Shown here: positions 1 to 64,000 of the stretch, one piece after another
Layout: the number at the start of each line of letters is the position of its first letter
Position numbering within the stretch: the stretch's first letter is position 1
Assembly (NCBI RefSeq): GCF_000757845.1
Contig: NZ_CP007753.1
Coordinates: 124,001-188,000 of the forward strand
Direction of reading: 5' to 3'
DNA length: 64,000 nucleotides
Origin: Prochlorococcus sp. MIT 0604
GTDB taxonomy: Bacteria; Cyanobacteriota; Cyanobacteriia; PCC-6307; Cyanobiaceae
Made by a program: the position numbers and the translations under genes
Notes under the pieces: model-generated
Told to the model about the DNA's origin: nothing
The model's database searches: none
Seen by the model: only the letters and a program-made list of their open reading frames with translations

Positions 1-107
1 ATACAAAATGAAAGTTTGTTATTTACATTATCTATCCTAATATTATCTTGGCATGAGAGTTATATACGAAATGCTGTGTAAATCTTTTAATTCTTATTTT
101 TCAAATT

Positions 108-1463
108 GTGAAACAAAATACTCTCAAAGTAAAAGAAAAAAAACTACCTAAGATTGCATTTAGTCATGTTGGTTGCGAGAAAAATCTTGTTGATACTGAA
201 CATATGCAAGGCTTATTAGATAATGAGGGTTATGAAGTTGACAGCAATATAAATGATGCAAATGTTGTTGTTGTAAATACTTGCAGTTTTATTGAAACAG
301 CTAGAGAAGAATCTATTAGAAAAATTCTAGAATATACCAATCAAGGAAAGGAAGTAATAGTTGCAGGCTGTATGGCTCAGCATTTTAAAGATGAACTTCT
401 AAAAGAAATACCTGAAATAAAAGCTTTGGTTGGAACAGGAGATTATCAAAAGATAGCAAAGGTTTTAGACAGAGTTAAAAAAGGTGAAATCGTTAATGAA
501 GTTTCAAAAATACCGGAATTCATTGCAGATGAGGAAATACCTCGTTTTGTAGATAAAAACAAATTTGTTGCTTATCTTCGTATTGCCGAAGGCTGCAACT
601 ATAATTGCGCTTTTTGTATTATTCCTAAGTTGAGAGGTCCGCAAAGAAGTAGAACAATAGAATCTATAGTTTCAGAAGCAAAAAGTCTTGCAAAACAGGG
701 TATTCAAGAAATTATATTAATTAGTCAAATAACAACTAATTATGGTCAAGATATTTATGGAAAACCATCATTAGCCAAACTTTTGAATGAGCTTTCTAAA
801 GTTCCAATTCCTTGGATAAGGATACATTATGCTTATCCAACGGGTTTAACTAATGAAGTTATTAGAGCTTTTAAAGATTCAAAGAATATTGTGCCTTACT
901 TTGATTTACCACTTCAGCATAGTCATCCAGATGTGTTGAAGAGTATGAATAGACCTTGGCAGGCTTCTCTGAATGAATCAATTTTGGAGAAAATTAGAGA
1001 AGAAATTCCATCTGCTGTATTAAGAACTAGTCTCATTGTTGGTTTCCCTGGAGAAAAGAAAGAACATTTTGAACATCTTCTCGATTTTTTGGATAGGCAC
1101 AAATTTGATCATGTGGGAGTGTTTATTTTTTCTCCTGAGGAAGGAACTGCAGCTTTTCATTTGCCAAATAAAGTTTCCCTCGAGGTTGCAGAGGCAAGAA
1201 AAGATAACGTTATTTCAGTTCAACAAAATATCTCCAAAGATAAAAATCAGTCATATGTTGGTTCAAAAATGAAGATTTTGGTAGAAAAAATATCAGATAA
1301 TAACGAATTAATAGGTCGGTCCTATAATTTTGCCCCTGAAATTGACGGAACAGTAATTTTATCTGTTAAGGATAAAATTGATTTGAAAAATTATATTGGT
1401 AAATTTGTTGAAGCAAATATTTCCTTTGCGGATGAATATGATTTATACGGCGAAATAGTATAA
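108..1463 (+). CDS. rimO: Ribosomal protein S12 methylthiotransferase RimO
   Basis: Radical-SAM enzyme that adds a methylthio group to an aspartate of ribosomal protein S12. The 451-residue product has the N-terminal MTTase domain with three cluster cysteines (VGCEKN near residue 23, NTCSF near 59, AGCMAQ near 88). The radical-SAM signature CNYNCAFC lies near residue 163, and a TRAM-like domain occupies the last 70 residues. Length and domain order are normal for RimO rather than MiaB. The start is GTG at 108; no in-frame ATG lies close by. The next gene downstream is convergent petL. Confidence 0.93.
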
Positions 1464-1841
1464 TTTAGCCTAGATACATTTTAGAAATAAATCTATAACT
1501 GGCTTATTTACAATTAAAACTAGCGATCCGTAAGCAGATTAGATAAATTTATAGGATCGATAATATACATCCGTGCGGATGTCATTATTTTTGATTCTAA
1601 TAGTTTTCAATGTACTGGAGAGTTTTAAATAAAACGCCTACTACGCCCACTACTAGCTAACTAAAAACTTTTGATTTATAAATATATACCGTGAAATAAA
1701 AAAACAAATAATTATTGTTTTCTCAAAATCCGTTTAGTAAATTTATATTTAAATCTTAAAAAGCATTGCAACTTCTATATTTATATTGTGATACTAATAA
1801 ATATGATTTGTATGAGGAGACTATTAAAATTTTATAGTTTT
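1464..1841. other. Intergenic stretch with a short palindrome
   Basis: This 378-bp gap between rimO and petL holds no convincing ORF. It contains a perfect 7-bp inverted repeat with a 2-base loop at 1567-1582 (ACATCCGTGCGGATGT). The bases after it are only moderately T-rich, so it is a weak terminator candidate. A small RNA is possible, but nothing else in the sequence supports one. Confidence 0.5.
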
Positions 1842-1934
1842 TTAAATTAATTTAACCGCTCTTAAGAGCTTATCTAATGCGAAAGCAGCTCCAAACCCAA
1901 AACCAATAAATGCAAAATAGAAAATGATGTTCAT
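1842..1934 (-). CDS. petL: Cytochrome b6f complex small subunit PetL
   Basis: A 30-codon ORF encoding one hydrophobic helix (MNIIFYFAFIGFGFGAAFAL) followed by a basic tail ending RAVKLI. PetL proteins are about 30 residues long, with one transmembrane helix and an R-x-(I/V)KLI end, and this fits closely. PetL is a peripheral stabilising subunit of the thylakoid cytochrome b6f complex. It is convergent to rimO and about 65 bp downstream of the next minus-strand gene. The assignment rests on the tail motif, length and hydropathy. Confidence 0.8.
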   Translation of the reverse strand: MNIIFYFAFIGFGFGAAFALDKLLRAVKLI

Positions 1935-1998
1935 TAATTTTTTTACTTTTATTTAATTTAACATCAGATGAAAAGATTAGATTTTTTCGTTTAATTTC

Positions 1999-2385
1999 TT
2001 AATCTTGGATATATGGTAATTTTTTGTATAAACATTCTTCTGCTTTTTGCAGTTCCCGGCCTAAATATAGAGCATGATCGAATCTGGTTATTAAGTCATT
2101 TCTTTCTTCAGTGATCAATATTCCAAGTTGTTTCGCACTAATACCTTTAAAAACTTCATTGCTAACTCTTTTATTTTGAGAGTCGCATTTAATTGGTTCA
2201 TTTGTTTCTGGGTCAAGCGCATATCCGTCATCATTAATATTATTTAGAAAGTGCTCTAAAATTATTTTATTTTCTTCTAAATCTACTTTGATAATAAAAT
2301 ATCCGTTTGGATCTAAGTCTATATATCGGTTGGATAGATTATTATCAATCTTAATTTTTTCATCTAAACTTTTACTAGATTTCAT
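1999..2385 (-). CDS. DUF4346-like cyanobacterial conserved protein
   Basis: A soluble 128-residue protein of unknown function. The central part (DLDPNGYFIIKVD, then a D-PETNEPIKC segment and GISAKQLGILITEE) resembles what I recall of DUF4346, a cyanobacterial family loosely related to pterin/methyltransferase proteins. No signal peptide or membrane helix is seen. It lies between petL and a FemAB-like acyltransferase on the same strand, with gaps of about 60 bp on each side. The family call is from memory of the pattern; the function is unknown. Confidence 0.6.
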   Translation of the reverse strand: MKSSKSLDEKIKIDNNLSNRYIDLDPNGYFIIKVDLEENKIILEHFLNNINDDGYALDPETNEPIKCDSQNKRVSNEVFKGISAKQLGILITEERNDLITRFDHALYLGRELQKAEECLYKKLPYIQD

Positions 2386-2446
2386 TCTGAGAAGTTAATG
2401 GAAAACTATATTACTAATATAATCATTGTTAAAGCCGAATAATTTT

Positions 2447-3601
2447 TTATTTAAAGGGTATAGATTTATTTTCAAAAACAATCTCTATCTCGGTTTGTTT
2501 ATTCACTTCATTTAGCCAAGGACTAATTATATTTTCCATATTTTTGTCAAACCACTTATGCATGCTAACGGTGCTTTTTGCAAAAAAACCTCTTCGTCTT
2601 TTATGTTTACCACCTGCTCCAGGATCAAACAAATGGATACTATTTTTTATTGCCCATTCAATTGGCTGGTAATAGCATAATTCAAAATGTAAATTAGATA
2701 TTTCTTCTTGACTACCCCAATATCTACCCCATAAGTTACTTTGATTTTTAACGCACATAGACATAGCAAAAATTTCATTTGAATCATGTTTTGATGCACT
2801 AAAAAGTAAAAGATTTTTTTTATTATCAACCAGTGTTTCGAAAAATGTAGATGTTAGATATTTACTTCCCCAAACTCCCCACCTTGAACAATGCTGTTCA
2901 TAAAAATTATGCATTTTTTTGAGGATTTCTTGGTTGATATTATCATCATTAAAAATTTCTACTTTAATATCTTGTTTAGTAATTGATTTCCTCTCTTTTT
3001 TTATATTTTTTCTCTGATTAGAGTTAAATCTAGAAAGAAAATCATCAAATGTTTTTTCTCCATTACTCCTCCATTCACTGCTAGAATTTATCCATTCATA
3101 GTATCCCAAAGATTTAAGATGGTTGCCCCAGCTTTCATCAATATATAAAAAATTACAACTTAGAATTTTATTTGTAATCGCAAAGCTTTCGATATGGTTT
3201 ATAAGTAAATTTGTAATTTCTTTCTTGTCTTTATTTTTTTTATAAAGAAATTGATATCCATTTACAGGACTATAAGGACTCATTCCAATTAATTTAGGGT
3301 AATAATTTAAATTCAGCTCTTGTGCCAATCTTGCAAATGATTGGTCAAAAATGAATTCTCCATAGCTATGATTTTTTAAAAAAAGTGGGGCAATTCCTAA
3401 TATCTCTTCATTTTTAGACGCAACAAAATATAGTGGTTGCCAGCCAGTTTCTCTTGAAACACTTTTTGATATCTCAAGGTTTTTAATCCAAGTCCATTCA
3501 TAAAATGGATTATTAATTTCATTTGCTAATTCATTCCATATCTCCTTGGAGATTTCCTTAATTGACAATTTGACTTCAACTTTATGTATTGTTTGGTTCA
3601 T
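2447..3601 (-). CDS. FemAB/GNAT-like N-acyltransferase (COG3146-type)
   Basis: The 384-residue protein belongs to the family often annotated as peptidoglycan-biosynthesis protein or DUF482 (COG3146), whose fold is FemAB/GNAT-like. Recognisable blocks are NPFYEWTWIKNLE near the N terminus, SPYSPVNGYQFL near residue 108, SNQRKNIKKERK near 192, and the C-terminal block HFELCYYQPIEWAI followed by FDPGAGGKHKRRRGF. The last block is the most diagnostic. The substrate is unknown. It sits 17 bp downstream of the RibD-like gene on the same strand and may share its transcript. Confidence 0.7.
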   Translation of the reverse strand: MNQTIHKVEVKLSIKEISKEIWNELANEINNPFYEWTWIKNLEISKSVSRETGWQPLYFVASKNEEILGIAPLFLKNHSYGEFIFDQSFARLAQELNLNYYPKLIGMSPYSPVNGYQFLYKKNKDKKEITNLLINHIESFAITNKILSCNFLYIDESWGNHLKSLGYYEWINSSSEWRSNGEKTFDDFLSRFNSNQRKNIKKERKSITKQDIKVEIFNDDNINQEILKKMHNFYEQHCSRWGVWGSKYLTSTFFETLVDNKKNLLLFSASKHDSNEIFAMSMCVKNQSNLWGRYWGSQEEISNLHFELCYYQPIEWAIKNSIHLFDPGAGGKHKRRRGFFAKSTVSMHKWFDKNMENIISPWLNEVNKQTEIEIVFENKSIPFK

Positions 3602-3618
3602 TTATTATTGAATATATT

Positions 3619-4269
3619 TTAAATTTTTTTGTAATGAATATGGATTTCATTATTCATTAAATTTTTCATTGATTTTATTTCCCATAGTCTTTCGAGATTA
3701 AAAATAGCATTCGTTTGTTCTAGAGGGATCCATGTATATCTCCCTCCAATAATTCGTGGAATTATTGTAATTTTTATATCTGTTATAAGATCCTCTTTTA
3801 TAAATGAATTTATAAGTTTTGCACCTCCTAAAAGAGCTAAATCATTTATCCCTTGTTTTTTGAGTGAAATTAAAGTTTTTTTCCATGAATCTTCGAAAAA
3901 GAGTTCTTTTTCGAATTGATTATTCGACGAATTATCAACTTTACTTGAGCTTATTAGCCATCTTCTAATTGGTTGACGAAAGTATTTCCAATTACTATTA
4001 AATTTTTTGCTATTTGATGCAACTATAGAAATTGGTTGGCTTTTTGATATATTTACTTCGTCATTATCAATGACATTTTTAACTAGGTAAGTTGATTGAT
4101 GAGCTATTAAAGTACCTAAACCAAAAATGGTGGCGTCAACCATTGATAAGTTTTGATTTAATATTTTTTTATCTTCATCGCTTCCAAGATGAGATTCTCC
4201 ACCTCCAGGAAATGCAATTCTCCCATCAAGACTTGATGCTATAACAATTATTACTCTTGGGATACTCAA
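3619..4269 (-). CDS. RibD C-terminal-type reductase
   Basis: A 216-residue protein resembling the reductase half of RibD (dihydrofolate-reductase fold), which reduces the ribosylamino-pyrimidine intermediate of riboflavin synthesis with NADPH. The N terminus (VIIVIASSLDGRIAFPGGGES) and C-terminal IIPRIIGGRYTWIP fit RibD_C, and no deaminase domain is present. It overlaps the tandem PTPS gene by 4 bp (ATGA), so the two are translationally coupled. That pairing points to pterin or flavin metabolism, but the substrate cannot be read from the sequence. Confidence 0.75.
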   Translation of the reverse strand: MSIPRVIIVIASSLDGRIAFPGGGESHLGSDEDKKILNQNLSMVDATIFGLGTLIAHQSTYLVKNVIDNDEVNISKSQPISIVASNSKKFNSNWKYFRQPIRRWLISSSKVDNSSNNQFEKELFFEDSWKKTLISLKKQGINDLALLGGAKLINSFIKEDLITDIKITIIPRIIGGRYTWIPLEQTNAIFNLERLWEIKSMKNLMNNEIHIHYKKI

Positions 4270-5192
4270 GTTTGCGTGACTAAACTATTTTCAAATTTCA
4301 ACTTCAATGAATTGGTTAACTTTTGATCAACATAAATTTCTGCAGCATTATTTGGGCTCTCCTGGAGTCTTATTTTGTGTAATGTTGCACCAAGTTGATG
4401 TATTGGTTTTTTAAGAATATCAGAAATATATAAAGCTATATTTTCAGCAGTTGGAACACAATTATGGAAAAATTCGATGTCTTTATTAAGAAAAGTATGA
4501 TCTAGTTGTTCAACAACTAAATCGTTAATTATCTCTTGGAGGGCAGATAAGTCGCAAACCATTCCTGTTCTTTTATCAATGTCTCCTTTTACAGTTATAT
4601 CGACAAGATAGTTATGACCATGTCCATTGACTCTGGCACATTTTCCATAGATTTTTTTATTTTCATCAAAGGATATCTCTTCTTTTGCAAGTCTATGAGC
4701 GGCTGCAAAATGAGTTTGTACTGTTAAAAATGCTTCCATGTTTTTTCCAAAATAATCTGCCCATAAATTTGGGTTTTCATAAAGTCTTAGACTTGTAAGA
4801 GGTAAATCATCCTTTAGACGACTCCAAATGACCTTTACCAATGCTTCAGTTGTGGGAAGTATACCCTCTTGATTATTAACATTAAATTCAGGCCAGACAT
4901 CATTTAAAAAACGAAAATCTAATTGTCCAGTAACCTTATCTTTAATAGAGTGTTTTACATCAGAGAGATTAAGCACCATTCCATCAGAGTCTAGTTCTCC
5001 ACCCATTGAAACAATAAGTTCATAATTATGACCATGACCTGGTGCAATACTGCACTTTCCAAAAAGAGATAAATTTTCTTTTGGGCTTTTTTCAGGAAGC
5101 CAATAACGGTGACTAGAACTAAAGCAGGCACGTCGAGTTATGACGCATTCACGTCCTTTTCCATGTAATGGTTTGGATTGTGTAGAAGTCAT
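4266..5192 (-). CDS. Tandem-fused 6-pyruvoyl-tetrahydropterin synthase/QueD-like protein
   Basis: At 308 residues this is about twice the usual length of a PTPS/QueD protein and contains two copies of the domain. Copy 1 (about residues 15-145) has the zinc histidines in FSSSHRYW and GHGHNYEL and ends with the LPTTEALVKVIW block. Copy 2 (about 155-285) repeats these as FAAAHRL, CARVNGHGHNYLVD and VPTAENIALYI. Both copies keep the His triad and a Cys a few residues before GHGH. QueD converts dihydroneopterin triphosphate to carboxytetrahydropterin for queuosine; PTPS makes pyruvoyl-tetrahydropterin. Coupled to the RibD-like gene by an ATGA overlap. Confidence 0.85.
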   Translation of the reverse strand: MTSTQSKPLHGKGRECVITRRACFSSSHRYWLPEKSPKENLSLFGKCSIAPGHGHNYELIVSMGGELDSDGMVLNLSDVKHSIKDKVTGQLDFRFLNDVWPEFNVNNQEGILPTTEALVKVIWSRLKDDLPLTSLRLYENPNLWADYFGKNMEAFLTVQTHFAAAHRLAKEEISFDENKKIYGKCARVNGHGHNYLVDITVKGDIDKRTGMVCDLSALQEIINDLVVEQLDHTFLNKDIEFFHNCVPTAENIALYISDILKKPIHQLGATLHKIRLQESPNNAAEIYVDQKLTNSLKLKFENSLVTQT

Positions 5193-5242
5193 ACCTGTCT
5201 GCGATAATACTATCTTAAGGTTTTAAACACGCTTTTGTCTTT

Positions 5243-5800
5243 ATGGACCAATCCATTATCGAAAAAACACTTCATACTATTAAGGGCAGAAGCATATTTT
5301 TAATAGGAATGATGGGTTGTGGTAAGTCACAAACAGGTTTGAAGCTAGCTGAATTATTGAAGTATAAATACATTGATTTAGATTCTTTAATAGAGAAGTT
5401 GGCACAAAAATCTATCAATCAAATTTTTAATGATGAAGGAGAAGATAATTTTCGTGAATTAGAAGCAAACTGCCTTAAAGAAACTATCAAAATTCCTTCA
5501 TTAGTAATCTCAACTGGGGGAGGAATAGTTACCAAATCGGAAAATTGGGGAATCTTAAGACAGGGAATAATTGCTTGGATAGATCTCGACAAAGATATAG
5601 CAATTGAAAGATTGAAAAATGAAATTGAAAATAGGCCACTTCTTCAGGGAAAGAATCTAAATGATATATATATGAGCATTTTTCAATCTAGAGAAAATTT
5701 GTATTCTCAAGCAGATTTAAGAATTCAAGTAAAAAAAGAAAATATTGAAGAAGTTGCTATGAAAATAATTAATGCAATTCATAAAGAAATAATTAGTTAA
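5243..5800 (+). CDS. aroK: Shikimate kinase
   Basis: ATP-dependent phosphorylation of shikimate in aromatic amino-acid synthesis. The 185-residue protein has the P-loop GMMGCGKSQTG near residue 22, the shikimate-binding YIDLDSLIE near 44, STGGGIV near 90, and the lid RPLLQG near 131. Length is normal for AroK. It is divergent from the PTPS-like gene with about 50 bp between starts, and its 3' end overlaps the CRR7-like gene by 4 bp in convergent orientation. Confidence 0.95.
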   Translation: MDQSIIEKTLHTIKGRSIFLIGMMGCGKSQTGLKLAELLKYKYIDLDSLIEKLAQKSINQIFNDEGEDNFRELEANCLKETIKIPSLVISTGGGIVTKSENWGILRQGIIAWIDLDKDIAIERLKNEIENRPLLQGKNLNDIYMSIFQSRENLYSQADLRIQVKKENIEEVAMKIINAIHKEIIS

Positions 5801-6054
5801 TCTGGTTCAATTCTTACTGCAAACCATTTGATAACGTATCCTAATTTTATTTCTAATTCATAAGTGCTTTCCAAAAATTCTTCAAAAAATTCCTGATCAG
5901 GATCTTCTATATTTTGATATATTGTTTGTGTTTCTGTCTTACTAAGCCAATTCTTCAACCATAAAATTGCTTCTTGCTTTGATACAATTTTTTCTTTTGA
6001 ATCTGGCTCTAATAATACATAATGATCTGAAGCTCTTATTAGTGGATTTGACAT
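5797..6054 (-). CDS. CRR7-like protein (chlororespiratory reduction 7 family)
   Basis: An 85-residue soluble acidic protein. The start (NPLIRASDHYVLLEP) and the end (a YELEIKLGYVIKWFAVRIE block) match the pattern of the CRR7 family, found in cyanobacteria and plastids and needed in plants for NDH complex assembly. Several NDH-1 subunit genes occur elsewhere in this window. It starts 1 bp from a divergent gene at 6056. The role in cyanobacteria is inferred from the plant family. Confidence 0.65.
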   Translation of the reverse strand: MSNPLIRASDHYVLLEPDSKEKIVSKQEAILWLKNWLSKTETQTIYQNIEDPDQEFFEEFLESTYELEIKLGYVIKWFAVRIEPD

Positions 6055-6055
6055 A

Positions 6056-6769
6056 ATGAAAATTCTTCTTGGATTAATTCTTTGCTTGATTATTCAAGTA
6101 ATTTTTATAGAAAGTTCTTTTTCTCTAGTAAATTCTAACGTACGAGAGTTTTTGGAAAATCGTGTAAATAAATGGCCAGAATTATATTTGCCAAATTTTA
6201 AATTATCTGATACTTCTAAGGATTTAATTTATCCTAAATGGTTTGAGGGGAATTGGCTTGTCACTTCTCAAGATATAGTTAATGATTCAGAAGAGCCAGT
6301 TATTTATAAAGTAAATTTCTTTAAAAATGATTCAGATTTAATTGTTGGAAATCGTGCAAAAAATTCTGAATCTATTGGAAAAGCAATATTTGGTGAAACC
6401 TTAATCAAGGTTGTAAATGATCCTCAATCTATTAATAATCAAATTATTTATTTAAAAGATGATTTTTATATCGATTCAAGAATTACAGGGCGAAATCAGA
6501 TCCAAGATGATGATATTTTTTTCGCAGATGAACTTGTTATACAAACAGCACATAAACCAGGAGCTTCAAGGATTAATCAGGTAGAGACCATTAGTAAATT
6601 TCAAAAATGTTCCGAAGAAATATTGGAAGTTGATAATTCAATAAAACCATCAATTTGTGGCGTGCAATATGTTGCTTCTTATGGTTCAAAAGTTGGTGAT
6701 ACTTCTATTCATGCTATAAAAACAAATAAATATAAATTGAAGTTTGAATTTATTGAGAGTGAGCACTAA
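6056..6769 (+). CDS. Exported protein of unknown function
   Basis: A 237-residue protein with a clear N-terminal hydrophobic segment (ILLGLILCLIIQVIFI, residues 3-18), probably a signal peptide for the thylakoid lumen or periplasm. Downstream it is hydrophilic and probably beta-rich, with a WFEGNWLVTSQD block near residue 62 seen in cyanobacterial conserved hypotheticals. It is not linked to a named pathway. Its start lies 1 bp from the divergent CRR7-like gene, and its last 20 bp overlap the convergent GST gene. Confidence 0.6.
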   Translation: MKILLGLILCLIIQVIFIESSFSLVNSNVREFLENRVNKWPELYLPNFKLSDTSKDLIYPKWFEGNWLVTSQDIVNDSEEPVIYKVNFFKNDSDLIVGNRAKNSESIGKAIFGETLIKVVNDPQSINNQIIYLKDDFYIDSRITGRNQIQDDDIFFADELVIQTAHKPGASRINQVETISKFQKCSEEILEVDNSIKPSICGVQYVASYGSKVGDTSIHAIKTNKYKLKFEFIESEH

Positions 6770-7475
6770 AAAGATACTCTTCTAAGTTGTTCCTCCAAAT
6801 GAAAAGATTTTCTAAATAAGGGTTGTTTATGTATTCTTGGCTCCCCTCTCCTGAAAGAATTGGTCCTGCAGACTTTGGAAATTTAAGAAGGGATAATTGA
6901 GCAGCAATTGAAATATCTGCAATTGATAAACTATCTCCAACTAAATATTTCTTGTTGATCAAGGATTTTGATAAAGCTTCCAGTAATTTTTGGAGTTCTA
7001 AATTATCTTTAGAAGACAAAACTACATTAGAAATTTTACTAAGATTTTCAAAAGGTAATTTATCAACAATACTTTTAACTGAAGAAGGTATTTCATCTGG
7101 AAGTAATGCAGTTCTTAGCCGTGGATTTTCTATCGCAGATTTTATTAAAGCTTTTCTACAAGTTGTAGCCATTGTAGTATCTGCCCAGTCTTCAATAAGT
7201 TTGGATTGTGCAAATAATATTGGATCCTCCGGAAAAAGTGGATTGTGTTCATTTTTTTTATCTATATATTCGCAAATAGTTGAAGAGTCATTAATAACTT
7301 GATCATTACTATCGACTATTACAGGTACTTGTTTTTGACCTGATAATTTAAAGATTTCAAATTGGCCAATTCCAGGTGTTACTTCTTCAACTCGATATTG
7401 TAGTTTTTTTGCATGAAGAGCCATTCTTGTTTTTAAACAAAAAGCACTATGCCTAAATTGATATAATGTAATCAT
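6750..7475 (-). CDS. Glutathione S-transferase family protein
   Basis: A 241-residue thioredoxin-fold plus helical GST. The N-terminal domain has YQFRHSAFCLKTRMAL (active-site region), QVPVIVD (cis-proline) and DSSTICEYID (the glutathione-binding Ser position). The C-terminal half carries the YLVGDSLSIADISIAAQL N-capping/hydrophobic-staple motif. The substrate is unknown. The 3' end overlaps the convergent exported-protein gene by 20 bp. Confidence 0.85.
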   Translation of the reverse strand: MITLYQFRHSAFCLKTRMALHAKKLQYRVEEVTPGIGQFEIFKLSGQKQVPVIVDSNDQVINDSSTICEYIDKKNEHNPLFPEDPILFAQSKLIEDWADTTMATTCRKALIKSAIENPRLRTALLPDEIPSSVKSIVDKLPFENLSKISNVVLSSKDNLELQKLLEALSKSLINKKYLVGDSLSIADISIAAQLSLLKFPKSAGPILSGEGSQEYINNPYLENLFIWRNNLEEYLFSAHSQ

Positions 7476-7529
7476 GCTGTTTAATGTTTGTTAAAACTTA
7501 GCTAAAAAAGTAATCTATTTGTGGAGCTG

Positions 7530-7739
7530 ATGGGCGAATTTTTCTCTAATGTTGCGAGATATCCAAAGTATTTGATATCTATCATTGTTGGGGGACTTGT
7601 TGCTTTGCTTGAACCTTTATTCAAGAATAGATCAAATCCACTCACAATAGTAGGTTTGATATCCTCTGTCTTAAGTGCTTTCATAACTGTTTATTTTGTC
7701 TTGCAAGCGATGACAAACCCAATAAATTTACAACCATAA
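7530..7739 (+). CDS. DUF751 small membrane protein (Ycf33-like size)
   Basis: A 69-residue cyanobacterial membrane protein, probably with two helices (YLISIIVGGLVALLEPLF and IVGLISSVLSAFITVYFVL). The N terminus GEFFSNVARYPKY matches the family pattern of an FF-NVxRYPxY start, which favours ATG at 7530 over an upstream in-frame GTG at 7521. Its stop overlaps the rbfA start by 1 bp (TAATG), indicating coupling. Function unknown. Confidence 0.7.
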   Translation: MGEFFSNVARYPKYLISIIVGGLVALLEPLFKNRSNPLTIVGLISSVLSAFITVYFVLQAMTNPINLQP

Positions 7740-8131
7740 TGCCAAATAATTACCGTCTTGCAAAAGTTTCTTCTCTTTTGAAGAAAGAAATAACCCTTAT
7801 TTTGCAGAATGATTTAGAAAATGATCTTATTAGAGATTATTTCGTCAATATTTCTAAGATTGATTTATCAGGTGATTTGCAACACTGTAAAATTTACATA
7901 AATTCAACTGCTCAAGAGAAAGTGAGGAAAGAGATTGTTGAAAACTTGAATACTGCTAAAAGCTCTATAAGGCATAGTTTAGGAAAAAGAATTGAGATGA
8001 GAAGAGTTCCAGAGATAATTTTTAAAGACGACGTTGTTCTTGATAAAGGATTATCAGTCTTGAAACTTCTCGATGAATTAAAAAATCAAAATCAAAATCA
8101 CAATGTTGAGGATAAGGATGCCAAAAGTTGA
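7739..8131 (+). CDS. rbfA: Ribosome-binding factor A
   Basis: The 130-residue KH-like protein binds the 30S subunit and helps mature the 16S rRNA 5' end. Family blocks are ANNYR-like NNYRLAKVSSLLKKEIT at the start, DLQHCKIYIN in the middle, and RRVPEIIFKDDVVLDKGLSVLKLLDEL at the end. It is coupled to the preceding DUF751 gene by a 1-bp overlap and overlaps the start of hemD. Confidence 0.92.
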   Translation: MPNNYRLAKVSSLLKKEITLILQNDLENDLIRDYFVNISKIDLSGDLQHCKIYINSTAQEKVRKEIVENLNTAKSSIRHSLGKRIEMRRVPEIIFKDDVVLDKGLSVLKLLDELKNQNQNHNVEDKDAKS

Positions 8132-8915
8132 TCTACCTCTTGATCAAAGAAATATAATTATTACTCGATCAAAAGAAGGGATATTGGATATAAAAAAGAT
8201 ATTCACAAGCAAGGGTGCTAATGTATTTGATTTACCTGCAATAAGTATTGCTGATCCTGATGATTTGAATCCTCTTGACGAAGCATTAAATCAAATAAAT
8301 GATTTTCATTGGATTATTTTTTCCAGTAGTAATGGGATCAAATTTGTGGATAAAAGACTTAGATACTTTAATAGTTCATTAAAAGAATGTTCTAAAAAAA
8401 CAAAAATCGCCGTAGTCGGAGAAAAAACCTCAAAAACTCTTGAAGATTTTGGGATTAAGGCTGATTTCATACCTCCAGAATTTGTTGCGGAAAGTTTAAT
8501 TGATAATTTCCCAGTATCTGGTTACGGACTTCGAGTTTTTGTACCAAGAGTTCAAACAGGTGGTAGGGATTTAATTGCAGATCAATTTAGAAAGGCTGGT
8601 TCTCGTGTATTTGAGGTTGCTGCATATGAAACTAGATGTCCTGAATCAATTCCAGAAGAAACAATTGATATTATTTCTAATCGAAAAGTCGATGCAATTA
8701 TTTTCTCAAGCGGTAAAACCGTAGTAAATGCTGCTTTTTTACTAGAAAAAAAACTTGGTAAACAATGGTTAGAATATTTTGATCAAATTAAGTTACTAAC
8801 TATTGGACCTCAGACAACAAAAATATGTAACAAGATTTTTGGAAGAGTTGATAGTCAGGCAAAAAAATATACTTTTGAAGGACTACTAGATGTAGCAATT
8901 AATATTTTTAATTAG
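8118..8915 (+). CDS. hemD: Uroporphyrinogen-III synthase
   Basis: Cyclises hydroxymethylbilane to uroporphyrinogen III, the branch point for heme and chlorophyll. The family is poorly conserved, but the ITRSKEG start, SSNGI segment (WIIFSSSNGIKFV), ETRCPE and DAIIFSSGKTVVNAAF blocks fit HemD. An in-frame ATG lies at 8103, but ATG at 8118 (265 residues) has GAGG six bases upstream and is preferred. The start lies inside the 3' end of rbfA; the 3' end overlaps the convergent SRPBCC gene by 8 bp. Confidence 0.88.
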   Translation: MPKVDLPLDQRNIIITRSKEGILDIKKIFTSKGANVFDLPAISIADPDDLNPLDEALNQINDFHWIIFSSSNGIKFVDKRLRYFNSSLKECSKKTKIAVVGEKTSKTLEDFGIKADFIPPEFVAESLIDNFPVSGYGLRVFVPRVQTGGRDLIADQFRKAGSRVFEVAAYETRCPESIPEETIDIISNRKVDAIIFSSGKTVVNAAFLLEKKLGKQWLEYFDQIKLLTIGPQTTKICNKIFGRVDSQAKKYTFEGLLDVAINIFN

Positions 8916-9378
8916 AAAAATTTTTTGTATAGTTCTTTTCAACTAAATCTTTGAACCTATCAATATTGGCCTGTAATTCGTTTGTAACCATTTTGCCTAA
9001 AATATTTTCTTCCATAAACCGAGCAATCATTTTTGGTAGTTCATAAGTTATTGCTAAATTTACCGTTGTTATTTCATCAGTTTTACTTTCGAAAACTACT
9101 GATCCCTCAGTTGGTAAACCTCCTATTGATTTCCATTTAAGTTTGCTTTTTTCAACCCTTTCAGTAATTTGAGCTTTCCATTTAAACCTAAAGCCATTTG
9201 CAGCTAAAGTCCATTCTGTTAAATCTGGTAACGTATTAGTTTCTTCGTCAACTGTTTTTACAGATTCAATCCAGCTCATCCAAAGTGACATAGAGTCCAA
9301 ATCGCTCCATGTGTCCCATACATTTTCAAGAGGCGCATTAACAACTGTTATTACGTCATGTTTTAACCAAGTACCCAT
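8908..9378 (-). CDS. SRPBCC (START-like) family protein, polyketide cyclase type
   Basis: A 156-residue START/Bet v1-fold protein: an opening HDVITVVNAPLENVWDTWSDLDSMSLWM block, a WTLAANGFRFKWKAQITER strand region and a C-terminal amphipathic helix. Such proteins bind hydrophobic ligands. It lies 3 bp downstream of the crtQ stop on the same strand, so it is very probably co-transcribed with crtQ. A link to carotenoid handling is inference from position only. Confidence 0.8.
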   Translation of the reverse strand: MGTWLKHDVITVVNAPLENVWDTWSDLDSMSLWMSWIESVKTVDEETNTLPDLTEWTLAANGFRFKWKAQITERVEKSKLKWKSIGGLPTEGSVVFESKTDEITTVNLAITYELPKMIARFMEENILGKMVTNELQANIDRFKDLVEKNYTKNFSN

Positions 9379-9381
9379 TGA

Positions 9382-10836
9382 TTAACTTACTGCAAGATTT
9401 TTTGCTAATTCGACTTTCTTCTCTAAAATTGCGGCGGCAGCTAAATGACCACTCATTGTAGCTCCCTCCATAGAATCTATATAATCTTGTTTTGTATAAC
9501 TACCAGCCATGAAGAAATTAGATATAGATGTTTTCTGATCTGGTCTGAAAGGTTCCATACCAGGAGCTTCTCTATAGAGTGATTGTGGAATTTGTACCAC
9601 GTTACTCCAAAGCAATTTAAGGTTTTTTGAGGATGGGAATAGACGGCGAACCTCTTTATCAATTTCTTTTGTAATTCTTTCTGTGGATCTTCCCATCCAT
9701 CTATCACCAGGAGTTAAAACACATTGGAGAAGCGATCCCATATCTTTTTTTCTATAGTCAGCTGGACTTGCTAGTGCTAAATCTGCAAAACAACTGAAAG
9801 AGGCATCAGCAGAATAAAGAAGGTTATCTAGTCCAATTGGTTCGTTTCCAGTATTATCTTTTTGTAATTCAGTAACCCAACCGTCATATCTTAATTGGAT
9901 TGTGGCAACTGCTACAGCTCTAAGTTTTTTTAAACCTTCAAATTCTTTAAATTGATACCATTCTTTTGGAATTATTTTTTTTATTCCAGGAACATCACAG
10001 GCAGCTAGAAATTTATCTGCAAACACTGCCTTAATTCCTTCAGGAGAAGATATTTTTAATTGATTTACTGAATAAGAGGAAGATTCCTTTTCATAAATGA
10101 TTTCTTCTACCTTATGGTTAAGATGTATTTTTGCTCCTTTGTTTGTGATGTAGTCGACGATAGGTTGCGTTAACCACTTATGTGGGGAACCTTTTAAAAG
10201 ATTAAGTTTTGAGGCTTCTGTTTTTGAAGCAAACATCATGAATATTGTTAGCATGCATCTTGCTGAAATATCTTTGCAATTAATAAAACCTAAAGCATAT
10301 GCAATAGGATCCCACATTCTTTCTAAACTTTTTTCACTTCCACCATGGCTTAAAAACCATTCTTTAAAACTAATTCTATCTAGATCTCTAATTATTTTCA
10401 TTGCTCCTTCATAGTCTATCAATCCTCTAACGATTGGACTTGTCCCTAAAGCCAAGGCATTTCTGAATTTATCTACCCAAGTAAGTTGTTCGGTGGTAAA
10501 AAAAGCTTTAAGTCCGTTAAATGGAGCACCTAAAGGGAATCTGAAATCTAACGATTTTAAATTACCACCATTATTGATAAATAGATGAGTATGGTCTTTC
10601 GGGAGTAAATTGTCTAGAGCTCCCACTTTTTTCATTAATTTAAAAAGATTTGCATAATTGTAAAAAAATACATGTAAACCCATTTCTATGTGGTTGCCAT
10701 CCTTATCTTCCCAACTTCCTACTTTACCTCCCCAAAATGACCTGCTCTCGTAAATTTCTACTTCGTGACCTTCATCAACTAAATTGACTGCTGCTGTAAG
10801 ACCAGCTAATCCAGAACCAACTATTGCAATTTTCAC
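9382..10836 (-). CDS. crtQ: Zeta-carotene desaturase
   Basis: FAD-dependent plant-type desaturase converting zeta-carotene through neurosporene to prolycopene. The 484-residue protein has the dinucleotide-binding motif [21 protein letters not shown] at residues 5-25, [15 protein letters not shown] near 51, and the C-terminal [22 protein letters not shown] block. It resembles the crtP product at 42827 but is a distinct paralogue. Next upstream is a divergent A-type Fe-S carrier gene. Confidence 0.9.
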
Positions 10837-10935
10837 TTTTTCTTAGAATTATAACAAATCAAGTTTGGATAACGTTTGTTCTATGCATCCTATTGATTAA
10901 GTTTTTATATTATAAATAGTAGAAATCCCTTGTTT

Positions 10936-11328
10936 ATGGAAAATGTAGAAGTTAAACAGGAAATTAAAAATTCTGATGATGGCAAAGGTATCTTAATTAC
11001 GAATGATGCTATAGAACAAATTTCAAATTTATTGAAGGGCCAAAGTGATAAAAAAGCACTAAGGGTAGGAGTAAGATCTGGCGGTTGTAGTGGGATGAGT
11101 TATACGATGGATTTTATAGGTACTGATGAAATAAATCCTGATGATAAAGTTTATGATTATTCATTAAAAGCTGATCAAAGCTTTCAAGTTGTTTGTGATC
11201 CTAAAAGTCTTTTGTATATTTATGGAATGCAGCTAGATTTTAGTAAGGAATTAATTGGAGGTGGCTTTAATTTTGTAAATCCCAATGCCTCTCAAACTTG
11301 CGGCTGTGGAAGTTCTTTTGCAGTTTAA
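10936..11328 (+). CDS. A-type iron-sulfur carrier (SufA/IscA/HesB family)
   Basis: A 130-residue protein with the three conserved cysteines of A-type Fe-S carriers: one in RSGGCSGMSY near residue 56 and two in the C-terminal TCGCGSSF. It delivers or stores Fe-S clusters for apoproteins. ATG at 10936 is preferred over a TTG two codons upstream. It is divergent from crtQ and followed 6 bp later by a TPR gene. Confidence 0.9.
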   Translation: MENVEVKQEIKNSDDGKGILITNDAIEQISNLLKGQSDKKALRVGVRSGGCSGMSYTMDFIGTDEINPDDKVYDYSLKADQSFQVVCDPKSLLYIYGMQLDFSKELIGGGFNFVNPNASQTCGCGSSFAV

Positions 11329-11334
11329 TAAATA

Positions 11335-11763
11335 ATGAATAACGAAATTAATCCCATCGAAGAGGATTTTAATGCTGCTTTATCAAGATATAAAGCAGGG
11401 CAAGATTTAATTCCAATCGTTCAAGATTTTCAAAAAATCATACAGCAAATACCAAATCATTTTGCTGCTTGGACTTGTCTATCATGGCTTCAATTACTGT
11501 TGAAAAATAATGAAGAAGCCTTGGCGGCTGCAAGACAAGCTGTTCGATTAAATCAGCAAGATCCACAAGCAAGAATGAATTTGTCTTTAGCTCTTTTGGC
11601 TACCAATAATAAAGGTGTTAGGGATCATATTGAATTAATAAAAAAAATGTCTATTATGATGCCTGATGTGAAAAGTGAGTTGAAAGAATCTGTTGAAGAC
11701 GGATTAAGTAGATATCCAGATTGGCCTGAGTTAACTAAAGTTAAAAAATGGTTGGAATTTTAA
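11335..11763 (+). CDS. Tetratricopeptide-repeat protein
   Basis: A 142-residue soluble helical protein with about two TPR units; the clearest is HFAAWTCLSWLQLLLKNNEEALAAARQAVRLN (from about residue 42), followed by a QARMNLSLALLATN helix. TPRs mediate protein contacts; the partner is unknown. It lies 6 bp after the Fe-S carrier gene and 1 bp before the glycosyltransferase-like gene, so the three are probably one transcript. Confidence 0.75.
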   Translation: MNNEINPIEEDFNAALSRYKAGQDLIPIVQDFQKIIQQIPNHFAAWTCLSWLQLLLKNNEEALAAARQAVRLNQQDPQARMNLSLALLATNNKGVRDHIELIKKMSIMMPDVKSELKESVEDGLSRYPDWPELTKVKKWLEF

Positions 11764-11764
11764 A

Positions 11765-12967
11765 TTGTTTAAAATTTTAATATTAAGTAATGGGCATGGA
11801 GAAGATCTATCTGGGAGTTTAATAGCTAGGCAATTAGCAAAAAGTGGTTATACTGTTCATGCTTTGCCAATTGTTGGTAAAGGAAACCATTACGCAAAAG
11901 AAAAAATTAAGGTTATTGGAAAAACCAAAGAATTTAGTACTGGAGGAATTGGTTATAATACTTTCAAGGGAAGACTAACTGAGATATTTGGAGGGGAATT
12001 ATTTTATCTTATAAAAAGATTATATTTAACTTATAAAATAAGAAAAAAATATGATTACTTTTTTGTAGTTGGAGATATTGTGTCAGTTTTTTTTGCATGG
12101 ATTTGTAAGAAAGATTTTTTTACATATCTAGTTGCTTACTCTAGTCATTATGAAGGGAAGTTAAAATTGCCATGGCCCTCTAAATTTTTCTTGCTCTCCA
12201 AGAAGTCAAAAAAAATATATACCAGAGATTTAATGACAGCGAATGATTTAACTTTTCAATTAAAGAAAAAAGTATCTTTTTTGGGAAATCCATTTATGGA
12301 TAAGTTTTTTTCGAGAGATAAAAAACAAATGGAATCTGAATTTAGTATTGGATTATTTCCAGGAAGTAGATTCCCTGAGATTTTAGATAATTTTGTTTTG
12401 ATTTTGGAGGTACTAGAGAAATTGTCAGATTTGAGATATTTCCAAAAAATTCAGTTTAATTTTGCAATAGTTAATGCTCTATCTTCATCAAAAATAAAGG
12501 AGATATTTCAAAAAAGAGGATGGTTAAAAATAGAAAATATAAAAGATAATAATCTCTTGAAATTTCAATATAAATTTTTAGAAGTGAATATATATTGGAA
12601 TAATTTTGACAAAATATTATTGAAAAGTAGATGCTGTATTAGCATGGCAGGAACAGCAGCAGAGCAAGCGATTGGATTAGGAAAACCGGTTATTCAGATT
12701 GAAGGTAAAGGTCCACAATTTACAAAAACTTTTGCAGAAGCGCAAAGACGTTTGCTTGGAAAATATGTTTTTTGTGCCAGTAATTATAAAGACAAAAATG
12801 ATCAAATCAATCAAACAATTAAATTGATCATAAAAATAATATACCTTATACAGCTAAATAAGAAGTTTATGATCTCATGTAATGAAAATGCTAAAAAAAG
12901 ACTGGGTGAAAACAAAGCTTGTCTTAAAATGGTTGATGATATGAATGTTGTTATAAAAAATGACTAA
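11765..12967 (+). CDS. COG4370-type protein related to lipid-A-disaccharide synthase
   Basis: A 400-residue protein with a glycosyltransferase-B-like layout. Features are the N-terminal ILSNGHGEDLSGSLIARQL, GIGYNTFKGR, a FFVVGDIVSVFFAW segment, LFPGSRFPEI near residue 197, and the C-terminal MAGTAAEQAIGLGKPVIQIEGKG block, which resembles the nucleotide-sugar-binding part of LpxB/MurG. I recognise it as the cyanobacterial family annotated as lipid-A-disaccharide synthase-related; the actual acceptor is unknown. The start is TTG at 11765. It overlaps the next gene by 8 bp. Confidence 0.7.
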   Translation: MFKILILSNGHGEDLSGSLIARQLAKSGYTVHALPIVGKGNHYAKEKIKVIGKTKEFSTGGIGYNTFKGRLTEIFGGELFYLIKRLYLTYKIRKKYDYFFVVGDIVSVFFAWICKKDFFTYLVAYSSHYEGKLKLPWPSKFFLLSKKSKKIYTRDLMTANDLTFQLKKKVSFLGNPFMDKFFSRDKKQMESEFSIGLFPGSRFPEILDNFVLILEVLEKLSDLRYFQKIQFNFAIVNALSSSKIKEIFQKRGWLKIENIKDNNLLKFQYKFLEVNIYWNNFDKILLKSRCCISMAGTAAEQAIGLGKPVIQIEGKGPQFTKTFAEAQRRLLGKYVFCASNYKDKNDQINQTIKLIIKIIYLIQLNKKFMISCNENAKKRLGENKACLKMVDDMNVVIKND

Positions 12968-13229
12968 GGAGAATAATCAAAATAAGTTAAAACAAATTAT
13001 CGATAATTTGTTATTAATAAATTTATTTACAGTCATTTTTTTTGCAATATTTTTTATTTTTGCAATCATCATGCAATTTAATGGGATATTTATTTTTATT
13101 AATTTTATTCAGATAGTTTGGAATCCTCTTGTAGTTCCATTGATAACAATTCTTATTATTGGTGCTTTAGTAAACGGTATTAATTCTTGGTGGAGGCGTA
13201 AATTGCTTTCTCAAGAAGAGGATATTTAA
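12960..13229 (+). CDS. Small membrane protein of unknown function
   Basis: An 89-residue protein with two strongly hydrophobic segments (LLINLFTVIFFAIFFIFAII and IVWNPLVVPLITILIIGALV) separated by a short loop, then a WWRRK basic patch. It overlaps the upstream COG4370 gene by 8 bp and is probably in its operon. The 3' end overlaps the convergent epimerase by 50 bp. Not recognised beyond being a cyanobacterial hypothetical. Confidence 0.6.
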   Translation: MTKENNQNKLKQIIDNLLLINLFTVIFFAIFFIFAIIMQFNGIFIFINFIQIVWNPLVVPLITILIIGALVNGINSWWRRKLLSQEEDI

Positions 13230-14106
13230 AATTATAATTTTTGATTTTACTGCTAATTACTTTTTGTCCTTCTAAAACAACTTTCGCTCCATCTCCTAAC
13301 AATATTTTCAAAACAGCTCCAGGCACTGGAAGTAAATTAGGTCTATTCAGACATTTGCCTAAAGTCTGAGAAAATTCTCTCATTAATACTGGATTTGGTG
13401 CAACAGCATTAAATACTCCCGAATATTTTTTATCAACTAATGCTTGAATAATTAATGCACATAAATCAGTTCTATGAATCCAACTCATCCATTGCTTCCC
13501 ATCTCCAATTGGCCCACCTAATCCAACTTTAAATATAGGGAGCATTTTTCCTAATGCACCTCCGTCTTTCTCTAGAACAATTCCAATTCTAAAAATAACT
13601 AACCTTGAGAAAAATGGTTTTTCAGCAGCGACCGCTTCCCATTTTTTGCAAAGATTAGATAAAAAGTCTTTTCCTCCAGGACTATTTTCAGTGAATTCAC
13701 TAGACAAACTTGTACCGTAATAACCTATAGCTGATCCATTTATAATGACTTTTGGGTTTATTTTTAAATTTTTAAGGGTCTTCATCATAAATTTCGTGGT
13801 CTTAATACGACTATTTTCAATCTCCTGTTTTTGTTCAGAAGTCCATTTTTTTTCTGCTATTGGTTCTCCCATCAAGTTAATAATTCCATCTGTTTCTCTT
13901 AAAATATTTATAAGATTTTCGTTATTCCAGTTTTTTTCTTTTGATAAATCTATTTGAAAAAATTTAAACTTATTGAAATCTAAATCAAGCTTTAATTTAC
14001 TAATGGGTTTTCTACTTACAATGTATATTTCGTGATTTTCATTGAGTAGTGTTGGTACTAATTCTTTACCAACAAATCCAGTGCAGCCAAGTAGTAAAAG
14101 ACGCAT
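13180..14106 (-). CDS. SDR39U1/YfcH-type NAD-dependent epimerase
   Basis: A 308-residue extended short-chain dehydrogenase of the TIGR01777 type. The Rossmann motif LLLGCTGFVGKELVPTLL opens the protein; GIINLMGEPIAEKKWT near residue 94 and INGSAIGYYG near 122 (YxxxK-like region) are family blocks. The C terminus has the LGDGAKVVLEGQKVI segment of the extra domain. Physiological substrate unknown. Its 3' end overlaps the convergent membrane-protein gene by 50 bp. Confidence 0.82.
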   Translation of the reverse strand: MRLLLLGCTGFVGKELVPTLLNENHEIYIVSRKPISKLKLDLDFNKFKFFQIDLSKEKNWNNENLINILRETDGIINLMGEPIAEKKWTSEQKQEIENSRIKTTKFMMKTLKNLKINPKVIINGSAIGYYGTSLSSEFTENSPGGKDFLSNLCKKWEAVAAEKPFFSRLVIFRIGIVLEKDGGALGKMLPIFKVGLGGPIGDGKQWMSWIHRTDLCALIIQALVDKKYSGVFNAVAPNPVLMREFSQTLGKCLNRPNLLPVPGAVLKILLGDGAKVVLEGQKVISSKIKNYNFKYPLLEKAIYASTKN

Positions 14107-14242
14107 ATTTTATAGATGTTTATCATTTAAGGCTATTAAATTTTTTAGACGTTTGTAATTATTATTCCGGTATAAATTTTTTTCAATAGTTTTCAAACAA
14201 GTTTTTGTATAATGGATTTCAAATAACTTTCTTGAATTTATT

Positions 14243-14479
14243 ATGACAGATTCTATTCCAAAGAAACCTCTCAAGAAAGGCAGCTTAGTTTTTGTCGATA
14301 GAGAAAATTATATAAAAAGTATCGAAGCGCTAGCCAGTGATGATGATCTACCTAATTACGTCTTTGAAGGTCCTGGAGAGATTCTTTCAGTCAAAGACGA
14401 ATATGCCCAAGTTCGATGGCGCAGACCTGTTCCAGATGTTTGGTTGAAATTAGATCAACTTAAAGAATATACTCAATAA
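14243..14479 (+). CDS. ndhO: NAD(P)H-quinone oxidoreductase subunit O
   Basis: A 78-residue cyanobacterial NDH-1 subunit of the peripheral arm. The sequence KKGSLVFVDRENY, LPNYVFEGPGEIL and YAQVRWRRPVPDVWLKLDQL is diagnostic for NdhO. NDH-1 runs respiration and cyclic electron flow in thylakoids; other subunits are at 44315, 47078, 49221 and 55863-58628. It is divergent from the epimerase gene, with about 136 bp between the starts holding its promoter. Confidence 0.92.
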   Translation: MTDSIPKKPLKKGSLVFVDRENYIKSIEALASDDDLPNYVFEGPGEILSVKDEYAQVRWRRPVPDVWLKLDQLKEYTQ

Positions 14480-14490
14480 AATTTTTATAT

Positions 14491-15168
14491 CTAAAAGTTT
14501 TTATTTTTTTTCTCTATAGACATCTTTGATTGTATTCTTTTTGCTTCTTTTATCATTTCTTTGCCATCAAATAAATAATTATCTACGTATCCTTGTGTAT
14601 ATCTATCAAATTCTGATAGCGCATCTTTAACTTGTGAAAAACAATGATAAAGATCGAGGCCTAAAGCTGAAATAGACTTTGGAACTATTTTTTTGTTATA
14701 AATTTTTTCAACTTTTTCTATTTTCTTTTGTGAAAGACTTATGTAAATGCAAAAATTTTCCATTAGTTTGTCATCATATGGGTCCGCAGATAGTTCTTTT
14801 ATTTCGGTTTTCAAAGGTTTAATTATTTGACTAATTAATCTATTGATTGGAGTGTAAATTTCTTTAATCCATGTTTCAATTTCTTTATCTTTGATTGAAG
14901 AATTATATTTTTTTGAATTAAATTTCTCTTCCCAATTTTCATTTAATGAATCAAAAGATGTATTAGAAGAGAAGAAACTGCTATCATAATGTTTTTTTTT
15001 GATAGGGTCGTTTAGAATTTCCCAGGCATTTTGTATTGCAAGAAATCGTTCTTTTTCGCCTCCTGCATCAGGATGATGTTGCTTAACTAAAGAGCGATAT
15101 GAAGATTTGATTTCAATTTTGGTTGCATTTTTTTTGAGACCTAATATTTCATATAAATTTTTTTCCAT
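14491..15168 (-). CDS. DnaJ-domain protein
   Basis: A 225-residue protein with an N-terminal J domain (residues about 4-63: NLYEILGLKKNATKIEIKSS and the HPD tripeptide in VKQHHPDAGG), which stimulates DnaK ATPase. The rest lacks the Gly/Phe region, zinc fingers and substrate-binding domain of DnaJ. It is instead a basic, helical C-terminal part, so this is a type III J protein. Encoded 16 bp downstream of cysK on the same strand. Confidence 0.85.
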   Translation of the reverse strand: MEKNLYEILGLKKNATKIEIKSSYRSLVKQHHPDAGGEKERFLAIQNAWEILNDPIKKKHYDSSFFSSNTSFDSLNENWEEKFNSKKYNSSIKDKEIETWIKEIYTPINRLISQIIKPLKTEIKELSADPYDDKLMENFCIYISLSQKKIEKVEKIYNKKIVPKSISALGLDLYHCFSQVKDALSEFDRYTQGYVDNYLFDGKEMIKEAKRIQSKMSIEKKNKNF

Positions 15169-15184
15169 TTTTATAAATTATGCA

Positions 15185-16153
15185 TTAGAGATAACCATCT
15201 TTTCTGGCTTGAATTGAGGTATTCGATTCAAACATTGCTGTTGATAAATATCTTTCTCCAAAACTTGGAAGAATAACTATTAATCTCTTATTCATTAGTT
15301 CTTTTCTTTTGCCAATCTTAATGGTTGCTGCTAAAGCAGCACCGCTGCTGATGCCAGATAAAAGACCTTCCAATCGAGCTAATAAACGGCCATAATAAAA
15401 TGCTTCATCGTCATCTATTTTTATGATTTCATCAATTAATTTAGTATTAAGTACTTTCGGTATGAAACCTGCTCCTATTCCTTGAATCGAATGAGATCCT
15501 GCTTTTTCTCCTGAAATCACAGCACTTTGTTTGGGCTCTACAGCATAAATTTTGCAATCTGGATTAACTTTTTTCAAAAAACGTGCGCAACCAGTAATTG
15601 TTCCTCCCGTGCCTACTCCTGTAACTAGTCCATCTAAATTGTTATTGGATTGAGACCATATTTCTTGAGCAGTTGTTTTTTCATGAATATCTGGATTAGC
15701 AAAGTTTTCAAACTGATTAAATTGATAGCTATATTCGATGGTTGAAGATAACTCATTAGCTAAATCCAAAGCTCCTTTCATTCCGTCTTTACCTGGCGTT
15801 AGCTGTAATTCAGCTCCATATGCTCTCAACATTGCCCTTCTCTCAATACTCATCGTATCAGGCATAGTTAATATCAATTTATAGCCTTTTGCTGCAGCAA
15901 CCATTGCTAATGCGATGCCAGTATTCCCACTTGTTGCTTCAATTAACGTTGTTTTATCTGGTGTTATTAATCCTTCCTTTTCAGCTTTACATAACATCGA
16001 ATAAGCGATCCGATCCTTAACGGAAGCTGATGGATTGAAACTTTCTAGTTTAGCTATTATTTCTGGATAACAATCAAAATACTTTCTGATTCGATTTAAT
16101 TTAACTAACGGTGTATTTCCAACTAGAGAAGTTATATCATTTGCTATTTCCAT
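15185..16153 (-). CDS. cysK: Cysteine synthase (O-acetylserine sulfhydrylase)
   Basis: PLP enzyme making cysteine from O-acetylserine and sulfide. The family opening DITSLVGNTPLVKLNRI follows ATG at 16153 (322 residues). An in-frame upstream ATG at 16234 would add 27 residues with no family similarity and is not used. The PLP lysine lies in SASVKDRIAYSM near residue 45; TSGNTGIALAMVAAAKGYK and GTGGTITGCARFLK (phosphate loop) are present. Confidence 0.93.
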   Translation of the reverse strand: MEIANDITSLVGNTPLVKLNRIRKYFDCYPEIIAKLESFNPSASVKDRIAYSMLCKAEKEGLITPDKTTLIEATSGNTGIALAMVAAAKGYKLILTMPDTMSIERRAMLRAYGAELQLTPGKDGMKGALDLANELSSTIEYSYQFNQFENFANPDIHEKTTAQEIWSQSNNNLDGLVTGVGTGGTITGCARFLKKVNPDCKIYAVEPKQSAVISGEKAGSHSIQGIGAGFIPKVLNTKLIDEIIKIDDDEAFYYGRLLARLEGLLSGISSGAALAATIKIGKRKELMNKRLIVILPSFGERYLSTAMFESNTSIQARKDGYL

Positions 16154-16303
16154 GAAATTATTTTTTAAATGCAAAATACAATCTCCTATATTCATAATAA
16201 TTGTATTTAAAGATCTTTTATATAATTTTCTCAAAAGAATTTAATTTAAATAACTTCGTATGTAAAAACATTTATTATTATATTAAGTAGTCACATAATT
16301 ATT

Positions 16304-16576
16304 ATGTATTCGCTGGAACTAAGTCTGAGATATTCACCTTTTCCAATTTCAATTCAGAAGAAAGAATTTGACGATGTGAAACAAATTTATGATGAAATAA
16401 AAAGTTCTATGAATGAAACTTTAGAAGCCTCAAACTTGATCGAACTAAGATGTGACAAAGTACAAGATAAATTAATTGCTGTTAGAGCTAACGAAATCAT
16501 TTCTGTTCAGATATATGAAAAATCTTCAGTAGCAGGAGGAGCTAAAAGACCAGGTTTTTCTCTCAACATAGATTGA
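16304..16576 (+). CDS. UPF0367 family protein
   Basis: A 90-residue protein matching the cyanobacterial UPF0367 family: it opens SLELSLRYSPFPISIQKKEFDD, carries a ELRCDKVQDKLIAV segment, and closes VQIYEKSSVAGGAKRPGFSL. It is soluble and of unknown function. Its stop lies 8 bp before the ATG of the ABC ATPase gene, so the two are probably co-transcribed. Confidence 0.8.
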   Translation: MYSLELSLRYSPFPISIQKKEFDDVKQIYDEIKSSMNETLEASNLIELRCDKVQDKLIAVRANEIISVQIYEKSSVAGGAKRPGFSLNID

Positions 16577-16584
16577 TAGAATTA

Positions 16585-17259
16585 ATGCGAAATGCCCTTG
16601 AAAATGAAATAGCTCATATAAAATTTAAAGATGTTTCTTTTTCATATCCTGGGAAAAAAGAAAATTTAATTTTTAAATGTAACTTCTCAATAAAAAAACC
16701 TGGATTTTGGATGGTCGTAGGTAAAAACGGAAGCGGCAAAAGTACTCTTTTAAAATTAATCAATGGAATAATCAAACCCCAAAATGGTGTCATTGATTTG
16801 AATGCAAATATTGGCATGGTGTTTCAAAACCCTGATCATCAAATATTGATGCCAAATTGCAGGAGTGAACTTCTGATAAACATTAATCAAAATATAAGTC
16901 AAAATGAAATTAATAAAAAAATTGCATATGTACTTGATCAGGTAGGAATGAATGGTTTTGAAAAAAGGCCAGTTCATACTTTGAGCGGTGGACAAAAACA
17001 ACGCTTAACTATTGCATGCGCTCTTATTAGTAACAGAAATTTTATTCTTTTAGATGAGCCTACAGCATTACTTGATCAAACTAGCCAATTAAAAGTTTTA
17101 CAAACTATTAAAAATCTTACAAGTGACCCAGAAAAACCCTTATCAGCTTTGTGGATTACTCATCGTTATGAAGAATTAACTTATGCTGATGCAGTAGCAG
17201 AGTTGAAAGATGGTTTTTTATCTAGCTGGCATGAACCATCAAAATTTCAATATAATTAA
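16585..17259 (+). CDS. ABC transporter ATP-binding protein (CbiO/EcfA-like)
   Basis: A 224-residue ATPase with Walker A GKNGSGKST near residue 41, Q-loop GMVFQNPDHQI, signature LSGGQKQRLTIACAL, Walker B NFILLDEPTALLD and an H-loop in WITHRYEEL. The Q-loop and overall length resemble the CbiO/EcfA ATPases of metal and vitamin ECF transporters. No permease gene is next to it. ATG at 16585 is preferred over TTG at 16573. It is the last core gene before the tRNA-Asn island. Confidence 0.85.
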   Translation: MRNALENEIAHIKFKDVSFSYPGKKENLIFKCNFSIKKPGFWMVVGKNGSGKSTLLKLINGIIKPQNGVIDLNANIGMVFQNPDHQILMPNCRSELLININQNISQNEINKKIAYVLDQVGMNGFEKRPVHTLSGGQKQRLTIACALISNRNFILLDEPTALLDQTSQLKVLQTIKNLTSDPEKPLSALWITHRYEELTYADAVAELKDGFLSSWHEPSKFQYN

Positions 17260-17308
17260 CCTTTGTACTTGTCATAAGGTACTTTAAAGAGCTAAATTCA
17301 TCTTATAT

Positions 17309-17380
<72 letters not shown>

Positions 17381-17409
17381 TTTCTTTCGGTTGAATCTTA
17401 TCTATGGTA

Positions 17410-17441
17410 GACATCATGTGATTTCATATGATGTCTTTTTT
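17410..17441 (+). terminator. Intrinsic terminator after tRNA-Asn
   Basis: Hairpin with arms GACATCATGTG and CATATGATGTC, an ATTT loop and a run of six T. It ends tRNA-Asn transcription. It differs in sequence from the terminators that follow the other three att cores. Confidence 0.85.
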
Positions 17442-17512
17442 AGTGCTGATCTGGCTTTTGTAGAAAAAGGATAAATCATACGTTTTCAGGTTACACCATA
17501 TTCTCCTTTTTA

Positions 17513-17555
17513 ATGGTCGGGAAATGGTCGGGAAATGACTTTTCATGGTCGGGAA
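17513..17555 (+). repeat. Unit 1 left arm-type repeats (ATGGTCGGGAA x3)
   Basis: Copies at 17513, 17524 and 17545; the first two are head-to-tail and the third is 21 bp after the second. The first pair plus one base (24 bp, 17513-17536) is repeated exactly at 24379-24402, and TTTTCATGGTCGGGAA at 17540 recurs at 24374. Position (128 bp inside the core) and copy number suggest integrase arm-binding sites; binding itself is inference. Confidence 0.8.
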
Positions 17556-17559
17556 GATC

Positions 17560-17715
17560 TCAACTTCTAATCTTTTTCCATCTATGGTACATATAACCCA
17601 TATAGATTCCTTGCATATAATTCTTTGCACCATTTTCTAATATATTCTTTGAAAATTTATTATTGAACTTTCTACTTTCTAGTAGTTCTTTTTTCCAATC
17701 TATTTCTTCTTTCAT
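17560..17715 (-). CDS. Tiny basic protein, last gene of the resolvase chain
   Basis: A 51-codon ORF (begins MKEEIDWKKELLESRKFNNK, ends HRWKKIRS) of unknown function, rich in Lys/Arg and aromatic residues. Its ATG overlaps the stop of the preceding gene as ATGA (17712-17715), which continues a run of three such overlaps from the resolvase. That coupling is the main reason to accept so short a gene. It ends 4 bp from the left arm-type repeats. Confidence 0.55.
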   Translation of the reverse strand: MKEEIDWKKELLESRKFNNKFSKNILENGAKNYMQGIYMGYMYHRWKKIRS

Positions 17716-17891
17716 TGCTGTTGCTGCTCTTGTGCTTTCTTCAATCTTTCGTATTCAACATGTAGAACACCTAAACGCCAAGCATCTTTTAATCCTTTAA
17801 CACCACCCATTAAGAGTTTTGCATCTGAAGGCGAATGAGATTTCATATTCAAGAACTCTTTCTGCCAAGATTTGTCATTCCATTTAGTCAT
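17712..17891 (-). CDS. Small protein of unknown function in the resolvase chain
   Basis: A 59-codon ORF (MTKWNDKSWQKEFLNMKSHS, ending in a glutamine run after LKKAQE). The interior LLMGGVKGLKDAWRLGVLHVEYERLKKA looks helical. ATGA overlaps join it to both the upstream 67-residue gene and the downstream 51-residue gene. Function unknown; the repeated coupling supports real translation. Confidence 0.6.
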   Translation of the reverse strand: MTKWNDKSWQKEFLNMKSHSPSDAKLLMGGVKGLKDAWRLGVLHVEYERLKKAQEQQQQ

Positions 17892-18091
17892 GCTTTTTCT
17901 CCATATTTTTTAAACTCATCCAAAGAATTCACAACTATGCTCTTGTAATCCTCTGGGAACCTTGACTTCATTATTGCAGGAATTTCCAAGCAATCTGGAT
18001 AGGGATTATGCAAATAAAAGATCACTTCCTTCTCTTCTTTCAAAACAATGTAATTAGATAATCCACCTGCATAATTATGTTCTTTCTTCAT
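17888..18091 (-). CDS. Small protein of unknown function coupled to the resolvase
   Basis: A 67-residue soluble protein (starts MKKEHNYAGGLSNYIVLKEE, contains FPEDYKSIVVNSLDEFKKYG). Its ATG overlaps the resolvase stop by 4 bp, and its own stop overlaps the next ATG by 4 bp. No domain is recognised. Co-expression with the resolvase is expected from the coupling. Confidence 0.65.
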   Translation of the reverse strand: MKKEHNYAGGLSNYIVLKEEKEVIFYLHNPYPDCLEIPAIMKSRFPEDYKSIVVNSLDEFKKYGEKA

Positions 18092-18705
18092 TTCCTTAAT
18101 GCCTCAACTTGTTCTGATTGTTCAAGTAATGCATCTCTATCGGCAATAATTCTTCTTATAGTTGCTAATCCTAAACCAGTTTGCTCTCTTATACCTCTAT
18201 AACTTTCTCCTTCATCTCTTAATCTAAGAACTAATTTTTCTTTTTTCTCACTTGTTTTTGGTCTACCTCCAAGATCTCCTCCTGTTTTTCTTCTGAACTC
18301 TACTGAAGCATTGACTCTCTCAGTTATTAAATCTCTCTCTACCTCATTTAATCCTGTTAATAACCCAATCAAGATAGGTGCGAACTTACCAAGTGCTTCA
18401 GTATTAACTAAACCATCAAGCGTAACTAAGTTAATACCCTCTGCCTGTAAGTCATTTAATCTGTTTATGACCTCTCTTTGGGTTCTCCCGATTCTGCTGA
18501 GAGTTGCAATTTTCAAGGTATCTCCCTTTCTAAGTGATGCTAGGCATTTCATTAGTTCTGGTCTTTCTTGTTCCGCCTTCCTAGTGCTTATTGTTTCAGA
18601 AAAGATAAGATCACATCCACTCTCTTTTAGTTTCTCAACTTGAGCATCTACTGTCTGAGTTCCACTCGCAGAACTAACTCTTGCATAACCTATTACTTTG
18701 TTCAT
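18088..18705 (-). CDS. Serine recombinase (resolvase/invertase family)
   Basis: A 205-residue small serine recombinase. The catalytic domain (about 1-140) opens IGYARVSSASGTQTVDAQ with the active-site Ser in YARVSS, followed by RPELMKCLASLRKGDTLKI and LSRIGRTQREV, then an E-helix region. The C terminus (GGRPKTSEKKEKLVLRLRDEGESYRGIREQTGLGLATIRRII) is a helix-turn-helix of the Hin/TnpR type. It could resolve multimers, invert DNA or help movement of unit 1. It heads a four-gene chain coupled by ATGA overlaps. A 27-bp palindrome sits just before its start. Confidence 0.9.
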   Translation of the reverse strand: MNKVIGYARVSSASGTQTVDAQVEKLKESGCDLIFSETISTRKAEQERPELMKCLASLRKGDTLKIATLSRIGRTQREVINRLNDLQAEGINLVTLDGLVNTEALGKFAPILIGLLTGLNEVERDLITERVNASVEFRRKTGGDLGGRPKTSEKKEKLVLRLRDEGESYRGIREQTGLGLATIRRIIADRDALLEQSEQVEALRK

Positions 18706-18709
18706 TTGT

Positions 18710-18741
18710 TTCAGTTACCATTACTGTTACTGAAATTATAA
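18710..18741 (-). promoter_or_regulatory. Resolvase promoter with palindromic operator/res candidate
   Basis: An imperfect inverted repeat at 18710-18736 (arms TTTCAGTTAC and GTTACTGAAA, 9 of 10 matching) lies 4 bp before the resolvase ATG. A perfect minus-strand TATAAT is at 18736-18741, directly upstream of it. A dimeric regulator bound here would block transcription; autorepression by the resolvase is a reasonable inference. Confidence 0.55.
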
Positions 18742-18837
18742 CATATAAGCAACCGAACACCCTTTCTGAACATTAAATTAATCACAAAAGTGTAATAATG
18801 CCATGTTTTAGGAATAGTAAATTCTGTTTCCATTACC

Positions 18838-19305
18838 TTAAGGTTGTTGAAACAGAATTTCCCAGTTGTCTTTTCTTTCTTCTTTGAACTTTTCGCTTGG
18901 TTCAAAATGTCTTATACCTTTATCTATTCTTTGACCTCCATCTTTCTTGGGAGTATTCATATATTCTTTTAATGTTTCTTTTATACAATTACTCACTTCA
19001 GAACTTTTAAAAATAAAAAAGTTAGGCAATACATCATTTGCTCCTATTTCTACTACTACATACCAAAGATTCTTATGTATTTGCTCATTTTTTCTTCCCA
19101 TCATCCAAGAACTTTTCCTACCATCAATTGTTCTTGTTTTAACTTGTATATTTACTGTGCTTAGATTCTCTGGATTAGTTGCTATGACATCTATTAATGT
19201 TGTCCCATCATCTGTTTTACCTGCGATATAACCCCTCTGTGCTAACTGTGCTAATACATAAAATTCACCTGCATTTCCTAGATTCTTATTTTTATTTGCT
19301 TCCAT
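18838..19305 (-). CDS. PD-(D/E)XK nuclease-like protein
   Basis: A 155-residue protein. The start GNAGEFYVLAQLAQRGYIAG (a Glu in a helix), then LIDVIATNP and NIQVKTRT give the E...D...(Q)xK pattern of PD-(D/E)XK nucleases, close to the family that opens GxxGEFxVxAxLxxxG. The C-terminal third is charged. It could be a restriction or anti-invader nuclease, a repair enzyme or an accessory protein for movement. The start codon directly follows a box-hairpin-T7 module with no Shine-Dalgarno sequence. Confidence 0.6.
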   Translation of the reverse strand: MEANKNKNLGNAGEFYVLAQLAQRGYIAGKTDDGTTLIDVIATNPENLSTVNIQVKTRTIDGRKSSWMMGRKNEQIHKNLWYVVVEIGANDVLPNFFIFKSSEVSNCIKETLKEYMNTPKKDGGQRIDKGIRHFEPSEKFKEERKDNWEILFQQP

Positions 19306-19349
19306 AAAAAAAGGAGCTAGTTGCCCCTTATTTTAGATCGACTGTCAAT
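19306..19349 (-). promoter_or_regulatory. Box-hairpin leader, copy 1
   Basis: On the minus strand the 20-bp box ATTGACAGTCGATCTAAAAT (19330-19349) is followed by a 6-bp hairpin AGGGGC/GCTCCT (19312-19328), a T7 run and directly ATG (19305). Identical boxes are at 19674 and 21068; a diverged one is at 25478. It may be a special promoter (TAAAAT as -10) that makes an mRNA beginning with a hairpin, or an attenuator. Confidence 0.6.
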
Positions 19350-19354
19350 CGTAT

Positions 19355-19387
19355 TTAATATAGCGGTGCAAGTAATAAGCGTTTCAT
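19355..19387 (-). other. Ten-codon mini-ORF or gene-start remnant MKRLLLAPLY
   Basis: ATGAAACGCTTATTACTTG (19387-19369) directly follows the TAA of the 86-residue gene and reads MKRLLLAPLY before a stop. Almost the same 19 bases occur at 20193-20175, and the true start of the secreted 200-residue protein (MKRFILLA) is related. It may be the broken 5' end of a secreted-protein gene or a leader peptide. Confidence 0.4.
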
Positions 19388-19648
19388 TTATTCAACAAGC
19401 TCAATTGAATATACAGTATCCTTACAATTATTTTTTTTATCCCATTCTTTCGCTTCATCTGATGACATTTCAGTACAAAGTGCATCCATATCTAAGACGT
19501 TCATAAGTAAATGAGATTTATGCTCGCCAGCTTGGACGAACTCATATTCTGACACTACTTCCTTACCCATAGCTGTTATAAATCCAGTAACGTCGGTTTT
19601 AAATTCTTCAAATGTGCAGCTAAAAGTTGAAATTATGAGTGTGTTCAT
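19388..19648 (-). CDS. Small protein of unknown function
   Basis: An 86-residue soluble acidic protein (starts MNTLIISTFSCTFEEFKTDV, ends DTVYSIELVE). The beta-alpha alternation and length would suit a small ferredoxin-like alpha/beta fold, but no family is recognised. It is preceded by box-hairpin copy 2, with ATG directly after the T-rich end, and followed by the MKRLLLAPLY mini-ORF. Confidence 0.6.
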   Translation of the reverse strand: MNTLIISTFSCTFEEFKTDVTGFITAMGKEVVSEYEFVQAGEHKSHLLMNVLDMDALCTEMSSDEAKEWDKKNNCKDTVYSIELVE

Positions 19649-19693
19649 AAAAATAGAGGGTTTTATCCCTCTAATTTTAGATCGACTGTCAAT
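19649..19693 (-). promoter_or_regulatory. Box-hairpin leader, copy 2
   Basis: The same 20-bp box (19674-19693, identical to copy 1) is followed on the minus strand by a perfect hairpin AGAGGG-ATAAAA-CCCTCT (19655-19672), ATTTTT, and the ATG at 19648. It lies directly after the stop of the 158-residue nuclease-like gene, so it could also act as that gene's terminator. Confidence 0.65.
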
Positions 19694-19696
19694 TAA

Positions 19697-20173
19697 TTAA
19701 TTAATTAATTTATCTACTTCTGCTCGAATCTCATCAAACCTAATACCTTCTCCATAAAGTTTTTTAAAAGGGATTAGAGAAATAGATTCGCTCTCAGGAA
19801 GGTCTTTAGTAGCGACAACCCAGAAAATCCATTCAGACATATCAAGTGGATCAGGTTCTCTTCTTGTGATCCAATCATCTTCTTGACCTAACAAACAGAA
19901 AACAAATCCAGCTCCATTTCTTTGTTTCTTAGGTGTAGGAAAAACAATTGAAGGTTTCTTTTGTTCCCATCTTTGAAAATAAGCAGCTGCCTTAACTTCT
20001 AATCCTGTGTTTTTGTATGAGACATCAAACTCAGCCCAAGGATAACGATGCTCTCCTGTATCGATTCCTAAAGCATGATGAATTAACCACTCAGCGTATG
20101 GACCACGAACAATATTCTGAAGAACATCTCCAGAGTTCCAATGGCTAAATTCACTTATTTTAAGTTTGGTCAT
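19697..20173 (-). CDS. Second PD-(D/E)XK nuclease-like protein
   Basis: A 158-residue protein with RGPYAEWLIHHALG (Glu helix), WAEFDVSYKNTGLEVKAAAYFQRW (Asp, then ExK) and aromatic motifs after it. That is the PD-(D/E)XK core as seen in a family of small predicted restriction-like endonucleases. It is unlike the nuclease candidate at 18838 apart from the motif. Its ATG overlaps the TGA of a 7-codon ORF (MKRLLLE) that itself overlaps the stop of the secreted-protein gene. It probably belongs to a transcript starting at box copy 3. Confidence 0.65.
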   Translation of the reverse strand: MTKLKISEFSHWNSGDVLQNIVRGPYAEWLIHHALGIDTGEHRYPWAEFDVSYKNTGLEVKAAAYFQRWEQKKPSIVFPTPKKQRNGAGFVFCLLGQEDDWITRREPDPLDMSEWIFWVVATKDLPESESISLIPFKKLYGEGIRFDEIRAEVDKLIN

Positions 20174-20193
20174 TCAAGTAGTAAGCGTTTCAT
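20170..20193 (-). other. Seven-codon mini-ORF MKRLLLE bridging two genes
   Basis: It overlaps the TAA of the 200-residue gene by one base (TAATG) and the ATG of the 158-residue gene by four (ATGA), so ribosomes could pass straight through. 18 of its first 19 bases match the mini-ORF at 19387. It may be a remnant rather than a selected leader. Confidence 0.4.
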
Positions 20194-20795
20194 TAATTAC
20201 ATCTAGGTTTATTTTTCCAAACAGGAGAATCGCAATTAATATTTCCTATCTTCCCTTTTTTCTCATTAGTAGTTTTTTTCATAAAATCGATAATCAAGGG
20301 GTTTTCATATGGGTTCAAACCTCCATCTCTACCTTGAGTATCTTGAGGTCCTTGACTGTTAGGTAATTTATAATTTGGAATAGGTCTGCCATCTTGATCT
20401 ACCCATCTCATCAAAGCTCTTGAGAAATCTTTTTGAGCTTTGCTATTAGCAAAAAGGAACAATGCTTCTCTTTTGATGCCATTCTTAGAGGTATAGGTAA
20501 TGTAGTTATAGTGTTCACCACTGCCAAATAAAGCTTGATTTGGTCGATCAGTATCATATCGGTAGTTCGTAAATTGATCTAAATATATACCTCCAACTCC
20601 TTCTACCCACATAGCGTTTCCCTGAAATCTTATTCTACATTCGTTATTTAGAAACCTACACCACCCATCGTGATAGCTTTTTGGACCATCTAGAAAATAA
20701 TTCTCGGGAAAACTAGCTTCTCCAAAATCAGCTTTTACCAAATTACCCAAAGGGGAAAATAAAGCTAAGCTTGCAAGAAGAATAAAACGCTTCAT
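20193..20795 (-). CDS. Secreted protein of unknown function
   Basis: A 200-residue protein with a signal peptide (MKRFILLASLALFSPLGNLVKA, cleavage likely after about residue 22). The mature part is rich in aromatic residues and Gly with cysteines in WCRFLNNECRIRF and near the end (NCDSP, PRCN), which suggests disulfides in the periplasm. It contains an AMWVEGVGGIYLDQF block. Its ATG follows the stop of the 81-residue secreted protein directly, so the pair is co-transcribed. Not recognised further. Confidence 0.65.
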   Translation of the reverse strand: MKRFILLASLALFSPLGNLVKADFGEASFPENYFLDGPKSYHDGWCRFLNNECRIRFQGNAMWVEGVGGIYLDQFTNYRYDTDRPNQALFGSGEHYNYITYTSKNGIKREALFLFANSKAQKDFSRALMRWVDQDGRPIPNYKLPNSQGPQDTQGRDGGLNPYENPLIIDFMKKTTNEKKGKIGNINCDSPVWKNKPRCN

Positions 20796-21041
20796 TTATT
20801 TTCCTTTAACGCAAACGTAACCTCTTGCCTTTGTACCGATTGTATTTGGATATTGACCATTTAAAAACTTCTGACCAGCAAATTCACATTCTTGTTCTGA
20901 ATTTGTTGGAATAGCCCAATTATGTGCAGTAGAACCAGCTGCTTGATTGAATTTACCTGCAGCCATTAACCACCAAGTTTCAGCATTAACAGCAGTAGGT
21001 AAAGCAAGACCAGCTAATAAAGGTATTAATAATTTACGCAT
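20796..21041 (-). CDS. Small secreted protein of unknown function
   Basis: An 81-residue protein with a signal peptide (MRKLLIPLLAGLALPTAVNA, cleavage after NA-ETWW) and a mature part of about 60 residues with two cysteines (QECEF, GYVCVKG) spaced for one disulfide. It leads the secreted-protein pair; the next ATG is immediately after its stop. It is preceded by box-hairpin copy 3. Similar tiny exported proteins are common in Prochlorococcus flexible genomes; the role is unknown. Confidence 0.65.
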   Translation of the reverse strand: MRKLLIPLLAGLALPTAVNAETWWLMAAGKFNQAAGSTAHNWAIPTNSEQECEFAGQKFLNGQYPNTIGTKARGYVCVKGK

Positions 21042-21087
21042 TAAATAAAGAGTGTCTTATCCCTCCAATTTTAGATCGACTGTCAAT
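21042..21087 (-). promoter_or_regulatory. Box-hairpin leader, copy 3
   Basis: The 20-bp box (21068-21087) is identical to copies 1 and 2. The following hairpin is degenerate (GGAGGG-ATAAGA-CACTCT, one mismatch and one wobble) but has the same arm and loop sizes as copy 2, followed by TTATTTA and ATG at 21041. Confidence 0.55.
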
Positions 21088-21172
21088 TAAGTTAAAGGTT
21101 TCAGTTCTGAGGTTCTATAAATATTAATCCCGCAAAATTATTACGGAAAAGATAATCACTATTGCGGAGCAG

Positions 21173-21640
21173 TTACGGATTAGTTGGTCGGCATCCTAAA
21201 TCAGGACTCTCACCAGTGACTCTTATGAATGAAGTTTGCGTCTTTACATCCAACTTATCTTCAAAGGTTCTTCTTTTTTTGGGTTTTCTATCTTCATAAG
21301 GCACTCTGTTTTTAATGCCTTTCCATTTATCGGTATAAGTTGTTTGCCATCTTGCTTGCCTCCATCTATCAAATATGTCCCCTCCTCCATACCTTTTAAT
21401 TACTTCGTGAAGGACTAAACCTCCTTTGTTGTCACATATATCAACTGGACAAAGTAAAACAAAGGTATCTCTATCCCTTGAACGTCCAAATATTGCCTTC
21501 TTCTTTTGACAGCAAGGGCATTGAACGAGGTATGCAGAGTAATTATTAACCTCTCTTACCCTCTTACCATTGAATTGTTGAACCATTTCAAGGAAGAATG
21601 GTTCTTCTATTGATTGTTCTGTGTGAAACTTGTATCCCAT
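21173..21640 (-). CDS. Zinc-finger protein, possibly primase-related
   Basis: A 155-residue basic protein with a C-x2-C...C-x4-C zinc site: CPCC near residue 47 and CPVDIC near 68, followed by KGGLVLHEVIKRYGGG. The layout (zinc ribbon, then a Gly-rich turn and a helix starting with a hydrophobic run) resembles the zinc-binding region of CHC2/P4-alpha-type primases. No TOPRIM or helicase part is present, so if related it is a stand-alone or truncated remnant. A zinc-dependent DNA-binding regulator is the alternative. Divergent from the plus-strand pair at 21904. Confidence 0.5.
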   Translation of the reverse strand: MGYKFHTEQSIEEPFFLEMVQQFNGKRVREVNNYSAYLVQCPCCQKKKAIFGRSRDRDTFVLLCPVDICDNKGGLVLHEVIKRYGGGDIFDRWRQARWQTTYTDKWKGIKNRVPYEDRKPKKRRTFEDKLDVKTQTSFIRVTGESPDLGCRPTNP

Positions 21641-21903
21641 AATAATGATTAATTGTTAGCGTTTGTAAACGAGATCTGATATTTGATGTGCAATTTATAT
21701 AGATAGAGTGGGTTGATATAACACACTCAATTCCCTTAAAGAACAGAACACCTGAGAGTACCTATTGGGGAAATACTCAAGAAACATATAAATAAAGGTA
21801 ATTAAATACATTTAAAACTAGGAACTGTTTTGTTGTCTTAGAGCGTTATGACTAGATAGTGGTTCTTTCAGGTTTTTCTTTATCACCAATTAAGGAGTAA
21901 TTT

Positions 21904-22083
21904 ATGGACACCGTATTAGATAAACCAATCTATTCCAAGAGACATATATCCATACCTCAAAGAGAGGTAGAACTTATAGACAAGATGAGTTCTAAATTGA
22001 TGAACTACTACGGATACACCTATTCACAGTTACATCGGTCATTAGTCAGAGATGAGTACAAAAGGAGAATGGAACTTCTATGA
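21904..22083 (+). CDS. Small basic protein of unknown function (plus-strand pair, gene 1)
   Basis: A 59-codon ORF (MDTVLDKPIYSKRHISIPQR...EYKRRMELL) with a strong ribosome site AAGGAG at 21892-21897. The ISIPQREVELIDKMSSKLM stretch looks like a small helical, perhaps ribbon-helix-helix-like, DNA-binding segment, but this is weak. It overlaps the next gene by 4 bp (ATGA). The two are the only element genes on the plus strand and may be regulators transcribed against the rest. Confidence 0.6.
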   Translation: MDTVLDKPIYSKRHISIPQREVELIDKMSSKLMNYYGYTYSQLHRSLVRDEYKRRMELL

Positions 22084-22325
22084 CAATTAAAGTGAATATA
22101 GAAAATGGAGTTCTGGAACAGAAACTCAATAAGGCAATTACTGAGATACCAAAGAGTAAGAGACCAAATCCATTTAATGAAACTACGGCTAAGAGAAGGT
22201 TTATTGAACTGGCGATTGAGAATTACATTAAAATCAATTATTCAGGATTAACAATCATTGAACAGGCAGAAAGAGAAGTTGCTGCTCAATGGGAAGCAAT
22301 GCTTAGAAGAAGTGCAGTTACCTAG
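22080..22325 (+). CDS. Small protein of unknown function (plus-strand pair, gene 2)
   Basis: An 81-residue protein, mainly helical and charged (contains PFNETTAKRRFIELAIENYIKI and AEREVAAQWEAMLRR). Coupled by ATGA to the preceding 59-residue gene. No family recognised. The position, divergent from the cargo and convergent with the integrase, suggests a control role, but this is only inference. Confidence 0.6.
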   Translation: MTIKVNIENGVLEQKLNKAITEIPKSKRPNPFNETTAKRRFIELAIENYIKINYSGLTIIEQAEREVAAQWEAMLRRSAVT

Positions 22326-22644
22326 TACGTCCTCCCTTAAAACTGCACGAACAATTAATTAAAAGAGGCAATTCTTATTCCTTATGATTCATAGGATAAG
22401 TAAAGACAAGGTTGGGAGAGGAGCGTCATGCAGAAACCATACTTGCTATTGCCTTTTAAACTCTCCTTTAAAACTGGCATGAACAATACATGAACACCGT
22501 TTTAACATCCATAATCAGATCTAAACTATAAAGTGTTACCCAAAGGTGCAATAAATAAAAGGGGTACTCCTGATTAATCTGTTTCAAAAATAATCCCCAG
22601 AATAAAATTGGGGTAGAGGTTTTTATCCCTCTACCTCATTTTTT
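22326..22644. other. Non-coding stretch with imperfect direct repeats and hairpins
   Basis: There is no ORF here. Two related segments (22331-22357 and 22461-22489) share CTCC(T)TTAAAACTG, then CA(C/T)GAACAAT. Near the right end CCCCA...TGGGG can pair (about 22591-22609). It is followed by GGTAGAGG/CCTCTACC with a run of eight T, a strong terminator for plus-strand transcription from the 22080 gene. On the minus strand it lies just after the integrase stop. Confidence 0.55.
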
Positions 22645-22650
22645 TTAAAT
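22611..22650 (+). terminator. Intrinsic terminator between the plus-strand pair and int
   Basis: Perfect 8-bp hairpin GGTAGAGG/CCTCTACC with a TTTTTATC-type loop followed within a few bases by a T8 run. It separates the convergent plus-strand pair from the integrase gene. Confidence 0.7.
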
Positions 22651-23931
22651 AATTAATCCCTCCTGAATAAGGGATTTAGACCACCATTTCATAAACTCCT
22701 TTCTCTTTTCTAGAAGTGTTGAACGATCATAATGACCCCTAGTTCCATTTAGATGACCTTTTCTTCCTAATTGACGATCAATTACTTCATAATCAAGATC
22801 TGATCTTTCAATTCCTAATGTTGTAATCACACTTCTCCATTGATGAGCAGTTTGTTTACCTTTCCAACCTAGATTTCTGAAATGGTTGTTGATAGTTGAT
22901 TCTCCTAAGTGAGGATTCTTTTGCCCACCCAATGAAGGAAAGCAATACTTTTGCCATCCAGTTTCTGCTTTTAGTTTCTTCATCAGTTGATTGATTTCAG
23001 GTGTCGAAGGAATAATGTGTTTTTCACAAGATCCACTTTCAAGTTGTTCTCTCTTATTCTTCAATCCTTTACATTCAGGAGGAATGACCCATTGATCTTC
23101 TTCAGGGTCATACCAATCCCATTCCAAACACACAATTACCGCTGATCGGATACACATAAGAAGATGTGCTTTAGTTGCTAAGTCAGTAACTACAGATCCA
23201 TTACATTCGTTTGCATTAACTGTCTTAAGGAACTTAGGAAGCATCCCCCAGGATTTTGATGTGATTGTATCAGCGAATGTTTTTTCTGAAACTCTCCTTT
23301 TAGTACCTGTTTCCCAATCAAATTTAATGTATAGAGGATTTTGGTCTTGTTGGATGTATTCTTCCCTTTCTGCGTAACCAAAAATCCAACTCATTAGTTG
23401 TCTAACCCTTGTCAGTTGGACAGGTGCATGAGGGAAAACAGTTTTCAGCATCTTTTTGCAGTATGGTCTTCCTCTTCTATCTCGCTGCAAATCTGCAATT
23501 AACATTTCATCTCCGATATATCTCAATACTTGATTTATTTTGTTCTTTCTATCGTTGAATGTTTCTTCTTTTACTCGATGTACATAAACCTCATCCATAT
23601 ATTCATTAGCAACTTCTTTGAAGGTTTTTCCACTTGCATTTTGTACTTTCCCAAATAACTTTGGATTCTTATTGTTGTTTTTGCTCCATACTTTTATTTC
23701 ATTCCATTTGTGAATAGCATCCTCTACTAATATTTCTTTTTCAAATACTCCAATTTTGACTGATTCTTTTTTACCAGAAGCATTAAATGGAAATCTCATT
23801 CTGCCTTCAAAATATTTTGAAGTTCCCCTTTTAACTAACGAAAGTCCACTTTTAGGTTGAACAGGATATGACTTATTATTCTTTAACTTTCTAATTTTAG
23901 GATTTGAATCTGCGAAGAATATAGAAGTCAT
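22645..23931 (-). CDS. P4-type tyrosine recombinase (integrase)
   Basis: A site-specific recombinase of 428 residues, and the probable integrase of unit 1. The C-terminal half has the catalytic pattern: Arg in MCIRSAVIVCLEWDWYD, HQWR near residue 369, a His in LGRKGHLNG, and the Tyr in RGHYDRSTLLEKR, followed by the FMKWW tail typical of P4-like integrases. The N-terminal half is the arm- and core-binding region. ATG at 23931 is chosen because AGGAGG lies 9 bp upstream and it overlaps the AlpA stop as TAATG; an upstream ATG at 23964 is less likely. Confidence 0.92.
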   Translation of the reverse strand: MTSIFFADSNPKIRKLKNNKSYPVQPKSGLSLVKRGTSKYFEGRMRFPFNASGKKESVKIGVFEKEILVEDAIHKWNEIKVWSKNNNKNPKLFGKVQNASGKTFKEVANEYMDEVYVHRVKEETFNDRKNKINQVLRYIGDEMLIADLQRDRRGRPYCKKMLKTVFPHAPVQLTRVRQLMSWIFGYAEREEYIQQDQNPLYIKFDWETGTKRRVSEKTFADTITSKSWGMLPKFLKTVNANECNGSVVTDLATKAHLLMCIRSAVIVCLEWDWYDPEEDQWVIPPECKGLKNKREQLESGSCEKHIIPSTPEINQLMKKLKAETGWQKYCFPSLGGQKNPHLGESTINNHFRNLGWKGKQTAHQWRSVITTLGIERSDLDYEVIDRQLGRKGHLNGTRGHYDRSTLLEKRKEFMKWWSKSLIQEGLII

Positions 23932-24143
23932 TATTTCCAACCTCCTCTTGCTCCTTGTAACCATTGCTCAATTTGATAAACAAGAAAAGCAATCCTCTTT
24001 TCAGATAGTTTTACTTTTGGAGGATATGTTCCTTGCTCTACCATTCTGTTAATAGTTGATATTGAAATTCCACACTCTGCACTAGCACCAGAAATGGACA
24101 AATGATGACGACCTAAATCGCCTTCTACGTTGAAGTTATTCAT
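23931..24143 (-). CDS. AlpA-family regulator / excisionase
   Basis: A 70-residue helix-turn-helix protein (SISGASAECGISISTINRMV, then YPPKVKLSEKRIAFLVYQIEQWL) with the AlpA/MerR-like wing and the typical EQWL end. In P4-type elements AlpA controls integrase expression and excision. It sits directly upstream of int with a 1-bp stop/start overlap. ATG at 24143 gives the expected length; the longer in-frame reading from 24419 would run through the arm repeats and adds no family sequence. Confidence 0.88.
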   Translation of the reverse strand: MNNFNVEGDLGRHHLSISGASAECGISISTINRMVEQGTYPPKVKLSEKRIAFLVYQIEQWLQGARGGWK

Positions 24144-24469
24144 AATAAATTTTTGTAATCTACGAGTAAATAAACGGGTAAATATATTCGTTTTAAATTT
24201 GAGCGTATCTAATAGATGAGGAAATATATTTGAGCAATAAATTGCTCTTGACGAATCCTGATTTTGCCTTCGTTTATACCTTGTTATTATACCACAATTC
24301 TTCAATGATGTCAAGGGATTACGAGGAATTTGAACCTCAAAAATGACCCCTAAAAAGGGTCTATCTAATAAAATTTTCATGGTCGGGAAATGGTCGGGAA
24401 ATTTATGAAAATCATCCATTTCCTACATCAGATTCAATCAGTAACTTCCACTTAATATCGATCTAAATT
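24144..24469. other. Non-coding right end of unit 1
   Basis: This holds the alpA/int promoter region and the right arm repeats, and ends at att core 2. No gene is supported. The long minus-strand reading frame through it has no family similarity. Confidence 0.55.
24374..24402 (+). repeat. Unit 1 right arm-type repeats (ATGGTCGGGAA x2)
   Basis: Copies at 24379 and 24390, head-to-tail, identical over 24 bp to the left pair at 17513. They end 67 bp before att core 2 at 24471. Confidence 0.8.
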
Positions 24470-24470
24470 C

Positions 24471-24483
24471 CGCCCGGGGAGTT
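24471..24483 (+). repeat. Attachment core copy 2 (unit 1 / unit 2 junction)
   Basis: CGCCCGGGGAGTT; identity with the tRNA copy spans 17 bp (24470-24486). Only this 3' piece of the tRNA is present, so it is not a functional tRNA. Confidence 0.9.
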
Positions 24484-24505
24484 TCTAATCACTTTACAAA
24501 CTTGC

Positions 24506-24530
24506 AGGGACTTTCATAAGTCTCTTTTTT
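24506..24530 (+). terminator. Intrinsic terminator after att core 2
   Basis: AGGGACTT-TCAT-AAGTCTCT with one wobble pair, then a T run. It has the same place relative to the core as the tRNA terminator but an unrelated stem. Confidence 0.8.
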
Positions 24531-24600
24531 GTGTCTATGAATAGTTCTTTCACAAAATGCTTTTCAGAACGTATCAAAAATATTCACTATTTTTTCAAAA

Positions 24601-24660
24601 ATGTTCGGGTAATGTTCTGGTTTAAATTTAATTATGTTCGGGTAAAAACTTAATATGTTC
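24601..24660 (+). repeat. Unit 2 left arm-type repeats (ATGTTCGGGTAA)
   Basis: Copies at 24601 (full), 24612 (ATGTTCTGG, degenerate), 24634 (full) and a partial ATGTTC at 24655. Offsets 0, 11 and 33 nearly match those in units 1 and 3. Confidence 0.75.
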
Positions 24661-24663
24661 TAC

Positions 24664-24906
24664 TTACTCTCCAACACATGGTGCTGATTCATATTCCTTG
24701 ATGTATTTAAATAATCTAGTTTGTCTTTTTACTAAAAGTATTATTAAAGGAATGAATCCAATAATAACAAAACAAAGAAGGACAGAAATAATTAACCAAA
24801 GTGCTTCTATAAGTGCTGCTTTATCTTTCCCTAAATAAGAAAGATCTAAAAAAAAGAAAAATAATATGATTTTTATAATTGCTTTTTTTTCTTCTCTTTG
24901 AAACAT
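24664..24906 (-). CDS. Small membrane protein (unit 2 cargo)
   Basis: An 80-residue protein with two hydrophobic segments: a short one (IIKIILFFFFLDLSYL) and a long one (ALWLIISVLLCFVIIGFIPLIILLV), then a basic RQTRLFKYIKEY tail. No family is recognised. It is the only credible gene in unit 2. Two-helix small membrane proteins occur in toxin, holin and stress systems, but nothing here decides between these. Confidence 0.55.
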   Translation of the reverse strand: MFQREEKKAIIKIILFFFFLDLSYLGKDKAALIEALWLIISVLLCFVIIGFIPLIILLVKRQTRLFKYIKEYESAPCVGE

Positions 24907-25001
24907 TAGAAAATTTGATAATTAATTTAAATTATCCTTTATTTGAAAATATGCAAATATAATGTTGTTAAAAATATAGTTGCAAATTTTTCGATTAAAA
25001 A

Positions 25002-25023
25002 AGTTCGGGTAATGTTCGGGTAA
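25002..25023 (+). repeat. Unit 2 right arm-type repeats
   Basis: AGTTCGGGTAA at 25002 and ATGTTCGGGTAA at 25012, head-to-tail, ending 70 bp before att core 3. They match the left unit 2 repeats. Confidence 0.75.
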
Positions 25024-25093
25024 GGGTCGTTATATGTAAAGAAATACCTTTCAAATCCTTTCATACCATTGCATTTAGCACTTGTTCGGAACT

Positions 25094-25106
25094 CGCCCGG
25101 GGAGTT
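25094..25106 (+). repeat. Attachment core copy 3 (unit 2 / unit 3 junction)
   Basis: CGCCCGGGGAGTT preceded by GTTCGGAACT, which resembles the tRNA T-arm GTTCGAATCC. It looks like a diverged tRNA 3' fragment. Confidence 0.85.
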
Positions 25107-25121
25107 CAATAACGGGTTCAC

Positions 25122-25154
25122 AAGACTTCAGGTTTTATCACTTGAAGTCTTTTT
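25122..25154 (+). terminator. Intrinsic terminator after att core 3
   Basis: An 11-bp stem AAGACTTCAGG/CTTGAAGTCTT (one wobble), then T5. It is unrelated in sequence to the other post-core terminators. Confidence 0.8.
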
Positions 25155-25227
25155 CATTGATGTGAATTAACTCTTGAGAAAGTGAGAGAATCAGAAAAAA
25201 TCAGGATATCCCAGATTATTCTTTTTT

Positions 25228-25272
25228 GTGCAGGTGATTTGAAGGTGAAGATCTATTTTTCGTGCAGGTGAA
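25228..25272 (+). repeat. Unit 3 left arm-type repeats (GTGCAGGTGA)
   Basis: Copies at 25228, about 25240 (TGAAGGTGA, degenerate) and 25262. Offsets 0, 12 and 34, starting 121 bp after the core. Confidence 0.75.
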
Positions 25273-25285
25273 AGAAGATTTAATT

Positions 25286-25414
25286 CTAATAGTGTGGTGG
25301 TTCTGACTCTTCTGGTGGAAAATATGTCTCATCATCTCTGCTTTTTTCTTTTTTTCTAAAATATTCTTCTGATGGATCTAAACCATCATTGTCATAGTCT
25401 TTTTCTCTTTCCAT
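25286..25414 (-). CDS. Possible small acidic protein
   Basis: A 42-codon ORF (MEREKDYDNDGLDPSEEYFR, ending PPHY), strongly charged, with AGGA 12 bp before its ATG. Composition unlike random AT-rich frames supports it weakly. Divergent from the SHOCT-domain gene. Function unknown. Confidence 0.4.
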   Translation of the reverse strand: MEREKDYDNDGLDPSEEYFRKKEKSRDDETYFPPEESEPPHY

Positions 25415-25477
25415 TTCTTGATTTTATCCTTTTATTTTTTATATGGGACAGGGAGTTCACCTTTTATAAATTCTTAT

Positions 25478-25527
25478 ATTGACAGTTAATTTAAAATAAG
25501 AAGCAATTAACTTCTTTTTTTGAAGAA
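25478..25527 (+). promoter_or_regulatory. Box-hairpin leader, copy 4 (unit 3)
   Basis: ATTGACAGTTAATTTAAAAT (25478-25497) matches the unit 1 box at 17 of 20 positions. It is followed by the hairpin AGAAG/CTTCT (25499-25515) and a T7 run, then GAAGAAATG. A competing hairpin CTTC-T7-GAAG is possible. The layout is the same as in unit 1 although the elements differ. Confidence 0.6.
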
Positions 25528-26397
25528 ATGGATAAACCTGATTTTGATGAATATGGTGTCCAAAGAGAAAATACTAAACTAGATAATTTCTTAAAAAGAG
25601 ATTCAAATCAATATATGAGGTTGCAAGGTTCCGAAAAAACTTTGTTTAAGGATTCACAAGCAACAACAATGTTTGAAAAGCAAGCAAATGGTAAGTATAA
25701 AGTTATAAAAAGAGAAGGTACTTTAGTTTTAACTTCAAGGCGATTAACTTTTTCAGTATATTCTCCAAAAGGAGTGGCAATGGGTTTTATTCCTGGAGTT
25801 GGTTATTCCAATTACAGATATCGATGGAAAGAAAAAGATTATATTATTTTCTCTTACCCAACATTTTTATTGCTTGGAAAATTAATTAATAGAACAAATG
25901 AGACCTTTTGGACAGCAAAAGGAGGGGATATTCAATGGATAGTTGAAGATGAAAATATTAAGTTTGAAATTCCTTGTATGCAAGAGGATACTGTTAATCA
26001 GATTAATGATCTATTAAGTTTGGAACTGGATCGTTTTGTTTATAAAATGATGTTTAGTTTTAAAGATTCAGAACTATATCCAAAATGGTCAGAGTTTTAC
26101 GAAACAGATGATAAAGCATTACTTTTCAATAATTTATTAAAAGAGAATAGTCATTTTAAATTTAAAAAACCAACAGTTACCTGGACAGGAATTTCGCTCA
26201 AAGATGATGCAAGATCAAATCAGGACGCGGATGAAATTAAAAGTCAAAAAAATATTGAAAAATTAGAACATAATACTGAATCCAAAAACCAACTTAGTAT
26301 TTCAGATGAACTTGAGAAACTTGCAACTTTAAAAGAAAAAGGATTACTTACTGAAGAAGAATTTACTGCTGCTAAAGTTAAACTTTTAAATTCATAA
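25528..26397 (+). CDS. SHOCT-domain protein with a PH/GRAM-like N-terminal part
   Basis: A 289-residue soluble protein. The last 33 residues (SDELEKLATLKEKGLLTEEEFTAAKVKLL) are a clear SHOCT domain, a short oligomerisation/membrane-association module. The first 140 residues contain a GTLVLTSRRLTFSVYSPKG strand pair and GDIQWIVEDENIKFEIP, the pattern of bacterial PH/GRAM-like domains. The middle is charged. Function unknown; PH-SHOCT proteins often act at membranes. It is the main cargo of unit 3 and is preceded by box-hairpin copy 4. Confidence 0.7.
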   Translation: MDKPDFDEYGVQRENTKLDNFLKRDSNQYMRLQGSEKTLFKDSQATTMFEKQANGKYKVIKREGTLVLTSRRLTFSVYSPKGVAMGFIPGVGYSNYRYRWKEKDYIIFSYPTFLLLGKLINRTNETFWTAKGGDIQWIVEDENIKFEIPCMQEDTVNQINDLLSLELDRFVYKMMFSFKDSELYPKWSEFYETDDKALLFNNLLKENSHFKFKKPTVTWTGISLKDDARSNQDADEIKSQKNIEKLEHNTESKNQLSISDELEKLATLKEKGLLTEEEFTAAKVKLLNS

Positions 26398-26499
26398 AGC
26401 GAAGATACTTATTTACTTATAAAGAGAGTGAGGGTCTTGAAAATCACTTTTTATGTTCCTCATGAAGAGTTTGCAGGGTTTCTCAAAAATTAAAAACAT

Positions 26500-26520
26500 G
26501 TGCAGGTGATATGCAGGTGA
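26500..26520 (+). repeat. Unit 3 right arm-type repeats
   Basis: GTGCAGGTGA at 26500 and ATGCAGGTGA at 26511, head-to-tail, ending 71 bp before att core 4. They match the left unit 3 repeats. Confidence 0.75.
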
Positions 26521-26591
26521 AAATATCGTTTTTTCCTTATTTTCTCTATCAGATGCTGTCAGACGCTATCATTTTTGCTTGACCCGACAGT

Positions 26592-26604
26592 CGCCCGGGG
26601 AGTT
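26592..26604 (+). repeat. Attachment core copy 4 (outer right boundary)
   Basis: CGCCCGGGGAGTT, preceded by CCGACAGT, with no further tRNA similarity. It marks the right end of the stack and is probably the original chromosomal end of the tRNA. Confidence 0.85.
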
Positions 26605-26605
26605 T

Positions 26606-26931
26606 ATAAATTTCAAAAAGTCATCCAAAGTTACCCTAATAAAGGTGACTTTTTTTATTGTGACTTCTTTTTGTTAAATAGTGGTTAGCCAAGCTATAAT
26701 CGAGTAATTTTGATATGTTATTAAACATAGTATATAGAACATTTAAAATAATAAGTATATATTATTTTTACAATACTTTAAAATAAAAAAAGTATTAATT
26801 TTAAGAACAGTAATTAGAACAGTTACTGACTCTCAAACAAATGAAAATATAATCAGTTCTTTGATTGATTTTTACGTTTTTATAATCGATGTATTTTGTA
26901 TCGTTTGAATTACTAACCCATTTACGAAATT
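26606..26931. other. Non-coding stretch right of the island
   Basis: After the outer terminator this AT-rich stretch holds AGAACAGT repeated 16 bp apart (near 26804) and, at about 26871-26901, a copy of a segment inside the neighbouring gene (27022-27056). No gene is supported. Confidence 0.5.
26627..26656 (+). terminator. Intrinsic terminator after att core 4
   Basis: AAAGTTACC-CTAATAAA-GGTGACTTT (one wobble) followed by more T. It is probably the ancestral terminator of tRNA-Asn, displaced by the insertions. Confidence 0.8.
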
Positions 26932-27291
26932 CTAGTCATCCCACATATCCTTTTTATCTTGATCGAAATTATTCCTTTCAAGTAATTCTATTCTTTGTTT
27001 CTGAGAGTCTATTTCTGTTTCAATTACGTTTTTATCGTCGATGTATTTTGTTTGTATTTCTAAGATAATTGTTTCAAATTGTTCTCCAAAAAAATCTGAC
27101 ATTTCCTTCCATGCTTCCATTTCCTCTTCTTTGCCAATAGTATCGTTTATCTGATGGGAAATAATTTCTAGTACATATTGTTTAAGTTCCTTATGACTCA
27201 TCGATTCAACTTTTTTTTGAATGTAAAGTTCTTTAAGATTTTCTAGTTGTTTTTTTGATAAATCTGAATAGATAATAGACTTCTTTTTCAT
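26932..27291 (-). CDS. Coiled-coil protein of unknown function
   Basis: A 119-residue charged, helical protein (MKKKSIIYSDLSKKQLENLK...; a C-terminal IETEIDSQKQRIELLERNNF heptad-like stretch). No domain recognised. Just past its stop a 30-bp near-copy of its own coding sequence occurs, suggesting local duplication. It lies between the island and rpaA and could be core or an older accessory gene. Confidence 0.5.
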   Translation of the reverse strand: MKKKSIIYSDLSKKQLENLKELYIQKKVESMSHKELKQYVLEIISHQINDTIGKEEEMEAWKEMSDFFGEQFETIILEIQTKYIDDKNVIETEIDSQKQRIELLERNNFDQDKKDMWDD

Positions 27292-27694
27292 AGATACTTA
27301 AATTTTATTTAATATAAACAAAATTATTAGTTTAAACATTCTGGAGAAATTAAAAATTGTAAACTAAGTGATTTCCTATTTGATAAATCAAAATCTCCAT
27401 TGAATTTAATTTTTAAATAACTTAAATGAAAATATGGGATTTGATATTCTTTCAAATTTAACTATTATTTGCCTCTAGTAATCCTTTGATTATTAAGAAA
27501 AAGTAAATAGAATCGAAAGAAATTCTAAAATTTCAACTTTTTAAAAATTTGTAATTTCTATCTAATCCTCTGCTATCACTTTGTTGTTTAGTAAATCTAA
27601 TTGATAAAATTGTTTACACTAATTCAGCAATCTTTATAAATTCTTGAGAGAATCATAATACTAAAACTTAATTTTAATTTAATAGTTCATAAAT
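27292..27694. other. Intergenic region upstream of rpaA
   Basis: 403 bp without a gene between two divergent genes. The only clear signal is the promoter candidate at 27613-27640; the rest is AT-rich without obvious repeats. Confidence 0.5.
27613..27640 (+). promoter_or_regulatory. Candidate rpaA promoter
   Basis: TTTACA (27613-27618) and TATAAA (27635-27640) separated by 16 bp, about 55 bp upstream of the rpaA ATG. It is judged by consensus only. Confidence 0.4.
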
Positions 27695-28477
27695 ATGAAA
27701 ATTTCCATCCTTTTAATTGAAGACGATCGTGATATGCGTGATTTGGTGGCTAGGCATTTAGAACATTCTGGTTTCGATGTCCAAAAAGCTCAAGATGGAA
27801 TTAAAGGACAAGCATTAGCTCTTCAATATTCCCCAGATTTAATACTCTTAGATTTAATGCTACCAAGTGTTGATGGATTAACTTTATGCCAGCGATTGAG
27901 AAGAGATGAAAGAACATCAAATATACCAATTTTAATGATAACTGCATTAGGAGGCCTTAAAGATAAAGTTACCGGGTTTAATTCTGGAGCAGATGATTAC
28001 ATTACTAAACCATTTGATCTAGAAGAATTACATGTACGCATAAAAGCTTTATTAAGAAGAACCAACAGAGCACAATTAAATTCTAGTAACCAGCAAGAAA
28101 TATTAAATTATGGTCCCTTAACCCTTGTTCCGGAAAGATTTGAAGCTATATGGTTTGAATCTCCTGTTAGATTAACCCATCTTGAATTTGAACTGCTTCA
28201 TTGTCTTTTGCAGAGGCATGGTCAAACTGTATCTCCAGCATTAATTCTTAAAGAAGTATGGGGATATGAACCTGATGATGATATTGAGACAATAAGAGTC
28301 CATATTAGACACTTACGCACTAAACTCGAACCCGATCCACGTAAACCTATTTATATAAAAACTGTATACGGTGCTGGATATTGTCTTGAGTTACCTATTG
28401 GTTCTCAAGTAGAAACTGCTAGGCAAGAATTTATTCAAGCAAGAAATCCTGACTTGATAAATTCAGCATTAGATTAA
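27695..28477 (+). CDS. rpaA: OmpR-type response regulator RpaA
   Basis: A 260-residue response regulator. The receiver domain (3-118) has acidic residues in IEDDRD, the phospho-Asp in [13 protein letters not shown] and the Lys in [10 protein letters not shown]. The winged-helix DNA-binding domain (about 135-235) has [18 protein letters not shown] and [32 protein letters not shown]. The [19 protein letters not shown] start and overall pattern fit RpaA, the output regulator of the Kai clock in cyanobacteria, rather than RpaB (34487). It is the first core gene right of the island, on a long upstream region. Confidence 0.85.
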
Positions 28478-28479
28478 TT

Positions 28480-29442
28480 TCATATATTTTCCATTGCAAT
28501 TTTTAAAAAAGTCATTTCCCATGCCAGCCTTGGTTGAATGTTTTTTCTTAAAAGGTATTTTAAACGTTCAAGTTTTTTAACTAAACCGATATTTTTTGTT
28601 TTTCTCCACCAAATAGTTTGAATTAAATTTACTAAACAAATCTGTTGAGAAATTTCTAATTTTTCAGATATTGATTTAGATATTTCTAATATTTCCAGAC
28701 TTTTTTTTATTGGAGAATCCAATTTACTTAAAATTTCATCTGAGTAATCATTCCAAATTTCAATATTTTTTAATAATTGACTTGGAGATCCATTTGCAGA
28801 GTTTATTAAATCTTCAAATTTTAATTTTGTATGAGTATTTAATTTAGAAGTATCTAAATATTCTGTCAAAATAGATTTTATTTGTTTACGAGAAAAAGAA
28901 TGAAATCTGACGATTTGACATCTTGATATGATCGTATCTAAAAGAAGGTTTAATTTAGATGTTATTAAAATAAAAATGCCGTTACTAGGTTCTTCTAAGG
29001 TTTTTAAAAGGCAATTTGAGGCTGCTTCGTTTAAGAGGTGTGCATCAATAATTAAAACAATTTTTTTTTCTGAGTTAATTGATTTTTGACTAAGAAAAGT
29101 TTTGATATTACGTATTTGAGCAATTTTAATAATCTCAGATCCACTTTTCATTGTTTTTTCAAGATCGGCACCTCCTGAACTTTTAGTTGCTAAAAGAGAA
29201 TCTGGTTCAATAATTAAAAAATCAGGGTGGTTATTGTTTGTAATTCTCTCTTCAACATTTTCGCTTGTTGAAGACTGTTTGAAAATTTCTTTTATAAATT
29301 GAAGAGCAGTTTGCTTTTTTCCTACTCCTTCAGCACCATAAAATATATAACCATTAGCAAATGATTTGTTTTTAATTATGTTTTTAAGGCTGGTATTGAC
29401 TTCTTCATTCAAGAAAAAATTATTTTTTTTAATCTCAATCAT
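28480..29442 (-). CDS. holB: DNA polymerase III delta-prime subunit
   Basis: A 320-residue clamp-loader subunit. Walker A is in [17 protein letters not shown] near residue 34; the central [31 protein letters not shown] and the [11 protein letters not shown] sensor-1 (SRC) motif are typical of HolB/DnaX proteins. The C-terminal collar domain is divergent. It overlaps tmk by 4 bp, the classical tmk-holB pairing. Confidence 0.88.
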
Positions 29443-30077
29443 TTTTTGTTAGAAAAAGTGTTTAGCAAAGTCTCTTTAATTTGATTTGAGATAGTTTTAA
29501 TATTTTGTGAAGCAGATATTATTTTCCAGTTTTTTTGTTTGGCAATTAGTTTAAAGCCTTCATTTACTTTTTCTAAAAATCTAATACCTTCTGATTCTAT
29601 TCTGTCTGGAATTTCATTTTTTCTTCGAAATATACTCTCTTCTGGAGAAATTTCTAAGAAGATAGTGAGATCAGGAGATTCTCCTTGACACACAATAGAT
29701 TCAATATTTTTAATTATTTCTAAATTTATATTTCTCCCATAGCCTTGATAAGCCAGGGTGGAATCGCAAAATCTATCACTTATTACCCAATCATTGTTAT
29801 TTAAAGCAGGTGAAATAATTTTGGAAACGTGTTCGGCTCTATCTGCTGAATAAAGTAATAATTCTGCAAGAGATGAAGGCTTGTTATTTTCATTATTATC
29901 AAGAATCAATCTTCTAAGTTTTTTCCCTAAAAGACTGCCTCCTGGCTCTCTAGTTGTGATTAATTTAGACCCTGTCTGTATTAGACCACTATTAGGCAGC
30001 CATTTAGATAGTTCATCTATTTGGGTAGTTTTACCACATCCATCAATACCCTCAATAACGATAAATTTCCCTTTCAT
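29439..30077 (-). CDS. tmk: Thymidylate kinase
   Basis: Phosphorylates dTMP to dTDP. The 212-residue protein has the P-loop [17 protein letters not shown] (4-20), [10 protein letters not shown] near residue 43, and [15 protein letters not shown] near 100. The start lies 1 bp from the stop of the upstream P-type ATPase, and the 3' end overlaps holB, so the three genes form one transcript. Confidence 0.94.
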
Positions 30078-32372
30078 TTAATCCAAAGATAAAGCATTAA
30101 TTACAACTGTAATAGAGCTAATAGCCATCAATAATGCTGCTATTGAGGGAGTAAGAAGAATACCGTATTTAGGGAATAGAATGCCTGCGGCTAAAGGGAT
30201 AGCTAATAAGTTGTAACCAAAAGCCCATGTCAGATTTTGCTTTATTTTTCTTATAGTTTTTTTTGCAAGATTAAAGGCGTAGGGTAATCCATTTAGCTGA
30301 TCTCCCATCAATACTATATCTGCATTTGCCTTGGCTATTTGGGTCCCTGATCCCACCGCAATTCCTAAGTCTGAAGATGCTAAGGCTGGGACATCATTAA
30401 TACCATCACCAATCATTGCTACTTTATTATTAATTTTAAAATTTTCTATAGTCTTTAGCTTCATTTCAGGAAGAAGATCCCATTTTACTTCTGTTTCTTT
30501 ACAACCAATTTTTTTTGCTAAGGCTAAAACTGTTTGTTTCCTATCTCCACTTAAAATATTAATTTTAAATTTGTTTTCTCTTAATTTTTTAACTGTTTTA
30601 ATTGAATCATCTCTGAGCGAATCTCCTAGGAAGATAAAGCCCAATAACTTATCTTGGATACTTACTCCAATGATAGTGTTCGTTTTTGTTTCTTCATTTT
30701 CGATGACTTTGTTTGCATCACTATCAATAATTATTCCTTGACTTAGTAGCCATTCAATATTTCCAATATTCACAAGTCCATCAATTGACTCTAGTTCTCC
30801 AGAAATACCTCGACCTGAATGAGTGAAAATTTTTTTTATTGGAAATAAACTTAAATTTTGTTTTTTTGCCTCTTGAATTAAGGCATCTGCGATTGGATGT
30901 CTGCTTTCCTTTTCTAAACTGGCAGCTATTCTTAATAAAAATGAATGATTATCATTATTTTTATAATCAACAATGAAAGGTTTACCTTTTGTTAAGGTAC
31001 CTGTCTTGTCAAAAATAATGTGATTTATTTTTGAAGCCATCTCTATTTTGTCCCCGCCTTTAAATAAAACTCCTTTTTTTGCAGCTTTCCCTGACGCGAC
31101 AGTTATTACAGTTGGGGTAGCTAAACCTAATGCACAAGGACAAGCTATTACTAAAACAGCAATTGACAATTGAATGGCTAAACTAAGGAAATTCTCAGCA
31201 TTACTTCCAAGCGAACTATGAAGTGTATGGCTTGAGTGAGTGATGAATTGATTATTATGACTCAATAAATCTGGCCAAATATTTCTTGCTCCCTTCCACC
31301 AAAAGAAGAAGGTTAAAGTAGCAAAAATAAGTACAAAGTAAGTAAATTTGCCTGCAATTTCATCAGCAATTCTTTGAATGCGAGGTTTTCTAGAGTTTAC
31401 AGACTCAATAAGATTTACTAGTTTTGCTAGAGAAGAATCCCCTCCAACCTTTTGTACTTTAAGTCTAAGAGTTGAATTAAGATTTAAAGAACCACTAGAT
31501 ATATTTTCACCTTTTTTTACCTCGATAGGTTTGGATTCTCCAGTAATATGCGAAACATCAACATATGAATTACCTTGATTAACAATGCAGTCAGCAGGTA
31601 CTCTGTCGCCTGCCAAAACTTGAATCTCTTGATCAGGTCTTAAAGTGTTTACTCTTATAGATTTTATTTGATTATCTTCTGTGTAGATATTTGCCATTTC
31701 AGGTTGAAGATCTAATAGCTCTCCAATAGATGAACCAGTTTGGTATCTTGCTCTTTCTTCTAAGAAACGCCCAATCAATATAAAGCCTAACAGCATAACT
31801 GGTTCATTAAAAAAACAAGGAAAACCAGTGGCAGGAAATATTAAAGATAGGAGACTTGTTGTATATGCGCTAGTTACGCCAAGAGCTACAAGAGAATCCA
31901 TATCCGGACGGTTCTTAATAAACGATTTAAATCCATTAATAATTATTCCTCTGCCAGGAAATAATAGAGCCAATGTTGCTAATGAAGCGTGAAAAAATAT
32001 ATCTCCTAATATTGGAAAATTTATATAACTTCCTTCTGCGAGATGACCTAAACCTGAAAATAATAAAAGTAATAAAGCAAAAGTTAGTTTTTTCCATTGA
32101 TTATTCCACTTCTTTTTTTTTTCTAATTCTGCCCTATTTATTTTTTTTGAAAAATCATTTATGTAAATCTTTGATGGGAAACCATTTTCTTTTAGGTTTT
32201 TGAGAATTGTTTCTATTTCTATACGTTTATGGGTAATTTCAAAATATGCACTTTCAGTTAGTAAGTTAACAGAAACATTTTCAATACCATCAGAATTATT
32301 TAAAATTTTCTCAACAGTACTAACACAACCTCCGCACTTCATTCCTGTAATGCTTAATTGAATGCTGTCCAT
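30078..32372 (-). CDS. Copper-transporting P1B-type ATPase (PacS/CtaA type)
   Basis: A 764-residue heavy-metal ATPase. It has an N-terminal HMA domain with GMKCGGCVSTV near residue 10, eight membrane helices, CPCALGLATPTV (copper-type CPC in helix 6), the phosphorylation motif DKTGTLTKG, HP in ESRHPIADAL, and GDGINDVPALASSDLG. Cyanobacteria have two such pumps: CtaA (plasma membrane) and PacS (thylakoid), which supply plastocyanin and cytochrome oxidase. Sequence alone does not decide which. Upstream of tmk-holB. Confidence 0.9.
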   Translation of the reverse strand: MDSIQLSITGMKCGGCVSTVEKILNNSDGIENVSVNLLTESAYFEITHKRIEIETILKNLKENGFPSKIYINDFSKKINRAELEKKKKWNNQWKKLTFALLLLLFSGLGHLAEGSYINFPILGDIFFHASLATLALLFPGRGIIINGFKSFIKNRPDMDSLVALGVTSAYTTSLLSLIFPATGFPCFFNEPVMLLGFILIGRFLEERARYQTGSSIGELLDLQPEMANIYTEDNQIKSIRVNTLRPDQEIQVLAGDRVPADCIVNQGNSYVDVSHITGESKPIEVKKGENISSGSLNLNSTLRLKVQKVGGDSSLAKLVNLIESVNSRKPRIQRIADEIAGKFTYFVLIFATLTFFFWWKGARNIWPDLLSHNNQFITHSSHTLHSSLGSNAENFLSLAIQLSIAVLVIACPCALGLATPTVITVASGKAAKKGVLFKGGDKIEMASKINHIIFDKTGTLTKGKPFIVDYKNNDNHSFLLRIAASLEKESRHPIADALIQEAKKQNLSLFPIKKIFTHSGRGISGELESIDGLVNIGNIEWLLSQGIIIDSDANKVIENEETKTNTIIGVSIQDKLLGFIFLGDSLRDDSIKTVKKLRENKFKINILSGDRKQTVLALAKKIGCKETEVKWDLLPEMKLKTIENFKINNKVAMIGDGINDVPALASSDLGIAVGSGTQIAKANADIVLMGDQLNGLPYAFNLAKKTIRKIKQNLTWAFGYNLLAIPLAAGILFPKYGILLTPSIAALLMAISSITVVINALSLD

Positions 32373-32490
32373 TTTTTAACTATTGAAGCAAATTAATGCT
32401 TGACCTTTTTTTAACTATAATAATAAATGTAATAGAATTTTTAAATATTAATTTTTAAATTTATTATATACAATTTATTAGTTTAAAGCG

Positions 32491-33012
32491 GTGCCTAGTA
32501 ACCAAAACAGAGACAATTTTATCGATAAAGCTTTTACTGTAATTGCTGAATCAATTGTAAAAATAATGCCTATTGCAGAGAAAGAAAAAAAAGCATACAT
32601 TTATTACAGAGATGGGCTAGCTGCACAAAATAATGGGGATTATTCGGAAGCATTAGAGTATTACAAAGAGAGTTTACTCCTTGAAGAAAATAAAATTGAT
32701 AGAGGTGAGACTTTAAAAAATATGGCCATAATATATATGAGTAATGGTGAAGAGGATCTTTCTATTGAGACTTATGAAAAAGCATTAGAAGAAAATCCCA
32801 AACAGCCATCATGCCTTAAAAATATAGGTTTGATTTATGAAAAAAGGGGAAGATATGCTGAGCAAAATGGTGATTTAGATCAGAGAGATATTTGGTTTGA
32901 TAAAGCTGCTGAAGTCTGGTCTAAAGCAGTGAGATTATATCCAGGTGGTTATTTAGATATTGAGAATTGGTTGAAAAACTCAGGAAGAAGTTCAATCGAT
33001 ATGTATCTCTAA
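32491..33012 (+). CDS. ycf3: Photosystem I assembly protein Ycf3
   Basis: A 173-residue TPR protein needed for photosystem I assembly on the stromal side of thylakoids. The pattern [44 protein letters not shown] and the [13 protein letters not shown] end is diagnostic of Ycf3. Three TPR units span about residues 35-140. The start is GTG at 32491. It is divergent from the copper ATPase and convergent with radA. Confidence 0.93.
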
Positions 33013-33017
33013 TTTTT

Positions 33018-34379
33018 TTAATCTGATAAAGAATAGTCAACTGCTTCTTTGATATTTGATATTTCTTTGATATTTATTAAATTTTGAAAATTATTATTTA
33101 GTTCTTCCTCTAGTTTTGGCACTACGATATTTTTGATCCCTAGTCTTACAGCTTCTTCTATCTTTGTTCGAAGATTATTCGATTTTCTAACCTGACCGCT
33201 CAAACCCAATTCCCCAATAAATGAGCTATTTGCTAAAGGGGGAATATTTTTCAAACTTGATAAAATTGATATTGCTACACCTAAGTCAGATGATGGATCA
33301 TTGATCTCAAAACCGCCACCGGTAGCTATATAACAATCAAATTCAGATAATTTTATACCTACGTGTTTTTCAATAACAGCTAGAATTTGATGCAATCTAT
33401 TTATGCTTATTCCAGTTGTAGTTCGTCTTGGGTTACTGTAAAAAGTTTTATTTACCAATGCTTGTATATCCACGGCTAATGGTCGAGTGCCTTCATTTGT
33501 AATCGTAGTTGTTACACCTGAAATATTTTCTTTATTTGTAAAAATTGAACTTGGGTTTGTTATCTCTCGTAAACCCTCTTCTAGCATTTCAAAAATTCCA
33601 ATCTCGAAGGTCGAACCAAATCGATTTTTTATACTTCTTAGTAATCTATGTGAGGAAATATTATCTCCTTCAAAGTTTATTACGGTGTCAACTAAATGCT
33701 CTAGAGTTTTAGGGCCCGCTAAAGCACCATCTTTAGTTACATGACCAATTATTAGAAGCGCAATATTATTGTCTTTGGCAAGATTTTGCAATTCAGATGA
33801 ACATGCTCTAACTTGAGAAACCGATCCTGGAGAACTTTGCATTTCATGATTATGGATGGCTTGAATACTATCAATAATTGCGAAACTTGGATTGACACGT
33901 TTGATCTCTTCAATAATTATGGACAAATTAGTTTCTGCAAAAATTTTTAAATCAATGCTGTTTTGATTTAATCTTTCCCATCTAATTTTTACTTGTTCTA
34001 AAGATTCTTCTGCAGTTATATATAAAACTTTCTCATTAATAGATATTTTTCCTGCTGATTGAAGAACTATTGTACTTTTACCTATACCTGGTTCTCCTCC
34101 CAGTAAAACAACAGATCCAGGTACTATTCCACCTCCAAGAACTCGATCAAATTCCCTAAAACCACTTGTGAATCTTGATATTTTTTTTGATGAGATCTCA
34201 TTAAATGGTATAGATTGTTTACTTTTTTTTATATCTTTTATTTCTTGATATTTAGAGCTCTTACTTTTTATTTCTTCAACAATGGAATTCCATGAATTAC
34301 AGTTAAGACATTTACCAAAGTATTGAGTAGTTTCAGATCCACAATTCTGACAAATAAAAGTTGATAATTTGCTAGACAT
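33018..34379 (-). CDS. radA: DNA repair protein RadA
   Basis: A 453-residue RecA-like branch-migration factor. It has an N-terminal zinc finger (CQNCGSETTQYFGKCLNCNSW), Walker A GGEPGIGKST near residue 91, the RadA-specific KNRFGS motif near 254, and a C-terminal Lon-like domain. All expected domains are present at normal length. Convergent with ycf3, divergent from rpaB. Confidence 0.93.
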   Translation of the reverse strand: MSSKLSTFICQNCGSETTQYFGKCLNCNSWNSIVEEIKSKSSKYQEIKDIKKSKQSIPFNEISSKKISRFTSGFREFDRVLGGGIVPGSVVLLGGEPGIGKSTIVLQSAGKISINEKVLYITAEESLEQVKIRWERLNQNSIDLKIFAETNLSIIIEEIKRVNPSFAIIDSIQAIHNHEMQSSPGSVSQVRACSSELQNLAKDNNIALLIIGHVTKDGALAGPKTLEHLVDTVINFEGDNISSHRLLRSIKNRFGSTFEIGIFEMLEEGLREITNPSSIFTNKENISGVTTTITNEGTRPLAVDIQALVNKTFYSNPRRTTTGISINRLHQILAVIEKHVGIKLSEFDCYIATGGGFEINDPSSDLGVAISILSSLKNIPPLANSSFIGELGLSGQVRKSNNLRTKIEEAVRLGIKNIVVPKLEEELNNNFQNLINIKEISNIKEAVDYSLSD

Positions 34380-34486
34380 TAAGTTTCTTAATGAAGTAAT
34401 GGAACTAGAATGTTTGGGATATTGCCCCTCTACAAGTTAGATTAGGTTAATAATAAATTCTCTTACTGATTAGCTAATAGAAACAA

Positions 34487-35233
34487 ATGACTCTATCTAG
34501 TCAAACTAAAGAAACTATACTTGTCGCAGATGACGAGGCAAGTATCAGAAGAATTCTGGAGACACGTCTCTCCATGATTGGCTACAAAGTTGTAACTGCA
34601 AGTGATGGTAAAGAAGCACTAAAGTTATTTAAGGATTATGACCCAGATTTAGTAGTGCTTGACGTCATGATGCCAAAGCTAGATGGTTATGGAGTTTGTC
34701 AAGAATTAAGGAAGGATTCTGATGTTCCAATAGTTATGTTAACTGCACTAGGAGATGTTGCAGATAGGATAACAGGTTTAGAATTAGGGGCTGATGATTA
34801 TGTAGTGAAACCATTCAGCCCAAAGGAGTTAGAAGCTAGAATTAGGTGCGTTCTCAGAAGAATCGACAAAGAACAAATTCCTGGAATGCCAAATTCAGGA
34901 TTAATTTTGGTAACGGACATAAAAATTGATACAAATCGAAGACAAGTTTTTAAAAGCGATGAGAGAATAAGATTAACTGGAATGGAATTTAGTCTCCTAG
35001 AGCTTTTGGTAAGTAGGTCTGGAGAGCCATTTAGTAGAGGAGAGATCTTGAAAGAAGTTTGGGGATATACCCCCGAGAGACATGTAGATACAAGAGTCGT
35101 GGATGTTCATATATCAAGATTAAGATCAAAACTTGAGGCTGATCCAGCAAATCCTGAATTAATTTTGACAGCAAGGGGTACAGGATATCTATTTCAACGG
35201 ATTGTTGATATTTCTCCTTTTGATGGTAAGTAA
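34487..35233 (+). CDS. rpaB: OmpR-type response regulator RpaB (Ycf27)
   Basis: A 248-residue regulator: receiver domain with ADDEAS, LVVLDVMMPKLDG and ADDYVVKPFSPKELEARI, then a winged helix ending LEADPANPELILTARGTGYLF. The sequence is the strongly conserved cyanobacterial RpaB/Ycf27 type, the essential high-light regulator that binds HLR1 sites. It is directly followed by plsX (TAAATG) and so may be co-transcribed with fatty-acid genes. Confidence 0.9.
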   Translation: MTLSSQTKETILVADDEASIRRILETRLSMIGYKVVTASDGKEALKLFKDYDPDLVVLDVMMPKLDGYGVCQELRKDSDVPIVMLTALGDVADRITGLELGADDYVVKPFSPKELEARIRCVLRRIDKEQIPGMPNSGLILVTDIKIDTNRRQVFKSDERIRLTGMEFSLLELLVSRSGEPFSRGEILKEVWGYTPERHVDTRVVDVHISRLRSKLEADPANPELILTARGTGYLFQRIVDISPFDGK

Positions 35234-36652
35234 ATGGGGAAAGAAACAGCGCAAAAAATTAACAAGTCCAGAGCTATTAGAAGATTAGTTATTTGGTATA
35301 AAAGAAATTCGGCAGTAACCTCCTTAGTTGATACAGCTGCTAGTTCTGCAGCAACGGCTAGTAATGTTGCGGGTAATATGGTTTCTGGTGCTGGTTCTGT
35401 TGTGAGCACAGCTAGTAATGTTGCGAGTAATGTAGCAGGTAATGTTGCTGGTAATGTAGTTTCAAGCGCTGAATCTGTTGTGAATACTGCCAGCAGTGTT
35501 GTTTCAAATGCTAGTTCAATAGCAAAAAATACATTACAACCATTAGTTTTTGACCCATTAAAAAGATTACAAAATAACGATAATATTTTAGATAGGGTAG
35601 AGGAATCTCAATCTAATAGAATTTGGATCGCTGTTGATGGGATGGGTGGAGATCATGCTCCTGGTCCAATTCTTGAGGGTTGTCTCGAAGCAATAAGCAG
35701 ATTTCCAATAAATATAAAGTTTGTCGGCAATATTGAAAAAGTTAAAGATACAGCAGAAAAAACTGGTTTAGCAGAATTATTAGAAAATGAAATTGATAAT
35801 CATCGTCTTGAATTAATTGATAGTGGAGAGCCTATTGGGATGAATGAAGAAGCTACTGCAGTTAGAAAAAGGAAAAATGCAAGTATTAACGTTGCAATGG
35901 ATTTAGTTAGAAATAATAAAGCTGAAGCTGTCTACTCAGCTGGTAATTCAGGTGCCATGATGGCTTCCGCCATATTTAGAATTGGAAGATTGAAAGGGAT
36001 AGATAGACCAGCTATAGGAGCATTATTCCCAACAAGGGATCAAACTCGCCCGGTATTGGTTTTAGATGTTGGTGCAAATACTGATTGCAAGCCATCTTAT
36101 CTGCATCAATTTGCTCTTCTAGGTAACATTTATGCAAAAGATGTTTTACAAGTAAAAAAACCAAGAATTGGCCTACTAAATATTGGAGAAGAAGAATGCA
36201 AAGGTAATGATTTATCCCTAAAGACATTTGAATTATTATCTTCTGAAAAAAGTTTTGATTTTGGGGGTAATTGTGAAGGACGAGATGTATTATCAGGAAG
36301 TTTCGACGTAGTAGTCTGTGATGGATTTACTGGAAATATATTATTGAAATTTCTTGAATCTGTGGGAGGAGTTTTATTAGATATTTTGAGATCTGAGCTG
36401 CCACGAGGAAGACGGGGAAAAGTCGGTTCAGCTTTTTTAAAAAGTAATCTACTCAGAATTAAGAAAAGGTTAGATCATGCCGAACATGGAGGAGCTTTAT
36501 TACTTGGGGTAAATGGAATTTGCGTTATTGGTCATGGAAGTAGCAAATCTTTATCAGTGGTTAGTGCTCTTCGCTTGGCTCACTCCGCAGTTAATCATGG
36601 TGTTATGGATAATTTAAATCAACTGCAAAAGCTTCAAGTTTTAAATTCATAA
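35234..36652 (+). CDS. plsX: Phosphate acyltransferase PlsX with long N-terminal repeat extension
   Basis: PlsX makes acyl-phosphate from acyl-ACP, the first step of phospholipid synthesis in most bacteria. The catalytic domain begins at about residue 127 (RIWIAVDGMGGDHAPGPIL) and is complete, with LVLDVGANTDCKP and VVCDGFTGNILLKFLE. The protein is 472 residues, about 120 more than usual. The extra N-terminal part (residues 30-105) is low-complexity, made of repeated TASNVAGN/VVSNASS units rich in Ala, Ser, Val and Asn. It predicts an amphipathic helix with about 11-residue periodicity. First gene of plsX-fabH-fabD-plsC. Confidence 0.9.
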   Translation: MGKETAQKINKSRAIRRLVIWYKRNSAVTSLVDTAASSAATASNVAGNMVSGAGSVVSTASNVASNVAGNVAGNVVSSAESVVNTASSVVSNASSIAKNTLQPLVFDPLKRLQNNDNILDRVEESQSNRIWIAVDGMGGDHAPGPILEGCLEAISRFPINIKFVGNIEKVKDTAEKTGLAELLENEIDNHRLELIDSGEPIGMNEEATAVRKRKNASINVAMDLVRNNKAEAVYSAGNSGAMMASAIFRIGRLKGIDRPAIGALFPTRDQTRPVLVLDVGANTDCKPSYLHQFALLGNIYAKDVLQVKKPRIGLLNIGEEECKGNDLSLKTFELLSSEKSFDFGGNCEGRDVLSGSFDVVVCDGFTGNILLKFLESVGGVLLDILRSELPRGRRGKVGSAFLKSNLLRIKKRLDHAEHGGALLLGVNGICVIGHGSSKSLSVVSALRLAHSAVNHGVMDNLNQLQKLQVLNS

Positions 36653-36705
36653 AACATATTGAGTCAAATTTATGTTTGACTAATATAAGTAACTAAAAAA
36701 CTCTT

Positions 36706-37713
36706 TTGGAAGGAATAAATTTTAATCAGATTGGAGTATCATTTAAGGGGAGCGGAAGTTATGTACCTGATCAAATTCTGACTAATGAAAAAATTAGTCA
36801 AAAGGTTGATACGAGCAATGAATGGATAAAATCTAGAACGGGCATTTCTGAGAGAAGGATCTCTAGCCTCGGAGATAATGTTACTGAGATGGGTTATAAG
36901 GCGGCTCTAGCAGCTATAGAAATGGCTAATTGGGATATTAAAACGATTGATTTGATTGTTTTAGCTACTTCTACTCCGCATGATTTATTTGGATCAGCGC
37001 CCTCTATACAAGCTAAATTAGGGGCAGCTAATGCTGTGGCTTTCGATTTAACTGCAGCATGCAGTGGTTTCTTATTTGCCTTAATTACAGCCTCACAATT
37101 TTTAAAAGGCGGTAGTTTTAAAAGGGCTATTGTTATAGGGGCAGATCAATTATCAAGCTTTGTTGACTGGAATGATAGAAGAAGTTGCATTCTCTTTGGA
37201 GATGGTTCAGGTGCATTAGCAATTGAAGCCACCAATGAATATGATAATTTAATCGGTTTTGATATCAGAACTGACGGAGAAAGAGGCTCTTTTCTCAATC
37301 TCCCATCAAAAAATAATAAGGATTCAATAATTGATAACATTGATTTTTTAAGTGGAGCTTTTTCTCCAATTCAGATGAATGGTCAGGAAGTGTATAAATT
37401 TGCAGTTAGAGAAGTTCCTATAATTCTTGAAAAGTTGTTCAAAAAAATGAATTATAATTCCTATGAAGTTGATTGGCTTGTATTGCATCAAGCTAATCAA
37501 AGAATATTGGATTCTGTAGGAGACAGGTTAAAAATTCCTGGAGAAAAAATTCTTAGCAATTTAGAAAAATATGGTAATACTTCAGCAGCAACAATTCCAC
37601 TAGTGATGGATGAGGCTATTAGAAATAATAGAATTAAACAAAATGATATTATTGCTACAAGTGGTTTTGGTGCTGGGTTAAGTTGGGGTGCAGCCCTAAT
37701 TAAATGGGGTTAA
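36706..37713 (+). CDS. fabH: 3-oxoacyl-ACP synthase III
   Basis: Condenses acetyl-CoA with malonyl-ACP to start fatty-acid synthesis. The 335-residue thiolase-fold enzyme has the active-site Cys in TAACSGFLFAL near residue 122, His in VLHQANQRI near 260, and Asn in YGNTSAATIP near 290. The start is TTG at 36706; a purine-rich GGAAGGA lies just inside it and there is no in-frame ATG nearby. Followed by fabD 15 bp later. Confidence 0.93.
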   Translation: MEGINFNQIGVSFKGSGSYVPDQILTNEKISQKVDTSNEWIKSRTGISERRISSLGDNVTEMGYKAALAAIEMANWDIKTIDLIVLATSTPHDLFGSAPSIQAKLGAANAVAFDLTAACSGFLFALITASQFLKGGSFKRAIVIGADQLSSFVDWNDRRSCILFGDGSGALAIEATNEYDNLIGFDIRTDGERGSFLNLPSKNNKDSIIDNIDFLSGAFSPIQMNGQEVYKFAVREVPIILEKLFKKMNYNSYEVDWLVLHQANQRILDSVGDRLKIPGEKILSNLEKYGNTSAATIPLVMDEAIRNNRIKQNDIIATSGFGAGLSWGAALIKWG

Positions 37714-37728
37714 AAAAAAAGGAGCATT

Positions 37729-38625
37729 ATGACAGTTGCATGGGTATTCCCTGGACAGGGTTCGCAAAAAATTGGAATGGCAAAACAAATTGAAAATTTG
37801 CCCAACACAAAAGAGAGGTTTAGTTATGCATCTGAAATATTTGAGAGGAATTTATTTGAAATTTGTGAGTTAAATACTGAACCTACAAATCCTAATATTG
37901 ACTTAAATAACACAAGAAATACACAAATTTGTCTTTTTTTAGTTGAATCAATTTTATTAGATGCATTAAAGGAAAATGGATTTAAACCAACTTATGTTGC
38001 TGGGCACAGTCTAGGAGAAATCACTGCACTATATTGTGCGGATGTTTTTTCATTCGAAGATTGTGTTTCTCTAATAAAAGAAAGGTCTCAATTAATGGTA
38101 AATGCTGGGAAAGGGTCTATGGCTGCAGTAATTGGTTTTGATAGAAATCAACTTGATTTATTAGTACAAAAAATTGATGATGTTGTAATTGCTAATGATA
38201 ATAGCTCTTCCCAAGTTGTCTTATCAGGATCTTCTGAAGCATTAGATAATTTATCGAGAGAAATTTCTTGTAAAAGATTCTTGAAATTAAATGTTTCAGG
38301 TGCATTTCATTCGCCATTTATGAATGAACCTTCATCAAAATTTTCTGAGTATTTGAAAAAGATTAAATTCAATAATCCCTCTTTCCCTGTCATAAGCAAT
38401 TATGAACCTTCAATTTGTAGTGACCCAAGTGAGCTTAAAATCAGATTAGAAAAGCAAATGTGTAATGGAGTGAGGTGGCGAGAAACTATGGACTTAATGG
38501 CAAAAGATAGTGATCTTCAGGTTGTTGAAATTGGCCCTTCTAATGTACTAAGCGGTTTAGTAAAAAGACATATTAAAAATGTAAAAATTTCTCAAGTTTC
38601 ATCTTCTGATCAAATATCTTATTAA
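37729..38625 (+). CDS. fabD: Malonyl-CoA:ACP transacylase
   Basis: A 298-residue acyltransferase with WVFPGQGSQKIGM at the start, the nucleophile GHSLGEITALYCA near residue 92, and the FHSPFMN His motif near 200. It loads ACP with malonate for FabH and FabF. Strong ribosome site (AAGGAG) before its ATG. In a run with fabH and plsC. Confidence 0.94.
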   Translation: MTVAWVFPGQGSQKIGMAKQIENLPNTKERFSYASEIFERNLFEICELNTEPTNPNIDLNNTRNTQICLFLVESILLDALKENGFKPTYVAGHSLGEITALYCADVFSFEDCVSLIKERSQLMVNAGKGSMAAVIGFDRNQLDLLVQKIDDVVIANDNSSSQVVLSGSSEALDNLSREISCKRFLKLNVSGAFHSPFMNEPSSKFSEYLKKIKFNNPSFPVISNYEPSICSDPSELKIRLEKQMCNGVRWRETMDLMAKDSDLQVVEIGPSNVLSGLVKRHIKNVKISQVSSSDQISY

Positions 38626-38630
38626 TTTGA

Positions 38631-39251
38631 ATGAACAATCATACTATTCAAAAAATAATCTATGAATTAGTTAGTAAGCTTTTTGTATTTCCTATTTATA
38701 AATTTGTATTTAAAGGCCAATTAATAGGTAGAGATAATATTCCGCAAAAAGATTCCTTTATCATGGTCTCTAATCATGGTTCTTTACTTGACCCTCCTCT
38801 ATTAGGACATGCTCTTGGACGTAACATATCTTTTATGGCCAAAGCAGAGCTTTTTAAAATTCCTCTTCTCGGCTTTATTATCAATGCTTGTGGAGCGTAT
38901 CCTGTAAAAAGAGGTATTGCGGATAAAAATACTATTAAAACAGCATGTAAAAAATTATCAAATAATAATTGTATTGGAATTTTTATTGATGGCACGCGTC
39001 AAAAAAATGGTCGAGTGAATAAGCCTAAACAAGGTGCAGCATTATTAGCCTTTAAAAATCAAAAATTATTATTGCCTGTTGCAATAGTTAATTCACATAG
39101 GTTAATAAGATTTAAATTCTTTATTCCTTTGTTTTCAAAAATAGTTATTAAAGTGGGAAAACCTGTTCATCCTCCACAAAGTTCATCAAAAGATGATCTG
39201 AATTTTGTAACAATGCACCTTCAAGATAAGATTAATAATTTGATTGGATGA
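38631..39251 (+). CDS. plsC: 1-acyl-glycerol-3-phosphate acyltransferase
   Basis: A 206-residue membrane-associated acyltransferase of phosphatidic-acid synthesis. It has the HX4D motif NHGSLLDPPLLG near residue 44 and the IFIDGTRQKNGR block corresponding to the EGTR motif near 117. Its position after plsX, fabH and fabD completes a lipid-synthesis cluster. Convergent with tsaB. Confidence 0.9.
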   Translation: MNNHTIQKIIYELVSKLFVFPIYKFVFKGQLIGRDNIPQKDSFIMVSNHGSLLDPPLLGHALGRNISFMAKAELFKIPLLGFIINACGAYPVKRGIADKNTIKTACKKLSNNNCIGIFIDGTRQKNGRVNKPKQGAALLAFKNQKLLLPVAIVNSHRLIRFKFFIPLFSKIVIKVGKPVHPPQSSSKDDLNFVTMHLQDKINNLIG

Positions 39252-39255
39252 TTTT

Positions 39256-39909
39256 TTAGTTAATTGGAGAAATAGGGTAAAGAGGTAAAACTTTTCTCCA
39301 AGAATCTGGATTTAAATTTAATAAATTTTTATTTGATAAATCTAATAGTTCTTTTAAATCTTTTTTATCATCGTAAGCTGCTTCAAAAGAAAGTTCTTTA
39401 AAATCAAGTGCTTTGACAATTTTTGGTAAAACTGTTTCTTGAATGACTAGATCCGAGGAGTTGTTTTCGTTATGACAAATTTCATATTTACCTGCAATCA
39501 AACCCTTCCTTTTCAATTTTTTGTAAATCCAGAATGATTTTTTGTTTGTAAAGATATTATTTTTTGATGCAATTCTTTTTGCCATTATTTCAAATGAACT
39601 AAAACTATCTAAAGGACAATTTATTTGTTGTGAGATAGTTCTTGCTAAAACTACAATTAGTCGTGAAGCATTAAAATTTGCTGGCCCTATGCTGACAGAT
39701 AACTTATTTATTTTTTGTAAATTTTCTTTGGAAATGAATTTGTTAAGATCATTAATTAAGTTATTGCAGAGGTCATTATCAAATTTTTTGATAAATAATT
39801 CATCAGATTCATTATTATTGTTTTTTCTATACCCAAACCCAAAAGAATTGTCTGTGCTATGAATCACTAATGTAGAGTAATTTTCTCTTTTTTTGAGTTT
39901 ATTTGTCAT
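39256..39909 (-). CDS. tsaB: tRNA threonylcarbamoyladenosine biosynthesis protein TsaB
   Basis: A 217-residue ASKHA-fold partner of TsaD in t6A37 tRNA modification. The pattern STLVIHSTDNSFGFGYR at the start and KLSVSIGPANFNASRLIVVLARTISQQ near residue 70 (the GPGSFTGxRxG-like block) fits TsaB, although the block is diverged, as is usual in Prochlorococcus. It lacks the metal-binding residues of TsaD. Near ycf34 on the same strand. Confidence 0.78.
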   Translation of the reverse strand: MTNKLKKRENYSTLVIHSTDNSFGFGYRKNNNNESDELFIKKFDNDLCNNLINDLNKFISKENLQKINKLSVSIGPANFNASRLIVVLARTISQQINCPLDSFSSFEIMAKRIASKNNIFTNKKSFWIYKKLKRKGLIAGKYEICHNENNSSDLVIQETVLPKIVKALDFKELSFEAAYDDKKDLKELLDLSNKNLLNLNPDSWRKVLPLYPISPIN

Positions 39910-39918
39910 CTATTACCT

Positions 39919-40170
39919 TTAAACAGGTAATTCCATTCCTGGATTACACTTAGACCATTTACCAAATTCGTTTGCAAAACTCTCACAAGATTGAACATCC
40001 CAATCAGTTTTATAATCACCATTATTATCTTGAACTATATTGACATGAATGAATGGTTTTTTTGCTTTAAAATCAGGTAGATCACAAATATGATCAACAC
40101 CATGATTATCTTCAACATCATGATATGTGATACATCTATCAACCCATTTACAGTTGATGCAAATGCACAT
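39919..40170 (-). CDS. ycf34: Ycf34 family iron-sulfur protein
   Basis: An 83-residue protein opening MCICINCKWVDRCITYHDVE, the cysteine-rich start characteristic of Ycf34, an Fe-S-type protein of cyanobacteria and red-algal plastids linked to photosynthetic gene expression. ATG at 40170 is chosen because the family starts there; an in-frame ATG at 40203 would only add a hydrophobic stretch. The start lies 13 bp from the proposed cca start on the other strand. Confidence 0.85.
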   Translation of the reverse strand: MCICINCKWVDRCITYHDVEDNHGVDHICDLPDFKAKKPFIHVNIVQDNNGDYKTDWDVQSCESFANEFGKWSKCNPGMELPV

Positions 40171-40183
40171 AATAAATAAAAAA

Positions 40184-41401
40184 ATGAAAAATAGCTTTCT
40201 CAAAGATCATACACTAATAATTGATGAATTAGAAAAAAGTATTAAATTTCATAATTTGGATTTTATATTAGGTTTTTTACCTAAAAGATCATATTTGGTT
40301 GGTGGTTATATAAGGGATATTATTTTGGGAAGAGAGAGTGAAAAGGTAGATGTTGATATTGTGGTACCTTTAAATGCAATTGAGATTGGGAAAAAGATTG
40401 CAGATAATACTGGATCAAAATTTATAATTCTAGATGAAAACAGAGAAGTAGTAAGAGTTATACTTAATCATATTTATATTGATATTACTAATCAGATTTG
40501 TTCCACGATCGAGGGCGATCTAGTAAGTAGGGACTTTTCGATAAATTCAATTGCTTTTTTATTTGATAAGAAGATTTTGTTTGATCCATTAAATGGTCTT
40601 AAAGATCTAGAGATTTCTTTGCTTAGAACTCATTCTGAAAACAATTTAATAAATGATCCGTTACGAATTTTAAGAAGTTTTCGGTTTGTTTCAGAGTTGA
40701 ATTTCAAAGTCGATCTAAAATTGGTTGAATTTATAAAAAACAATAAAGGGAAATTATATCTTGTTGCTAAAGAGAGGATTAATTATGAAATACGGAGAAT
40801 AGTGCATGGAGCAAATGCTCTTGATGCAGTTTTGTTGATAAAAAAACTAAATATATTTGATATTAATAATTTATGTGAAGATTCTTTTTTTTTGGATTTA
40901 GAGAAAATTAATTATGCAGAACTGGATCAGGAAGAGAAAGAAAATTTTTTACCATTATTTTTTATTACTCAAATTTTAGATGTTGTTTCTTTAGAGAAAC
41001 TTGAATTTAGTAAAGCTGTAATTGCAAAAACTAAGTTATTAAGAAAATGGCACTTTTTTTTGAAGAAAAAAAATACCGCTCAGTTAGATGAATTAGATAG
41101 ATTCAAATTGCATCAAGAATTAGAGATGTTTCTTCCAGCTTTTATTTTTTACTTACCTCAAAACTTACAAATAGATTGGCTTCATAGATGGCGTGACAAA
41201 GATGATAAATTATTTCATCCTTCAAACTTAGTTAATGGTGATGTAATTAAAAAAAATTTGAAAATAAAGGAAGGGCCTATCTTAGGCGAGCTTTTACAGT
41301 ATCTTTCTAAGGAACTTGCATATAAAAGATTGAATAATTTTGATGAAGCTATTTATAAAGCAAAGCGATGGATTGAACAAAATGCGCCAAAATGTGATTA
41401 A
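40184..41401 (+). CDS. cca: tRNA nucleotidyltransferase (CCA-adding enzyme)
   Basis: Adds or repairs the 3' CCA of tRNAs; the tRNA-Asn in this window does not encode its CCA. It has the nucleotidyltransferase start RSYLVGGYIRDIILGR with DVDIVV (catalytic Asp pair), VSRDFSINSIAFLF and LRILRSFRFVSEL (head and neck motifs). ATG at 40184 gives 405 residues; an upstream ATG at 40127 would overlap ycf34 and adds no family sequence. Confidence 0.88.
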   Translation: MKNSFLKDHTLIIDELEKSIKFHNLDFILGFLPKRSYLVGGYIRDIILGRESEKVDVDIVVPLNAIEIGKKIADNTGSKFIILDENREVVRVILNHIYIDITNQICSTIEGDLVSRDFSINSIAFLFDKKILFDPLNGLKDLEISLLRTHSENNLINDPLRILRSFRFVSELNFKVDLKLVEFIKNNKGKLYLVAKERINYEIRRIVHGANALDAVLLIKKLNIFDINNLCEDSFFLDLEKINYAELDQEEKENFLPLFFITQILDVVSLEKLEFSKAVIAKTKLLRKWHFFLKKKNTAQLDELDRFKLHQELEMFLPAFIFYLPQNLQIDWLHRWRDKDDKLFHPSNLVNGDVIKKNLKIKEGPILGELLQYLSKELAYKRLNNFDEAIYKAKRWIEQNAPKCD

Positions 41402-41459
41402 ATACACATAGCTTAGTTTTGTTTAGAAGTTCAGACTTCAAAATCATTTTTAAAAATTT

Positions 41460-41879
41460 ATGAGTATTCGCATTTACATTGGCAACTTACCTCAAGGATT
41501 TAATCCGAAAGAATTTGATACACTCTTAAAGTCAGTTTCTGATTCGATTAGATTTAAAGCAGTTCTAGATAAAGAAACTAAGGAATGTAGGGGGTTTGGT
41601 TTTGCGACAACTAATAATGAAGATAATGCTAATTTATTAATTCAAAAGTTAAACGGTTTTGAATTTAATGGTTCTAAATTAAGAGTAGAGCTATCAGAAA
41701 AGAAAGATTCTGCTTCAAATAAAAAAAATAGTGGAAAATTAAATAAGAATAAGAAGAGGAAAGACTTTAAGAAAATTGTTCACAGTGATGCTCCTAACTT
41801 AGAAGCTCCTGATCCAAGATGGGCTGGAGAACTATCTAAATTAAAAGATTTGCTAGCTAATCAAAAAACTCCTGCATAG
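41460..41879 (+). CDS. RRM-type RNA-binding protein
   Basis: A 139-residue protein with a single RRM (residues 1-80): RNP2 IRIYIGNLP at the start and RNP1 CRGFGFATT near residue 48. It is followed by a Lys-rich tail and a conserved APDPRWAGELSKLKDLLA end found in cyanobacterial Rbp proteins. Likely role in mRNA binding or stress response. The last base is adjacent to convergent crtB. Confidence 0.9.
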   Translation: MSIRIYIGNLPQGFNPKEFDTLLKSVSDSIRFKAVLDKETKECRGFGFATTNNEDNANLLIQKLNGFEFNGSKLRVELSEKKDSASNKKNSGKLNKNKKRKDFKKIVHSDAPNLEAPDPRWAGELSKLKDLLANQKTPA

Positions 41880-42788
41880 TTATTTAATTCGAGAAATTAA
41901 AAAAGATATTGGAATCTCGATAGCTTTTACTGAATTTTTTACAAAAGCCCTGTTATTAAAAACATCATAGTCTAACCTTTCAATAGAATCTAATATTCCT
42001 CTGTAAAGACGTAAGGATGTCCATACTGGCCATCTCGCGTCAGAAGATAGCCACTTAATACCATCCTCAGACTTATGGAACCATTCACGAGCCCTTATTA
42101 ATTGAAAGTTCATCAGTGCTTTCCACTGCTTATTTATTTTTCCTTTTAGAAGTTCTTCTTCAGAATAATTAAATTTTTCAATATCCTCTTGTGGGAGATA
42201 AATTCTTCCTCTGTGTCTATCTTCTCCCACATCCCTTAAAATGTTTGTTAATTGATTTGCGATACCTAAAGCTACTGCTGCTTCAGAAGGGTCAGGTAAA
42301 GCACTCCAAGGGGCTGATGTATAAGCGCTATCAATCCCCATAACATTCTGAGTCATTAAACCAACAGTCCCTGCGACTCTATAACAATAAAGTTTTAATT
42401 CATCAAAATTCTTGTATCTAAATTTATTCAGATCCATTCTCTGGCCCTCTATCATGTCTAGGTAAGGTTGAATACTTTGTGGATATTTCTCGATGGTATC
42501 TAATAAAACTGAATCTAATTCAGATTTAATATTCCCTTTAAATACGTTTTTAGTATTTTCTTCCCATTCATCTAGATTATCTGAAAGCTCATCTTGAGAT
42601 TTAGTTGAGGCTTCTACGCTATCCATTATTTCATCAGTTCTTCTACACCATACATAGATAGCCCAAATAGCTTTTCTCTTTTCGTGAGGTAATAGAAGAG
42701 TTCCCAAATAAAAGGTTTTAGCCCATTGTTGAGTTTCTTTTCGGCATATCTCATATGCTTGATCTAGTTGAGAAATAGAATTTTTCAA
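41880..42788 (-). CDS. crtB: Phytoene synthase
   Basis: Joins two geranylgeranyl diphosphates into 15-cis-phytoene. The 302-residue enzyme has the first aspartate-rich motif in WCRRTDEIMDSVE near residue 50 and the second in NQLTNILRDVGEDRHRGRIYLP near 182. It is 38 bp downstream of crtP on the same strand, the usual cyanobacterial crtP-crtB pair. Confidence 0.94.
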   Translation of the reverse strand: MKNSISQLDQAYEICRKETQQWAKTFYLGTLLLPHEKRKAIWAIYVWCRRTDEIMDSVEASTKSQDELSDNLDEWEENTKNVFKGNIKSELDSVLLDTIEKYPQSIQPYLDMIEGQRMDLNKFRYKNFDELKLYCYRVAGTVGLMTQNVMGIDSAYTSAPWSALPDPSEAAVALGIANQLTNILRDVGEDRHRGRIYLPQEDIEKFNYSEEELLKGKINKQWKALMNFQLIRAREWFHKSEDGIKWLSSDARWPVWTSLRLYRGILDSIERLDYDVFNNRAFVKNSVKAIEIPISFLISRIK

Positions 42789-42826
42789 AAAGTTTTAGCT
42801 GAATTTAATAAATTTTGTAAATGTTA

Positions 42827-44266
<1,440 letters not shown>

Positions 44267-44314
44267 TTAAAGTTAGAACATAATAGTTTTTTTCGTTGAT
44301 TATTTTGTAAAATT

Positions 44315-44662
44315 ATGGAAAAAATGCTTTTAAAATCAACTACAAGACATGTAAGAATTTTTACTGCTGAAGTAGTTGATAATGAATTACAGTTTCATCC
44401 CAACAAACTGACTCTTGATCTAGATCCCGATAACGAATTTATTTGGAACGAAGATTCTCTAGACAAAATTAATGAAAAATTCAATGAATTAATAAAAGAG
44501 AGATCAGGAAAGGATCTAGATGATTATGAACTTCGAAAAATAGGATCTGAAATCGAAGGTTTAATCAAATTCTTGCTTCAGAAAGGTCAACTAAGTTACA
44601 ACCCTGATTGTAGAGTAATGAATTATTCAATGGGTTTACCAAAGACAAATGAATTGCTGTGA
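44315..44662 (+). CDS. ndhM: NAD(P)H-quinone oxidoreductase subunit M
   Basis: A 115-residue peripheral NDH-1 subunit specific to cyanobacteria and plastids. The opening [21 protein letters not shown] and the ending [24 protein letters not shown] are characteristic. It overlaps the DUF3172 gene by 4 bp (GTGA). Divergent from crtP. Confidence 0.9.
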
Positions 44663-45282
44663 ATAGACAACCCCCTAATGGAAGGCCAAGGAGAGGCTCA
44701 AATAGAAGTTATTATCCTCCAAATCCAAGAGACATGGATTCGTATGGAGAAAGAAACGGGAGATTACCTGGTTCTTCTGAACAAAAGATCAATATTAATA
44801 CAGGAACTATTGCCATACTTGCTGGAGTCTTAATTTTAGGAGTTGGTATTGGGAGTGCTATTACTAGTACAACAGATGGCGGACAGGGAAATATAGCAAG
44901 TCAACAACAATTGGATATGGCTGTTCCAGACCCTGAATTTTGTAGACAATGGGGAGCTAGTGCTTTCGTAATAGATGTTGAAATGTATACAACTCTGAAT
45001 CCATCTACGAGTTTTGTTACGCAACCAGCTCTTCAGCCAGGTTGTGTAATCAGAAGAGAAAATTGGACTGTTTTACAAAAACAGGGAGCGATTAGTAACG
45101 AAGATGTAAGAGAATGTAAGCAAAGGATGAATACTTTTGCTTATATTGGTTCTATAAGAGATAAGCCAATAGTTAAGTGCGTTTATCAGACTGATGTAAA
45201 CGAGAATAAATTTATAATAAAAGGCGATGGACAAGCTGAAGACGGCGGAGTAGGTATAAACAAAGAAGCAATTCAGTTTTGA
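44659..45282 (+). CDS. DUF3172 family membrane-anchored protein
   Basis: A 207-residue cyanobacterial protein. It has a basic, Pro/Arg/Gly-rich N-terminal tail, one transmembrane helix at about 48-70 ([20 protein letters not shown]), then a globular part with [43 protein letters not shown] and a C-terminal conserved region. This fits DUF3172. Starts with GTG overlapping the ndhM stop, so coupled to it; a link to NDH-1 is only suggested by that position. Confidence 0.75.
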
Positions 45283-45287
45283 TAAAA

Positions 45288-46232
45288 TTATATTCTTCTT
45301 AAAGGGCTTGCTAAACTTGCAAATTGAGGAAGAATATTTTTCTTGAAGACTTCTGATGCTCTTGATGTATATCTTGACGGATTAGTAATTAATTTAAGTT
45401 CTCTTTTAACCTCCAAGTCAGCAACGAATGCTTTGTGGATTGTTCCAGCGGATAATTCTCTTTCAATAGAAACAACAGGCAAAAAAGAAGCCCCTAAACC
45501 TGATTGAACTGCATTTTTGATCGCTTCAAGAGAGTTTAATTCCATCTCTATTTTTAATCTTTGAACATCAAGCCCAGAATCTCGAAGAAGTTTATCTACC
45601 ACTTTTCTTGTTGTAGATTGAGAGTCTAATGTTACAAAATTTAATTTGTATAAGTCTTCTTTTAGAAGCTCTTTTTTGGCGGAAAGTGGGTGTTTAGAAG
45701 GTAAAATTAATGCCAACTCATCTGTTGCATATGGAATTACTTGTAGCAAATTTTCTAAATCTCCAGGTAATTGTCCGCCAATAATAGCTAAGTCAATTTG
45801 TCCATTGGCGACACTCCAACCAGTCCTTCTAGTACTATGAACCTGAAGTTGAACAGATACATCAGGGTATTTTTGTCTGAATAGGCCTATCATTCTAGGC
45901 ATTAAATAGGTCCCAGTTGTTTGGCTGGCTCCAATCACAAGGGTTCCACCTTTTAAGCTATTTAAATCTTCAATAGCTTTACAAGCTTCGTCGCATTGAT
46001 TCAAAATTCGTTCGCAATAATCAAGCAATAGTCTCCCTGCTTCAGTCAATAGAGCCTTCCTACCACCTCTGTCGAAAATTGTGATTTCAAGTTGTTTTTC
46101 TAGATTTTGTATTTGTAAACTTACTGCAGGTTGGGTCACATATAAGAGGTCTGCAGCTTTTTTAAAACTTCCTTGAGCTGCAATAGCTTTTAATATTCTT
46201 AATTGGTCGAGTGTAAATGGTAATTCTGGCAT
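45288..46232 (-). CDS. LysR-type transcriptional regulator (RbcR-like)
   Basis: A 314-residue LysR protein: N-terminal HTH ([20 protein letters not shown] and [19 protein letters not shown]) and a periplasmic-binding-protein-like effector domain. The opening and the lack of gaps match the cyanobacterial/plastid RbcR (Ycf30) group, which responds to carbon metabolites and controls carbon-fixation genes. NdhR/CmpR-type regulators are close relatives. It is next to Z-ISO and ndhF on the opposite strand; control of the ndhF-ndhD genes is possible but not shown. Confidence 0.8.
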
Positions 46233-46315
46233 CTATTATGCCTACAATTACTTATAATTCTAATGCTTAGAAGCATTCTTGTTAAGAACAAAAGTTTTTT
46301 GAATAATTTAAATGT

Positions 46316-47044
46316 ATGGAGACTCATAAAACTTCTCTAATAATCTTATTTTTGATTTTGATTTTTGCTGTAATTCATAGTGGTGGAGCTGCCTTAAGAA
46401 TCAAGGCAGAATCTATTATGGGCCCGAGGTTATGGCGGTTATGTTTTGTTTTTTTAAGTTTGCCATCTGCAGTAATCTTGATTAGTTATTTTTTGGCTCA
46501 TAGATATGACGGAATCAGATTATGGAATTTTCAAGGTAATAATTTCGTGTTTATGGTGGTTTGGATCTTAACTGCAATAAGTTTTTTATTTTTATATCCC
46601 GCTACTTACAATTTGTTAGAAATTCCGTCGCTTTTAAAACCTAAAGTACGAATTTATGGAACTGGGATAATGAGAATCACAAGACACCCACAAGCATTTG
46701 GTCAGATAATTTGGTGTTTTGCTCATACTTTATGGATTGGAACATCATTTACATTAATAACTTCTATTGGCTTAATTTTGCATCATCTTTTTGCAATTTG
46801 GCATGGGGATAAGAGATTATCAAATAGATTTGGAGAAGAATTTGAAAAGTTTAAAAAAAATACTTCCATAATTCCTTTTATGGCAATACTTGAAGGTAGG
46901 CAAGAATTTAAGATTAGAGAATTCTTTAGGTTTTCTCAACTTGGTATATTGATTGCAATAGGAGTACTTTGGTGGTCTCATAAGTACATAAATATTGCTG
47001 TAAAAACATTTAATTCATCATTTTTGTCTGAATTTTTCAATTGA
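46316..47044 (+). CDS. 15-cis-zeta-carotene isomerase (NnrU family)
   Basis: A 242-residue membrane protein with about six helices. The block TRHPQAFGQIIWCFAHTLWIG near residue 121, HHLFAIWHGDKRL near 159, and the SIIPFMAILEGRQEF segment near 182 follow the Z-ISO pattern of plants and cyanobacteria, including the His residues thought to bind heme. Z-ISO isomerises the tri-cis zeta-carotene made by CrtP so that CrtQ can use it. Often annotated simply as NnrU family. It lies just before ndhF. Confidence 0.78.
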   Translation: METHKTSLIILFLILIFAVIHSGGAALRIKAESIMGPRLWRLCFVFLSLPSAVILISYFLAHRYDGIRLWNFQGNNFVFMVVWILTAISFLFLYPATYNLLEIPSLLKPKVRIYGTGIMRITRHPQAFGQIIWCFAHTLWIGTSFTLITSIGLILHHLFAIWHGDKRLSNRFGEEFEKFKKNTSIIPFMAILEGRQEFKIREFFRFSQLGILIAIGVLWWSHKYINIAVKTFNSSFLSEFFN

Positions 47045-47077
47045 CAGTTTAAAATCAAACTACAAGCCCTTTAAAAC

Positions 47078-49099
47078 ATGCCTCAAGCTTCAGAAATTGC
47101 CTGGTTAATTCCTGTTTTTCCACTTATTGGAGCAGTGCTTTCTGGCTTAGGACTAATAAGCATCAACAAGAAAATTAATAATTCAAGAGAAATAGTTTCT
47201 GTAGGTCTTATTTCTTTAGTTGGGATTTCTGCAGTAATTAGTTATAAAGCTCTAATTGAACAAGTTAGTGGTTATCAACCAGTTGAAAAATTATTTGTAT
47301 GGGCAAATGCTGGCGATTTCACAATTCCAATGGGATTTGTTCTTGATCCTTTGGGTAGTGTAATGCTTGCGTTAGTAACTACAATAACTTTGCTGGTAAT
47401 GATTTACTCTCATGGTTATATGGCTCATGACAAAGGTTATGTGAGATTTTTTACATATTTAGCATTATTCAGTAGTTCCATGATGGGATTAATAGTTAGT
47501 CCAAATTTATTAGAAATTTATGTTTTTTGGGAATTAGTCGGGATGTGTTCTTACTTATTGGTTGGTTTTTGGTATGACAGGGATGGCGCTGCACACGCTG
47601 CACAAAAAGCATTTGTTGTTAATAGAGTTGGAGATTTTGGATTATTACTAGGAATTCTTGGCCTGTTTTGGGCAACAAATAGTTTTGATTTTAATGAAAT
47701 AGCTACTGGAATTTCGCAATCAATATCTGATAATTCGATACCCATTTGGGCTGCTTTACTACTTTGTTTTTTAGTTTTTTTAGGGCCAATGGCAAAATCT
47801 GCTCAGTTTCCTCTTCATGTGTGGTTGCCTGATGCGATGGAAGGCCCTACACCTATTTCTGCTCTTATTCATGCTGCAACAATGGTTGCTGCAGGAATAT
47901 TTCTTGTAGCGAGGCTACAACCTTTGTACTCAATATTCCCCTCTATTCAATTTATTATCGCTTTAGTTGGAACCATTACTTGTTTCTTAGGAGCCTCTAT
48001 AGCTTTGACCCAAATGGATTTAAAAAAAGGTTTAGCGTACAGCACAGTTTCTCAGCTTGGTTATATGATGCTTGCAATGGGTTGTGGAGCACCAGTAGCA
48101 GGAATTTTTCATTTAGTTACTCATGCTTGCTTTAAAGCAATGTTATTTTTGGGATCTGGTTCAGTAATACATGCTATGGAGGAAGTAGTTGGACATCAGC
48201 CTGTATTGGCTCAAGATATGAGATTGATGGGCGGTTTAAGAAAAAAAATGCCATATACATCAGTAACATTTTTAATAGGTTGTGTAGCAATTAGTGGAAT
48301 TCCCCCATTGGCAGGTTTTTGGAGTAAAGACGAGATACTCGGAAATGCTTTTATATCATTTCCAGCTTTTTGGTTCGTAGGACTTCTAACAGCTGGTATG
48401 ACTGCTTTTTATATGTTTAGGCTTTATTTCTTGACATTTGAAGGAGATTTCAGAGGAGAGAATAAAGAATTGCAAAAAGAGCTTCTAATAGCCTCTAAAA
48501 CAAGCATAGATGAAGAAAATGAGGAAGAGCATGAAGAGCATGGCTCTATTCATGAGTCACCATGGTCGATGACATTTCCCTTAGTATTTCTAGCTGTACC
48601 GTCTTTAATTATCGGTTTTATGGGACTTCCATGGGATAGCAAAATTGCAAATTTACTAGATCCTGAAGAGGCAGAGATTGCAGCAAAAGCCTTCGAATTA
48701 AAAGAATTTTTGCCTTTAGCAATTGCGTCAGTACTTATTGCATTAGCTGGAATCATTATTGCTTATCAGGCATATTTTGTGAAAAAAATTAATTTATCAG
48801 TTTTATTTGCCGAAAGGTTTCCTAGTATTAACCAATTTTTAGTAAATAAATGGTATCTAGATGATATTAATGAAAAACTTTTTGTTAAGGGTAGTAGAAA
48901 ACTTGCTAAAGAAGTCTTAGAGGTTGATTCTAAGGTTGTTGATGGAGTCGTAAATCTTACTGGACTTGTAACTTTAGGCAGTGGAGAAGGTTTAAAATAT
49001 TTTGAGACTGGCAGGGCTCAATTTTATGCTCTTATTGTTTTTGGTGGTGTAATTCTACTAGTTGCTATATTTGGTTTTCAATCTCCACAAGTATCTTAA
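47078..49099 (+). CDS. ndhF: NAD(P)H-quinone oxidoreductase chain 5
   Basis: A 673-residue antiporter-like membrane subunit of NDH-1 with about 15-16 helices. Family blocks are FVLDPLGSVMLALVTTITLLV, EIYVFWELVGMCSYLLVGFW and AQFPLHVWLPDAMEGPTPISALIHAATMVAAGIFL. Its type fits the respiratory/cyclic NDH-1L form. Followed by ndhD on the same strand, with about 120 bp between. Confidence 0.94.
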   Translation: MPQASEIAWLIPVFPLIGAVLSGLGLISINKKINNSREIVSVGLISLVGISAVISYKALIEQVSGYQPVEKLFVWANAGDFTIPMGFVLDPLGSVMLALVTTITLLVMIYSHGYMAHDKGYVRFFTYLALFSSSMMGLIVSPNLLEIYVFWELVGMCSYLLVGFWYDRDGAAHAAQKAFVVNRVGDFGLLLGILGLFWATNSFDFNEIATGISQSISDNSIPIWAALLLCFLVFLGPMAKSAQFPLHVWLPDAMEGPTPISALIHAATMVAAGIFLVARLQPLYSIFPSIQFIIALVGTITCFLGASIALTQMDLKKGLAYSTVSQLGYMMLAMGCGAPVAGIFHLVTHACFKAMLFLGSGSVIHAMEEVVGHQPVLAQDMRLMGGLRKKMPYTSVTFLIGCVAISGIPPLAGFWSKDEILGNAFISFPAFWFVGLLTAGMTAFYMFRLYFLTFEGDFRGENKELQKELLIASKTSIDEENEEEHEEHGSIHESPWSMTFPLVFLAVPSLIIGFMGLPWDSKIANLLDPEEAEIAAKAFELKEFLPLAIASVLIALAGIIIAYQAYFVKKINLSVLFAERFPSINQFLVNKWYLDDINEKLFVKGSRKLAKEVLEVDSKVVDGVVNLTGLVTLGSGEGLKYFETGRAQFYALIVFGGVILLVAIFGFQSPQVS

Positions 49100-49220
49100 T
49101 TACAATTGTGTGTCTTCACTGTCCATTGGGGTGAAAAAATACAGAAAATTTCTAGACTTTATTTAAGATAAATTTCTTATTAAATTGAGTACTTATTTTT
49201 ATACACATTTTGCGACACAA

Positions 49221-50825
49221 ATGTTGGGAACATTGGGAGCTGGATTGTCTAATTTCCCTTGGTTATCTGCTTCAATTTTATTCCCAATTGCTAGTGCATT
49301 TGTGATACCTTTTTTCCCAGATAAAGGGGATGGCAAAGAGGTGAGATGGTTTGCATTGTCTATTGCATTAATAACTTTTTTAATAACTGTAGGTTCATAT
49401 ATAAATGGCTTTGATATTAGTAATGAAAATGTTCAACTGAAAGAAAATATTAGTTGGCTCCCTGATTTAGGTCTTACCTGGTCTGTTGGCGCTGATGGCA
49501 TGTCTATGCCCTTAATATTATTAACTAGTTTTATAACTGCTTTAGCAGTTCTTGCTGCATGGCCAGTCAAGTTCAAACCAAAGTTATTTTTCTTTTTGAT
49601 ATTGGTTATGGATGGTGGGCAAATTGCTGTGTTTGCCGTTCAAGATATGCTTTTATTCTTTCTAACTTGGGAACTTGAGCTGATTCCCGTTTATTTATTA
49701 CTGGCTATATGGGGTGGCAAAAATCGACAATATGCAGCAACAAAATTCATTATTTATACCGCTGGCAGTTCTATCTTCATTCTTCTGGCAGCGTTAGCAA
49801 TGGGTTTCTATGGTACAGAAATTCCTAACTTTGAGTTTTCTCACTTGGCAGCTCAAGATTTTAGTCAAAAATTCCAAATATTATGCTATGTCGGGCTTCT
49901 AATAGCATTTGGAGTAAAATTACCAATCGTACCTCTTCATACTTGGCTTCCAGATGCTCATGGAGAGGCTACAGCTCCTGTTCATATGCTTCTAGCAGGA
50001 ATTTTATTAAAGATGGGAGGATATGCTCTTTTAAGATTTAATGCACAATTATTACCCGTTGCTCATGCACAATTTGCCCCATTATTAATAGTTCTAGGGG
50101 TAGTCAATATAATTTATGCTGCATTAACTTCTTTTGCTCAAAGAAATCTTAAAAGAAAAATTGCATATAGTTCGATAAGTCATATGGGTTTCGTTCTTAT
50201 TGGTATAGGGAGCTTTAGTAGCCTTGGAACAAGCGGAGCTATGCTGCAAATGGTTAGTCATGGATTAATCGGTGCAAGTTTATTTTTTCTTGTTGGTGCC
50301 ACCTATGACAGAACAAAGACTCTTAAACTTGATGAAATGAGTGGTGTAGGACAAAAAATGAGGATCATGTTTGCCCTATGGACTGCTTGCTCCCTGGCGT
50401 CCCTAGCTTTGCCTGGTATGAGTGGATTTGTTTCTGAATTGATGGTATTTACAGGATTTGTTACTGATGAAGTGTATACCCTTCCGTTTAGGGTAGTGAT
50501 GGCTTCTTTAGCTGCTATAGGTGTAATACTTACTCCTATTTATCTACTGTCAATGTTACGAGAAATTTTCTTTGGTAAAGAAAATCCTAAATTAATAGAA
50601 GAACGTAAACTTATAGATGCAGAGCCAAGGGAAGTTTATATAATCGCTTGTTTACTTTTACCGATTATTGGAATAGGTTTGTACCCAAGATTAGTTACTG
50701 AAAGTTATATTGCATCTATCAATAACTTGGTTGATCGAGATTTGATTGCTGTTAAAGGAGCTATGAAAACAAATATTTTTTCAGGAACTAAATCAAATGA
50801 AATCCTAAAAGCTCCAACAATATAA
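49221..50825 (+). CDS. ndhD: NAD(P)H-quinone oxidoreductase chain 4
   Basis: A 534-residue antiporter-like NDH-1 subunit with about 14 helices. It has [34 protein letters not shown] and [40 protein letters not shown] (proton-channel Lys and His region). ATG at 49221 (MLGTLGAG) is chosen as the family start; an in-frame TTG at 49185 would add 12 residues. Confidence 0.93.
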
Positions 50826-50948
50826 TTTTTTAAATTAATGCAATATTGTTTGGCATTAAATAAATTAAAAGATATCTTGTGAGTAGATTTTATCAATTTT
50901 AAAATATCCTATTTCAATCCTATTGATAGGCAACAATTAGGTCCTAGA

Positions 50949-51773
50949 TTGTTGATTAAGTTTCTTCAAGACGCCGCAGGTAAAGGTGAGCTTGATCCAT
51001 GGGATATTGATGTAATAAGTGTAATTGATAGTTTTTTAGAGCAATATACACATACTTTTAATCAATCTTCAAATAATCAAATCTCATATCATAAGGATTT
51101 GGCTGAGACCAGCGAAGCATTTTTTGCGGCTTCCGTACTAGTTAATCTTAAGGCTCAGGTTTTGGAATCTGATGTTTTCAAAGAAAATTCTTCAGATTTT
51201 GAAGATGAATTTGATTTGGATGATCAAGATTGGATTGATAAAGAATTTGATATTCCAAAATATCCTGAAAAATATCTAAGGAGAAGATCAATTGCACAAC
51301 CAATTCTTAAACGTACAACAACATTGGGAGAACTTGTAAGTCAGTTAGAGTCCATAGCAGAAGTTATAGAAACCCAAGATCTTCTACTTATGAAGAGAAA
51401 AAGAAATAAAAAATATTCTGATAAGGCTTTAATTTCTCAAGTAAAATCTTTAGCACATCGCGAGAAACTTCCAGAAACCACTAAAGCATTAGGAAAATTT
51501 ATTGAAGGATGGGAAAAAGCATTGCAATGGACAGATTTTGAATATTTAGTCAAAAAATGGCAAACAGTTGTAAAAAATGATTTAGATAAAGATCGTTTGG
51601 GCGTTTTTTGGGCTCTGTTATTTTTATCATCTGAAAACAAAATTGAAATTAAACAAATTAATTCCTTATATGGTCCTATTCAAATTAAAAGAATAATACC
51701 TGATGGTGGCTTAGCTCAATTACCTATAGAAAATCTTGATGTAAGCAATGTCTCTACCTCGGCTGCTTATTAG
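50949..51773 (+). CDS. scpA: ScpA-like segregation and condensation protein
   Basis: ScpA is the kleisin of the bacterial SMC condensin. The start region LLIKFLQDAAGKGELDPWDIDVISVIDSFLEQY matches the ScpA N-terminal helix (GPLDLLLxLIxxxxxDxxDI), and the C-terminal part resembles the ScpA winged helix. The only standard start is TTG at 50949, yet the frame is open and family-like upstream (NPIDRQQLGPR) to about 50883, without ATG, GTG or TTG there. The true start is therefore uncertain. Confidence 0.75.
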   Translation: MLIKFLQDAAGKGELDPWDIDVISVIDSFLEQYTHTFNQSSNNQISYHKDLAETSEAFFAASVLVNLKAQVLESDVFKENSSDFEDEFDLDDQDWIDKEFDIPKYPEKYLRRRSIAQPILKRTTTLGELVSQLESIAEVIETQDLLLMKRKRNKKYSDKALISQVKSLAHREKLPETTKALGKFIEGWEKALQWTDFEYLVKKWQTVVKNDLDKDRLGVFWALLFLSSENKIEIKQINSLYGPIQIKRIIPDGGLAQLPIENLDVSNVSTSAAY

Positions 51774-51817
51774 CTTAATAGTGATAACGTATAATTTTAA
51801 AAAATGGTTTTGAATTT

Positions 51818-52996
51818 ATGAAGGCAATGATACTTGCTGCAGGTAAAGGCACACGTGTTCAGCCTATTACGCATGTAATTCCAAAACCGATGATTCCGAT
51901 TTTGCAAAAACCTGTTATGGAGTTTCTCTTGGAACTTTTAAGAGAACACAACTTTAAGGAAATAATGGTAAACGTTTCTCATCTGGCTGAAGAAATTGAA
52001 AATTATTTTAGAGATGGGCAAAGATTTGGAGTAGAAATTGCTTATAGTTTTGAGGGAAGAATTGAAGATGGAGAATTAATAGGTGATGCTTTGGGATCCG
52101 CAGGAGGATTAAAGAAAATTCAGGATTTTCAAAGTTTCTTTGATGAAACTTTTGTTGTTTTATGTGGTGATGCTTTAGTTGATTTAGATTTAACTCAAGC
52201 TGTTAAAAAACATAAGCAGAAAGGTGCTATTGCGAGCTTAATAACGAAGAAGGTAACTAAAGATCAAGTATCAAGTTATGGTGTCGTAGTTTCTGATGAA
52301 AATGGCCGAATAAAGGCTTTTCAGGAGAAGCCAAAAGTTGATCAAGCTTTAAGTGACTCTATAAATACAGGAATTTATCTTTTCGAACCCGAAATTTTTA
52401 ATTACATACCTTCAGCAGAGAAATTTGATATTGGAGCTGATCTTTTCCCTAAACTTGTTGCAATGGATTTACCATTTTTTGCATTACCAATGGATTTTGA
52501 ATGGGTAGATATTGGAAAAGTTCCTGATTATTGGAGTGCTATTAGAAATGTATTGCAAGGTAAGGTAAGACAAGTGCAAATACCAGGAAAGGAAATAAAA
52601 CCAGGAGTTTTTACAGGTTTAAATGTAGCGGCTAACTGGGAAAAGGTTAATATTACTGGCCCGGTATATATAGGAGGCATGACTAGGATCGAGGATGGAG
52701 CAACTATTATTGGCCCTTCAATGATTGGACCAAGTTGTTGCATTTGCGAGGGAGCAACTATAGATAACTCAATTATTTTTGATTATTCTAAGATTGGTAA
52801 AGGTGTAAGACTTATGGATAAGTTAGTTTTTGGTAAATATTGTGTAGGGAAAAATGGAGATCATTTTGATTTGCAAGATGCATCTTTAGATTGGTTAATA
52901 GCAGATTCAAGAAGATCTGATTTAACTGAGCCATCGCCTCAGCAGAAAGCTATGGCAGAATTATTAGGTACTGATTTGATTAATATTCCAGACTAA
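51818..52996 (+). CDS. NDP-sugar pyrophosphorylase
   Basis: A 392-residue nucleotidyltransferase. The N-terminal half has the signature MKAMILAAGKGTRVQPITHVIPKPMIPI, the metal Asp in LCGDALVDLD and the EKP block; the C-terminal half has left-handed beta-helix hexapeptide repeats (from about residue 255). It makes an activated sugar (GDP-mannose or dTDP/UDP-glucose type) for cell-surface polysaccharide; the sugar is not decided by the sequence. The 3' end overlaps convergent metF by 17 bp. Confidence 0.88.
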   Translation: MKAMILAAGKGTRVQPITHVIPKPMIPILQKPVMEFLLELLREHNFKEIMVNVSHLAEEIENYFRDGQRFGVEIAYSFEGRIEDGELIGDALGSAGGLKKIQDFQSFFDETFVVLCGDALVDLDLTQAVKKHKQKGAIASLITKKVTKDQVSSYGVVVSDENGRIKAFQEKPKVDQALSDSINTGIYLFEPEIFNYIPSAEKFDIGADLFPKLVAMDLPFFALPMDFEWVDIGKVPDYWSAIRNVLQGKVRQVQIPGKEIKPGVFTGLNVAANWEKVNITGPVYIGGMTRIEDGATIIGPSMIGPSCCICEGATIDNSIIFDYSKIGKGVRLMDKLVFGKYCVGKNGDHFDLQDASLDWLIADSRRSDLTEPSPQQKAMAELLGTDLINIPD

Positions 52997-53870
52997 GATC
53001 AGCTTTTTCAATAATCTCAGGAATTAAATGCTCTGCTTTTACGGCCATTAGATGAACACCATTTGCGATATTAATAAAATCATTAGCTTGTTCAGCTGCA
53101 ATTTTAATACCCTCTTGTAAAGGGTCTTTAGCATCTTTAAGACGATTTAAGATATGTTCAGGGATGTTTGCGCCTGGAACGTATTTGTTGATAAAGAGAG
53201 CGTTTTTGTAAGACTTTAAAAGGAATACACCTGCAATTACAGGAATTTCAAGAGGATTGCTAATTTTTTCACAAAACTCTATCAAATTTTCTTTTTCCAT
53301 AACCATTTGAGTTTGTATAAATCCAGCTCCAGCTTCTTTTTTTTTCCTCATTCTATTTTCTAAACTTCTTTGATTTCTGCAACTTGGATCAGCTGCAGCA
53401 CCTGCAAAAATAAATGTTTTTTTATCGGAAAGTTCTCCTAGCGTAGGATCAATTCCTTTATTGAAAGCCTGAATTTGTTGAAGCAGTCTAACTGACTCAA
53501 ACTCATGAACGGCCTTGGCATCTTGTTGATCCCCAGCTTTTACTGAATCACCGGTAATGCATAAGATGTTTCTAATTCCTAAAGCATTTGCTCCCAAGAT
53601 GTCTGATTGTAAAGCAATTTTATTACGATCTCTGCAAGAAATTTGCATTACTGGTTCTATCCCATTTTCCAGTAATAGTTTGGACATTGCTAAGCTACAC
53701 ATTCTCATTACAGCTCTGCTTCCATCAGTAATGTTAACAGCATGTACCTTATCTTTCAAAAGTTGTGCTATCTTAAGAGATCTTATGGGGCTTCCACCTC
53801 TTGGCGGCATTAATTCTGCCGTAATTACCTTAGATCTTTTTTCTAAGGTCTGCTGAAGTTTTGATTTCAA
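52980..53870 (-). CDS. metF: Methylenetetrahydrofolate reductase
   Basis: A 296-residue flavin TIM-barrel enzyme reducing 5,10-methylene-THF to 5-methyl-THF for methionine synthesis. It has the start VITAELMPPRGGS, LGIRNILCITGDSVKAGDQ and AGAGFIQTQMVMEK, matching the MetF family. Convergent with the sugar nucleotidyltransferase. Confidence 0.85.
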   Translation of the reverse strand: MKSKLQQTLEKRSKVITAELMPPRGGSPIRSLKIAQLLKDKVHAVNITDGSRAVMRMCSLAMSKLLLENGIEPVMQISCRDRNKIALQSDILGANALGIRNILCITGDSVKAGDQQDAKAVHEFESVRLLQQIQAFNKGIDPTLGELSDKKTFIFAGAAADPSCRNQRSLENRMRKKKEAGAGFIQTQMVMEKENLIEFCEKISNPLEIPVIAGVFLLKSYKNALFINKYVPGANIPEHILNRLKDAKDPLQEGIKIAAEQANDFINIANGVHLMAVKAEHLIPEIIEKADLSLEY

Positions 53871-53947
53871 TTGCTTTTGTTTCCTAGTTAGTTAACAAGT
53901 GTACTGAGATTGCTAAACTTAATTAATATAAAAAAGGAACTGTTTAA

Positions 53948-54226
53948 ATGCAAATGGTTGAAGAAGAAGTAAACAACATTGATATGATGGGTCTCTCAGC
54001 CAGAGAGATGGAAATCATTGATCTCGTAGCTGATGGACTTACAAATCAAGAAATTGCGGTAAAACTAACTATTAGTAAAAGAACTGTTGATAATCATGTT
54101 AGTAATATGTTTACAAAAACTGGTTCTAAAAACAGAGTAGCACTTTTGAATTGGGCAATGGACAACGGCAAAATTTGTAGAGATGGATTTAATTGTTGTG
54201 CACTCCCAGACTCTGATCAAGATTAG
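53948..54226 (+). CDS. pedR: LuxR-type regulator, PedR-like
   Basis: A 92-residue stand-alone LuxR/FixJ-type HTH: GLSAREMEIIDLVADGLTNQEIAVKLTISKRTVDNHVSNMFTKTG. The tail carries clustered cysteines (GKICRDGFNCCALP). PedR of Synechocystis is a protein of this size whose activity is switched off by thioredoxin-dependent reduction linked to electron transport, and the C-terminal cysteines fit. The 3' end overlaps a convergent small gene by 38 bp. Confidence 0.8.
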   Translation: MQMVEEEVNNIDMMGLSAREMEIIDLVADGLTNQEIAVKLTISKRTVDNHVSNMFTKTGSKNRVALLNWAMDNGKICRDGFNCCALPDSDQD

Positions 54227-54377
54227 TGTTAACCTCTACCTTGTTTGTACCATTAGCAAAATCAATTAGACAATAATTTGTCGAACCTAGTTCGAAGAGT
54301 TCAGCATATGCAATACATGCGTCCTTGTCTGAATCAATAAATCTCAATATTCCTTCTTTGTCGTAAAGACCATACAT
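54189..54377 (-). CDS. Small conserved cyanobacterial protein
   Basis: A 62-residue protein (MYGLYDKEGILRFIDSDKDA, then CIAYAELFELGSTNYCLIDF) of unknown function. The beta-strand start and Cys pair suggest a compact fold. It overlaps the 3' end of the pedR-like gene by 38 bp on the other strand, which is unusual for chance ORFs and for this tight genome, but the coding pattern is convincing. Confidence 0.6.
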   Translation of the reverse strand: MYGLYDKEGILRFIDSDKDACIAYAELFELGSTNYCLIDFANGTNKVEVNTNLDQSLGVHNN

Positions 54378-54467
54378 CTGAAGAAAATAAAAATTACTTA
54401 GCTTAAATATAAAGAAAATATAAAGGATGAATGACTCCTTTGACTAGTTATTTTTGAAAGTTGTTAT

Positions 54468-54941
54468 TTAGTCTTCTTTCCACTCTGAAAAAGGATTATT
54501 AGCGAGACTGAAATTGGAGTAATGGGTCAGCCCAGTAATTTCTTTTGAAATGAAAGATGGAAGAAATAAATCTTCCTCTTCATTAGAAAGTTCAATTTCT
54601 GCGATTTCTAGTGGATAATTATTTTCTTTAAAGCAATCTACAATCCAAGATTTTTTTTCAATTTCTAAAAAGAATCTGTCTTTTTTAAGTGTATGTGAAA
54701 GATTTGACATTATTGTTTCAGCATCGCTTCTTGGAATGGAGTATTCATATTCAAAGTTGGTAAAGCCCTTGATATGTTTTTTTAGTGCAATTTTAGAATT
54801 TTTGCCTATAAGTCTTACCCTGATAATCCAACCATCTAAACTATTGGATAAATATCCTTGTTCAATATAAATTTTTTTGTTTATGAATTCTTTCCAATTA
54901 TCATTTTTTATGAGAAATCTTCTTTCTATCTCTAAGGCCAT
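54468..54941 (-). CDS. CYTH-domain protein (triphosphate tunnel metalloenzyme)
   Basis: A 157-residue protein opening ALEIERRFLIK, the ExExx(R/K) signature of the CYTH/TTM superfamily, with basic strands (VRLIGKNSKIALKK) and acidic ones (LEIAEIELSNEEE) lining the tunnel. Cyanobacterial members are mostly triphosphatases or polyphosphate-related rather than adenylate cyclases. Its ATG is directly after the nadK stop, so the two are co-transcribed. Confidence 0.82.
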   Translation of the reverse strand: MALEIERRFLIKNDNWKEFINKKIYIEQGYLSNSLDGWIIRVRLIGKNSKIALKKHIKGFTNFEYEYSIPRSDAETIMSNLSHTLKKDRFFLEIEKKSWIVDCFKENNYPLEIAEIELSNEEEDLFLPSFISKEITGLTHYSNFSLANNPFSEWKED

Positions 54942-55853
54942 TTAATTTTTGAGATTTTTTTGAGATAAATCACCTTTCCAATCTAGTTTTTTTATTAGTG
55001 TATTATAATAACTCGTGCTTTTTTTAAACTTTATTATTTTGCAGGGTGATTGCCCTTTTTTGATCTCACAATAATAATTTTCCTTAATGGTCATACATTT
55101 TGAACCATCTCTCCATAATTTAATTTCCCCTTTACTTTTTTTTACGGGTTTAATTATTACCTTACTTGTATTAGGTATAACTATTGGTCTACTAGCCAAA
55201 CTCATCGGACATATAGGGTTAATTATCATTGCATCAAGATTTGGGTGCACTATTGGCCCCCCTGCAGCCATTGAGTAGGCTGTTGAACCAGTAGATGTAG
55301 ATATGATTAATCCGTCACCTTTGTATTCATTAACCTTTTCGTTATCTATTTCAATTTGTATTTGGTTGGTTGGAGAAATGTCTTCTTCAACAGATTTAAA
55401 ATAAAAATCATTTAAGGCACCGTAGCTTTTTATAATCTTTTTCTCAGAACTTGTTCCATTAATACAAACATTACAATTTAATCTATTACGAAAGTCAATT
55501 TTATATTCTTCTTTTTCAAGGATTTCAATAAAAGATTGGTCAAATAAAAAATCTTTTTCTTGCGTAAGGAAACCCAGATTACCACCGATATTAATGCTCA
55601 ACAAAGGAATATCATAATCAGCTAAAGCATTTGCACATTTTAAGAAGGTTCCATCTCCACCAAGAACTATGCCAATATTTGGTTGTAATTCTTGATTACA
55701 AAAATATGTTTCAATTTCATTTTTATAAAAATCACTTTCAAGTCTGTGTGATTTTATATTTTTAGCTTTGAGAACTTTTTCACAGAATTTAGAAGCCTCT
55801 TGAGCTATAGAACTATCTGAACGATATACAATAAGCACTAATGAAAGTTTCAT
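54942..55853 (-). CDS. nadK: NAD kinase
   Basis: Phosphorylates NAD to NADP. The 303-residue protein has the [13 protein letters not shown] motif near residue 64, [14 protein letters not shown] near 87, and the second conserved block [25 protein letters not shown] near 180. Located between ndhE and the CYTH gene on the minus strand. Confidence 0.93.
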
Positions 55854-55862
55854 TTAGTGGTT

Positions 55863-56186
55863 TTACCATTTTAATAAATTAAAACTTTCCATATCTACAG
55901 TCACCCTATTCCTATAAAGAGATAATAAAATAGCTAATCCAACTGCTGCTTCTGCTGCAGCGACAGTAATCACAAAAATTGTAAAAACTTGTCCTTGAAT
56001 CAAATTATTATCAACATAGGAAGAAAATGCCATTAAGTTTATATTTACTGCATTGAGCATTAACTCAATGCTCATAAGAACTCTTACTGCATTTCTGCTA
56101 TTTAATAATCCCCAAATCCCAATACAGAATAGTGCTGAAGATACTATTAAAAATGCTTGAATAGGAATTGATTCTAAACTCATCAT
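55863..56186 (-). CDS. ndhE: NAD(P)H-quinone oxidoreductase subunit 4L
   Basis: A 107-residue, three-helix membrane subunit of NDH-1 (NuoK type). Conserved features are the Glu of the second helix in MSIELMLNAVNINLMAFS and the TVAAAEAAVGLAILLSLYR helix. Last of the ndhA-I-G-E operon, 15 bp after ndhG. Confidence 0.94.
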   Translation of the reverse strand: MMSLESIPIQAFLIVSSALFCIGIWGLLNSRNAVRVLMSIELMLNAVNINLMAFSSYVDNNLIQGQVFTIFVITVAAAEAAVGLAILLSLYRNRVTVDMESFNLLKW

Positions 56187-56201
56187 AAGAAAGAGGAAAG
56201 G

Positions 56202-56801
56202 TTAATTTTTATTTGTAAGTAATGGTTCTGATGATTTTTCAATTAATTCTTGATCAACAGGTAATCCAGTGGAAATATCCTTGCTCATTACATCTCTTCT
56301 AGCTAAAACAATAGCTCCAATCATTGCCATTAACAGTAAAACTGATGCTACTTCGAATGGTAGTAAGTAATCACTAAATAGATGTTCACCAATTCTGATA
56401 GTTGATTCTTCTCCTATAGAGTTTTGAGGACTTGAGAGGCTCCATACATTTGTCAAATCAACTCTTATTAAAAGGCTTAGCAGGGTTAAACATATTGATG
56501 TTGATATGATTCTTCTCGATTTAATGTCATTGATAGGCTTTAGATCTTCTTTTTTATTGACTAACATTATTGCAAAGATTATTAATACATTAACTGCACC
56601 CACATAAACTAAAACTTGTGCAGCAGCAACAAAACTTGCATTTAAAAGAAGATATAATCCTGCTACACTCATGAAAACTCCCCCTAGAAGAAAGGCAGAA
56701 TAGACAATACTTTCGAGCAATACAACACCAAGTGCTCCAATAAGGATAACTAAAGATAAAATTGTAAAACAAATAATTTGAGTTGTTATTGCAATGGACA
56801 T
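56202..56801 (-). CDS. ndhG: NAD(P)H-quinone oxidoreductase subunit 6
   Basis: A 199-residue membrane subunit (NuoJ type) with five helices; AQVLVYVGAVNVLIIFAIMLVN is the conserved helix-3 region. In the ndhA-I-G-E operon, 13 bp after ndhI. Confidence 0.93.
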   Translation of the reverse strand: MSIAITTQIICFTILSLVILIGALGVVLLESIVYSAFLLGGVFMSVAGLYLLLNASFVAAAQVLVYVGAVNVLIIFAIMLVNKKEDLKPINDIKSRRIISTSICLTLLSLLIRVDLTNVWSLSSPQNSIGEESTIRIGEHLFSDYLLPFEVASVLLLMAMIGAIVLARRDVMSKDISTGLPVDQELIEKSSEPLLTNKN

Positions 56802-56814
56802 AAATTAAAGGAAA

Positions 56815-57441
56815 TTAATTGTTTGGATTAGAAACTTTATCTTTATTTTCGTTGGATTCTGGTCTCATCCAATCATAGACTTCTTCAGGTAATTTACCAA
56901 CTCTAGTATCTGAAGATGGGATTTCATGAGGGTCCATTACACCTTTAGGAAGATAGGCAAGTTCTCTTAGAGGTTTAACTGAAGGATCTGTAGTGACGTT
57001 TGTAGGTAACCTACCAAGTGCAACATTATCAAAATTTAGATTGTGTCTGTCAAAAGTAGCTAATTCATATTCTTCAGTCATTGAAAGGCAATTCGTTGGA
57101 CAATATTCAACACAATTTCCGCAAAATATACAAACTCCAAAGTCTATAGAATAATTTCTAAGTTCCTTTTTTTTGGTTTCTTTATTCATTACCCAATCAA
57201 CTACTGGTAAATTTATGGGGCATACCCTCACGCAAACTTCACAAGCAATACATTTATCAAATTCATAATGTATTCTCCCTCTATACCTTTCAGAGGGTAT
57301 TAATTTTTCATATGGATATTGGACAGTAACAGGTCTTCTTCGAAGATGATCAAAAGTAACTGATAGGCCATTATATAAATATTTGCCAGCATTAAATGCT
57401 TCTTTGATATAGCTATTTATTTGTTGAAGGAAATTTTTCAT
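56815..57441 (-). CDS. ndhI: NAD(P)H-quinone oxidoreductase subunit I
   Basis: A 208-residue subunit with two 4Fe-4S motifs: [12 protein letters not shown] near residue 64 and [12 protein letters not shown] near 103, which link the peripheral arm to the quinone site. Between ndhA and ndhG. Confidence 0.95.
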
Positions 57442-57509
57442 TTTGAAGAATTTACTTAGTTATTTTATTTTAGTGGATTAATTTTAAATTTAAGTATTTT
57501 TACTTAAGT

Positions 57510-58628
57510 TTAACCACCAAAGAATTGTGGAAAAGCAAGTTTTAATCCTGCAGTTATCAAAAGATTAGCAAGAGAAATTGGAAGAAGAAACTTCCATCCT
57601 AGATCTAATAGTTGATCTATTCTTACTCTAGGAGTTGTCCATCGCAATAAAATTGCAATGAAAACTAAAAGATAAGCTTTCAATACAGTCATTACAATTC
57701 CTATTGATGCAGTGAAAACTTGTATGAAGGGTGCATTAATTGGCAAATTTAGAAACTTAGCTATTAATTCAACTGGAATAGGAAAACCCCATCCTCCTAG
57801 ATAAAGTATTGATACCAATAAAGCTGAAAGGATTAAATTAATGTAACTACCAAGGTAGAACAATGCGAATTTCATTCCTGCATATTCAGTTTGATATCCT
57901 GCAACTAATTCTTCTTCAGCTTCAGGCAAGTCAAAAGGAAGTCTCTCACATTCTGCAAGAGCACAAATCCAAAAGACTATAAAACCAACTGGTTGTCGCC
58001 ATATATTCCAACTTAGGATTCCTGCACCACTTTGTTGGTTGACAATGTCAATAGTGCTTAGAGAATTTGTCATTAGTACTATAGCCAGTACAGATAAAGC
58101 TAAAGGAATTTCATAACTTATTGATTGAGCTGCTGCTCTTAAACCTCCTAATAAAGAATACTTATTATTTGATGCATATCCGCTCATGAGAAGTCCAATT
58201 GGCTGGATACTGCTTAAAGCGATCCATAGGAAAATTCCAATACCAACGTTGCTTATTAAAAGGTTTTGTCCAAAAGGAACAATTAGCCAGGACAGAATTA
58301 CTGGAATTAGAACTAATATAGGTCCTGCAGTGAACAGAATTCCATCTGCTTTAGCAGGAATAATATCTTCTTTTACAAGTAACTTAAGACCATCTGCAAT
58401 TGGTTGAAGGACACCAAGCGCTCCCGCATATTCAGGACCTATTCTTTGTTGAGCAGCAGCAGATATTTTTCTTTCAAGCCAAACTGTTACTAACACTCCA
58501 ACTACTGCCGCCACCAAAACCAAAAGCATAGGGAGAGGGAGCCAGATTATATGAGCGATTTCGCTGGAAAGGCCAAAACCCTTTAAGAATTCATTAAAAC
58601 TATATTCGAGATCTAATCCGTATTCCAA
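57510..58628 (-). CDS. ndhA: NAD(P)H-quinone oxidoreductase subunit 1
   Basis: A 372-residue membrane subunit (NuoH type) with eight helices. It has [18 protein letters not shown] near residue 51 and the [22 protein letters not shown] loop of the quinone tunnel near 229. First gene of the ndhA-I-G-E operon. Confidence 0.95.
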
Positions 58629-58703
58629 AATTTTTATGTTATTTACTTAATAGATTAACTCTTCACAAACAATATGTGTGTTTTTTATGAAAAGCTGCAA
58701 ATA

Positions 58704-59849
58704 TTATTCTCTGTTTTCTAGACTGATCCAATCTCTTGGTGCTGAACCTGTGTAGATTTGCGATGGTCTGAAAATTCTATTTGCTCCAAGTTGCTCTCTC
58801 CAATGAGCTAACCAACCAGCCACTCTAGATATGGCAAAAATTGGAGTAAATAAATCACGAGGAATACCAAGTTTTCTATAAACAAGACCAGAATAAAAGT
58901 CCACGTTAGGGAATATACCCTTAGGACCGAGTCTTGGTATTGCCTCTGCCTCAAGTGATTTAGCAACTTCATACATCTCATCTGCTCCAAATCTAATGAA
59001 AAGCTCTTCTGCCAGTTTTTGAAGAATTATTGCTCTTGGATCTTTGACTTTATACTCTCTGTGGCCGAAGCCCATTATCTTACTTTTATTTTTTATTGCG
59101 TTATCTAAAAAAGAACCAGCATTTTCTGGGGTTTTAATCTCTTCTAACATTGCAATCACATCCTCATTTGCTCCTCCATGCAATGGGCCAGCAAGGGTTC
59201 CTACTGCAGAGGCGATGACGGCATATGGGTCTGTAAGAGTGCTTGCAGTAACTCTAGCGCTAAATGTACTGGCGTTTAAACTATGTTCGGCATGTAGAAT
59301 TAAACACCTATCAAAAACTTTTGCAGCTATAGGATCTTGTTCTTTTTCAGTCAGCATGTAAAGAAAATTTGATGAGTAAGTTAGATCATCTCTAGGTTGA
59401 ATTGGGTCTTGTCCTTTTCTAATAAGTTGAAACGCAGCAATCATTGTGGGTATTTTTGCTATTAGCCTTATGACTGCGTTGTAGATGTAATTAGGATCAT
59501 CTATTGCCCTTCGCGAATAGAAGAGCCCCAAAGAAGCAGCGCTAGATTGAAGAGCATCCATAGGATGACCTGTTGCAGGGAAACATTTCATCATATCTCT
59601 GACTCTAAAACTTAACCTTCGATGCATCTGAACTTCTTGTTCAAAATCTCTAAGTTGAATAGCTGTGGGCAATTCACCCCAAATCAATAGGTATGCAGTT
59701 TCTAAAAAACTGCTTTTTTTGGATAGTTCCTCAATTGAGTAGCCTCTGTACAATAATTTACCTTTGTTGCCGTCAATATCACAGATAGATGAATTAGTAA
59801 CTGGGACACCCTCTAATCCTGGTTTTAAAATTAGTTTTTTATTGTCCAA
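58704..59849 (-). CDS. gltA: Citrate synthase
   Basis: A 381-residue enzyme condensing acetyl-CoA with oxaloacetate. Catalytic blocks are LHAEHSLNASTFSARV, AGPLHGGANEDV, MGFGHREYKVKDPRA and the active-site Asp in PNVDFYSGLVYRKLGI. Length fits the bacterial short type. Upstream of ndhA on the same strand, with about 75 bp between. Confidence 0.94.
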   Translation of the reverse strand: MDNKKLILKPGLEGVPVTNSSICDIDGNKGKLLYRGYSIEELSKKSSFLETAYLLIWGELPTAIQLRDFEQEVQMHRRLSFRVRDMMKCFPATGHPMDALQSSAASLGLFYSRRAIDDPNYIYNAVIRLIAKIPTMIAAFQLIRKGQDPIQPRDDLTYSSNFLYMLTEKEQDPIAAKVFDRCLILHAEHSLNASTFSARVTASTLTDPYAVIASAVGTLAGPLHGGANEDVIAMLEEIKTPENAGSFLDNAIKNKSKIMGFGHREYKVKDPRAIILQKLAEELFIRFGADEMYEVAKSLEAEAIPRLGPKGIFPNVDFYSGLVYRKLGIPRDLFTPIFAISRVAGWLAHWREQLGANRIFRPSQIYTGSAPRDWISLENRE

Positions 59850-59973
59850 TTGCTTAATTCAATATCAAATACTTATAGATTAAAGATAGTCAAATAATTT
59901 TTAATTAACCACAAGTTATTAACTTCACAAAAATTTCAAATAATTGTCTTTGTATCTTATTTGAATAACCTTA

Positions 59974-61440
59974 TTAAGGTATTTTAAAACTTGTTTCTGT
60001 ATAAAGAATTGGATTTTTTTCTGGAATAGATTGACTTATGATTTCTAGATATTCTTCATTTGATATTTTTAAAATATTTCTAATGAGAAAATTAAGATCC
60101 TCCAAATCAGGTAAATAATTAATTTTATTGGAATTTTCATCTTTGATATCAACTTTGGCAAAAAGAAAAGTAGATTTATCTTTATAACTTTTTAGGTTGA
60201 AAAATTTTTTTGAGATCGTTTCTAGTTTTTTACTATCTATTAAAAAATTACTTATGAATTGCAAACCTCCTGATTCTATTGAATAGATATTTTCAAAAGT
60301 TAATTCTTTTATTGAATTGTTTTTTTCTTCAAGAATATCTTTGGAGTATATTGAGTAAATATCTTCATTTTGTTTTAAAGTATATTTGTTGAAATCTTTT
60401 AGTTTTTTCAAAGCACTTAAATCAAATTGATTTTCAGTATTTTTTTCAAATGTAAAAAGCCAATCTTTTTTTGAATTGAGAATTAAGATGTTTTGATTTG
60501 TTTTTTGGTTAAAATCTTCAAAAAAACTATTTTCAAAATTATTTATAAAAGGTTTTAGATATTTTTCAAAATTTTTAATTTCAGTAAAAATTGAAACTTG
60601 AGGATTATCTTTATGCGTATTTTCTTTATTTATAAACTTATCATAAGCAAGAATATCAATATTTTTTTTATTATTTAGTAAATATGATTTTAAAATTAAA
60701 TGTTTATTTTTTAAATCAAATGTAGTAGCTACAATATCCTCATTTTTATTAGTAAAAATTTCTCTATCAAAAAATATACTTTCCCCAAATTTTTTTGTAA
60801 ATAATATATTTTTTTGATTTTTGAGTCCAAAAAGTTCTCCTTCATATTGAAATTTTTTTTCTTTAAAATCATTACTTGAGTTAATACTATTTTCGATCAA
60901 TTTTTTATCTGATGAAGCAATTATATAATTATCGTCGGTTCGGTATATATAGTTAAGGAAATTTATTTTGTTTTCTCTATTAATTGAAATTATCTCATCA
61001 ATTTGATCAATTTCATTAGGCAAATTTAATAAATCGTCTATTGTTTTTTCTGGCTTAATTTTAAAAATAATCAAAATATCATCTTTAAGTTTTTTATTAT
61101 TTTCAAAAAATGAGATTATAAGTTCATTATTATAGATATCTTCTAATTTATTGTTGCCTAGATCTATACCTAAGTAATCTAATATAGAGTCTTTTATTAA
61201 AACAAAGTCATCTTGTTTTGTTGGATTTTTATCTTTTTCATTATTATTAAAAATATGAAAACTATCTAAATTTGAAATAAATAATAATTTATTGTTTTTA
61301 GGTACATACCTTAAAATATTTAGTTGCTCAATATTTGTACTTTGCACCTTATTTTTATTAGCAGAAACTTTTTTAAAACCAAACAAAATTAATAAAGATA
61401 ATAATAGTATTATTGCTACTAACCTAAGTTTCATTATCAA
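59974..61440 (-). CDS. DUF3352-like membrane-anchored protein
   Basis: A 488-residue protein with an N-terminal hydrophobic anchor (LVAIILLLSLLILFGF, residues 7-22) and a long, very Lys/Asn/Asp-rich remainder. Repeated strand-helix blocks of the LFISNLDSFHIFN and IIASSDKKLIENSI kind resemble DUF3352, a cyanobacterial exported family of unknown function. Its composition is extreme even for this genome. Confidence 0.6.
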   Translation of the reverse strand: MIMKLRLVAIILLLSLLILFGFKKVSANKNKVQSTNIEQLNILRYVPKNNKLLFISNLDSFHIFNNNEKDKNPTKQDDFVLIKDSILDYLGIDLGNNKLEDIYNNELIISFFENNKKLKDDILIIFKIKPEKTIDDLLNLPNEIDQIDEIISINRENKINFLNYIYRTDDNYIIASSDKKLIENSINSSNDFKEKKFQYEGELFGLKNQKNILFTKKFGESIFFDREIFTNKNEDIVATTFDLKNKHLILKSYLLNNKKNIDILAYDKFINKENTHKDNPQVSIFTEIKNFEKYLKPFINNFENSFFEDFNQKTNQNILILNSKKDWLFTFEKNTENQFDLSALKKLKDFNKYTLKQNEDIYSIYSKDILEEKNNSIKELTFENIYSIESGGLQFISNFLIDSKKLETISKKFFNLKSYKDKSTFLFAKVDIKDENSNKINYLPDLEDLNFLIRNILKISNEEYLEIISQSIPEKNPILYTETSFKIP

Positions 61441-61523
61441 TGTTTATTTTTATTTTTAACAATAAACTTCTTACTGCAACTTAATTTATTAAATTGTAAA
61501 TAACACACAATTTATCCTATAAA

Positions 61524-61874
61524 TTGGAAAGTTATCCAAAATCTATAAATGCTTCTACTCTCAATGATTGGTATAATTCCGAGAAAGAAGATCCAGTTTT
61601 GATTGATGTAAGAGAACAGACAGAGCTTGAAATAGCTCGTTTCTCAAAAGAATTTTTACATATACCAATTAGTAAAGTCACATCTGAAAATGTTGAAGAA
61701 ATATTCGCTGGTTTATTAGACAGAGAAATTGTAGTTACCTGTCATGCAGGAATAAGAAGTTATAACTTTTGTCAGTGGTGCTTAGATAAAAATATTGTGA
61801 GCGAAATATGGAATTTAGAGGAGGGTATTGATGGATGGAGTAGATATGTTGACCCATCAATTCCTAGGTATTGA
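61524..61874 (+). CDS. Rhodanese-domain protein
   Basis: A 116-residue single-domain sulfurtransferase: PVLIDVREQTELEIARF, then the active-site loop VTCHAGIRSYNFCQW with Cys at about residue 74, ending with the usual EEGIDGWS motif. The start is TTG at 61524. The last base adjoins the convergent trpB. Confidence 0.88.
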   Translation: MESYPKSINASTLNDWYNSEKEDPVLIDVREQTELEIARFSKEFLHIPISKVTSENVEEIFAGLLDREIVVTCHAGIRSYNFCQWCLDKNIVSEIWNLEEGIDGWSRYVDPSIPRY

Positions 61875-63119
61875 TTAAATATCTAATGAAGATGCAACAG
61901 TATTAACATCTTTGTCGCCTCTACCAGAGCAATTGATAACTATGTGAGTATCTTTTTCAAGACTAGGGCATAATTTATCTAGCCAAGCAAAGGCATGGGA
62001 AGTTTCAAGTGCAGGTATAATTCCTTCTAGTTCACTAACAAGTTTTAAAGCGTCTAAAGCTTCTTGATCTGTGACTGATCCATATTCTGCTCTACCTATA
62101 TCTTTTAAATGGCTATGTTCAGGTCCCACTCCAGGGTAATCTAAACCTGCACTTATTGAGTGAGCCTCTTGTACTTGGCCATTATCATCTTGCAAGAGAA
62201 GACTCATTGATCCATGCAAAATTCCAACTGACCCTTTAGTGATAGTGGCAGCATGTTTATCAGTATCAACTCCGCTTCCTGCGGCTTCAACTCCAATAAG
62301 ACGCACAGAAGTTTCTTTAACAAAAGGATGGAAAAGCCCCATTGCATTTGATCCCCCACCTACACAAGCAAGCAAAATATCGGGCAAAGACCCAAATGAT
62401 TCCAAACATTGTTTTTTAGTTTCTTCACCTATAACTGCATGAAAATCTCGCACAATCTTTGGGAAAGGGTGTGGGCCTGCAACAGATCCTAAAATGTAGT
62501 GTGTGGTTTCGACATTAGAAACCCAATCTCTAATGGCTTCACTAGTAGCATCCTTAAGTGTTGCAGTTCCAGAATTTACAACTTTAACTTCAGCTCCTAA
62601 AAGTTTCATTCTGAAAACGTTGAGGGATTGCCTTTTTATGTCTTCAGCACCCATGTAGATAATACATTTCAAGCCAAATCTCGCACAAACAGTAGCAGTA
62701 GCAACCCCATGCTGACCTGCTCCAGTTTCTGCAATTATTCTTTTTTTGCCCATTCTTATTGCCAATAAAGCTTGTCCAAGAGCATTATTAATTTTGTGAG
62801 CCCCAGTATGATTTAAATCTTCTCTTTTAAGCCATATTCTAGGAGTTGCTTGTTTATTTTTGTAATGTTCAGTAAGTCTTTTGGCTTCATAAAGTGGTGT
62901 TTCTCTTCCTACATAAGTCTTAAGTAGATGATTTAATTCTTCTACAAAAAGTTTATCTTTCCATGCATTAGATGCAGCGTCTTCAAGCTCAAAAAGAGCG
63001 GGCATTAGCGTTTCAGGAACATATTGACCACCATATTTTCCAAATCTTCCCTCTTTGGAGGGTTGATTTAAATCGTCATTTCTATAGTTTTGATCTTTGC
63101 GAGAAAATGTACTTACCAC
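61875..63119 (-). CDS. trpB: Tryptophan synthase beta chain
   Basis: A 414-residue PLP enzyme joining indole and serine. The PLP lysine lies in [18 protein letters not shown] near residue 105, the phosphate loop in [15 protein letters not shown] near 250, and the GRGDKD block is near the end. Normal length. Divergent from the SUI1 gene. Confidence 0.96.
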
Positions 63120-63167
63120 TTTTTCTATAGAATAAGTATTAACTAACTATAGATTATTTTGAAAATA

Positions 63168-63479
63168 ATGGGAAAAAAGAATTGGATTGAATTTGATAAT
63201 CAAGAAAAGAAATCTGAAGAAACAGCTAAGGTAGATACTTTTAATAAAAGATCAAAAATAAATATTTCAAAACAAAAAAAAGGTAAAAAGGGCAAGACTA
63301 TAACTTTAATTAGAGGTTTAGGCACTGATGATGAAATCTTATTAAAAGAATTACTAAAAAAAATCAAAGTTTTTTGTGGGACTGGAGGAACATTAATTGA
63401 TAGAAATATCCAGTTACAAGGCGATATGGTATCGAAATCAATTGAGTTTCTTCGTAAAGAGGGATTTCATAATTTATGA
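63168..63479 (+). CDS. SUI1/YciH-type translation factor
   Basis: A 103-residue eIF1-like protein with a basic N-terminal tail and the SUI1 fold (TLIRGLGTDDEILLKELLKK, then FCGTGGTLIDRNIQLQGD). Bacterial YciH-type members may affect initiation fidelity. ATG at 63168 is preferred over an in-frame TTG at 63159. Followed 42 bp later by cysC. Confidence 0.88.
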   Translation: MGKKNWIEFDNQEKKSEETAKVDTFNKRSKINISKQKKGKKGKTITLIRGLGTDDEILLKELLKKIKVFCGTGGTLIDRNIQLQGDMVSKSIEFLRKEGFHNL

Positions 63480-63521
63480 AGCAAGGGTTAGGATAGGTTT
63501 TTAATTTTGATGAAGTAAAAA

Positions 63522-64000
63522 ATGAAAGAACAAAATCAAACAAAGTCAACCAATATAAAGTGGCACAACTTAACTATTGATAGAGAAAAGTTAGAGCAAA
63601 TGAGAGGTCATAAAGGTATGGTTATCTGGTTTACAGGTTTATCTGGTTCTGGGAAAAGTACTTTGGCCAACGCTTTAAATGAAGTTTTACACTTAGATGG
63701 TTTTTCGACTTATGTGTTGGATGGAGATAATATTAGACACGGTTTATGTAAAGATCTTGGTTTTTCGGATGAAGATAGAGAAGAAAATATAAGAAGAATT
63801 GGCGAAGTTGCCAATTTATTTATGAATGCTGGGATAATAACTATTACAGCATTCGTTTCGCCATTTATTAGTGATAGAGATAAGGTGAGAAAAATTATTG
63901 GATCTAAAGATTTTATTGAAGTTTATTGTGCTGCTGATATCACAGTTTGCGAAAATAGGGATACTAAAGGTCTTTATAAGAAAGCTCGCTTGGGTGAAAT
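63522..64000 (+). CDS. cysC: Adenylylsulfate kinase (3'-truncated by window end)
   Basis: Phosphorylates APS to PAPS in sulfate assimilation. The visible 159 residues hold the P-loop GLSGSGKST near residue 40, LDGDNIRHGLCKDLGFS near 67, and the IGEVANLFMNAGIITITAFVSPF segment. The reading frame is open to the end of the window. Confidence 0.93.
   Translation, partial: MKEQNQTKSTNIKWHNLTIDREKLEQMRGHKGMVIWFTGLSGSGKSTLANALNEVLHLDGFSTYVLDGDNIRHGLCKDLGFSDEDREENIRRIGEVANLFMNAGIITITAFVSPFISDRDKVRKIIGSKDFIEVYCAADITVCENRDTKGLYKKARLGE

Follow-up and report, generated by a model that had tools for sequence, protein, structure and literature searches.

The window analysed here, a 64,000-nucleotide stretch of the Prochlorococcus sp. 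MIT 0604 genome, contains three units in tandem behind one tRNA-Asn gene, and the first of them encodes an integrase. This raises the question of how its integrase-less neighbours came to occupy the same site, and whether they may still move. Our preferred reading, to which we assign a probability of about 0.7, is that the units use a common landing site, that each carries a private address in the form of arm motifs at its ends, and that integrase is supplied in trans. Such a model bears on the open question of how genes are exchanged among streamlined ocean bacteria.

The array is delimited by four copies of the 13-bp core CGCCCGGGGAGTT, all on the plus strand. Core 1 (17370..17382), the left end of unit 1, consists of the end of the target gene, tRNA-Asn(gtt) (17308..17381, plus strand, predicted by ARAGORN), and one further base. 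Core 2 (24471..24483) is the right end of unit 1 and the left end of unit 2, core 3 (25094..25106) is the right end of unit 2 and the left end of unit 3, and core 4 (26592..26604) closes unit 3 on the right; the flank beyond it resembles bare sites. The 1.78-Mb genome contains four exact copies of the core, all in this array. Unit 1 is 7.1 kb long and heads the array, which runs past 24483 to 26604. The first-pass annotation described exact 24-bp repeats inside 17-bp cores. The repeats were recovered as an exact 24-mer, present at 17513 and again at 24379 in direct orientation and nowhere else in the window. However, the repeat common to all cores is 13 bp; a window search places the 17-mer at 17369 and 24470, and the extra TCT on its right belongs to unit 2, as its left end. 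The anticipated polymorphism was observed, as 6 of the 10 single-core control genomes have a bare tRNA-Asn site. At bare sites the distance from the tRNA core to the conserved DUF7326 gene (26932..27291, minus strand), used as a marker for locating them, is 308-354 bp; from the last core of the window it is 343 bp. Terminator-like hairpins were seen at the left end of unit 1 (17409..17441, plus strand) and from about 24506 and 25122.

On the right of unit 1, the gene of a 428-aa tyrosine integrase (22645..23931, minus strand; PHROG integrase, 3.2e-29; PF14659, 7.3e-06) lies behind that of a 70-aa AlpA-type regulator, a putative excisionase (23931..24143, minus strand; Pfam AlpA, PF05930, 8.7e-07). 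The AlpA stop codon overlaps the integrase start codon (TAATG, at 23931) behind AGAGGAGG, which confirms the coupling with a strong AGGAGG proposed earlier. The structure model of the integrase has a strand-rich N-terminal domain, and the PDB structures that match it best are chains of lambda integrase, at low TM. On the left, a 205-aa serine recombinase of the short type, from the resolvase/invertase family (18088..18705, minus strand; PF00239, 1e-28), is accompanied by three small ORFs behind it (51, 59 and 67 aa; 17560..18091, minus strand), with relatives in other genomes at 70-96% identity. The imperfect palindrome before its gene (18709..18735, plus strand), also recognised at first pass, pairs at 10 of 13 positions. 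Pairing of this quality is equalled by 36 of the 63,973 27-mers of the window, and thus the better evidence is conservation: the palindrome recurs, changed at a single place, ahead of the gene of an 82%-identical resolvase in a tRNA-Ser element of the same genome.

The cargo ORFs (18838-19305, 19388-19648, 19697-20173, 20193-20795, 20796-21041 and 21173-21640 on the minus strand, 21904-22083 and 22080-22325 on the plus strand) gave no family match above the curated cut-off. Six proteins compared with PADLOC for a defence role gave two weak matches, both of them the resolvase. No convincing PDB relative was found for ORF 19697-20173, for which one match had E 0.81. This organisation supports the view that unit 1 is a small, apparently intact, self-sufficient-looking tRNA-integrating element with a tyrosine integrase, AlpA and a serine recombinase, much as first interpreted. 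The coexistence of two recombinases, however, had been singled out as notable, and it is usual in the lineage: a serine recombinase accompanies the integrase in all seven tRNA-Asn units that encode one (five closed, two on open contigs) and lies next to it at L037, L038, L039 and L043. None was found at L042, where the contig ends nearby, or at L044, which has an integrase remnant.

From the sequence, the most plausible interpretation of the 24-bp repeats is as putative arm-type sites of the integrase. The first-pass annotation missed both this resemblance and the presence in each neighbour of its own version, without an integrase. Unit 1 has arm-like sites TGGTCGGGAA on the left at 17514, 17525 and 17546 (17514..17555) and on the right at 24380 and 24391 (24380..24400). 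Unit 2 (24484..25106, 623 bp), with a single 80-aa ORF (24664-24906, minus strand), has sites GTTCGGGTAA on the left at 24603 and 24636, with a degenerate copy at 24614 (24603..24645), and on the right at 25003 and 25014 (25003..25023). Unit 3 (25107..26604, 1.5 kb), whose ORF (25528-26397, plus strand) encodes a SHOCT domain, has TGCAGGTGA-type sites on the left at 25229, 25240 and 25263 (25229..25272) and TGCAGGTGAT/A on the right at 26501 and 26512 (26501..26521). All units and sites are given on the plus strand. No AlpA was found in units 2 and 3. Genome-wide, neither the right arm pair of unit 2 (with 2 mismatches allowed) nor the arm pair of unit 3 occurs a second time, and thus there is no second resident element with their address. 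The genome has further integrase-like genes besides that of unit 1, which we count against the address model.

The arrangement was analysed at 67 Prochlorococcus tRNA-Asn loci: 54 multi-core genomes (two or more exact cores; 58 were counted, and G090, G103, G206 and G223 were left out), 10 single-core controls and three loci added for integrase hits (L035, L036 and L044). The loci were selected by core count or integrase hits, and the proportions describe this sample rather than the genus. L034 was dropped as a duplicate of L056 from the same genome. L018 was removed, its longest frame not being an integrase; L059 and L073 had matched it falsely. An arm pair was defined as a tandem 10-mer with at most one mismatch, a period of 11 or 12 and a start 95-89 bp before the core. 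Such pairs stand at this fixed position in 72 of 85 right ends, against 0.51% of 26,800 random positions and 0 of 60 tRNA cores. Units have the motif twice at the right end, some 91 bp ahead of the core there, and three times at the left end, some 120-165 bp past the core. There are 22-26 distinct motifs (22 by automatic grouping, 26 after splitting by hand). Both ends share the motif in 40 of 55 units, compared with a mean of 4.7 and a maximum of 13 in 2000 permutations; the matching left motif is missing in the other 15, which counts against the address model. In lambda-type attP, arm-type sites flank the core on both sides. The same is seen here, as a sequence pattern only, with the difference that more than 20 arm motifs share one core, mostly in integrase-less elements. 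Mutual exclusion, by which members of an array must differ in motif, was rejected (2 repeats observed vs 1.04 expected).

Integrases of the unit 1 lineage are present in 5 of 79 closed units, plus one remnant, and integrase-less cassettes outnumber integrase carriers in the sample by more than ten to one. A PF00589 search of 59 genomes added no integrase inside any other unit; this profile misses the integrase of unit 1 itself and thus controls for other integrase types only. Integrase-less units also occur in each of the five motif groups that contain an integrase carrier. On the negative side of the address model, 17 of the 22 automatic groups have no integrase within the sample. The AlpA gene is kept in 26 integrase-less units. 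In 25 of these (L044 left out), the median dN/dS is 0.26 and 97% of 292 usable pairs, which are not independent, fall below 0.5, a substitution pattern that shows purifying selection.

Unit 2 has a counterpart in genome G263, with 95.4% identity over 657 columns. The match spans exactly core to core (window 24471-25106), and the 300 bp outside it on either side have only 46-47% aligned identity. The host flanks of the two genomes are 66.1% identical upstream of the tRNA and 71% downstream. This comparison shows a recent transfer of unit 2 between distant strains. At L069, the ends of unit 2 enclose other cargo.

According to the mechanism we propose, the integrase of unit 1 would cleave the 13-bp core where tRNA-Asn ends, its N-terminal domain would grip five arm-type sites of 10-11 bp, three at the left end and two at the right, and AlpA would switch it toward excision. 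Integrase-less units with the same core and a different arm motif would move when an integrase reading that motif arrives in trans. The motif would thus be a private address on a common landing site, and the AlpA retained by many integrase-less units is probably their excision switch. Besides the arm binding and the mobilisation in trans, we infer what AlpA and the resolvase do and how units pass between cells. A broader proposal, whose chances we regard as evenly balanced, is that Prochlorococcus tRNA genes carry arrays of plug-in cassettes under an address code: on a landing core common to all, the private motif would pick an integrase from the population, and the cassette would decide on leaving while the visiting integrase does the work.

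Integrase sequences bear on this mechanism in part. In five proteins only, the columns tracking the motif split number 11 in the N-terminal domain, 0 in the central domain and 6 in the catalytic domain. L005 and L007, which have the same motif, are 91% identical in the catalytic domain also, and thus shared descent explains part of the correlation. The window and L006 have one motif, yet their N-domain identity of 74% barely differs from that of two pairs with different motifs, the window and L004 (75%) and L006 and L007 (73%). Among 40 family integrase loci, 30 have an arm pair in the upstream window and 1 in the downstream window, in a count with control windows of 1,300 vs 1,500 bp, L294 as a second fetch of L007, and L015-L017 near-identical. 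Several arm pairs near family integrases have no obvious adjoining tRNA core.

One alternative is that the integrase-less units are dead leftovers, spread by homologous recombination or descent only, with the arms as fossils. Indeed, 12 of 79 units are remnants of 169-257 bp with little besides arms, L071 is a deletion derivative with the ends of unit 1 and no integrase, and 8 of 17 unit pairs show a similarity at or below that of their host flanks (8 of 15 pairs exceed the flanks by more than 5 points after removal of L068/L082 and L050/L058, rows with coverage well above 1). We consider it unlikely as a full explanation, as the unit 2 match stops exactly at cores of only 13 bp between genomes with a flank at 66% and unrelated sequence outside, and purifying selection acts on the AlpA of units without an integrase. 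Somewhat less credible is the possibility that the tandem 10-11-bp sites bind AlpA and not the integrase, the specificity being that of the excisionase. The excisionase sites of lambda are likewise tandem repeats, and in many units without an integrase the right pair is directly followed by the start codon of AlpA. However, the motif occurs at both ends, three copies left and two right, even in units where no AlpA was found, such as units 2 and 3. Moreover, the AlpA of L035 is close to those of L056 and L036 despite different motifs (TGGTCGGGA vs TGTTGGGAA), whereas L035 and the window have one motif, yet the AlpA of the window is less alike.

Transport of unit 1 in virions, as a satellite of a phage or the remnant of a prophage, is improbable. 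Its int-alpA pair and small size recall the PICMI satellites, in which AlpA was required for excision and its expression sufficed with a resident integrase; by the description in the passages cited, unit 1 differs from them in having no primase family, tRNA-Asn instead of fis as target, and a serine recombinase (PMC10803314). Pfam and PHROG found no primase family among its 10 proteins and, as noted at first pass, no structural or packaging family, which sets it apart from prophages. None of these families appeared in the 17 ORFs tested of 67 listed for relatives (10 with Pfam, 10 with PHROGs, 3 with both). Viral-contig loci with the core, at least 146 among the matches listed, include none with arms at low G+C; the sole pair that passed (L124) has 73% G+C and was judged to be chance. 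Neither unit 1 nor unit 2 has an exact match to its arm pair in viral contigs (IMG/VR), and peptide patterns, which find close relatives only, gave no integrase relative there or in genome contigs. Another genome search does find integrase relatives, so the peptide patterns miss some. Finally, the serine recombinase might move the element in place of the tyrosine integrase, the tRNA repeats being incidental. This is hardly credible: it does occur in all seven integrase-bearing units, but the boundaries of the element fall at the tRNA core and at arms of integrase type, the enzyme is of the short resolvase/invertase type, and none was found in 74 integrase-less units (including a PF00239 search of 59 genomes), one of which moved recently.

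Tycheposons use seven tRNAs and have been found in vesicles or virus-like particles. Like them, unit 1 is a tRNA-linked Prochlorococcus island with a tyrosine recombinase, and the array has their repeat of the tRNA 3' end at the insertion; private arm motifs, as in this array, have no mention for tycheposons in the passages of the papers cited (PMC10872708, PMC10187409, PMC10654061, PMC11389934). Unit 1 falls within the quoted size range of 4-200 kb, whereas units 2 and 3 (0.6 and 1.5 kb) are below it and have no tyrosine recombinase (PMC10872708). The ssrA islands of Dehalococcoides likewise lie in tandem behind one RNA gene, split by short 3'-end repeats; 16 have an integration module and 15 do not, the latter being possible cis-mobilizable elements (PMC3146451). 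Units 2 and 3 resemble such elements, with att sites at both ends and no integrase or transfer genes. However, the Dehalococcoides islands use a large serine integrase, their mobilisation is proposed to occur jointly with adjacent islands, and the passages cited describe no arm motifs (PMC3146451). The tRNA-Met island of Prochlorococcus MIT9313 also has several partial tRNA repeats, with five copies of a 36-bp match, but it is a proposed integration site of phage P-SS2 with degraded transposases, and arm motifs are absent from the passages cited (PMC2784084). MITEs and CALINs, like the proposed cassettes, are non-autonomous and depend for movement on an enzyme from outside the unit (PMC11389934), whereas the cassettes are tRNA-site-specific, would use an arm motif as address and often keep AlpA. 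In an open-licence collection of papers, which does not include the study that defines tycheposons (Hackl et al. 2023), we found nothing on arm-motif addressing or on integrase-less islands keeping an excisionase.

Should arm motifs act as addresses, cassettes down to 0.6 kb would be explainable as mobile units, and more than 20 natural arm specificities on one core would be useful for studies of tyrosine integrases. The integrase of an orphan cassette would also be predictable from a 10-bp motif. For unit 2, the nearest candidate helper found here is the integrase of L041, with motif TCGTTCTGGT.

The integrase, AlpA, resolvase, palindrome and repeats named in the first-pass annotation are all present in the window. 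The 17-bp core proposed there does occur as a repeat, but the part common to every copy is CGCCCGGGGAGTT, with four occurrences in the genome (one contig, 1.78 Mb), each behind tRNA-Asn. These cores delimit three tandem units of 7,101 bp (unit 1, 17370-24483), 623 bp (unit 2, 24484-25106) and 1,498 bp (unit 3, 25107-26604), core to core. At the bare site in six other genomes, the tRNA core and a conserved DUF7326 gene are separated by 308-354 bp. The last core of the window lies 343 bp from this gene, and thus 9,222 bp are inserted here.

Inside its ends unit 1 carries tandem copies of TGGTCGGGAA, three at the left (11 and 21 bp apart) and two at the right (11 bp apart). The arrangement in units 2 and 3 is the same, but the letters differ (GTTCGGGTAA and TGCAGGTGA, respectively); one of the left copies in unit 2 is degenerate. 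These repeats are predicted to be arm-like sites. Regions of tRNA-Asn were fetched from further genomes, and 67 loci were analysed, most of them from genomes with at least two exact cores, together with 10 single-core controls and three loci chosen for integrase matches, so that proportions apply to this set and not to the genus. Tandem pairs of 10-mers with at most one mismatch, at a fixed offset from the core, were found at 72 of 85 right-end cores, at 0.51% of random positions and at none of the 60 tRNA cores. Among 55 units of at least 330 bp with a clear right pair, 40 carry the right-end motif at their own left end; permutation of the left ends gave a mean of 4.7 and a maximum of 13. The motifs form 22 groups by automatic grouping and 26 by hand.

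The same arm arrangement is observed in the tRNA-Ser elements of the window's genome, including a 1-kb integrase-less unit. Related integrase loci of the family, some of which have no evident tRNA core, contain an upstream arm pair in 30 of 40 cases, compared to 1 of 40 downstream windows. The tRNA-Ser (gct) locus L043 of this genome is a second tandem array, where the unit behind the integrase unit is 1 kb long, lacks an integrase, and has a private motif and a repeat protein with cysteine pairs.

Units closed by cores on both sides (n = 79) range from 169 to 14,637 bp, with a median of 1,491 bp. An integrase of this lineage is encoded in five of them and a remnant in one; open contigs hold two more such integrase units. 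To control for other integrase types, matches to the PF00589 profile in 59 genomes were placed against the unit coordinates, and the only units with matches were those of L040 and L041, both already known integrase carriers. Serine recombinases are present in all seven integrase units and were found in none of the 74 units that lack an integrase, with PF00239 as the control search. AlpA-like genes were found in 30 of the 79 closed units, 26 of which have no integrase (counting L044, the unit with the remnant). By inspection, the AlpA of integrase-less units is of a second type and mostly starts right behind the arm pair. Its median dN/dS in 25 such units is 0.26 (292 of 300 pairs, the pairs not being independent). 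Every one of the five motif groups that include an integrase contains integrase-less units as well. The 14.6-kb integrase unit L056 (G044) encodes, as cargo, the type I restriction-modification proteins HsdM, HsdS and HsdR. The window's genome (G000) has other matches to the phage-integrase family, at C1:1090800-1091348, 1290988-1291536, 632182-632592 and 635240-635743; two of them have equal score and frame length at different places.

Sequence comparison indicates that the units move by themselves. A full-length copy of unit 2 in genome G263 is 95.4% identical, and the match (24471-25106) starts and stops precisely at the cores, with only 46-47% identity in the adjoining 300 bp on each side. 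Identity between the two genomes is 66.1% in the flank before the tRNA (67.7% by blastn), 71.1% in the downstream flank and 78% in a nearby regulator gene. The G263 copy has three right arm sites (L102:2371-2402, starting at 2371, 2382 and 2393) compared to two in the window. Elsewhere in the window's genome neither the arm pair of unit 2 nor that of unit 3 occurs, even with two mismatches allowed, and thus there is no second resident element with their address. If the model holds, the matching integrase came and went, or acted elsewhere. At L069 the ends of unit 2 enclose cargo that is unrelated, L061 is reduced to 227 bp with little beyond the ends, and at L071 the ends of unit 1 (551 bp at 88.7% and 115 bp at 93.0% identity) occur without the integrase. 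Twelve units shorter than 300 bp consist of core, hairpin, arm cluster and core, a layout that a deletion joining the arms of one end to those of the other would leave. Nine of 17 unit pairs have an identity in the unit more than 5 points above that of the flank. The other eight pairs show no such excess, so there are also units that are old, inherited vertically or diverging locally. The controls (PF00589, PF00239, the edges of unit 2 and the genome search with arm pairs) agree with the overall reading.

Most likely, the integrase N-terminal domain reads the arm motif, the remainder of the protein reads the shared core, and the enzyme acts in trans on any unit bearing its motif. In the predicted structure (14 sequences, mean pLDDT 83.5, pTM 0.52) the N-terminal domain is rich in strands. 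The six PDB entries that match this model best are all lambda integrase chains, aligned over approximately 400 columns, with low TM-scores (0.28-0.30 on the query, 0.33-0.37 on the target). R262, K291, R366 and Y401 are invariant in 14 aligned relatives and H363 nearly so; on family knowledge we take these to be the catalytic residues. In five close integrases, the columns that separate L005 and L007 from the other three, as the motifs do, number 11 in the N-terminal, 0 in the central and 6 in the catalytic domain, and L005 and L007 are 90%, 64% and 91% identical in these domains. AlpA probably serves as the excision switch. This is supported by PICMI, where activation was triggered by AlpA expression without phage, int being needed too (PMC10803314). 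The serine recombinase probably serves to resolve dimers or tandem copies.

Several likenesses are known. Dehalococcoides has tandem islands at an RNA gene, with and without integration modules (PMC3146451), tRNA fragments are repeated in a Prochlorococcus tRNA-Met island (PMC2784084), and non-autonomous elements are reviewed as a general class (PMC11389934). Tycheposons were compared through citing papers alone. In the open-licence literature searched, no description was found of units that share a core but each have a private arm motif, and that retain AlpA where the integrase is absent. Among the matches listed for viral contigs, there are no integrase relatives (by peptide patterns), no cores with arms at low G+C and no exact arm pairs of unit 1 or 2.

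Terminator-like hairpin regions occur at the left ends of the three units (17383-17445, 24484-24530, 25107-25155) and in other genomes too. Such hairpins lie within 110 bp of the left core in 74 of 79 units; among random segments the count is 342 of 1,580. It seems that an insertion behind the tRNA brings its own terminator along.

The resolvase of unit 1, with the palindrome and nearby sequence (18088-18905), recurs in an element at tRNA-Ser in this genome (L038:13753-14520), the two resolvases being 82% identical. The small genes behind the unit 1 resolvase have relatives 70-96% identical in genomes where resolvase identity is as low as 27-29%, a sequence pattern that indicates module swapping. 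By eye, 19697-20173 looks like a PD-(D/E)XK nuclease and 21173-21640 like a primase-type zinc finger; neither reading was backed by any library searched. A 49-bp sequence ending in TTTTAGATCGACTGTCAAT is found three times between the cargo genes (19304-19352, 19648-19696, 21042-21090). Similar copies are present in the units of L065 and L071, and it could be a cargo-joining repeat.
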